Source of the DNA: Candidatus Tectomicrobia bacterium RIFCSPLOWO2_12_FULL_69_37
GTDB lineage: Bacteria > UBA8248
Direction: 5' to 3'
Length of the DNA: 36,536 bases
NCBI GenBank assembly: GCA_001790955.1
Contig: MGDP01000126.1
Coordinates: 1 to 36,536 of the forward strand
The position numbers and the translations under genes are program-made. Every line of letters begins with the position of its first letter. Positions within the stretch are counted from its first letter, which is position 1. The notes under the pieces are model-generated. The model was given only the letters and a program-made list of their open reading frames with translations. It searched no databases and was not told where the DNA came from. Below are positions 1 through 36,536 of this stretch, in pieces.

Positions 1-1
1 C

Positions 2-1075
2 ATGCAGATGGGCGCCACCCTCGCCGCCGAGGAGATCAACGCGGCCGGCGGCATCCTGGGCCGGCCGCTGGAGTTCCAGTTCCGCGACACCCAGGTGAAG
101 CCCGACGTCGGGGTGAAGAACGCCCGCTACTTCGTGGACGAGTGGAAGGCGGACTTCGTGGCGGGAATCGACTCAAGCGGCGTGGCGCTGGCCGTGGGCA
201 AGGTAATGCCTCAGCTCAACAAGATCCTGATGATCACCCACGGCGCCACCGAGAAGGTCAATGAGCAGCTCGTCTACAAGGAGGGCATCAAGCAGATCTT
301 CCGGATCTCGGTGCCCGTTTACCAGGATGGAATCGCCTCGGCCATGATCGCCAAGGATTTTCCGGTCAAGCGGTGGGCGACCATCTCCCCCAAGTACGAG
401 TACGGCTACACCTCCTGGGAGATGTTCAAGAAAACCCTCAAGCAGTTCCGGCCCGACGCAGAGTTCGTGGAGGAATCGTGGGCCCCTTTCGGGACGCAGG
501 ATTTCGGCCCCCACATCTCCAAGGTGATGGCCGCCAACCCGGAGGGAATCTTCACCACCGAATGGGCCGGCGAGGCCGTTTCGCTGGTGAAGCAGGCGAA
601 GCTGTTCGGGGTCTTCGGCAAGATCAAGGAATGGGTCAACCCGATGGGCGGGGCCATGGACGTGCTCGAGGGGCTGGGGAAGGATTATCCCGAGGGGCTG
701 TGGGTGAGCAGCCGCTACTGGTTCCTTTACCCCCCCACCAGCGTCAACGCGGGCTTCGTGCAGCGCTTCCACAAGCGCTGGAACCGCTACCCCCACTACT
801 CCTCCGAGACCTCCTACTCCGCCTACTGGGCGCTCAAGCAGGCCAGCGAGCGGGCGGGGAGCACCGAGACGGACAAGGTCATCAAGGCGCTCGAGGACAT
901 GACCATGATCAGCCCGGGGGGCCGGCGCTGGTTCCGTAAGGAAGACCATCAAGCCGTCTACGAGGTGCCCTGGGGGCGGACCAAGGCCGACCCCAAGTAC
1001 CCCTTCCGCATCCTGGGGGACATGAAGACGGTCCCGGCCGAGATGTACTACCGGCACCCCCCGTTCACTTCATAA
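2..1075 (+). CDS. Branched-chain amino acid-type ABC transporter substrate-binding protein (LivJ/Peripla_BP_6-like), 5' truncated by the window edge
   Basis: Translation MGATLAAEEINAAGGILGRPLEFQFRDTQ... is typical of type I periplasmic binding proteins; immediately followed by livHMGF. Confidence 0.93.
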   Translation: MQMGATLAAEEINAAGGILGRPLEFQFRDTQVKPDVGVKNARYFVDEWKADFVAGIDSSGVALAVGKVMPQLNKILMITHGATEKVNEQLVYKEGIKQIFRISVPVYQDGIASAMIAKDFPVKRWATISPKYEYGYTSWEMFKKTLKQFRPDAEFVEESWAPFGTQDFGPHISKVMAANPEGIFTTEWAGEAVSLVKQAKLFGVFGKIKEWVNPMGGAMDVLEGLGKDYPEGLWVSSRYWFLYPPTSVNAGFVQRFHKRWNRYPHYSSETSYSAYWALKQASERAGSTETDKVIKALEDMTMISPGGRRWFRKEDHQAVYEVPWGRTKADPKYPFRILGDMKTVPAEMYYRHPPFTS

Positions 1076-1097
1076 GCACTTCCCGGCAACCCGGATC

Positions 1098-1129
1098 GAG
1101 GGCCTCTTCCAGGGAAGGAAGAGGCCCTC
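1098..1129 (+). promoter_or_regulatory. Perfect 13-bp intercistronic hairpin between SBP and permease genes
   Basis: GAGGGCCTCTTCC (1098-1110), loop AGGGAA, GGAAGAGGCCCTC (1117-1129); no U-tract follows. Confidence 0.7.
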
Positions 1130-1157
1130 AGCTCCCCTGTGCGAGGAGGCCAGGAGG

Positions 1158-2021
1158 TTGCTCGAGCAATTGTTCTATCAAGGCATGATCGGGCTGAGTC
1201 TTGCCATGTTCCTGTGGCTCGTCGCCGCGGGCCTCACCCTCATCTTCGGGGTGCTCGGGGTGCTGAACTTCGCCCACGGGAGCCTCTACATGCTGGGGGC
1301 GTACCTGAGCTACAGCGCCGTGCGAATCCTGGGGTTGGACTTCTGGGTGGGGCTGGCCGTGGGCCCGCTGCTGGTGGCCCTGGCGGGCGGACTCATGGAG
1401 CGCTTCTTCATCCGCCGGGTGTATCACATCGACGAGGCCTACCAGCTTCTCCTCACCTTCGCGTTCATCCTGATCTTCGCCGACCTGGTGAAATGGGTAT
1501 GGGGCCCGATCTACCAATCAGCCCCCGTGCCGGGGGCGCTGGGGGGGGCGATCCCGATCTTCGGGCGGCCCTTCCCCGTCTACAACCTCTTCGTCATCGC
1601 CTTGGGGCCGCTGGTGGGCCTGGGCCTGTGGTTTCTGCTGGAGAAAAGCTGGTGGGGGCGCACGATCCGCGCCGCCGCCGCCGACCGCGAGATGGCGGCC
1701 GCCATCGGGGTGGACGTTCCGCGCCTGTTCACCGCGGTGTTCATGTTCGGCTCTTGGCTGGGAGGCGTGGGGGGAGCGCTGGGGATCCCCATCCGGACGG
1801 TGTCGCCGGGGATGGCGGAGGACTACATCATCCAGGCGTTCGCCGTCGCCGTCATCGGGGGGCTGGGCAACCTGAAGGGGGCCTTCTTCGGGTCCATCCT
1901 TATCGGGCTGGTGAATGCCTACGGCCACGTCTACGCCCCGGTCTTCGAGCTGGCCTTCATGTACATCCTGATGGCGGCCATCCTGCTCGTCCGCCCGCAG
2001 GGTCTTTTCGGAACCTCCTAG
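1158..2021 (+). CDS. livH: Branched-chain amino acid ABC transporter permease LivH-like (TTG start)
   Basis: Hydrophobic multi-TM; LTLIFGVLGVLNFAHGSLYMLGAYL and AVIGGLGNLKGAFFGSILIGL are LivH hallmarks. Confidence 0.95.
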   Translation: MLEQLFYQGMIGLSLAMFLWLVAAGLTLIFGVLGVLNFAHGSLYMLGAYLSYSAVRILGLDFWVGLAVGPLLVALAGGLMERFFIRRVYHIDEAYQLLLTFAFILIFADLVKWVWGPIYQSAPVPGALGGAIPIFGRPFPVYNLFVIALGPLVGLGLWFLLEKSWWGRTIRAAAADREMAAAIGVDVPRLFTAVFMFGSWLGGVGGALGIPIRTVSPGMAEDYIIQAFAVAVIGGLGNLKGAFFGSILIGLVNAYGHVYAPVFELAFMYILMAAILLVRPQGLFGTS

Positions 2022-2049
2022 CCAGGGGACGAGGAGGGAAGGAGCCCCC

Positions 2050-3012
2050 ATGCTCGCCTTGCGATGGATCTTCTGGCTGACGGCCGCCGTACTCCTGTTG
2101 TGCATCCCCCTCACAGGGGAGCGCTTCTACATCTACCTCGCCATCCAGGTTCTTGTCCTCGCCTTGTTCGCCATGGGGTTCAACCTGCTGTTCGGCTACA
2201 CGGGGCTCCTCTCCTTCGGGCACGCAGGCTTCTACGCGGCGGGCGCGTACGCGGCCGGCCTCCTGCTCATGCGCACGCCGCTCTCCCTCCTGTCAAGCAT
2301 CCTCGGCGGAGCTCTCTTCGCGGGCGCGCTGGGGGCCGTGATCGGGTTCTTCTGCGTCCGCCGCACGCGCATCTACTTCGCCATGCTCACCCTGGCCTTC
2401 GGCATGATGGTGTACGCGCTGGCCTTCGACTGGAGGTCCGTGACGGGCGGGGACGACGGGCTGATCGGCATCCCCCGCGGGGCCCTTTGGCTCCCCGGCC
2501 TGGGCGCCGTGAAGATGGACGCCCTCTGGGCCTACTACTACCTGGTCCTCGCGATCACCGCGGCCGGCGTGGGGGTGATCCACCGCGTGGTTCATTCCCC
2601 CTTCGGCCTCGTCCTCCAGGGCATCCGGGAGAATGAGAACCGGGCCGCCTTCGCGGGCGTCCCGGTGAGGCGCTACCGCTTGGCGGCCTTCGCCCTCTCC
2701 TCCTTTATCAGCGGCCTGGCAGGAGCGATGGTGGCTCCCCTCGAGAACACGGTTGCCCCCACCGTGGCCCATTGGACCAAGTCGGCCGCGCCCGTGCTGG
2801 CCACCCTCCTGGGCGGGATCCACACCTTCTCCGGCCCCATGGTCGGAGCGCTCCTCTTCTACCTGATTCAGGAGTTCATCGAGCGGCTGACGGAGTATTG
2901 GCTCCTCGGCTTCGGCTTGGTGCTGCTGATCCTGGTGCTGGGCTTCCGGGGAGGCGTGGTCGGCTACTACGAGGCGCACCTGCGGCCAGCGCTCTGGAGG
3001 CGCTTCTCTTGA
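2050..3012 (+). CDS. livM: Branched-chain amino acid ABC transporter permease LivM-like
   Basis: GFNLLFGYTGLLSFGHAGFYAAGAYAAG and IRENENRAAFAGVPVRRYRLAAFALSSFISGLAGA. Confidence 0.95.
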   Translation: MLALRWIFWLTAAVLLLCIPLTGERFYIYLAIQVLVLALFAMGFNLLFGYTGLLSFGHAGFYAAGAYAAGLLLMRTPLSLLSSILGGALFAGALGAVIGFFCVRRTRIYFAMLTLAFGMMVYALAFDWRSVTGGDDGLIGIPRGALWLPGLGAVKMDALWAYYYLVLAITAAGVGVIHRVVHSPFGLVLQGIRENENRAAFAGVPVRRYRLAAFALSSFISGLAGAMVAPLENTVAPTVAHWTKSAAPVLATLLGGIHTFSGPMVGALLFYLIQEFIERLTEYWLLGFGLVLLILVLGFRGGVVGYYEAHLRPALWRRFS

Positions 3013-3779
3013 CGGGCGCCGGCCATCCCGATTTGCTCCGGACGGAGGGGCTTCGCAAGCACTTCGGCGAGGTGCGCGCCGTCGACGGCGTGGACCTGGA
3101 TTTGAAAGAGGGTGTGCTGACCGCCGTCATCGGCCCCAACGGCGCCGGGAAGACCACGTTCATCAACCTCCTCTCCGGCAACCTCTTTCCCGATGCGGGG
3201 CGGATCTTCTTCCTGGGCGAGGAGATCACGCGGCTTCCCGTCCATCTGCGCGTGCGCCGCGGCCTGGGACGCTCCTTTCAGATCACCAACGTCTTCCCCC
3301 AGCTCACGGTCTCACGGAACATCCAGCTCCCCCTCCTGAGCTGCCTCGGCACCGCCTGGCGCTTCTGGAAGGCCGTGGACGCGAGCGAGGAGATCCACCG
3401 GAGGACGGAAATGATTCTGGCTGAAGCCGGCTTGGAGGAGAAGGCGCATCTTCCCGCCTGCATCCTCTCGCACGGCGACCAGCGGCTGCTGGAGGTGGGG
3501 ATCGCATTGGCGGCTAAGCCGCGCCTGATCCTCCTGGACGAGCCCACCGCCGGGATGAACCCCGCCGAGCGCTCCCGCATCCTGAAGCTGATCGCCGACC
3601 TCAGCGCGGCGCGGCGGACCACCTTCGTGCTCATCGAGCACGACATGGACGTGGTCTTTTCCCTGGCGCAGCAGATCGTCGTCCTCCACCAGGGGCGGAT
3701 TCTCGCGCGCGGCACACCCTCCGTCATCCGCGAAGATGCGCGCGTCCGCGATATTTACCTCGGGGGAGAGATCGCGTGA
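3009..3779 (+). CDS. livG: Branched-chain amino acid ABC transporter ATP-binding protein LivG-like (TTG start overlapping the livM stop)
   Basis: Walker A GPNGAGKTT, LSHGDQRLLEVGIALAAKPRLILLDEPTAGMNPAE; start inferred from the TTGA overlap, shorter than the listed ORF 2772..3779. Confidence 0.93.
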   Translation: MTGAGHPDLLRTEGLRKHFGEVRAVDGVDLDLKEGVLTAVIGPNGAGKTTFINLLSGNLFPDAGRIFFLGEEITRLPVHLRVRRGLGRSFQITNVFPQLTVSRNIQLPLLSCLGTAWRFWKAVDASEEIHRRTEMILAEAGLEEKAHLPACILSHGDQRLLEVGIALAAKPRLILLDEPTAGMNPAERSRILKLIADLSAARRTTFVLIEHDMDVVFSLAQQIVVLHQGRILARGTPSVIREDARVRDIYLGGEIA

Positions 3780-4480
3780 TCCTCAGGGCGGAGAGCATCA
3801 ACACCTACTACGGCGCGAGCCACGTCCTGCGGGACGTCAGCCTGGCGGTCGACCGGGGGGAGGTGGTGTGCCTCCTGGGGCGGAACGGCGTCGGCAAGAC
3901 CACCACCCTGCGCAGCATTATGGGGCTGACGCCCCCGCGCAGCGGCCGGATCTTCCTCATGGAGCGGGACATCTCCGGCCTCCCCCCCCACCAGGTGGCC
4001 CGCAGCGGGGTGGGCTATGTCCCCGACGACCGCCGCGTCTTTCCCGATCTGACCGTGGAGGAGAACCTCGAGCTGGCGCACCGGTTCTCAGGCAGGCAAG
4101 ACGGGGCATGGACGCTGGGAAAGGTGCTCGACCTTCTGCCGGCCCTGCGGAGCCTGAGCCCCCGGCGCGGGCGGCACCTCAGCGGGGGCGAGCAGAAGAT
4201 GCTCTCCATCGGGCGCGCCCTGATGACCAACCCCTCCCTCCTGCTCCTCGACGAGCCCTCCGAGGGGCTCAGCCCGCTCGTGGTGAAGGGCCTCGTCGAG
4301 ATCATCCGCACCATCCGGGAAGAGAAAGTGACCATCCTGATGGCGGACCAGAACCTCAAGTTCTCCCGCCTGGTGGCGGACCGGGCCTACATCCTGGAGA
4401 AGGGCGCCGTCCAGCACGCGGGGACGCTGGACGAGATCTACGCCGACGAGGAGATCGTGCGCCGCTACCTGGCGATTTGA
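3776..4480 (+). CDS. livF: Branched-chain amino acid ABC transporter ATP-binding protein LivF-like
   Basis: LGRNGVGKTTTLRSIMGL, LSGGEQKMLSIGRALMTNPSLLLLDEPSEGLSP; 4-nt overlap with livG. Confidence 0.95.
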   Translation: MILRAESINTYYGASHVLRDVSLAVDRGEVVCLLGRNGVGKTTTLRSIMGLTPPRSGRIFLMERDISGLPPHQVARSGVGYVPDDRRVFPDLTVEENLELAHRFSGRQDGAWTLGKVLDLLPALRSLSPRRGRHLSGGEQKMLSIGRALMTNPSLLLLDEPSEGLSPLVVKGLVEIIRTIREEKVTILMADQNLKFSRLVADRAYILEKGAVQHAGTLDEIYADEEIVRRYLAI

Positions 4481-4725
4481 AATCCATCCCGGCGGGACGG
4501 CGTTTCTCCTCCCGCGCGTCCTCTCCCGCTGGTGAGGAGAATGCGCTCCCCGGCCCGCCCAAAATCCCAACGCGCCCTGAGCGGCCCGGCCATAATCTTG
4601 CCAGGGCGTTCCATCGAACCGTTCTTGGCAGGGGACCGCTCCAGCTCATCTACCCGATACAAAATGCGGCATCGCCCGGATATCCCCGGGGGGTGCCGGA
4701 ATGCCAAAGGCGGACCGCCGCGCCG

Positions 4726-5643
4726 TCAGACGCGGGAGATCGTGCTCGCGTCGGCGACTCCCGGCGCGCGGGGCGTTTGAGGCAGGGAAGCCGCCCCGGG
4801 CCTTGGGGACCACGGCCCCCGGGCCAGGAACCGCGCCCTCCCCAGGCCCTCGACCTCGATTTCCATCGCGTCCCCGTCGCGCAGGCCCTTGCGGCCCGCG
4901 TGGTAGGTTCCGGTGGCGATGACGTCTCCCGGCTCGAGCCGGACGAAGCGGCTCAGCCAGGCTACCTGGGGGGGGATCTTATGGGCCATATACGCGGTGC
5001 TGAAATCCTGGGCGGTCTCCCCGTTCACCCAGGACCTCACCCGGAGCCTGTGGGGATCGGGAACCTCGTCCTTCGTGGTGATCCACGGGCCGCAGGGGCC
5101 GTGGGTGGCCTGGCCCTTGGTCAGGAAGCGGGTGTAGCGCGTGATACCCCGGACCGAGATGTCGAGGAAGGGCACGTAGCCGAAGATGCAGTCCATCCCC
5201 TCTTCCGCCCGGACGTTCCTCGCCGCCTTCCCGATGACGAAGGCCAGCTCCGCCTCGGTCTGGTACTCGGTGACCCCGGGGATGTCAGGCAGCTCGATGG
5301 TTCCCTCCGGCCCCAGGAGGGAGGGATCCTTGTAGAAGAACTCGAGGGGCAGGGCGTCCGGGGAGCGGCCGGGCTGATCCACGTAGTTCAGGAAGGCGCC
5401 CAGGCACTTGCCCGGGCGAGGGATCGGCGCGAGGAGCCGGACGCTCTCCAGGGGGACGCCCCGCTCGCGGGCGGCGATCCGCTCGAATTCTCCCCGGCAC
5501 CGGTCGAATTCCTCGATCACTTCCTCCATGACCCTCTGCGGGCCTTTCGATTCCCTATGTTCGATGGCGGCGCTCACGTCGACGACGCGGCTCCCCTCCT
5601 TCAGCACGCCCACTCGGTCGTCATCGAAGCGGAGAATTTTCAC
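4726..5643 (-). CDS. Fumarylacetoacetate hydrolase family protein
   Basis: GVTEYQTEAELAFVIGKAARNVRAEEGMDCIFGYVPFLDISVR...GDVIATGTYHAGRKGLRDGD; GTG start with upstream GAGGA. Confidence 0.9.
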   Translation of the reverse strand: MKILRFDDDRVGVLKEGSRVVDVSAAIEHRESKGPQRVMEEVIEEFDRCRGEFERIAARERGVPLESVRLLAPIPRPGKCLGAFLNYVDQPGRSPDALPLEFFYKDPSLLGPEGTIELPDIPGVTEYQTEAELAFVIGKAARNVRAEEGMDCIFGYVPFLDISVRGITRYTRFLTKGQATHGPCGPWITTKDEVPDPHRLRVRSWVNGETAQDFSTAYMAHKIPPQVAWLSRFVRLEPGDVIATGTYHAGRKGLRDGDAMEIEVEGLGRARFLARGPWSPRPGAASLPQTPRAPGVADASTISRV

Positions 5644-5726
5644 GGCGAAGCATCCTCATCGGGAAAAGATTCGTAAGGGAGTCCCGCAGCCACCTCTCTG
5701 CGTGACCCATGCGACCCCCCAACCCT

Positions 5727-6641
5727 TCAATCCAGCCCAAGCACCTTGGCCGGGCTGGTCCTGATCATGAGGTCGATATCCTTCCGGGGAACTCCCAGGT
5801 GCATGAGCATGTTGGCGAAGACGCGCATCCCCTCGGCCGGCGCAGGAGCAAGGTGGTTCCCTCCGTCCGTGATGAGGGTGCAGTGCTCCGCCCCGATCGT
5901 TTTGATGATGTCGGCGGCCTCCCTGGGGTGTCTGGCGCCGAAAAGGGGATTGACCGCGTTGAAGGAGATGTTCAGGTACACGCCCATGTCGGCCATGGTC
6001 TTCATCTTGTCCACGGTGAACGATTCGGGGCTGCCGTTCGGGTGCTCGACCATGCACCGTTCGGGCTTCACCCCCATCGTGATCGCCTTCCGGAACAGGC
6101 CGATGGTCTCGTCCGCGGAGAGATGGCCGTTCGACAGAACCAGATCGTATTTCCTGACGGCCTCGATGATACGGAAAAGGTCGTCCTTCAGCTCCTTCGT
6201 CCCCGGGTTGTAGATGTCGATGGGGTCGTAGCCCTCGGTTCCGAAGAGGAAATGCGTGAAAAGGTGCCCCCTCGGCTTGCTGTGCTGGAAGACGGAGTCC
6301 ATCGTCGGCATCTGGATGACCTTGACGCCCTCCTCGACCGACATCATGACGCACCGGTAATTCAGCCCCCCGCAGGGGTGGTTGCAGGCATGGAGGGCGA
6401 AAAGCTCGATTCCGGGCACGGCTCTCCGGGTCAGGAGGGCCTTATGCGTCGTGGGGCGGAAGTGGTCCTTGAACACGATCGCGCGCATCCCCATTTCCAC
6501 CGCCAGACGGGCGATGTCGATGGTGTCGCCCCAGCGCTCCACGCAATCCGGCCCGGAATGGATGTGAAGGTCGATGGCCCCCTCGAGGAGATCGCTGAGT
6601 TTCATGGTGGAGGAGTGCACGAAGGCCGGCATGGTTTCCAT
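5727..6641 (-). CDS. DUF6282-like putative metal-dependent hydrolase (PHP/amidohydrolase-like)
   Basis: AIDLHIHSGPDCVERWGDTIDIARLAVEMGMRAIVFKDHF; HxH motif, conserved His/Asp; family name from memory. Confidence 0.75.
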   Translation of the reverse strand: METMPAFVHSSTMKLSDLLEGAIDLHIHSGPDCVERWGDTIDIARLAVEMGMRAIVFKDHFRPTTHKALLTRRAVPGIELFALHACNHPCGGLNYRCVMMSVEEGVKVIQMPTMDSVFQHSKPRGHLFTHFLFGTEGYDPIDIYNPGTKELKDDLFRIIEAVRKYDLVLSNGHLSADETIGLFRKAITMGVKPERCMVEHPNGSPESFTVDKMKTMADMGVYLNISFNAVNPLFGARHPREAADIIKTIGAEHCTLITDGGNHLAPAPAEGMRVFANMLMHLGVPRKDIDLMIRTSPAKVLGLD

Positions 6642-6836
6642 ATGTTGCCCTCAGGACGGGGAAAGAAGGGTGCCGCCGGGCGTCCCGGAATCGGGGGCTC
6701 ATCCCACTTCCGAATCTCCCTCTTCAAGCTGGCACCGGATCAACACAGGCCCAGATGATGGATGCGCCCCACCCCTTGCATCCAGGCACCCAACCGAAAC
6801 CCACAGGGGATTCGAATTGCCGCGATCAAAGCGGGA

Positions 6837-7826
6837 TCAAAACTTCAGCACCACCTTCCCGAGCACCTTCCCGCTCTGAAGCAGGGCGTGGGCTTCGTTC
6901 GCCTCATCGAGGGGGAAGACGCGGCCGACGCGCATCCGGAACCTCCCCTCCCGCAGCAGGGGCGAGAAGCGGCGGATCAGGTCCGGAAGCCTGGGGAACA
7001 GATGCGCGAAGACGATTCCGTGGGCGGCCGCGTTCTTTTCCATCAGGGACTGCACGCGGAAGTTCGCCTCGGCCAGCTCCTTGCCGATCCCGACCCCGAC
7101 GATCACGATGCGTCCGTTCACGCAGATCGCTTCCAGGTCCTTCTTGAAATTCTCGATCGCGGAAATCTCGACGATGGCGTCCGCCCCCCGCCCTCCGGTG
7201 AGCTCCAGGCAACGCGCCGCAAAGTCCTCCTCCCGGTAGTTGATGGCCTCATCGGCCCCGGCGGATTTGCAGAAATCCGCCTTTTCCTTTGAGCTCACCG
7301 TGGCGAGCACCCGGCAGCCCAACCGCTTCGCCAGCTGAATCGCGGCGTTTCCGACTCCGCCGGCGCCGCCGTGAATGAGCACCGTTTCGCCTGCTCCGAC
7401 CCTCGCCGTATAGACGAGCGCGTTCCAGGCCGTGAAAAAGGGAGAGGGGAGCGCCGCGCCCTCCTCGTAGCCGTAAGGCTCGGGAAGCTCCCCCACCCAG
7501 GCCGCCTTCGCCACCACGAGGCTCGCGTAGCTGTTGAAGGCGATCCCGAACACCCGCTGGCCGATTTTGAACCCGCCCGCGTCCGGGCCGATCGCGACGA
7601 CCTCCCCCGCGATGTTGTCCCCGGGGATGTAGGGAAGCGTGAGGAGCTTGGCGCGGCGGGAGTCCCCGATGCGCGTGATCAGGTCGACGGGGTTCACCGC
7701 AGCGGCTTTCGCGCGCAGGAGGAGCTCCCCCGGCCCCGGCGCCGGATCCTCCACCTCATCCACCTGCATGGGATGAGAAAGGCCGAACCGATGAACCCTG
7801 ACCGCTTTCATCGCCGCCCCCCGCAT
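6837..7826 (-). CDS. MDR family NADPH:quinone oxidoreductase / zinc-less alcohol dehydrogenase
   Basis: GDNIAGEVVAIGPDAGGFKIGQRVFG, VLIHGGAGGVGNAAIQLAKRLGCRVLATVSS, GKVLGKVVLKF C-terminus. Confidence 0.93.
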   Translation of the reverse strand: MRGAAMKAVRVHRFGLSHPMQVDEVEDPAPGPGELLLRAKAAAVNPVDLITRIGDSRRAKLLTLPYIPGDNIAGEVVAIGPDAGGFKIGQRVFGIAFNSYASLVVAKAAWVGELPEPYGYEEGAALPSPFFTAWNALVYTARVGAGETVLIHGGAGGVGNAAIQLAKRLGCRVLATVSSKEKADFCKSAGADEAINYREEDFAARCLELTGGRGADAIVEISAIENFKKDLEAICVNGRIVIVGVGIGKELAEANFRVQSLMEKNAAAHGIVFAHLFPRLPDLIRRFSPLLREGRFRMRVGRVFPLDEANEAHALLQSGKVLGKVVLKF

Positions 7827-7951
7827 CCAGGTTGCCGGCGGATTCAGATTGCCGGCCGGCGCCGATGCCCCTATATTTCCAGTGAAAATTTCTCCGGCGG
7901 GCGCACTCTATTGAGACGGCCAGCAGGCTGTCAACTTCCGGGAGCCATCCG

Positions 7952-8719
7952 ATGACGGGCAAAGCGCTTGAAGGCCAGAGGGCAATCGTGACGGGAGGTT
8001 CGGCGGGGATCGGAGCGGCCATCGCCTGCCGGTTCGCCGGCGAGGGGGCGTCGATCTGGGCGGCCGGGGGGAGCGACGAGGAGGGACTCCGGAAGACCAT
8101 CGACGCCTGCGCGAAGGCCGGCGTGAAGGCGGGGGGCAAGTGCTATGACCTGGCGAAGGCGCCGCAGGCGGCCAGCGTCGTCCGGGACGGCGCCGGCTTC
8201 CTGGGCGGGGTGGACATCCTCGTGAACTGCGCGGGCGCGCGCCTCATCAAGCCCTTCCTCGAAACGACGGACGAGGACGTGGATCTTCTCTTCGAGGTGA
8301 ACGCCAAGGCGGCCTACCTCGCGTCCCGGGAGGCGGCCCGCCTCATGGTCTCACAGGGGGGCGGCCGCATCCTCATGATCGGCTCCATATACGGCGAGCG
8401 GGGCGCCAAGAATTTTTCCCTGTACTGCGCGACGAAGTGCTCCATGCACAACCTCGCCCGCGCCATGGCGGTTGAGTTGGGCCCGCAGGGGGTCCGGGTG
8501 AACTGCCTCATGCCGGGGCTCACCGTCAGCGACCGGGTGGCCAAGAACCTCAGCCGCCTGGGAGATGAACACGTCGCGCAAAGGAAAGAAACGATTCCCA
8601 ACCGGAGGTTCGGCACGCCCGGAGAGATGGCGGACGTCGCCCTCTTCCTGGTCTCGAAGCCGAACGATTTCATGAACGGTGCCATGATCTCGAGCGACGG
8701 CGGCTGGATGGCCGGCTAG
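7952..8719 (+). CDS. SDR family oxidoreductase
   Basis: VTGGSAGIGAAIA, DILVNCAGA, YCATKCSMHNLARAMAVELGPQGVRVNCLMPG. Confidence 0.93.
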   Translation: MTGKALEGQRAIVTGGSAGIGAAIACRFAGEGASIWAAGGSDEEGLRKTIDACAKAGVKAGGKCYDLAKAPQAASVVRDGAGFLGGVDILVNCAGARLIKPFLETTDEDVDLLFEVNAKAAYLASREAARLMVSQGGGRILMIGSIYGERGAKNFSLYCATKCSMHNLARAMAVELGPQGVRVNCLMPGLTVSDRVAKNLSRLGDEHVAQRKETIPNRRFGTPGEMADVALFLVSKPNDFMNGAMISSDGGWMAG

Positions 8720-8839
8720 GCTTTCTTCGGCTGGGCTCCCGGGGGCGGGACTGCCGGAAAGGAGGAGGCCCCTGCGCTCCGGGTGCGCGCGTCCGTAGTA
8801 CCCCAAGAGAGAAAACCGGGCGTTTCCTCCAATTTTGCC

Positions 8840-8895
8840 CTATTGACCTACCAATAGTACCTTCTATTGACACAATCGACCTTCTGGTCTTAAAT
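8840..8895 (+). promoter_or_regulatory. Candidate sigma70-type promoter with overlapping inverted/direct repeats
   Basis: TTGACA (8867-8872), 17-nt spacer, TTAAAT (8890-8895); CTATTG(8840)...CAATAG(8852) inverted repeat and second CTATTGAC at 8864. Confidence 0.55.
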
Positions 8896-9067
8896 TCACC
8901 CCATAGCATTGTCGTGGAGGTTTCCCCCTCAGAGGGTCGGCTTCCGGCTCGTGGACTCAAGGGACGAGGCCCCCCTTGCGCCTCCTCCCAGGGGACAAGA
9001 CCTCTTCCGGGTTTCTGCCATGGAATGCAGGCGTCGGGATCTTTGCTGGCCAGGGGGAGGGGTTCCC

Positions 9068-10594
9068 ATGAAGAAACAGCTGGCGTTGATTTCCATCTTC
9101 TTGCTCGCTCTCGGCTTGGCCTCGGCGGCCGGCGCCTACAGGGGCAGCCTCACCGTCGTCCTGCCGGACGACGCGCCCACCATGGATCCCAACGTCTCCT
9201 CCAGCGGCATCGGGCTGACGATCTGGCGCTGGTCGTACGACACGCTGGTCTCGACCGACGCCCGGACGGGGAAGAACGTCCCCTGGCTGGCGGAGAAGTG
9301 GCAGAAGCTCGGCCCGGCGCAGTACAAGTTCTGGCTCCGCAAGGGAGTAAAGTTCTCGGACGGAACCCCGCTCACCACCGCGGCCATCCAGTACACGCTG
9401 GACCGCATCCGCGACCCCGAGCTCAAGAGCGTGCAGCGGGGCTTCTTTACCGACCTCGATCGCCTCGAGTTCCTGGACGACCACACCTTCATCTGGCACC
9501 TGAAGCAGCCCGACAACGGCCTCCTCCACCGCCTCGCGCGCTACTTCCACGTCATCTCGCCCAAGGTGAAAGAGGGGCCCAAGACGGCCCCCGCCCGGCA
9601 GACCTTCGGCACGGGCCCGTACATCCTCAAATCATGGACCAAGGGCCTCAAAATGGTCTTCGAGGCCAGCCCCTCCTGGTGGGGGAACGGCCTGCACCCC
9701 GACCGGCCGAAAACGGTCTCCATGCGCCCCATCCGGGAGTCCACCACGCGGGTGAAGGCGCTCCTGACGGGCGAGGTGGACGTCATCCGGGGGCTGGGGG
9801 CCCACCAGATTCCCGAGATCAGGCGGAACCCCGGCACCGAGGTCGGCGAAGTCCCGAGCGTCCGCTTCTTTTACCTGAGCTTCACCAACGGCTTCGGAGG
9901 GCCCTTCGCGGACCAGAAGGTGCGCCAGGCGGTGCTGTACGCCATCGACATCGAGAGCATCCGGAAGACCATCCTGGGAGGCCTCGGCGAGCCCATCGGC
10001 CAGGTCTACCACCCGTGGTCCTACACCGGCTTCAGCCCCGCCAAGAAGCCGCACCCCCACGACTTGGCGAAGGCCAAGGCCCTCATGAAGGAATCCTCCT
10101 ACCCGAACGGCTTCAAGGCCACCCTCGTCGGGCTCCACGGGACCTACCCCTTTGACAAGGCGGCGGCCGAAGCCATGGCCGGGATGCTCAAGAGGATCGG
10201 CATCGACGCGGCCGTCAACGCGGTGCCCTTCCCGATGTACCGCAAGCTCGTCACCGCCTACCACACGGGCGTCCAAAAGGACCCCGCCCTGATCTTCCGC
10301 AGCTGGGGCACCCACGCCGACTCGCCCATCATCTGGCGGGCCACGACCTCCTGCAAGGGCATCTGGAGCGTCACCTGCTTCAAGGACCTGGACGAAATGA
10401 ACGAGAAGGCGGGCGCCATAATCGGCCCGAGGGAGCAGCAGGCCGCCTTCGAGAAGCTCACGGACACGATGCAGGAGAGGGCGGCCCTCGGGATCCTGTT
10501 CCGGCTGGTGGACACCTGGGGCTACAAGAAGAACCTCCGGTTCGTGCCGCGCGGCGACGAGAACATTTTCCCCTGGGAGATCGGCGTCAAGTAA
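9068..10594 (+). CDS. ABC transporter substrate-binding protein, family 5 (peptide/nickel type), with signal peptide
   Basis: MKKQLALISIFLLALGLASAAGAYRGSLTVVLPDDAPTMDPNVSSSGIG; KFSDGTPLTTAAIQYTLDRIRDP; start moved in from listed ORF 8909. Confidence 0.92.
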   Translation: MKKQLALISIFLLALGLASAAGAYRGSLTVVLPDDAPTMDPNVSSSGIGLTIWRWSYDTLVSTDARTGKNVPWLAEKWQKLGPAQYKFWLRKGVKFSDGTPLTTAAIQYTLDRIRDPELKSVQRGFFTDLDRLEFLDDHTFIWHLKQPDNGLLHRLARYFHVISPKVKEGPKTAPARQTFGTGPYILKSWTKGLKMVFEASPSWWGNGLHPDRPKTVSMRPIRESTTRVKALLTGEVDVIRGLGAHQIPEIRRNPGTEVGEVPSVRFFYLSFTNGFGGPFADQKVRQAVLYAIDIESIRKTILGGLGEPIGQVYHPWSYTGFSPAKKPHPHDLAKAKALMKESSYPNGFKATLVGLHGTYPFDKAAAEAMAGMLKRIGIDAAVNAVPFPMYRKLVTAYHTGVQKDPALIFRSWGTHADSPIIWRATTSCKGIWSVTCFKDLDEMNEKAGAIIGPREQQAAFEKLTDTMQERAALGILFRLVDTWGYKKNLRFVPRGDENIFPWEIGVK

Positions 10595-10666
10595 GCGGCG
10601 GCGGGGCGGAGGGCCGCCTCTCCCGGAGGGGAGCGCCGCCCGAGGCCGGCGAGCGAAAGGGAAGGG

Positions 10667-11641
10667 ATGGGAACGAAGAGGGAAGGACTCATCGTCGCCG
10701 TGGTCGGGGCCCGCTTCGGCGACCTGGCCATCGAGGAAAAAATCCTGCGGCCGGCCCGTTGCCGCCTCGTGCGGGGGCCCGGAGAGAGCGCCGGCTCCAT
10801 CATCGCCCTCTGCCGGGGGGCGGCGGGCGTCCTGGCGGGCGCCATCGGGCCGCGCTTCACGGCCGAGGTCATCTCCTCCCTTGATTCGTGCCGCGTGATC
10901 GCCCGCTACGGCGTGGGCGTGGACAACATCGACACCGGGGCCGCGGAGAAGAAGGGGATCCTCGTCACGAACGTCCCCGACTACTGCGTCGACGAAGTCT
11001 CCGACCACGCCATGGCGCTTATCCTGACTTTCGCGCGCAAGCTGCACACCGGCGCGGCCGCGGCGAAGACGGGAGACTGGAGCATCGGGCCCCTCCAGCC
11101 GGTCCATCCCCTCCGGGGATCGGTTCTCGGCATCGCCGGCATCGGGCGGATCGGCTCCGCCCTGGCCCGGAAGGCCCGCGCCTTCGGGATGAGGATCGCG
11201 GCCTTCGACCCCTTCGCCCCGGAAGCCGCCTTCCGCCGGATCCGCGCCGCGAAGGTTTCCCTGGACGATCTTCTGGAGGCGTCCGATTACGTCTCCCTGC
11301 ACGCCCCGCTGACCCCGAAGACCCGCGGGATGATCGGAAGGGCCCAATTCGAGCGCATGAAGCCGGAGGCCGTCGTCATCAACGTCGCCCGGGGCGGGCT
11401 CATCGACGAGGAGGCTCTCGCCGCGGCCTTGACCCGCAAGCGGATCCGGGGCGCGGGGCTGGACGTTCTCGCCGAGGAGCCTCCCGCCCAGGGGCACCCC
11501 CTCCTGGCCCTGCCCAGCTGCATCGTCACCCCGCACAAGGCTTGGTACAGCGTTTCGGCGCAGGAGAAGCTGCGGCGGGGAGCCGCGGGCGAGGTCCTGC
11601 GCGTCCTCCGGGGCCGCGAGCCGAAGTACCGGGTCGTATAG
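10667..11641 (+). CDS. D-isomer-specific 2-hydroxyacid dehydrogenase, CtBP-like subgroup
   Basis: RYGVGVDNIDTGAAEKKGILVTNVPDYCVDEVSDHAMALIL, GIAGIGRIGSALARKARAFGM, VTPHKAWYSVSAQEKLRRGAAGEV. Confidence 0.9.
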   Translation: MGTKREGLIVAVVGARFGDLAIEEKILRPARCRLVRGPGESAGSIIALCRGAAGVLAGAIGPRFTAEVISSLDSCRVIARYGVGVDNIDTGAAEKKGILVTNVPDYCVDEVSDHAMALILTFARKLHTGAAAAKTGDWSIGPLQPVHPLRGSVLGIAGIGRIGSALARKARAFGMRIAAFDPFAPEAAFRRIRAAKVSLDDLLEASDYVSLHAPLTPKTRGMIGRAQFERMKPEAVVINVARGGLIDEEALAAALTRKRIRGAGLDVLAEEPPAQGHPLLALPSCIVTPHKAWYSVSAQEKLRRGAAGEVLRVLRGREPKYRVV

Positions 11642-11707
11642 GCGCGGCGGCCCAAGGAGCCGGACCTTCAGGCTTCCGCTTCTTCCAGGAAAAGAGGAGA
11701 GAAGACC

Positions 11708-12907
11708 ATGACGTACGGATTCATGGGCGTGGACTGGGAAGATAGGGTTGATTTCGCCCGGCTCCGCCGCGAGCGCCTCCAAAAAGCCAAGGACGCCCTG
11801 GCGCAGTCCGACGTCGACGCGCTGTTCGTGTTCCACACCGAGGACGCCCGGTACTTGATGGGCGCCCGCTCCCATCTGGGGCCGACGGCTTCGAACAAGA
11901 CCACCGTGGTCCTCCCGAAGGGCGGGGAGCCCATCCTCTTCACGATGGACCATGTCTATTGCAAGGAGACGATGACCTGGGTCGCCCCCGAGCAGATCCA
12001 GCAGCGGGCGATCCTGGCCGACCACTCGGGCGTGAAGAAGTGGGCCGATACCCTGGAGGGCCTGATCGGCAGCCTGGACGGCAAGCGCGTGGGCTGGGAC
12101 ATCTGGACCCCGAACGTCGAGGAGTGCCTCAAGCAGGCGTTCCCCAAGACCCGGTTCGTGGACGGCTACAAGGTCTTGATGAAGGCCAAGGTCATCAAGA
12201 CCCGGGACGAGATCGCGTGCCTGAAGGCGGCCACGGCCATCACCGAGGCGGGCATGGAAGCCGCCCTCGGCGTCCTCAAGCCCGGCGTGCGCGAGTGCGA
12301 GGTCCTGGCGGCGGCCTGGCACAAGATGACGGCGCTCGGCAGCGAGTGGACCCAGTGCGCCAACATCGTGGCTTCGGGGCCCTACACGGCGCCCTACCGG
12401 CGCTACACTTCCGACCGCGTCATCCGCAAGGGCGACCCGGTGATCATCGACATCGGCGGGTGTTTCAACGGCTACTGGGGCGACTTCACGCGGACCGTCA
12501 TCTGCGGGGACATCAAGCCGACCAAGGAGCAGATCAAGTACCACATGGAGGCCTACAACGCCGTCTGGAACGCGTGCGCCGCGGCGAGGCCGGGCAACAC
12601 GAACCTGGATGTGTTCAAGGCGGCCGAGCCCGTCTTCATGAGCAGCCTCGGGCACGGCTCCGGCCTGTCGCCCTGGGAGGCCCCCTACTTCAACCGGACC
12701 GTCTACGACAATCCCATGGAGCTGCGGCCGGGGATGACGGCGAACCTGGAGCCCTACGCCGGCAAGAAGGGGGTGGGCGGCTTCCGGCTGGAGAACAACC
12801 TCGTCGTCACCGAGGGCGACCCCGACATTTACACGACCTGGCCCTACGACGAGCGGCTCGTGACGGACGTCCATCCGCTCGACACCTCCACGGGCCGGAT
12901 GCGGTAG
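11708..12907 (+). CDS. M24 family metallopeptidase (Xaa-Pro peptidase-like), metal ligands intact
   Basis: VIIDIGGCFNGYWGDFTRTVICGD, GHGSGLSPWEAP, TANLEPY, FRLENNLVVTEGD provide Asp/Asp/His/Glu/Glu. Confidence 0.92.
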   Translation: MTYGFMGVDWEDRVDFARLRRERLQKAKDALAQSDVDALFVFHTEDARYLMGARSHLGPTASNKTTVVLPKGGEPILFTMDHVYCKETMTWVAPEQIQQRAILADHSGVKKWADTLEGLIGSLDGKRVGWDIWTPNVEECLKQAFPKTRFVDGYKVLMKAKVIKTRDEIACLKAATAITEAGMEAALGVLKPGVRECEVLAAAWHKMTALGSEWTQCANIVASGPYTAPYRRYTSDRVIRKGDPVIIDIGGCFNGYWGDFTRTVICGDIKPTKEQIKYHMEAYNAVWNACAAARPGNTNLDVFKAAEPVFMSSLGHGSGLSPWEAPYFNRTVYDNPMELRPGMTANLEPYAGKKGVGGFRLENNLVVTEGDPDIYTTWPYDERLVTDVHPLDTSTGRMR

Positions 12908-13073
12908 CCGCGCCCCTGTCCCCCTCCGCCTCCCCGGCTTGAGGGAGGGGGCAGGCAGGGGGGGGCGGGAAAGAGCCGGGGATGGCCGCCTGCGGTTCCC
13001 CCCCCGCCCGGGGACTCGCGCGGGCCTCTTCGAACCCCCCGGCCCGGCCGGCGGGGCCCGTGCGGACGCGGCC

Positions 13074-13256
13074 CGTTTTTTTTCGCTGGAATGTAATGAA
13101 AAACAATAGAATTTTCATTTTGCCCTTCCCGGCGCGAGAGCCCTGCCGGGCACCCCGCGTTTTTTCCCGCCGGAATGTCCCGGAAAACCCCGGACATGCG
13201 GCCATTTTTCCAGCGGAAATCCCTGGAGGCGATCAGAAATTGGATTTCGCCCTTCA
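13074..13256. repeat. Degenerate local repeats, motif (C)GTTTTTTYCSSYGGAATG / ATTTTTCCAGCGGAAAT, three imperfect copies
   Basis: 13074 CGTTTTTTTTCGCTGGAATG; 13158 CGTTTTTTCCCGCCGGAATG; 13203 CATTTTTCCAGCGGAAAT. Confidence 0.5.
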
Positions 13257-13469
13257 CGGATGCCTCCCGCCGCGGAAACCCCTCCCCCCGCCGGGGGGAG
13301 GCCCGGAGGGGGGAAATATCCGGCCCCTCCCTCCCCCTGCCCCCTCCCGGCCTGCGACGAGCTCAGTCGAGTCGAGGGAGGGGGAGATTCCGGGGCGCCG
13401 TCCTGGCCGCGCCAAGGCGCACCCCCCTGGCCTGAGCCTGGGTCGAAGGCCCGCCGGACCCAATCTAGA

Positions 13470-13505
13470 GCCGGGGCGGGGAAAGGCTCTTACCTCAAAT
13501 TCCCG
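13470..13505. repeat. Direct repeat copy 1, GCCGGGGCGGGGAAAGGCTCTTACCTCAAATTCCC
   Basis: Near-identical to 13649..13684 (GCCGGGGCGGGAAAGGGCCCTTACCTCAAATTCCC), 179 nt downstream. Confidence 0.75.
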
Positions 13506-13648
13506 CTGGTTCCAGATTTCTCCCTCCTCCGCCGGGGGAGGGGTGGGGTCTTCGCCCCCCGGAGGGGCTTCGGCCCCCGAAGGGGAGTGGGGGAAGGATG
13601 GGTTCTCCCTCCCCCAACCCTCCCGGCGGGAGGGGGGGAAGACACAGG

Positions 13649-13684
13649 GCCGGGGCGGGAAAGGGCCCTTACCTCAAATTCCCT
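13649..13684. repeat. Direct repeat copy 2
   Basis: See copy 1 at 13470. Confidence 0.75.
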
Positions 13685-13859
13685 CACCTTCCGGGATGGG
13701 GGGGGAGGCGGCTTCTCCGTGGTGCGTTATGCTATGCGCGGTGGACCCGATCTCCCCCGCCGGCGATCCGCCCGTTCCAGGGGGTGGGAACGTCCTTCCA
13801 TTTCATGGCGTGTGCGCCGGGGGCGGGGAGGCGCGGCCTCGCCGGGCGGGGGGGGACCG

Positions 13860-14609
13860 ATGGCGGAGCTCGAAGGGAAGGTGGCCCTGGTCACGGGGGC
13901 GGCGCAGGGGATAGGGGCCGCCGTGGCGCGGCGCTTCGCCTCGGAGGGGGCGCGGGTGGCCGCCGTGGACCTTCAGGCCGGCCCGCTCGCCTCCCTGGAG
14001 CGCGAGGGGAGCGGGGGGATCCGGGGGGTGGTGGCCGACCTCGGCCGCGCGGACCAGATCGAGCGGGCGTTCGACGCGGCCGCGGCGGAGTTCGGCGGGC
14101 TCGACATCCTCGTCAATTGCGCGGTGTTCCGCACGATGGGCCCCCTGGACGAGGTCGAGGAGCCGGCGGTGGACCTCGCCCTGGCGGTCGGGGTGAAGGG
14201 CTACATCCTCTGCGCGCGCCGGGCCGCCCGCGAGATGCGCCGGCGGGGGGGCGGGGCGATCGTCAGCATGTCGAGCTTCTATTCGATCACCCCCGCGAAG
14301 GGCCGCGTCGTCTACGCGGCGGTCAAGGGGGCGGTGAACGCCTTGACGCGGGCGCTCGCGGTGGAGCTGGCGGGGGACGGGATCCGGGCGAACGCCGTCG
14401 CCGCGGGGCCCATCATGACGGAGCGGCGCCAGGCGGCGGCGGACGCCGACCCCGGCTACACGAGCGCCGAGCGGTACCGGAGCATGCCGATGGGCCGCTT
14501 CGGCCGGACCGAGGAGGTGGTGGAGGCGGTTCTCTACCTCGTCACCCCGCGCTCCTCGTTCTTGACCGGCCAGACGGTGGTGCTGGACGGCGGGCTGACC
14601 ATCTCGTGA
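13860..14609 (+). CDS. SDR family oxidoreductase
   Basis: MAELEGKVALVTGAAQGIGAAVARRFASEGARVAAVDL, DILVNCAVF, VYAAVKGAVNALTRALAVELAGDGIRANAVAAGP; start moved in from ORF 13260. Confidence 0.92.
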   Translation: MAELEGKVALVTGAAQGIGAAVARRFASEGARVAAVDLQAGPLASLEREGSGGIRGVVADLGRADQIERAFDAAAAEFGGLDILVNCAVFRTMGPLDEVEEPAVDLALAVGVKGYILCARRAAREMRRRGGGAIVSMSSFYSITPAKGRVVYAAVKGAVNALTRALAVELAGDGIRANAVAAGPIMTERRQAAADADPGYTSAERYRSMPMGRFGRTEEVVEAVLYLVTPRSSFLTGQTVVLDGGLTIS

Positions 14610-14645
14610 GGTTCAGGGGCCGCCGGGAGGATCCGGCGGGGCGGC

Positions 14646-15410
14646 TCATCCCGCCCCGCGGCCGCCGCTCGTGAGGTCGACGCTGTACTTGTAGCGGTCC
14701 CCCCGGAAGAAGTTCTGGGAGAACTCCAGGGGCGCCCGCCCGTCCCCGTACACGAACGTCTCCACGTACATGACGGGCGCGGTGATCTCGATGGAAAGAC
14801 GCCCGGCCACCTCGCTGTCGGCCGTGCGCGCCTCGAGGGTCTGCTGGACGTGCCGGACCGGGAGGGCCAGGCGCTTCTCGAGGATCCAGAGCATGCCGAA
14901 TTTGCCCAGGTCGGCGCGCCGGACCCGCTCGGCCAGGCCGGCGCGCAGGTAGTTCGACACGTAGCAGATGGGGGCGCCTTCCACCGCCCGCACGCGGCGG
15001 AAGCGGACGACCGTCTCCCCCGGGGGGATCTGGAAGAATTCGGCGAGCTGGGGCGGCGCGGGGAGGGCGTCCTCCGCGAGGAAGCGGAGCGTCCCCTCCA
15101 TGCCCTGGGTCGCGAAGTCCTCGATGATTCCGGTCAGCTTCAGCGTCTTCGGTTTCTTCAGATTTTCGGCGATGAAGGTTCCCTGGCCCCGCCTCCGGCG
15201 CAGGAGCCCATCGGAGGCGAGGAGGGCGAGCGCCTGGCGGACGGGCATCTTGCTGACGCCGAACAGGTGGGCGAGCTCGTTCTCGTTGGGGAGCTTCATC
15301 CCCGGGGCCAGGTCGCCCAGCTCGATCCGGCGGCGCAGCAGGCCCGCGATCTGGAAGTAGTAGGGGATGAATTGATCGGTGAGCGGAGTTTCGGGAAAAT
15401 GGCCGTTCAT
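14646..15410 (-). CDS. GntR family transcriptional regulator with UTRA-type effector domain
   Basis: QIAGLLRRRIELGDLAPGMKLPNENELAHLFGVSKMPVRQALALLASDGLLRRRRGQGTFIAE; RFRRVRAVEGAPICYVSNYLRAGLA. Confidence 0.92.
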   Translation of the reverse strand: MNGHFPETPLTDQFIPYYFQIAGLLRRRIELGDLAPGMKLPNENELAHLFGVSKMPVRQALALLASDGLLRRRRGQGTFIAENLKKPKTLKLTGIIEDFATQGMEGTLRFLAEDALPAPPQLAEFFQIPPGETVVRFRRVRAVEGAPICYVSNYLRAGLAERVRRADLGKFGMLWILEKRLALPVRHVQQTLEARTADSEVAGRLSIEITAPVMYVETFVYGDGRAPLEFSQNFFRGDRYKYSVDLTSGGRGAG

Positions 15411-15550
15411 CGGCGTCCTTCGCGGGTGCCGGGGGCTGGGCGCGGGTTCTCCTCCCGGCCGGCGGGCCCGGCGGCTTTTCACTTTGCCCCCAGCGGCGTT
15501 TTCTTTCCCCGGCCGCCGGCGCGGGGGCTTGCGGATTCGGCGGGGGCAGT

Positions 15551-15600
15551 GTAAAAGAATCCCGCGTAACAATAAAGTTATATTTTTATGCTTTGAACCC
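15551..15600. promoter_or_regulatory. AT-rich divergent promoter/operator region between GntR regulator and M24-like gene
   Basis: GTAAAAGAATCCCGCGTAACAATAAAGTTATATTTTTATGCTTTGAAC, AT-rich island in ~70% GC context between divergent genes. Confidence 0.5.
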
Positions 15601-15704
15601 GGCGGATGGGCCGGGATGGCGGGCGGGGCCCCGGGCGGAGGCCGGACCCGGGAGCCTCGCGCCGCGGAGGGAGAGGCCACGGCCGGGGGAAAGGAGGAAC
15701 CGCC

Positions 15705-16847
15705 ATGCGCTTCACGGTGAAGGAGAGGGAGCGCCGCTTCCAGGCCGTGCGGTCGAGGATGCAGGCGGCGGGGCTGGACGCCCTCCTCGTGTTCGGCTCC
15801 ACCTCGGTGGGCGGCCAGTGGAACGGCAATTTCACCTATCTCTCGGACTACTCCCCGATCTTCGCGACGGCCCTCCTCGTGTTCCCCCTGGAGGGGAGCC
15901 CGGCGATGTTCGTGCCCGGCGAGAACCAGTGGCTGGACGCCAAGCGCGCGAGCTGGATCGAGGACACGAGGCTCTCCGGCCGGCCCATCGCGGATGCCTG
16001 CCGGCACCTGAAGGCGCTCCATCCGGCGCTCTCCAGGGCCGGCGTCTCGAGCCTGGACGCCCTCCCGGCGGGCGCCTTCGCCCATCTGGAGGAGCAGCTC
16101 CCCCACGCCGCCTTCGCCGAGGCGGCGCCGGCCGTGGTCGCGGCGCGCGGGGCGAAGAGCGGGGAGGAGCTCGACGTGGCGCGCCGGGGGGCCCGGGTGG
16201 CGGACGCGGGCTGGGCCCGGGGGCTCGAGGTGATCCGGGCGGGGATGACCGAGCGCCGGCTCTTCGCCGAGATGGAGGCGGTCATGACCGCGGAGGGGGC
16301 GGCGGGCTACTTCGACATGCTCGGCGCCGGCCGGGGGGAGGGGGAGGAGGACCCCTTCCGGGGCTTCGTGGTTCCGCCGGCCGATCGCGCCTTCCGCGAG
16401 GGGGACCTCGCGCTCCTGGAGATCACCCCCCGCGTGGGCGGCTACTGGAACCAGATCGTGCGGCTCGCCTCCTTCGGGAAGCCCCCGGCCTCCGCTCAAA
16501 GGGCGCACGACGCCTGCGTCGAGGCCAAGCACGCCGCGCTCCGGCACATGAAGCCGGGCGAGCCCCTCGCCGCGATGGCGCGGGCCGCCCGGGAGGTGCT
16601 GGAGAAGCGCGGGTACGCCATGAAGGATTTCGGCAGCGTCCACACGACGGGGCTCGACCTAAGCGAGCTGATCATCATGACGGCGACGGAGGGCCACGTC
16701 GAGCCCGGGATGCTGATCACGCTCCACCCCATGATCTCGACCGGGGACTGGCGCCAGCTCTTCGTGGGCGAGACCTACGCCGTGACGCAGACCGGGTGCG
16801 AGGCGCTGAACCGGTGCGGCGAGGCGATCGCCGTCGTCGATCGGTAG
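15705..16847 (+). CDS. M24-fold protein (creatinase/prolidase-like) with degenerate metal site
   Basis: MRFTVKERERRFQAVRSRMQAAGLDALLVFG N-terminal creatinase domain; pita-bread C-terminal region LALLEITPRVGGYWNQIVRLAS, VHTTGLD, MLITLHPMIS, VGETYAVTQTG. Confidence 0.85.
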   Translation: MRFTVKERERRFQAVRSRMQAAGLDALLVFGSTSVGGQWNGNFTYLSDYSPIFATALLVFPLEGSPAMFVPGENQWLDAKRASWIEDTRLSGRPIADACRHLKALHPALSRAGVSSLDALPAGAFAHLEEQLPHAAFAEAAPAVVAARGAKSGEELDVARRGARVADAGWARGLEVIRAGMTERRLFAEMEAVMTAEGAAGYFDMLGAGRGEGEEDPFRGFVVPPADRAFREGDLALLEITPRVGGYWNQIVRLASFGKPPASAQRAHDACVEAKHAALRHMKPGEPLAAMARAAREVLEKRGYAMKDFGSVHTTGLDLSELIIMTATEGHVEPGMLITLHPMISTGDWRQLFVGETYAVTQTGCEALNRCGEAIAVVDR

Positions 16848-16949
16848 CACCAGGCCTGGGGAGGAGAGGTTCGCCGGCGGAGCACGGCGGGAGCCTCATG
16901 GCCTGCCAGCGCAGCACATTCGGCCCTTTTTGAAGAGGAGGAGAGTACG

Positions 16950-18473
16950 ATGAAACGCGTCGGCTGGCTGCTTGTGTTTCTTCTGCCGCTTGCGCTCTTC
17001 TCGGCCGGCGCCCACGCGGCGCCCAAGGGGAAGATCACCGCCGCCTACGGAGGCGAGCCGGAGACGTTCGACCCGCACACGGGCACGTCCTCGCCCATCC
17101 TGACCGTCCACAACAATGTCTTCGACAACCTCGTGACCATCAACCCCAGGACGGGGGATGTCGTCCCCCAGCTGGCCGAGTCCTACAAGGCGGTGAGCCC
17201 GACGACCTGGGAGTTCAAGCTCCGCAGGGGGGTGAAGTTCACCAACGGCGAGCCGGTGGACGCGGCGGCGGTCAAGTTCAGCATCGAGCGGATCATCGAC
17301 CCGAAGACGAAATCCCGCCAGATCGGCTACTTCTCGACCATCAAGAGCGTGGAGGCGGTGGACGCGCACACCGTCCGCATCCACACCAAGGCGGCCGACG
17401 CCGTCCTCCTGAAGCAGCTGACGGTGTACGGCTTCATCGCCCCGCCCAAGTACTACAGCAGCCACCCGGCGGACTACCTCGCCACGCGCCCCATCGGGAG
17501 CGGCCCCTACAAGCTGGTCCGCTGGCGGAAGCACGAGGAGATGGTCCTCGAGGCCAACCCGAACTACATGGACCCCAAGGTCCCCTACTTCAAGACCGCC
17601 GTCATCAAGTTCATCCCCGAGGCCGCGACCCGGGTGGCCGGCCTGGTGTCGGGCGACCTGGACTTCGCCGAGGGCGTGCCTCCCCAGATGGTGGAGCTGA
17701 TCAAGCGGAACCCCAAGGTGGAGGCCGTGAACTTCCTCCAGCCGCGCTCCTCGGGCCTTCTCTTCGTGACCACGAAGGGCGGCCCCATGGGTAACGTGAA
17801 GGTGCGCCAGGCCCTCAACCACGCCGTGGACGTGGACAGCATCGTGAAGAACGTCCTGAAGGGCCACGGGAGGAAGGTGCCCGTCTTCCAGACCGAGGGG
17901 ACCTTCGGCTACACCGAGGACGTGAAGACGTACCCCTATGACCCGGCCAAGGCCAAGGCCATGCTGGCGGAGGCCGGCTACCCGAACGGGTTCGAGACCG
18001 ACCTTCTCGTCCCCGTGGGGCGCTTCTTCCTGGGCAAGGAGGTGAGCGAGGCCATCGGCGGCTACCTGGAGAAGGTGGGGGTGAAGGCGAAGGTGAAGCC
18101 GCTGGAGTGGGGCGCCATGGTGCGCATCATCCGGGCGCGGCACCAGCCGGAGGTCAAGCCGTTCCTCTATTACCTGGCGCGCTTCTTCTTCATCCTCGAC
18201 GGCGATCAGGCCTACGAGGGATGGTTCTCCAGCAAGTCCGCCTTCGGCAGCTTCAAGGATCCCGAGGTGGACCAGATCCTCGCCGAGGGCCGCTCCACCA
18301 CCGACCCCCAAAAGCGCCTGGCCGTCTATCACCGCCTGAACCAAGTCATCAAGGAGAAGGCCCCGATGATCTTCCTCTTCCAGGAGGGGACGATCAACGG
18401 AAAGAAGAAGGACATCGACTGGCGGCCGCGGATCAACGGCTTCCCGCTCGTCCGGGACGCGGCCGGCAAGTAA
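16950..18473 (+). CDS. ABC transporter substrate-binding protein, family 5 (peptide type)
   Basis: Signal peptide MKRVGWLLVFLLPLALFSAGAHAA; YGGEPETFDPHTGTSS; RRGVKFTNGEPVDAAAVKFSIERI. Confidence 0.93.
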   Translation: MKRVGWLLVFLLPLALFSAGAHAAPKGKITAAYGGEPETFDPHTGTSSPILTVHNNVFDNLVTINPRTGDVVPQLAESYKAVSPTTWEFKLRRGVKFTNGEPVDAAAVKFSIERIIDPKTKSRQIGYFSTIKSVEAVDAHTVRIHTKAADAVLLKQLTVYGFIAPPKYYSSHPADYLATRPIGSGPYKLVRWRKHEEMVLEANPNYMDPKVPYFKTAVIKFIPEAATRVAGLVSGDLDFAEGVPPQMVELIKRNPKVEAVNFLQPRSSGLLFVTTKGGPMGNVKVRQALNHAVDVDSIVKNVLKGHGRKVPVFQTEGTFGYTEDVKTYPYDPAKAKAMLAEAGYPNGFETDLLVPVGRFFLGKEVSEAIGGYLEKVGVKAKVKPLEWGAMVRIIRARHQPEVKPFLYYLARFFFILDGDQAYEGWFSSKSAFGSFKDPEVDQILAEGRSTTDPQKRLAVYHRLNQVIKEKAPMIFLFQEGTINGKKKDIDWRPRINGFPLVRDAAGK

Positions 18474-18491
18474 GCGCGGCACAGGCCCCAT

Positions 18492-18524
18492 CCGGCCGGC
18501 GGGTGCCCCCGGGCATCCGGCCGG
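18492..18524 (+). promoter_or_regulatory. Strong GC-rich intercistronic hairpin between SBP and permease genes
   Basis: CCGGCCGG(CGG)GTGCCC / GGGCATCCGGCCGG; 8 bp + 3-nt bulge + about 5-6 bp. Confidence 0.55.
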
Positions 18525-18542
18525 CTTGGGAGCGGAGGGCAG

Positions 18543-19460
18543 ATGGCAAGCTACACGTTCTGGCGGCTCGTGCAGGGGCTTGTGATCCTCAAGCTCGTGC
18601 TCGTCTGCGTCTTCCTCCTCCTCCACCTGACGGGCGACCCGGCGGCCGTTCTCGCGCCCGTGGACGCCACGGAGCAGGACATCACGCGCATCCGCCGCGA
18701 GCTGGGCCTGGATACCCCCCTGCACGTCCAGTACGCCCGCTTCTTCGCCGGGGCCATCCGGGGCAACTTCGGGCGCTCCTTCGAGCACGAGCAGCCGGCC
18801 TTCTGGATCGTGATGGAGCACTTGCCCGCGACGCTCGAACTGACCGCCGCGGCCTTCTTCTTCTCGGTCGCGGTGGGCATCCCGCTGGGCTGCCTGGCCG
18901 CTTACAAGGAAAACAGCCTGTTCGACCGCGTCGGCATCGGCTGGGCGGTGGTCGCCCAGGCGGTCCCCGACTTCTGGCTGGCCCTGATGATGATCATGGT
19001 TTTCTCCGTGTTTCTCGGCGCCTTGCCGGCCTTCGGGCGAGGCGGGCTCGCGCACCTCGTCATGCCGGCGTTCGCCGCCTCCACGTTCCAGGCCGCCCGC
19101 CTGGCCCGCCTCATGCGGTCGGAGATGCTGGAGGTGCTGCGGCGGGAGTACATCCTCACGGCCCGCTCGAAGGGCCTGAGCGAGAAGATGGTGCTCTTCC
19201 GGCACGCGCTGAAGAACTCGTCCATCCCGATCGTCACCGTCCTGGGGCTGGACCTGGGCATCCTCCTGGGCGGCACGGTGATCATCGAGACCGTCTTCGC
19301 CTGGCCCGGGGTGGGGCGCCTGACCGTGCAGGCCATCTACCACCGGGATTTCCCCGTGGTCCAGACGGCGGTGTTCGTCCTGGCGGCGGGGTTCGTGTTC
19401 ATCAACCTGGCGGTGGACATCCTCTACCGGGCGCTGGACCCGCGGATCGAGTACCGATGA
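18543..19460 (+). CDS. ABC transporter permease, DppB-like
   Basis: RRELGLDTPLHVQYARFFAGAIRGNFGRSF; ILTARSKGLSEKMVLFRHALKNSSIPIVTVLGL. Confidence 0.94.
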   Translation: MASYTFWRLVQGLVILKLVLVCVFLLLHLTGDPAAVLAPVDATEQDITRIRRELGLDTPLHVQYARFFAGAIRGNFGRSFEHEQPAFWIVMEHLPATLELTAAAFFFSVAVGIPLGCLAAYKENSLFDRVGIGWAVVAQAVPDFWLALMMIMVFSVFLGALPAFGRGGLAHLVMPAFAASTFQAARLARLMRSEMLEVLRREYILTARSKGLSEKMVLFRHALKNSSIPIVTVLGLDLGILLGGTVIIETVFAWPGVGRLTVQAIYHRDFPVVQTAVFVLAAGFVFINLAVDILYRALDPRIEYR

Positions 19461-20359
19461 GCCGCTCCATCGATGTCATTCACGGCGGGGAATGGGCCGC
19501 GGCGGCGGCGCAATGGGCGAGGGTTCTGCGCTCCTTGCGGAGGCAGAAATCCGCGGTCCTGGGCATCGTTCTCCTGGCGCTGGCCGTCGTGGTCGCCCTC
19601 TTCGCGCCCTACCTGGCCCCGATGGACCCCGGCAGCCAAGCCCTCGGCCGGAACCTCCTGCCTCCCCTCACGGTGGCGGACGGCCGCATGTTCCTCATGG
19701 GGACCGACCACCTGGGGCGGGACATCCTGAGCCGGCTCATCTTCAGCGGGCGCGTCTCGCTCACGGTGGGCTTCTTCTCGGTCCTCTTCTCGGCGGCGAT
19801 CGGCCTGGCGATCGGCCTCGTCTCGGGCTACTACGGGGGGCGGGTGGACTTCTGCCTCATGCGCCTGGTGGACCTGGTCCTCTCCTTCCCGTTCATCCTG
19901 CTCGCGCTGGCCACCATCGCCATCCTGGGGCCCAGTATCCTCCTCATCATCGCCGTCATCTCCCTGCGCATCTGGGTGGTGTTCGCCCGCGTGGTCCGGG
20001 GGGTTTCGCTCTCGATCCGGGAGAGGGAGTTCGTCCAGGCGGCGCTGGCCCTGGGGGCGGGCGACCTCCGCGTCATCGCGCGGCACATCCTCCCCAACGT
20101 GCTCTCGCCCTGCATCATCATCGGCTCGCTCTACCTGGGGAGGATGATCATCATCGAGTCGGGGCTGAGCTTCCTGGGCCTGGGGGTCCCCCCGCCGACG
20201 CCGAGCTGGGGCGGGATGCTGAGCGAGGGGAGGAACTACATCTACACCTCGTGGTGGGTGGTGACCTTCCCGGGCCTCTCCATCATGCTCACCGTCCTGG
20301 GGAGCAACCTGGTGGGCGACTGGCTGCGCAACATCCTGGACCCGCGCCTGAGGGATTGA
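19457..20359 (+). CDS. ABC transporter permease, DppC-like
   Basis: HLGRDILSRLIFSGRVSLTVGF; REFVQAALALGAGDLRVIARHILPNVLSPCIIIGSL; ATGA overlap with previous gene. Confidence 0.94.
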   Translation: MSRSIDVIHGGEWAAAAAQWARVLRSLRRQKSAVLGIVLLALAVVVALFAPYLAPMDPGSQALGRNLLPPLTVADGRMFLMGTDHLGRDILSRLIFSGRVSLTVGFFSVLFSAAIGLAIGLVSGYYGGRVDFCLMRLVDLVLSFPFILLALATIAILGPSILLIIAVISLRIWVVFARVVRGVSLSIREREFVQAALALGAGDLRVIARHILPNVLSPCIIIGSLYLGRMIIIESGLSFLGLGVPPPTPSWGGMLSEGRNYIYTSWWVVTFPGLSIMLTVLGSNLVGDWLRNILDPRLRD

Positions 20360-20463
20360 GGCCGGCGGGCCGGATTGGGGGGAGGAGCGGGGACATTCAT
20401 TCCGGCCCGTGGGATCCGGCGGCGGAGGGGATCGGGCCGATTTCGCTTGGGAGGCGCAGGGCC

Positions 20464-21708
20464 ATGCTCGACGCATATCTGACCGAAGAGCAAGTGTTCT
20501 TGCAGCAGCTGGCGCACGACTTCGCGGAGAAGGAGATCCGGCCCATCGCCATGGAGCTGGACCACAACCCCGACCCAGCCCAGTCCGCCTACATGGACCG
20601 CATCCTGGAGAAGGCGGACAAGGTGGGCCTGCGGACCATGCCCATCCCCGAGGAGTACGGCGGCGGGGGGATCGACAGCCTCTTCACCCAGTGCCTCGTG
20701 GGGGAGGAGCTCGGCTGGGGCGACCGGGGCGTGGGGGGGATGCTGCTCTCCGCGAGCAAGATCACCCACCTCCTGATGTCGGACCTCGCCACCCAGGAGC
20801 AGCGCGACAAGTGGCTGCGGGCCTACGTCGCCGACCCCAAGTTCCTCATCTCCCAGGCGATGACCGAGGACGAGACGGGCTCGGAGAACCTGCTTCCCTA
20901 TGACGGGGTGGACGGGGGGTTCCGCACCCGGGCGGTGCGCGAGGGCGACTGCTACGTCGTCAACGGCCTGAAGCGCTTCATCTCGAACGTGGGCTACGCG
21001 AAGCTCAACTTCGTCTATGTCCGCACCGATCCGGCGAAGAGCGTCCTCGACGGCGTGACCCTGCTGATGGTCCCGATCGACACCCCGGGCCTCAAGTTCG
21101 GGCGGGTCTTCGACAAGATGGGCTACCGGCTCAACCTGAACCGGGAGATGATCTTCGAGAACGCCAGGGTGCCCGTCGAGAACCGGCTGGGGCCCGAGAA
21201 CTACGGCATCATCAACATCAACAAGCACCTCCGGGGCGGGGACGGCCTCATCAACGCGGCCGCCATGGTGGGGCTCGCCCGGGCGGCCTACGAGGCGGCC
21301 ATGGAATATGCGTCCAGCCGCGTGGCGTCCGGGAAGGCCATCATCCACCACCAGGCCATCGGCTTCAAGCTGGTCGAGATGTACACGGCGATCAACGCGG
21401 CCCGGTCCTACGTGTGGCAGGCGGCCCGCGCGGTGGACGGCCGGGACAAGGTGCCGATGGACTGGAAGCTGCCGGGCTCGGCCAGCTACTTCGCCCACGA
21501 GGCGGCCTGCGAGGTGACCCGGGCCGCCATGGAGGTCCACGGCGGGATGGGCGTCATGCGCGACATGCCCATCGAGATGTACCTGCGGAACGCCTACAAC
21601 ATGCTCCACAGCGACGGCGGGATCATCATGAAGAAGCTCAAGGTGATGAAGCAGATGGAGGCCGGCGTCCACGCCGGCAACGGCGCGGGGATGCGGGTGA
21701 CCTTCTAG
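20464..21708 (+). CDS. Acyl-CoA dehydrogenase family protein
   Basis: MTEDETGSEN, YVVNGLKRFISN, QAIGFKLVEM, EVHGGMGVMRDMPIEMYLRNAYNM. Confidence 0.93.
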   Translation: MLDAYLTEEQVFLQQLAHDFAEKEIRPIAMELDHNPDPAQSAYMDRILEKADKVGLRTMPIPEEYGGGGIDSLFTQCLVGEELGWGDRGVGGMLLSASKITHLLMSDLATQEQRDKWLRAYVADPKFLISQAMTEDETGSENLLPYDGVDGGFRTRAVREGDCYVVNGLKRFISNVGYAKLNFVYVRTDPAKSVLDGVTLLMVPIDTPGLKFGRVFDKMGYRLNLNREMIFENARVPVENRLGPENYGIININKHLRGGDGLINAAAMVGLARAAYEAAMEYASSRVASGKAIIHHQAIGFKLVEMYTAINAARSYVWQAARAVDGRDKVPMDWKLPGSASYFAHEAACEVTRAAMEVHGGMGVMRDMPIEMYLRNAYNMLHSDGGIIMKKLKVMKQMEAGVHAGNGAGMRVTF

Positions 21709-21732
21709 GGGGTCCCGGGGGAGGGCGGTCCG

Positions 21733-22746
21733 GTGCGAGGCGCGGATGGCGGTCCCGGCGGCGGCGACGTCCGCCTGCTCATCGCCGGGGACATCGAGGT
21801 CAACCGCGGGGAGCCGGAGAAGGTCTTCGAGGGAGTGCTTCCCGAGCTGAGGGAGGCGGACCTCCGCTTCGGCGGCCTGGAGGCGTCCCTGTCGGAGAGG
21901 GGTGCCCCCGTGCAGGGCAAGATCGTCATGCGCCACCCTCCCGCGATGATCCAGGGCTACCTGGCGGGCGGCTTCGACGTGCTCGCCTTCGCCTCCAACC
22001 ACTGCCTGGATTACGGGATCGAGCCCTTCCTGGACACGCTGGAGCTCTTGGAGAAGCACGGGATCCGGCACCCGGGGGCGGGCCGGGACATCGCCGCGGC
22101 CCGGGCGCCCGCCATCCTGGAAAGGAAGGGGACGCGGATCGCCTTCCTGAGCTACCTCCTCGAGCTTCCCCTCGGCTGGGGGGCCAACCCCGCCAAGCCG
22201 GGGGTCGCCCCCCTGCGGCAGGACGCCCTCTTCGGCCCCCCCTACGTGAACGAAGAGGACCTTGAGGCCATGGCGGCTGATGTCGGACGGGCGAAGGGGC
22301 AGGCGGACGCCGTGGTCGCCTCCTTTCACTGGGGGGTGAGCCAGAGCCGGACCCTGACCCTATCCCAGAGGGCCGTGGCGCGGGCCGCGGTCGACGCGGG
22401 GGCCGGCCTCGTCATCGGGCGCCATCCCCACATCCTCCAGGGCGTCGAGGTCTACAAGGGCGCGGCCATCTTCTATGCGCTCGGGAACTTCGTCCTCGAC
22501 CACGCGCACCCGATGTTCATGCCGACGGTCAAGGAATCCATCCTGGTCCGGTGCGCGATCGACGGGAAAAAGATCGCCCGGCTCTCCTTCGTCCCCGTCC
22601 TCATCGGGGAGGACGGCCGGCCGCGCATCCTGGCGGATGGAGAGGCCCGGTGCCGGGAGATTCTTCGGGTCATGGAGGGGCTCTCGGCCAAGCTGGGCAC
22701 CCGGCTGCGCGTGAGCGGCAACGAGGCGGCGGTCTGCTTCGACTAG
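21733..22746 (+). CDS. CapA family protein (PGA_cap, metallophosphatase-like); GTG start
   Basis: DVRLLIAGDIEVNRG, FASNHCLDYGIEPFLDTLELLEKHGIRHPGAG, FHWGVSQ, IGRHPHILQGVEVYKGAAIFYALGNFVLD. Confidence 0.9.
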   Translation: MRGADGGPGGGDVRLLIAGDIEVNRGEPEKVFEGVLPELREADLRFGGLEASLSERGAPVQGKIVMRHPPAMIQGYLAGGFDVLAFASNHCLDYGIEPFLDTLELLEKHGIRHPGAGRDIAAARAPAILERKGTRIAFLSYLLELPLGWGANPAKPGVAPLRQDALFGPPYVNEEDLEAMAADVGRAKGQADAVVASFHWGVSQSRTLTLSQRAVARAAVDAGAGLVIGRHPHILQGVEVYKGAAIFYALGNFVLDHAHPMFMPTVKESILVRCAIDGKKIARLSFVPVLIGEDGRPRILADGEARCREILRVMEGLSAKLGTRLRVSGNEAAVCFD

Positions 22747-22904
22747 GGGAGAGCGCGCGGCTGCCGGCGCGCGTTGACCGCGGCCCCGTCTTCGTGATTT
22801 TCTTTGGGAAGCGCGGAATGAGGCGGGCGTTTCGGCACACCTCAGGCACTCACCATCCTCGGCAGCCAGCGAGATCCGGCGGAATGCAACCCCAGGGGGA
22901 GCCC

Positions 22905-24650
22905 ATGGACACCTTCAACAGCGAAGTGCGCGGCGGGATGCGGATTGACTGGGACGTGCCGATCAGGATGGACGACGGCCTGGTCCTGCGCTGCGACGCC
23001 TACCGGCCCGACGCCAAGGGGAAATGCCCCGCCATCCTGAACTACGGCCCCTACGCCAAGTGGCTCCACCTGAAGGACGGCTACCCCGCCCAGTGGAAGG
23101 TGATGACCGAGAAGTACCCGGAGACGGTGCAGGGCACCTCGAACCTGTACCAGAACTGGGAGGTGGCGGACCCCGAGAAGTGGGTGCCCGACGGCTACGC
23201 CTGCGTGCGCGTGGACTCGCGCGGGGCGGGCCGCTCGCCGGGCTTCATGGAGGTGTTCTCGCCCCGCGAGGCGAAGGACCTCTACAATTGCATCGAGTGG
23301 GCGGCCAGGCAGCCCTGGTGCAGCGGCAAGGTGGGGCTGAACGGCATCTCCTACTATGCGATGAACCAGTGGCAGGTGGCCTCCCTCCAGCCGCCCCACC
23401 TCGCGGCCATGTGCGTGTGGGAGGGGGCGGCCGACTTCTACCGCGACCTCAGCCACCACGGCGGCATCTACAACATCTTCGCCGACATGTGGTACCGCGA
23501 CACCGTCACCCTGCGGCAGCACGGCCGGGGGAACCGGGACTTCCGCAGCCGGATCAACGGCGAGTGGACCTCGGGGCCCGAGACGCTCCCGGAGGAGGTG
23601 CTGGCCGCCAACCGCTGCGACTACGGGAAGGACCTCCTCGACCACCCGCTGATCGACGACTATTGGAAGGCCCGGATGCCCGACTACTCCAAGATCAGCG
23701 TGCCGCTCCTCTCGGCGGGCAACTGGGGCGGCGTGGGCCTGCACCCGCGCGGGAACTTCGAGGGGTTCCTCCGCGCGGCGGCGAAACAGAAGTGGCTCGA
23801 GGTGCACGGCCTCGACCACTTCACCCACTTCTACACCGACTACGGCGTGGCGCTCCAGAAGAAGTTCTTCGGCCACTTCCTCAAGGGCGAGAAGACCGGC
23901 TGGGAGAAGCGGCCCAGGGTCACCCTCCAGGTGCGCCACCCCGGCGAGAAATTCGTCGAGCGGGCCGAGAACGAGTGGCCCCTCGCGCGGACCAAGTGGA
24001 CCAAGTTCCACCTCAACTTGGCCGACCTGACCCTGTCCGCCAGGAAGGCGGGGGGGGCGGGGAAGGCCGCCTACGAGGCGATGGGCGACGGCCTCCTCTT
24101 CCTCACCCCGCCGCTCAAGGAGGAGACCGAGATCACCGGCCCCGCGGCGGCCAAGCTCTTCATCTCCTCCGAGACCCGGGACGCGGACCTCTTCCTCGTC
24201 CTGCGCGTGTTCACCCCGGACATGAAGGAAATCACCTTCCAGGGCTCGAACGACCCGCACACCGCCGTCGGGCACGGCTGGTTGCGCGCCTCGCACAGGA
24301 AGCTCGACCCGGAGAAGAGCCTGCCCTACCGCCCCTACCACACCCACGACGAGAAGCAGCCCTTGAAGCCCGGCCAGGTGTACGAGCTTGACGTGGAGAT
24401 CTGGCCGACCTCCATCGTCGTGCCCAAGGGCTACCGGATCGGCCTCGCCGTCCGGGGCCGGGACTACGTCTACCCCGGCTTCGAGCAGCCGCCGATGCCG
24501 GTCAGCGGGCGGATCTACTCCGGCGTGGGACCCTTCCGCCACGACAACCGGCGGGACCGCCCGCTGGACGTCTTCGGCGGGAAGGTGACCCTCCACGCCG
24601 GGCCGGGCCGGCAGCCCTACCTGCTGCTGCCCATCATCCCGGCGAGGTAA
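22905..24650 (+). CDS. CocE/NonD family hydrolase (X-Pro dipeptidyl-peptidase S15 type)
   Basis: DDGLVLRCDAYRPDAKGKCPAILNYGPYAKW, CVRVDSRGAGRSPG, GKVGLNGISYYAMNQW; C-terminal jelly-roll PKGYRIGLAVRGRDY; RBS AGGGGGA before ATG. Confidence 0.92.
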   Translation: MDTFNSEVRGGMRIDWDVPIRMDDGLVLRCDAYRPDAKGKCPAILNYGPYAKWLHLKDGYPAQWKVMTEKYPETVQGTSNLYQNWEVADPEKWVPDGYACVRVDSRGAGRSPGFMEVFSPREAKDLYNCIEWAARQPWCSGKVGLNGISYYAMNQWQVASLQPPHLAAMCVWEGAADFYRDLSHHGGIYNIFADMWYRDTVTLRQHGRGNRDFRSRINGEWTSGPETLPEEVLAANRCDYGKDLLDHPLIDDYWKARMPDYSKISVPLLSAGNWGGVGLHPRGNFEGFLRAAAKQKWLEVHGLDHFTHFYTDYGVALQKKFFGHFLKGEKTGWEKRPRVTLQVRHPGEKFVERAENEWPLARTKWTKFHLNLADLTLSARKAGGAGKAAYEAMGDGLLFLTPPLKEETEITGPAAAKLFISSETRDADLFLVLRVFTPDMKEITFQGSNDPHTAVGHGWLRASHRKLDPEKSLPYRPYHTHDEKQPLKPGQVYELDVEIWPTSIVVPKGYRIGLAVRGRDYVYPGFEQPPMPVSGRIYSGVGPFRHDNRRDRPLDVFGGKVTLHAGPGRQPYLLLPIIPAR

Positions 24651-24672
24651 CCGGAGGGCGTTGGACCGCGGG

Positions 24673-24711
24673 AAAAAAGGGGGCTCCCCCCGCGGGCGGA
24701 GCCCCCTTTTT
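24673..24711. terminator. Bidirectional rho-independent terminator between convergent genes
   Basis: AAAAAAGGGGGCTCC...GGAGCCCCCTTTTT; 9-bp stem (24679-24687/24698-24706) flanked by A-run and T-run, abutting the minus-strand stop codon. Confidence 0.9.
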
Positions 24712-25606
24712 ATGTTTTCTGGCGGTCCAGCGCCTCGAACGCCCGCTTGGCCGCCCGGATCCCCTGGTTCGTCTTGGAGAGCCCGATGCAGGGGGAGCAC
24801 TGGGCGATCGCCTCGACCACCTCCCCGCGCGTCAGCCCTGCGTTCAGGGCGCTCCGCACATGCCACTCCAGCTCGTTCTCGCACTGGTTCGCGGTCGAGG
24901 CGGCGATGACGATGAGCTCCCGCGTCTTCATGTCCAGCAGGGGCGTGTTCCAGGCCAGGCCGAAGCAGGACTCCAGGATGGCCTGGTTGTGGGCCGGGGA
25001 GATGCGGTAGAGCCCGTCGTCCGCCTGGCCGCCCGCGCCGTAGATGCCGATCCTGCGGCGGACCTCGAAGGCCTTGCGGAGCCGCTCCCCCACGTCCGGG
25101 CGCAGGTCCACCTGGGAGAGCAGGCGGTCCCCCGCCTCCTCCGCCTCGGCGTCCGCCGGGTTCTCGGGAGCCTTCGCGAACGCGCAGCCCGCCTTCTCGA
25201 AGGCCCGGAGGGCGGCCTTGAACGCCAGGTTGGCCCTGGGAATCCCGATGTAAGGGGAGAGCTGGGTGAGCATCTCGACGATCTCCTCGCGGGTCCAGCC
25301 CAGGTTCAGGGCGGCGCGCACGTGCCACTCCACCTCGTCGTCGAGCTGGAGTGCGGCCAGGGCGCTCAGGGCGACCACCACGCGCTGCTTGAGGCCGAGG
25401 AGGGGCTGGCCCCAGACGATGCCGTAGCAGTACTCGAACATGGCCTGGGCGTGGACGGGCGCGAACCGCCAGAAGCCCCGCTCGTCCTGCCCGCCCCGCC
25501 CGAAGATCCCCAGCGCCTTGCGGACCTCGATCGCCCGCCGGACGCGCGCCTCGCCGTCCGGGCCGTGGTCGACGTGGGCCACGATCCGGTCCCTGGTCTC
25601 GTCCAT
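24710..25606 (-). CDS. Carboxymuconolactone decarboxylase family protein with two tandem CMD domains
   Basis: VEWHVRAALNLGWTREEIVEMLTQLSPYIGIPRANLAFKAA and LEWHVRSALNAGLTRGEVVEAIAQCSPCIGLSKTNQGIRAAKRAFEAL; start MDETRD with RBS GGAGAGGAG. Confidence 0.9.
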   Translation of the reverse strand: MDETRDRIVAHVDHGPDGEARVRRAIEVRKALGIFGRGGQDERGFWRFAPVHAQAMFEYCYGIVWGQPLLGLKQRVVVALSALAALQLDDEVEWHVRAALNLGWTREEIVEMLTQLSPYIGIPRANLAFKAALRAFEKAGCAFAKAPENPADAEAEEAGDRLLSQVDLRPDVGERLRKAFEVRRRIGIYGAGGQADDGLYRISPAHNQAILESCFGLAWNTPLLDMKTRELIVIAASTANQCENELEWHVRSALNAGLTRGEVVEAIAQCSPCIGLSKTNQGIRAAKRAFEALDRQKT

Positions 25607-25909
25607 CCGCTCCTCTCCTCTCCGGTTGCGTCCGGGGCCTGGCCCGGGCCCGCGCTCACCGCGGGCTGTCCGAGGGACTGTACTCCGAAACATCGGCCAA
25701 AATCAATCATTTACAGTTGCCTGGCGCCGCGGGGGGCCGGGCGCGGGACGGTGCGGCCCAGCAGGCGGCCGAGCCCCGGCGGGAGGCCCCGCCCGGCGTT
25801 GGAGGGGCACGCCACTTCTGGCAGAATCCCCCCATCGATTCCAGGCAGGGCCTTGCGGCCGGGTTCCGGGGCATCCCGTGCCCTCCAGCGGCTGCGGAAA
25901 GGACGAGCG

Positions 25910-26884
25910 ATGGCCAAGCTGACGCGAGAGAGGGCGCTCTGGATGTACGAGACGATGATCCGCATCCGCCGGTTCGAGGAGCGCGCGATCGAAGTGTTCC
26001 AGGCGGGCGAGCTGCCCGGCTTCATCCACCCCTACATCGGGGAGGAGGCGGTCGCCGCGGGCGTCTGCGCCCACCTGAGCGGGAAGGACCAGATCACCTC
26101 CACCCACCGCGGCCACGGCCACATGATCGCCAAGGGGCTCGGCTTCAACGGCATGATGGCCGAGCTCTACGCCCGCTCCACCGGCTACTGCAAGGGGAAG
26201 GGCGGCTCCCTGCACATCGCCGACCAGGACCTGGGCGCCCTCGGGGCGAGCGGCATCGTGGGCGGCGGCATCCCCATCGCGGCGGGCGCCGCGCTCGGGA
26301 TCAAGCTGAAGGGCGGCAAGGAGGTCGCCGTCAGCTTCTTCGGGGACGGGGCGACGAACATCGGGGCCTTCCACGAGGGGATCAACCTGGCCGCGGCCTG
26401 GCGGCTCCCCGCCGTCTTCGTCTGCGAGAACAACCGCTACGCCCAGAGCACGCCCCAGTCGGTGCACCAGAGCATCCGGGACATCGCCGACCGGGCCAAG
26501 GCCTACGGCATCCCGGGCGTGATCGTGGACGGGATGGACGCGGCCGCGGTCTATGAGGTCGCCGGCGAGGCCATCGGGCGCGCGCGGGGGGGCGGGGGCC
26601 CCACCCTGATCGAGGCCAAGACCTTCCGCTTCTGGGGCCACTACCTGGGCGACCCGGGGACGGCCTACGGGCACGATCGGGAGGCCCCCAAGTGGAAGAA
26701 GCGCGACCCCATCCCGGCCCTCGGCGGCCTCCTGAGGAAGCGGAAGTGGCTCACCGCGAAAGCGGACGAGGAGATACTCGCCCGCGTCAAGGGCGAGCTG
26801 GACGCCGCCGTCGAGTTCGCCCGGAAGAGCCCCCCGCCCGAGCCGGCGGACCTGATGGCCGACATCTACGAGAAGGCCCTCTGA
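25910..26884 (+). CDS. Thiamine pyrophosphate-dependent 2-oxoacid dehydrogenase E1 component, alpha subunit
   Basis: [85 protein letters not shown]. Confidence 0.94.
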
Positions 26885-26906
26885 CCCCCGGGAGGAAGGG
26901 ACCCCC

Positions 26907-27890
26907 ATGCGCGAGATCATGTTCCGCGAGGCCCTCGTCGAGGCCCTCGACGAGGAGATGCGGCGGGATGAGAACGTGTTCGTCCTCGGGGAGGACATCG
27001 GCCAGTTCGGCGGCTCGTTCAAGGCCACCCTCGGCCTGCTCGAGAAGCACGGCCCCGAGAGAATCCGCAACACGCCCATCGCCGAGGAGGCCATCGTGGG
27101 CGCGGCCCTGGGCGCGGCCCTGGTGGGCATGCGGCCGGTGGCCGAGCTGCACTTCATCGACTTCGCGACCGTGGCCATGAACCAGATCGTCAACCAGGTG
27201 GCCAAGGTGCGCTACATGTTCGGGGGCAAGGCCCGGACGAGCCTCGTCATCCGGATGCACGGGGGAGGGGGCAGCAGCGCGGCCGCCCAGCACTCCCAGA
27301 GCCTGGAGGCCTGGTTCGTCCACGTCCCGGGCCTCAAGGTGGTGATGCCCTCGACGCCCAAGGACGCGAAGGGCCTGCTCAAGAGCGCCATCCGGGACAA
27401 CGACCCCGTCATCTTCGTCGAGCACCGGGCGCTCTACACGGTGAAGGGCCCCGTCCCCGAGGGCGAGTACACCATCCCCCTGGGCGCGGCCGAGGTGAAG
27501 CGCGAGGGGAGCGACGCGACCATCGTGGCCACCTCCTCCATGGTCGGGAAGTCCCTCCAGGCGGCGGAGGAGCTCGCGAAGGAGGGGATCAGCTGCGAGG
27601 TCGTGGACCCGCGCACGCTGTTCCCGCTCGACAAGGAGACCATCCTCGCCTCGGTGCGCAAGACGGGGCGGCTGCTCATCGCCCACGAGGCGGTGCGCCG
27701 CTGCGGCTGGGGGGCGGAGATGGCGGCCATCGCGGGCGAGGAGGCCTTCGACTACCTCGACGCGCCCCTCGTGCGCGTCTGCGCCAAGGAGACCCCCGTC
27801 CCCTATTCCCCCAGGCTGGAGAGGCTCCACATCCCCCAGAAGGAGGACGTGGCCGCCGGCGTCCGGCGGCTGGTAGGAGTTGCACGCTGA
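26907..27890 (+). CDS. 2-oxoacid dehydrogenase E1 component, beta subunit
   Basis: [80 protein letters not shown]. Confidence 0.95.
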
Positions 27891-27960
27891 GCCACGGACA
27901 AACACCCTGCACAGCCTTCCCCAGGTTTGAATGTGCCTGCGGGGAGGTCCGCAGCGCCCC

Positions 27961-28824
27961 TCACGGGTTGATCTGGCCGGGCGCCGCCTCCCCTCTCATC
28001 CACTGCGCGATGGCGCGGACCGTCTCGCGCTCCTTCCCCAGGAAGCCGTGGGCGTGCAGGGGCGCGCAGGGCCCCGAGACGGGGGTGTCCCCGCCCGAGA
28101 CCGTGATGAAGTGCTTGCGCGCGCTCTTGGCGAGGCGGGCGTAGGCCGCCTGGGCGCCGGAGTAGGTAGTGGCCCGGCAGGCGTCCTGCGCGTGGTGGAC
28201 GACGAGGACGGGCGAGGCGGCCTCATCCAGCGGCAGGCTGGAGATGGCGTCCATGCTCGAAGTGAGGACGAACCCCGCCACCCGGGGATGCTTCAGCTTC
28301 GTGGAGAGGGAGGCCACGGAGAGCGTCCCCCGGCTGGTGCCGATGAGAAAGATTCGGCGGATTCCCTTCTTCGCCAGATGATCCGCCGCGGCCTGGATAT
28401 CCGCCAGGTGCTCCTCGCCGGTGCGGAAGCCGTCCCCCATGCCGGAGGAATGATCCGAGGGCGCGTCCACGATCGCGGCCACGAAGCCCTCCTGGACGAA
28501 GAGGGGAGCGGTCCGTACCAGGAAGTTGTTTCCCAGGCGGAAGCTGCCCCCCCGCTTGCGGAAGGAGTGGGCGCCGTTTCCGCCCGGGAAGAGGAGGACG
28601 GCTCCCTTCGCCTCCCCGCCGGGCCGTCCCACGAGGATTCCCTGCCGGACGTCCGGGCGGGTGGAGAGGGAGATGAGATTCCACTCCACGAGTTCGCTCC
28701 GGCGCTGCCGCTCCTGGGGGGCGGACCGTTCCCTCCGGGGGGCGCTCCCCGCGGGGCCGGTTGCGGTGAAGCAGAGGAAAACGGCCAGGAGACAGAAGCC
28801 GGGGCGAAGCCGGCGGGGGGTCAT
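27961..28824 (-). CDS. Secreted/exported alpha/beta hydrolase
   Basis: Signal-like N-terminus MTPRRLRPGFCLLAVFLCFTATGPAGSA; AVLLFPGGNGAHSF; nucleophile region IFLIGTSRGTLSVASL; late Asp/His HHAQDAC, PLHAHGF. Confidence 0.75.
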   Translation of the reverse strand: MTPRRLRPGFCLLAVFLCFTATGPAGSAPRRERSAPQERQRRSELVEWNLISLSTRPDVRQGILVGRPGGEAKGAVLLFPGGNGAHSFRKRGGSFRLGNNFLVRTAPLFVQEGFVAAIVDAPSDHSSGMGDGFRTGEEHLADIQAAADHLAKKGIRRIFLIGTSRGTLSVASLSTKLKHPRVAGFVLTSSMDAISSLPLDEAASPVLVVHHAQDACRATTYSGAQAAYARLAKSARKHFITVSGGDTPVSGPCAPLHAHGFLGKERETVRAIAQWMRGEAAPGQINP

Positions 28825-28955
28825 TGAGGGACTCCTCGGATAGGTCTCCCTAGCTCCGGGCCGGAATCGGGAAGATGATATTCTTCTCCCCAAAAGGCCG
28901 CAATGGGTTTCATTTCAAGGGGAGAGCGGGAGAGAGGACGAGGGAATTTCCGCCC

Positions 28956-28984
28956 TTCCCAAAGGCGGGGGGGCGGGGTAGTAT
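28956..28984 (+). promoter_or_regulatory. Candidate promoter of the SRP RNA gene
   Basis: TTCCCA (28956-28961), 17-nt spacer, TAGTAT (28979-28984), 7 nt before inferred RNA start. Confidence 0.45.
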
Positions 28985-28991
28985 GTGCACC

Positions 28992-29130
<139 letters not shown>

Positions 29131-29214
29131 TGCTCCGTCCCCGGGCGGCCTCCGGTCCCCAGGGGGCGGACCCTCTCGCAGGGCCTCTTCCCCCTTCCAG
29201 AGGGTTTCCCCTCC

Positions 29215-30969
29215 ATGGCCTTCATCGGCAGCGCGCGCAAGTGGCGGCCCCAGCGCTTCGAGGAGCTGATCGGCCAGGACCACATCCGCCGCACCCTCTC
29301 GAACGGGCTCGCGGCGGGCCGGGTGGCCGCGGCCTATCTGTTCAGCGGCACGCGCGGGGTGGGCAAGACCACCACCGCCCGCATCCTCGCCAAGGCGCTC
29401 AACTGCGAGTCCTCGGACAAGCCCGTCCCCGAGCCCTGCGCCTCCTGCGCCTCCTGCGCCGAGATCGCCCGGGGGGCCCACCCGGACATCCTGGAGATCG
29501 ACGGGGCCACCTACACCGGGGTCGACAACGTCCGCGAGCTCCAGGAGAAGCTCCAGTTCCGGCCCCTGCGCGGCCGCTACAAGGTCGTCATCATCGACGA
29601 GGTCCACCAGATCTCCCGGGCGGCCTTCAACGCCCTCCTCAAGACCCTCGAGGAGCCGCCCCCCCACGTCGTCTTCGTCTTCGCCACGACCGAGCTCCAG
29701 AAGGTGCCTGAGACCATTCTCAGCCGGTGCCAAACCTTCGAGTTCCGGCGCATCGCGCCCGGCCAGGTGGCGGCCCAGCTCGCCCGCATCGTGAAGGAGC
29801 AGAACCTCAAGGCCGAGGAGGGGGCGCTGCGCCTCATCGCCCGGATGGGGGAGGGCAGCATGCGGGACGCCCAGTCCATCCTCGACCAGGTGCTGGCCTA
29901 CTCCGGAGAGGGGGGGCTCACGGCGAAGGCGGCCGAGGAGGTGCTCGGGGTCCCCTCGTCGGAGGTCTACCGCCGCATCGCATCCGCCGTCGCCGCGCGC
30001 GACGCCCGGTCGGCCCTCGGCGGGCTGGCCCAGCTCTTCGAGGCGGGCCACGACCTGCGGTTCTTCTGCGCAAGCCTCCTGGAGTTCCTGCGCGACTGCA
30101 TGGTGCTCCAGGCGGCGGGCGAGGGTGAGGATCTCTTCGACGCCGGCCCCGAGGAGATGGAGGACCGCCGGGCCATCGCCGCGAAGCTCTCCTTCGCCGA
30201 GGCCCATCAGGCCTACGCCATCCTCCAGCGGGCGGGGGTGGAGCTCCGCAACTCCGATCACCCGCGCATGACCCTCGAGCTGGCCCTGCTGCGGATGTGC
30301 CAGATCGAGCCCCTGGCCGACCTGGGGCGGCTGGTGGAGCGGCTGGAGTCCCTGGCCCCCGGCCCAGGCAGGCCTTCGCCCCCAGCCGCGCCGCCGCGGC
30401 CCCCGGCCCCCGCCGGGAGGACGGAGGAAGCCCGGCCCGCCGCCCCGCCCCCTCCCCGGGAGGAGGCCCCCGCCGCCTCCCCGTCCCCCTCCGCGGGCGC
30501 GCCGCGCGCGCATGCCGCCGCGGTCGCCTCGCCGGACTGGGATCCGGCCGGGGCGCGCCGGATCTGGGGGGAGGCGGTCGCCGCCCTCCGGCCCGCCCGG
30601 CAGGTCCTCTTCAAGGGGGCCGGGCTGGAGTTCGAGGGGCCGGGGCGGCTCCGCCTCCGGGTTGCGCCCGCCAACGGCCTCGCCCAGACGATGGACCTGA
30701 TCCGGGAGACGCTCCCCCTCATCGAGTCCCATTTCGCGCAGCATGGCCCTTGGCCCGTGCGGGTCTCGCTGGAGACGCCCGCCGCGCCGGCCCTGGCGGA
30801 GGCGCAGCCCGGCGGGGACGAGGCGCGGCGCAAGGAGGAGCAGTCGGCGATTCAGGAAGTGGTGGACCTTTTCAACGGCCAGATCGTGGACATCCGCCCC
30901 CACCGGGGCCGCCGGGCGGGGCCCCCCCGCGCGGCGGAGGAGCCGGGCGACATCCAGGGAGAGGACTAA
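29215..30969 (+). CDS. dnaX: DNA polymerase III subunit gamma/tau
   Basis: RKWRPQRFEELIGQDHIRRTLSNGLAAGRVAAAYLFSGTRGVGKTTTARILAKALNC; zinc module CESS..CASCASCAE; start moved in from ORF 28903 because the extension overlaps ffs. Confidence 0.96.
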   Translation: MAFIGSARKWRPQRFEELIGQDHIRRTLSNGLAAGRVAAAYLFSGTRGVGKTTTARILAKALNCESSDKPVPEPCASCASCAEIARGAHPDILEIDGATYTGVDNVRELQEKLQFRPLRGRYKVVIIDEVHQISRAAFNALLKTLEEPPPHVVFVFATTELQKVPETILSRCQTFEFRRIAPGQVAAQLARIVKEQNLKAEEGALRLIARMGEGSMRDAQSILDQVLAYSGEGGLTAKAAEEVLGVPSSEVYRRIASAVAARDARSALGGLAQLFEAGHDLRFFCASLLEFLRDCMVLQAAGEGEDLFDAGPEEMEDRRAIAAKLSFAEAHQAYAILQRAGVELRNSDHPRMTLELALLRMCQIEPLADLGRLVERLESLAPGPGRPSPPAAPPRPPAPAGRTEEARPAAPPPPREEAPAASPSPSAGAPRAHAAAVASPDWDPAGARRIWGEAVAALRPARQVLFKGAGLEFEGPGRLRLRVAPANGLAQTMDLIRETLPLIESHFAQHGPWPVRVSLETPAAPALAEAQPGGDEARRKEEQSAIQEVVDLFNGQIVDIRPHRGRRAGPPRAAEEPGDIQGED

Positions 30970-31286
30970 TGTTCAAAGGCGGCATCGCGAACCTGATGAA
31001 GCAAGCCCGGCAGATGCAGGACCGGATGCAGAAGATCCAGGAGGAGATGGCGGCCAGGCGCGTCGAGGCTTCGGCGGGGGGCGGGATGGTCACCGCCTCG
31101 GCGAACGGCCAGGGGGAGATCCTCTCGGTCAAGATCGAGAAGCAGGTGGTGGACCCGAACGACGTCGAGATGCTCGAGGACCTCGTGCGCGCGGCCTGCA
31201 ACGAGGCGGCCCGGAAGGGCCGGGAGATGATGGCCGAGGAGATGAAGAAGGTCACCGGGGGGATCTCCATCCCCGGGATGATGTAG
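30969..31286 (+). CDS. YbaB/EbfC family nucleoid-associated protein
   Basis: MFKGGIANLMKQARQMQDRMQKIQEEMAARRVEASAGGGMVTASANGQGEILSVKIEKQVVDPNDVEMLEDLVRAACNEA; TAATG overlap with dnaX. Confidence 0.96.
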   Translation: MFKGGIANLMKQARQMQDRMQKIQEEMAARRVEASAGGGMVTASANGQGEILSVKIEKQVVDPNDVEMLEDLVRAACNEAARKGREMMAEEMKKVTGGISIPGMM

Positions 31287-31299
31287 GGAGGAGCGCCGC

Positions 31300-31569
31300 G
31301 TGGCCCGGCTGGCCGCCTCGGGGCTGCGGTGCGGGGGCTGCGGGAAGCCGGTGCCCGCCGGCGAGCCGGTGTGCCCTTCCTGCGGCGCCCGCCTGGAGAC
31401 GGCCCTGTGCGGCCGCTGCGGCTTCCGCGGGCCGCGGGAGGAGTTCCTCCATTACCAGTGCCCGCGCTGCGGTCACCGGGCGGATCTGGGCCGGGGCGGG
31501 CTCGCCGTGGCGGCGGCCGTGGCCGCCGGCCTTCTCCTCGTGGCCCTGGCCTTCGCGCTGTGGAAGTGA
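31300..31569 (+). CDS. Small double zinc-ribbon protein with C-terminal transmembrane segment (GTG start)
   Basis: CGGCGKPV..CPSCG..CGRCG..CPRCG four CxxC knuckles; GLAVAAAVAAGLLLVALAFALWK tail anchor. Confidence 0.75.
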   Translation: MARLAASGLRCGGCGKPVPAGEPVCPSCGARLETALCGRCGFRGPREEFLHYQCPRCGHRADLGRGGLAVAAAVAAGLLLVALAFALWK

Positions 31570-31606
31570 GGCGGCGGCGGGGGGCGCCCCGCCGCGGAGG
31601 ACCGCC

Positions 31607-32215
31607 GTGCCGCTGAGCCGGTTTCCCGCCATCGAGGAGTGCATCGAGGCCTTCCGCCGCCTGCCCGGCGTGGGGCCCAAGAGCGCCCAGCGGATCGTCT
31701 TCCACCTGCTCACCAAGGACCCCGAGGCGGCGCGCCGCATCGCCTCGGCCTGCGCCTCGCTCCACGAGCGGGTGCGGCTGTGCCCCACCTGCGCCATGCT
31801 GGTCGAGGGGGAGGCGGGGGGGGCGGACTGCCGGGTGTGCGGGGACCGGGACCCCTCCCTCCTCTGCGTGGTGGAGGAGCCGGCGGACGTCTTCGCCGTC
31901 GAGCGCGCGGGGGGCTTCCGGGGCCGGTTCCACGTCCTCATGGGGGTGATCTCCCCGCTGGAGGGCGTCGAGGCGGAGGACCTCACCATCCGCCAGCTGG
32001 CCGAACGGGTGAAGGCCGAGGGGGTGAAAGAGGTGATCCTGGCGCTCAACCCGAACATGGCGGGGGAGGGGACCTCCCTCTACCTCGCGCGCATCCTCAA
32101 GCCGATGGGCGTCCGGGTGACCCAGCTCGCCCACGGCCTGCCCATGGGGAGCCACCTCGAGTACGCCGACGAGATGACCCTCGCGCGCTCCCTGGAGGGG
32201 CGGCGGGAGATCTAA
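31607..32215 (+). CDS. recR: Recombination mediator protein RecR (GTG start)
   Basis: FPAIEECIEAFRRLPGVGPKSAQRIVFHLL, CPTCAMLVEGEAGGADCRVCGDRDPSLLCVVEEPADVFAVERAGGFRGRFHVLMGVISPLEGV. Confidence 0.96.
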   Translation: MPLSRFPAIEECIEAFRRLPGVGPKSAQRIVFHLLTKDPEAARRIASACASLHERVRLCPTCAMLVEGEAGGADCRVCGDRDPSLLCVVEEPADVFAVERAGGFRGRFHVLMGVISPLEGVEAEDLTIRQLAERVKAEGVKEVILALNPNMAGEGTSLYLARILKPMGVRVTQLAHGLPMGSHLEYADEMTLARSLEGRREI

Positions 32216-32261
32216 GAGCGCCGCCTCCCGGACCGGCCCGGTTCCCGCCCTGATGCCCGCT

Positions 32262-32289
32262 GCCGCCCCCGCCTGGGCGGCTTTTTTTT
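32262..32289 (+). terminator. Rho-independent terminator downstream of recR
   Basis: GCCGCCC CCGCCT GGGCGGC followed by TTTTTTTT. Confidence 0.85.
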
Positions 32290-32437
32290 CTTGCCTTGGG
32301 ATCGAACCTTTCCCCGCGTCCTCGTGTTACCCAGTCGAGTCCGCAGAATGGCCGCGTCGCGGGGACGCGGCATTGGATGTCCCATCGGCCGCCGGGGGAG
32401 TCCCCTGGACGGCCCAAAGGCGCACGGAGGTTTTCCG

Positions 32438-32716
32438 ATGGCTCAGCGTGTTCTCAAGGTCGCCGCACTCATGGCTCTCGTGGTGGGCTTCACGGCGTCG
32501 AACGCCCTGGCGTTCTCCTGCCCGAAGCTGATCGCCGCGGGCCGCTCCCTGGCCGCCAAGGCCATGGGGAAGGACAAGACCGACGCCGCGAAGCTGCTCG
32601 ATGAGGCCGATGCGGCCCACAAGGACGCCGTCGCGATGAAGAAGGCGGCGGGCCACACCGATTCCATGAAGAAGGCCACGGACGCGGTGTCCATCCTCGC
32701 CAAGGGCATGAAGTAG
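32438..32716 (+). CDS. Small exported helical protein of unknown function (92 aa)
   Basis: MAQRVLKVAALMALVVGFTASNALA|FSCPKLIAAGRSLAAKAMGKDKTDAAKLLDEADAAHKDAVAMKKAAGHTDSMKKATDAVSILAKGMK; Sec signal-peptide pattern, RBS GGAGG. Confidence 0.75.
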   Translation: MAQRVLKVAALMALVVGFTASNALAFSCPKLIAAGRSLAAKAMGKDKTDAAKLLDEADAAHKDAVAMKKAAGHTDSMKKATDAVSILAKGMK

Positions 32717-32724
32717 GCGCCCCG

Positions 32725-32771
32725 GCCCGGGGTCCCGGCGCGTTCCGGGGCCCCGGGCTTTCCTTTTCCGG
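32725..32771 (+). terminator. Rho-independent-like terminator
   Basis: 14-bp stem GCCCGGGGTCCCGG / CCGGGGCCCCGGGC, loop CGCGTT, followed by TTTCCTTTTCC. Confidence 0.7.
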
Positions 32772-32781
32772 GGACCCTCCG

Positions 32782-33492
32782 ATGGCCCTCCGGGGATCGC
32801 TTGCGGCGGCCTTTCTGGCCGCCTTATTCGCCTTGGCGGCGCGGGCCGACGGCGCCGGGGCGCACCGCTCTCCCTCGCCCGCCCACGAGCAGGCGGTGAA
32901 GCTCTACAAGGGCGGCCAGCATGTGAAAGCCTTCGCGCTGGGGGAAGAGGTGCTGGCGGACTACCGCCGCAAGCTCGGGCCGGGGCATTCGCTCGTCGGC
33001 TCGATCCTGAACGACCTGGCCATGATCCGCCTCGCCCAGAAAAGGGCGGGGGAGGCCGAGGGGCTCCTGCGGGAGTCGCTCGCGGTCTACGTGCGGGCGG
33101 ACGGGGAGGATCATCCCCACGTGGCGATGGTCCTGACCAACCTGGGCTGGCTCCACGAGTCCCAGGGGAGGGCCCAGGCGGCGGAGACCCTCTACCGCCG
33201 GGCGCTGTCGATCCACGCCCGATACCCCGGTGAGGCGGGGCCCGAGGCCGCCGCCGCCCTGGCCAACCTGGCCGCCCTGCTCTTCAGCCGGCGGGAGTAC
33301 GCCGAGGCGGCTTCCCTCTTTCTCCGGGAGGTCGAGGTCCTCGAGCGCCAGCCCAAGCCGGACCCAGGGGCGGTCGCCCTCGCCCTCGAGAACCTCGCCG
33401 TCGTCTACGCGGAGATGGGGGACGCGCCGGAGGCCGCCCGGGCCCGGGCGCGGCTCGCCGCGCTCGGGAAGGGAGCCCCCCCGGCGCGCTGA
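32782..33492 (+). CDS. Tetratricopeptide-repeat protein with signal peptide
   Basis: Repeats such as AMIRLAQKRAGEAEGLLRESLAVYVRADGEDHPHVAMVLTNLGWLHESQGRAQAAETLYRRALSIHARYPGEAGPEAAAALANLAALLFSRREYAEAASLF. Confidence 0.85.
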   Translation: MALRGSLAAAFLAALFALAARADGAGAHRSPSPAHEQAVKLYKGGQHVKAFALGEEVLADYRRKLGPGHSLVGSILNDLAMIRLAQKRAGEAEGLLRESLAVYVRADGEDHPHVAMVLTNLGWLHESQGRAQAAETLYRRALSIHARYPGEAGPEAAAALANLAALLFSRREYAEAASLFLREVEVLERQPKPDPGAVALALENLAVVYAEMGDAPEAARARARLAALGKGAPPAR

Positions 33493-34323
33493 CTACTTCT
33501 TGAGCCGGATGGAGAGTATCTTCACGTCCTGCTTGGGCGTGTTGTTGGATCCTACCTCGGCCGACCCGATCTTCTCCACCACCTCCATCCCCTTCACCAC
33601 CTTGCCGAAGACGGTGTGCTTGCCCGCGAGCCAGGGGGTGTCCGCCATGTTGATGAAGAACTGCGAGCCGTTCGTGTTGGGGCCGGCGTTGGCCATGGCG
33701 ACGACGCCCTTGGAGGGGGCGCGGGACTTGAGGGAGGGGCTGTAGCTGTAGCCCATGTTCTCGTAGGCGCCCTTGAGGGTGAGGCTGTTCAGCTGCTTCT
33801 GGATGTCCTCTTTGCGCTTCTCGAACTCCTCCTGGTTCGCGATCTTCATCCTGCGCAGGAGGGGGATGAGGACCATCTGGTTGAAGTCCTCCTGGCTGCG
33901 GACCAGCAGGTGGGGATGGAGGCTGCCGTCCTTCTCCACCGCGGAGAGCTTCGCCAGGCCCAGCGCGTCGGCGTTGATCTCGTCCTCGAACTTGTAGCCC
34001 GGCCCGCCCGAGCCGTTGCCGTTGGGGTCCCCCCCCTGGATCATGAAGTCCTTGATCACGCGGTGGAAGACGAGGCCGTCGTAGAAGGGCCGCTTGGCCT
34101 TCTTCCCCGTCTTGGGGTCCGTGAACTCCTTGCGGCCCTCGGCCAGCTCCACGAAGTTGGCGACCGTCTTGGGGGCTTCCTTCTCGAAGAGCTCGATGTA
34201 GATGTCGCCGTGGCTGGTCTTGAGAATGGCGACGGGGTGAGAAGGGTCCTCGATCTTGAAGTCCTGGGCGGGGGCGGATCCGCAGGCGAGCAGGATGAGG
34301 GCGAGCGCCAGGAGCAGCCTCAT
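33493..34323 (-). CDS. Cyclophilin-type peptidyl-prolyl cis-trans isomerase, exported, with ~70 aa insertion
   Basis: MRLLLALALILLACGSAPAQ; AILKTSHGDIYIELFEKEAPKTVANFVELAEG; FHRVIKDFMIQGGDPNGNGSGGPGYKFEDE; MANAGPNTNGSQFFINMADTPWLAGKHTVFGKVVKGMEVVEKI. Confidence 0.94.
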   Translation of the reverse strand: MRLLLALALILLACGSAPAQDFKIEDPSHPVAILKTSHGDIYIELFEKEAPKTVANFVELAEGRKEFTDPKTGKKAKRPFYDGLVFHRVIKDFMIQGGDPNGNGSGGPGYKFEDEINADALGLAKLSAVEKDGSLHPHLLVRSQEDFNQMVLIPLLRRMKIANQEEFEKRKEDIQKQLNSLTLKGAYENMGYSYSPSLKSRAPSKGVVAMANAGPNTNGSQFFINMADTPWLAGKHTVFGKVVKGMEVVEKIGSAEVGSNNTPKQDVKILSIRLKK

Positions 34324-34562
34324 GCGCGTTCTCTCCGTGGTGGAAGCGGCGGTGGCGCGCGGGCGGTGCGCGCCGGGGGCCATTCTACGGGCTTTGGGGC
34401 GGGCCCGCCAAGCTCCGGAACCGCCCTCCCCGGCCGGAATCCCCGGCCGGCGATGTCAGCTTGAAAACGCGGGAGAGGCCCGCTTCGTTCCCGGCCGGCG
34501 AAAGATTCCCCGGCGCCCCCGCGGAGGGGGGCCCCTGGGGGGCGGGCGGCCGGCGGGGCTGG

Positions 34563-34568
34563 TATAGT
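34563..34568 (+). promoter_or_regulatory. Candidate -10 box TATAGT upstream of the UGSC selenoprotein gene
   Basis: TATAGT 50 nt before the ATG; no clear -35. Confidence 0.35.
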
Positions 34569-34617
34569 GGGGGCGCATGGCATTCTTCGGCGCCGCGGGA
34601 CGAGGAGGAGAAGAGGG

Positions 34618-36288
34618 ATGGACCCCAAGACTGCCGTTCGGGACGGGAAAGGCCTGGCCACCCTGCGGGTGCTCAACCCGGTCGCCGCGCGCAAGTTCCG
34701 GCCCGTTGCGCCGGCCAAGCGGCACGCCGACCTCTCGGGCAAGAAGATCGGCCTCTACTGGAACTACAAGAAGCACGGCGACGTGGCGCTCCGCCGGGTG
34801 AAGGAGCTTCTCTCCGGGCGCTACGAGGGCATGCGCTTCGAGTGGTTCGAGACCGGGCCCGTGAACGAGGCGGCGGAGGAGTGGCTCGAGAGCGTGCGCC
34901 TGAGCGGGGTGCAGGGAGTGGTGGCCGCCACCGGGGACTGAGGGTCCTGCACATCGTGGTTGGTCAGAAACCACGCGGGCATCGAGGAGCTGGGAATCCC
35001 GGTCGTCTCCATCGTGCAGGACTACTTCCTGGAGGACGCCAAGGCGAGCGGCCAGGCCTACGGGCTGGAGAGCCCGGCCCTGGCGGTGACCCCGGAGGTG
35101 TTCACCACCCTGACCGCCGAGCAGACCCGGGAGGCGGCCGAGCGGCTCATCGAGGACGTCGTCCGCGGGCTGACGAGTCCCCGGCCCGAGCCCCGGGGCG
35201 AGGTGGTCCGGAAGGTCACGCCCCACGGGCCCGAAGACGGGGTCCTCGCCTTCGGCGGGGCGGACCTGCTCGAGTGCCTCCAGAAGATGAACGACCGCTT
35301 CCTGGAGTGGGGGTGGAGCGACGGCTTCCCGCTCATCCCCCCCACCGAGGAGGCGGTCGCCGGGATGCTCAAGGGCACCCGGCGCGCGCCGGACGACACC
35401 GTGGTGGAGAGATTCGTCCCCGGCAACGCCCGGGCCACGGTCCGGGACATCGCCGTCAACGCGGTGATGGCCGGCTGCCGGCCCGGGTTCCTGCCGGTGG
35501 TGCTGGCCGCCGTCGAGGCCATGCACCATCCCGAGATCAACCTGCGGATGTGCACGGTGTCCACGGGCGCCCACGCCCCCCTCTTCGTCGTGAACGGGCC
35601 CGTCGCCGGGAAGCTGGGCGTCAACGCCGGCTCGTGCGCCCTGGGGAACGCCGGGCCGGGCGGGCTCTCCTTCCCGAACGTCGCCATCGGGCGGGCGGTG
35701 CGGCTCGCCCTGATGAACGTGGGGGGGGCCTACCCGGGCATCCTGGACCAGGACACCATCGGCTCGCCCGCCAAGTTCAGCATGGTCCTCGCCGAGAACG
35801 AGCGGGAGAGCCCCTGGGAGCCCTACCACGTGGAGAAGGGCTTCCGGGCGGAGGAGAGCACCGTCACCTGCTTCTACGGCCACTCCCTCATCGAGATCGC
35901 CGACCTCGAGAGCGAGACCGCCGAGGCCCTGATCAACACCATCTCCCTGCGGGTCGCCGGCATCGGCCAGACCATCTTCATCCCCTACTACCCGGTCATC
36001 CTGCTCTCCCCGGCCCACGCCGGGATCTTCAGCCGGGACGGCTGGACGAAGGATGACATCCGCCAGTACCTGCACCTCCACTGCGCCATCACCGCCGAGA
36101 GGTACCGGAAGTCGAAGTCCCTGGCCATGGGCCCGGCGCGGAAGTGGATCGGCGCGGCGGATTCCGACGCGATGATCCGCCTCTTCGAGCGGCCCGAGCG
36201 GATCGACGTCGTGGTCGCCGGCGGGGCCTCGGGGAAGAGCGCGGCCTACCTGGGCCTCTTCCCGAAGCCGTACCCCGTGAAGGGCTAA
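34618..36288 (+). CDS. UGSC-type selenoprotein (in-frame TGA 34939-34941 = Sec108) fused to a ~330 aa C-terminal domain of unknown function; 556 aa
   Basis: ORFs 34567..34941 and 34960..36288 share a frame; readthrough gives ...SGVQGVVAATGD-U-GSCTSWLVRNHAGIEELGIPVVSIVQDYF...; RBS GAGGAGGAGAAGAGGG; SECIS-like hairpin follows the TGA. Confidence 0.9.
34946..34979 (+). promoter_or_regulatory. SECIS-like (bacterial selenocysteine insertion) stem-loop
   Basis: CGUGGUU (34955-34961) loop GGUCAGA (34962-34968) AACCACG (34969-34975); loop begins 20 nt after the TGA; possible lower helix CCUG (34946-34949)/CGGG (34976-34979). Confidence 0.75.
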
Positions 36289-36298
36289 GGGGGAGGGG

Positions 36299-36536
36299 AT
36301 GGAAAACGATTACGCGTTCGAGATAGCCGCCTCCAGCATCCGCTTCGGTCCGGGCGCGACGCGGGAGATCGGCATGGACCTGGCCGAGATGGGCGTCAGG
36401 CGGGCGATGGTCCTGACCGACGCGGCCCTGTGCAAGCTCCCCCCCGTGGCGGCGGTGCTGGAGTCGCTCTCCGCCCGGAAGGTCGAGTACGCCCTCTTCG
36501 ACCGGGTCCGGGTCGAGCCCACGGACGCCTCGTTCC
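36299..36536 (+). CDS. Iron-containing alcohol dehydrogenase, hydroxyacid-oxoacid transhydrogenase (ADHFE1)-like; 3' truncated by window edge, absent from ORF track
   Basis: Manual translation MENDYAFEIAASSIRFGPGATREIGMDLAEMGVRRAMVLTDAALCKLPPVAAVLESLSARKVEYALFDRVRVEPTDASF; RBS GGGGGAGGGG. Confidence 0.88.
   Translation, partial: MENDYAFEIAASSIRFGPGATREIGMDLAEMGVRRAMVLTDAALCKLPPVAAVLESLSARKVEYALFDRVRVEPTDASF

What the first reader, a model, noticed from the sequence alone, without database searches (positions are those of the whole stretch)
34618..36288. Hidden selenoprotein: in-frame TGA inside a D-U-G-S-C-T motif joins two ORFs the track reports separately
Seen directly: ORF 34567..34941 ends at TGA 34939-34941, and ORF 34960..36288 lies in the same frame with no other stop between. 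Readthrough gives GVQGVVAATGD-U-GSCTSWLVRNHAGIEELGIPVVSIV, a continuous beta-strand / redox motif / helix / beta-strand pattern. The downstream ORF's 'start' is only a TTG with no ribosome-binding site, and the upstream piece alone would be a truncated 108-codon fragment. Established knowledge: a family of (seleno)proteins named for a conserved U-G-S-C motif exists (UGSC family / 'UGSC-containing protein'), where U may be Cys in homologues. The motif match next to the TGA would be unlikely for a random nonsense mutation. Standard gene callers will split this gene.
Basis: partly seen in the sequence, partly recalled or inferred. Interest (0 to 1): 0.92.

Follow-up and report, generated by a model that had tools for sequence, protein, structure and literature searches.

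The report
Two-domain selenoprotein gene split by TGA
Two apparently separate reading frames are one gene whose internal TGA "stop" encodes the rare amino acid selenocysteine; the family was already known, but this branch is too divergent for standard annotation to recognise, and its active-site domain proves related to the selenoenzymes that cut amino acids apart (glycine and D-proline reductase).

Summary
Window 34618-36288 (+) is one 556-codon gene whose in-frame TGA (34939-34941, codon 108) sits in GD-U-GSCT. Pfam UGSC (PF24696) matches at E~1e-31. Orthologues in three other genomes keep the TGA, and in the 18 genomes held from the phylum all 89 UGSC genes that reach the site have TGA there, never Cys. 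A SECIS-like hairpin starts 13 nt after the TGA; across the family its stem shows compensatory base changes. The same genome has tRNA-Sec, selA and a selD that itself carries an in-frame TGA. selB is absent from the assembly, but selA ends 230 nt from a contig end, where relatives have selB. Assembly error, pseudogene and two-gene readings are not supported. UGSC proteins, and their fusion to an uncharacterised C-terminal domain ("Unknown_1"), were described in 2008, so this is a divergent new member of a known kind, below the NCBIfam cut-off. New here: the UGSC domain is a remote homologue of the Sec-bearing part of GrdB/PrdB (hhalign 96.5%; 92% with the motif masked), predicted flavodoxin/Rossmann-like rather than thioredoxin-like. 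Best mechanism: Sec108 is a GrdB/PrdB-type nucleophile in reductive bond cleavage, with Unknown_1 as partner; the chemistry is inferred.

The parts
34603..34610 (+). Probable ribosome-binding site (AGGAGGAG)
   Evidence: Sequence read directly, 7 nt upstream of ATG 34618
34618..36288 (+). Complete selenoprotein gene, 556 aa including Sec108, stop TAA
   Evidence: full-length orthologues of the same architecture L104 (76% identity) and L105 (74%)
34669..35175 (+). UGSC domain (PF24696), residues 18-186; remote homologue of the Sec-bearing C-terminal part of GrdB
   Evidence: hhalign against GrdB; UGSC_fam model on a GrdB
34939..34941 (+). TGA codon read as selenocysteine (Sec108) in GD-U-GSCT
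   Evidence: one TGA in all 89 phylum UGSC genes that cover the site
34955..34975 (+). Putative bacterial SECIS apical hairpin: 7-bp stem CGUGGUU/AACCACG, loop GGUCAGA
   Evidence: fold; kept in 4 orthologues; 0.8% of synonymous variants keep all 7 pairs; family-wide covariation in the related hairpin
34948..34950 (+). Cys111, the C of U-G-S-C (replaced in UGSS paralogues)
35242..36285 (+). C-terminal domain, the 'Unknown_1' partner of Zhang and Gladyshev 2008 by position and conserved Cys (inferred); no Pfam or NCBIfam match
   Evidence: PMC2398784
35476..35478 (+). Cys287 of the invariant AGC in MAGC, conserved in all 51 aligned C-terminal domains
36299..36536 (+). Start of the next gene, an iron-containing alcohol dehydrogenase, 10 nt downstream, same strand, cut by the window end
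   Evidence: PF00465 E 1e-10

Best explanation
This is one gene for a 556-aa selenoprotein: a UGSC-family domain fused to an 'Unknown_1' domain. The UGA at codon 108 is decoded as selenocysteine by the SelA/SelB/SelD/tRNA-Sec system with the help of a hairpin just downstream (supported by conservation and machinery; not by protein chemistry). The UGSC domain descends from the same ancestor as the selenocysteine-bearing part of GrdB/PrdB (supported by profile comparison). Inferred: Sec108, at the N-terminus of a helix after a central beta strand, acts as the nucleophile/electron donor in a reductive cleavage of a small organic substrate, as GrdB/PrdB do, while the C-terminal domain (invariant Cys287) binds or activates the substrate or accepts the intermediate. 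In most relatives the two parts are separate neighbouring genes; here they are fused.
For: UGSC Pfam match across the TGA; TGA at this codon in orthologues L104, L105, L106 and one TGA in 89 of 89 UGSC genes covering the site in 18 genomes; covarying SECIS-like hairpin: 98.6% of cells paired, 4 of 6 pairs with changes on both sides, covariation score 0.393 against a shuffled mean of 0.161, 0/500; tRNA-Sec (75 bits), selA (551 bits), selD (330 bits, with its own in-frame TGA) in the same genome. GrdB homology: hhalign 96.5%, E 9e-10, Sec aligned on Sec; motif masked 92%, E 7e-7; shuffled or reversed controls at most 0.2%; UGSC_fam model hits a GrdB at its Sec segment, E 5e-7. Fusion partner: 25 of 31 separate UGSC loci have an Unknown_1 gene within 1.5 kb. 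Fold confident (pLDDT 89.5, pTM 0.90).
Against: selB not found in the draft genome. The window's own hairpin is not unusually stable overall (z -0.63; 61% of synonymous variants fold as stably); its support is the specific shape and conservation. hhalign E-values are for a single comparison. No substrate, partner or activity is known, and neighbours differ between genomes. UGSS paralogues lack Cys111. No Foldseek match of the full model reaches E 0.001.
Confidence: 0.75

Rival explanations
1. Same selenoprotein, but the UGSC domain is a thioredoxin-like thiol/selenol oxidoreductase (U-x-x-C dithiol-type redox), as suggested in 2008.
For: U-x-x-C motif at a helix N-terminus resembles CxxC enzymes; [quoted passage not shown] Cys111 is present in most members.
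Against: The model is an alpha/beta fold whose listed best matches are flavodoxin/Rossmann-like, with no thioredoxin in the top 50; significant profile homology to GrdB/PrdB; some paralogues are UGSS, so the second Cys is dispensable.
Confidence: 0.2
2. Nonsense mutation, decaying pseudogene or assembly error that created the TGA.
For: A single in-frame stop in a draft metagenome assembly is often an error (general knowledge).
Against: Orthologues in independent genomes have TGA at the same codon; 89/89 phylum paralogues too; the frame is otherwise intact over 556 codons and conserved.
Confidence: 0.01
3. Two separate genes: a 107-aa protein ending at the TGA and a 442-aa protein starting at TTG 34960.
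For: A mechanical ORF list reports it so.
Against: TTG has no ribosome-binding site; the UGSC domain model spans the TGA continuously; residues between TGA and TTG (GSCTSW) are conserved.
Confidence: 0.01
4. Generic stop-codon read-through or TGA reassigned to another amino acid in this organism.
For: TGA is reassigned in some bacteria (general knowledge).
Against: tRNA-Sec(UCA), selA and selD present; the in-frame TGAs seen in this lineage fall in known selenoprotein families: UGSC, SelD, GrdB, PrdB-like.
Confidence: 0.02

Closest known systems
UGSC family (seleno)protein, Pfam PF24696 / NCBIfam NF041046 (UGSC-containing protein of the GOS selenoproteome, PMC2398784)
   Same: Same domain, same U-G-S-C motif, Sec encoded by TGA with a downstream hairpin
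   Different: Divergent branch: 89-92 bits against NCBIfam cut-off 125; orthologues L104 and L105 also fall below it
UGSC/Unknown_1 fusion selenoprotein (Figure S1A of PMC2398784)
   Same: UGSC domain fused to an uncharacterised domain with a conserved Cys
   Different: The supplementary alignment could not be read here, so identity of this C-terminal domain with Unknown_1 rests on fusion partner and conserved Cys
GrdB/GrdF/GrdH and PrdB (glycine, sarcosine, betaine, D-proline reductase selenoprotein B; TIGR01918, TIGR04483, PF07355)
   Same: Strand-U-G-[ST]-C-T-x(n)-E-x2-G-[IL]-P segment, 100 aligned columns with Sec on Sec
   Different: UGSC lacks most of the N-terminal part of GrdB; no pyruvoyl partner seen; partner is Unknown_1 instead

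Membership tests
UGSC family (seleno)protein | Match to the curated family model above its cut-off | tested here: met
   Pfam PF24696 108-111 bits against 25
UGSC family (seleno)protein | Match to the NCBIfam equivalog NF041046 above 125 bits | tested here: not met
   89-92 bits, E 3e-25 to 3e-26, full-length match; so filed as a divergent member of the Pfam family, not as the NCBIfam equivalog
UGSC family (seleno)protein | U(or C)-G-S-C motif with Sec codon in frame | tested here: met
   GD-TGA-GSCT
Bacterial selenoprotein gene | SECIS hairpin shortly after the UGA, GU in the apical loop | tested here: met
   7-bp hairpin, loop GGUCAGA at +24 to +30; family covariation
Bacterial selenoprotein gene | tRNA-Sec, SelA, SelD in the genome | tested here: met
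Bacterial selenoprotein gene | SelB in the genome | tested here: inconclusive
   Absent from the draft; selA contig ends 230 nt later, in a gene that lies between selA and selB in six relatives
Bacterial selenoprotein gene | Selenium in the purified protein | not testable with these tools
   Needs 75Se or mass spectrometry
GrdB/PrdB (selenoprotein B) family | Homologous Sec-bearing segment | tested here: met
GrdB/PrdB (selenoprotein B) family | Full-length match to PF07355 or TIGR01918 | tested here: not met
   No match at E 0.001; only sub-threshold GrdF/GrdH hits at the motif, E 0.15-0.18. So related to, not a member of, GrdB
GrdB/PrdB (selenoprotein B) family | Pyruvoyl partner subunit (GrdE/PrdA) next to the gene | not tested
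   Not searched; only the cyclophilin upstream and Fe-ADH downstream were identified
Thioredoxin-like proteins | Thioredoxin fold | tested here: inconclusive
   Predicted alternating alpha/beta fold; no thioredoxin in the best 50 PDB matches, but none of those is below E 0.001
Class I fumarase (considered for the C-terminal domain) | Sequence-profile relatedness to PF05681 | tested here: not met
   Foldseek E 2e-4 but TM 0.25-0.30; hhalign 0.3%

The most novel reading that the evidence does not exclude
UGSC + Unknown_1 is an undescribed two-component (here fused) class of selenoenzyme that carries GrdB/PrdB-type selenocysteine chemistry outside the classical anaerobic amino-acid reductases, expanded to 2-8 UGSC copies per genome in this lineage (relatives labelled Tectomicrobia/Nitrospinae), each probably paired with one of up to about 20 Unknown_1 paralogues for different substrates.
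Probability: 0.4. Interest if true: 0.75.

Novelty: new member of a known kind. Interest (0 to 1): 0.5.

Why it matters
[quoted passage not shown] Linking it to GrdB/PrdB gives a concrete testable chemistry. The divergent fused branch falls below the NCBIfam threshold, so automated annotation probably truncates it. The lineage is unusually rich in selenoproteins, all UGSC copies using Sec.

Tried and rejected
Pfam and NCBIfam on the C-terminal domain alone at E up to 10: nothing. PDB sequence search of the protein and its profile: nothing significant. Foldseek of the C-terminal domain suggested class I fumarase, rejected because TM-scores are 0.25-0.30 and profile comparison gives 0.3%. Overall folding energy of the 60 nt from the TGA is not exceptional (z -0.63) and codon-aware resampling of energy gave no signal for the window; the specific-shape test did, with the reservation that a hairpin of that general type also occurs after 19 of 772 TGAs in the window. 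selB search with two models in the own genome failed; explained by the contig end. Unknown_1 against GrdB: 0.3%, used as a negative control. Pseudogene, assembly error, two-gene and general recoding readings were considered and rejected (see rivals).

Full report
OBSERVATION. The frame 34567-36288 (+) has a single internal stop, TGA 34939-34941, inside GVVAATGD-U-GSCTSWLVRNHAGIEELGIPVVSIV. The probable start is ATG 34618 with AGGAGGAG upstream, giving 556 aa. TTG 34960, the mechanical start of the second ORF, lacks a ribosome-binding site and lies inside conserved sequence. The finding is real and at the stated coordinates.

FAMILY. With TGA read as a residue, residues 18-186 match Pfam UGSC (PF24696) at 108-111 bits (cut-off 25). 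NCBIfam NF041046 'UGSC family (seleno)protein' matches over its full length, but at 89-92 bits it misses the equivalog cut-off of 125. Fused orthologues L104 and L105 also miss it, whereas the separate paralogues L034 and L036 of the same genome pass (150.6 and 134.5 bits). The window gene therefore belongs to a divergent branch that threshold-based annotation would probably not rescue (inference).

CONSERVATION OF THE TGA. Same-architecture orthologues in three other genomes (G008, G012, G007; 63-76% identity over the aligned part, the G007 copy being frame-shifted further downstream) have TGA at the same codon. More distant fused proteins from records labelled Bacillota, Deltaproteobacteria, Acidobacteria and Gammaproteobacteria also have TGA there. 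In the 18 genomes held from the phylum there are 90 UGSC matches; 89 cover the site and carry one TGA each; the remaining one is a fragment that starts after it. In every fetched locus that was read, the TGA falls at the motif position; the motif is mostly UGSC, with UGSS and UGGC variants. No Cys form was met.

SECIS. In the 42 nt from the TGA nearly all copies can form a short hairpin with GU in or next to the loop. In 24 diverse copies that share one geometry, 98.6% of cells pair, four of six pairs show changes on both sides, and the covariation score is 0.393 against a shuffled mean of 0.161 (0/500), collapsing when the partner is slid. The window's branch has a variant of seven pairs and a GGUCAGA loop, conserved in four orthologues but with only one G-U change, so covariation cannot be tested inside that branch. 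Only 0.8% of synonymous recodings keep all seven pairs and 1.5% keep any comparable hairpin; the codons there include three that are rare in this gene (ACA 5%, TTG 3%, AGA 6%). Overall folding energy is not exceptional.

MACHINERY. In the window's own draft genome (3.30 Mb, 228 contigs, 91.6% complete, 3.85% contamination): tRNA-Sec at the very edge of contig C154, 75 bits and UCA anticodon; selA 551 bits; selD 330 bits with an in-frame TGA in KAGG-U-GSKLGPEDL. selB was not found with two models. It is present over the cut-off in the same-genus genome G001 and most of the family. There the order is selA, a hydrolase-like gene, selB; in G000 the selA contig ends 230 nt after selA, 54 codons into that same intervening gene (88.9% identity to G001). 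The absence is best explained by an assembly gap (inference).

RELATION TO GrdB/PrdB. A UGSC alignment (A6) compared with a GrdB alignment mostly from the same lineage (A7, PF07355 members read through their own TGA) gives 96.5% probability, E 9e-10, 100 columns, Sec on Sec. With the motif masked in both it is still 92%, E 7e-7; five shuffled and one reversed control give at most 0.2%. UGSC against PrdB-like proteins gives 86%. Independently, NCBI's UGSC model hits a GrdB (TIGR01917, 685 bits) at its Sec segment with E 5e-7. I found no statement of this link in the papers searched: UGSC was said likely to have a Trx-like fold (PMC2398784), and the passages read in the 2026 review list it separately from GrdB and PrdB (PMC13188914). 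This is an absence in the open-licence texts I could search, not proof of novelty.

STRUCTURE AND PARTNER DOMAIN. AlphaFold2 on the full protein is confident (pLDDT 89.5, pTM 0.90): strands 43-48, 73-78, 100-104, 129-134, 155-158 alternate with helices, and Sec108 lies between strand 100-104 and helix 112-124. Listed PDB matches include periplasmic binding proteins, lumazine synthase, LarB, PurE and a flavodiiron protein, i.e. flavodoxin/Rossmann-like folds, none below E 0.001 and no thioredoxin in the best 50. The C-terminal domain (about residues 209-556) has no Pfam or NCBIfam match; it has very many relatives, mostly stand-alone, up to about 20 matches per genome, with AGC (Cys287), another Ala, one Gly and one Trp invariant over 51 sequences. 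25 of 31 separate UGSC loci have such a gene within 1.5 kb, so the fusion and the neighbourhood tell the same story: the two work together. This matches the UGSC/Unknown_1 fusion of 2008 by fusion partner and conserved Cys (PMC2398784).

MECHANISM. Supported by results: one reading frame, conserved TGA, covarying hairpin in the family, Sec machinery, homology of the active-site segment to GrdB/PrdB. Inferred: Sec108 is a selenolate nucleophile in a reductive cleavage; the neighbouring Cys helps where present but is dispensable, because UGSS paralogues, and GrdB copies with UGTST or UGTGT, exist, which argues against a plain dithiol-exchange enzyme; Unknown_1 provides substrate binding or activation, replacing the pyruvoyl subunits of Grd/Prd (the Grd/Prd chemistry itself is established knowledge, summarised in PMC13188914). 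Neighbours include an iron-containing alcohol dehydrogenase (window), an amidohydrolase, a glyoxalase-type protein, a GFO/IDH oxidoreductase and an amidase in related loci, which fits catabolism of small organic molecules but names no substrate.

VERDICT. The gene is a new, divergent member of a known selenoprotein family with a known fusion architecture; the added value is the GrdB/PrdB relationship, the Sec-only census and the annotation blind spot.

Noticed in passing
L031 (G000:C62:962-1924, - strand): selD of the same genome is itself a selenoprotein gene: in-frame TGA in KAGG-U-GSKLGPEDL.
   Followed up: yes
L034, L035, L036 (G000:C72, C51, C184): Three further UGSC genes in the same genome, each with one in-frame TGA; two sit directly beside a stand-alone Unknown_1 gene.
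   Followed up: yes
L116-L129 and L131-L135: GrdB and short PrdB-like genes of this lineage and some other genomes also run through a TGA (UGTCT, UGTST, UGTGT, UPLC, UPMC); the Pfam GRDB model PF07355 ends at the Sec codon.
   Followed up: partly
L162, L168, L169, L176-L179; L170-L174, L180, L181: UGSC paralogues with UGSS (no second Cys) or UGGC motifs.
   Followed up: partly
G000 to G017: The C-terminal domain family is strongly expanded (up to about 20 copies per genome) yet the window's copy matches nothing in Pfam-A or NCBIfam.
   Followed up: partly
L106 (G007:C417:1357-1631): The fused orthologue of G007 is frame-shifted in the C-terminal domain, probably an assembly error.
   Followed up: no
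L110:6245-6958: An arylmalonate decarboxylase/Asp-Glu racemase-family gene lies near one UGSC gene of the same genome.
   Followed up: no
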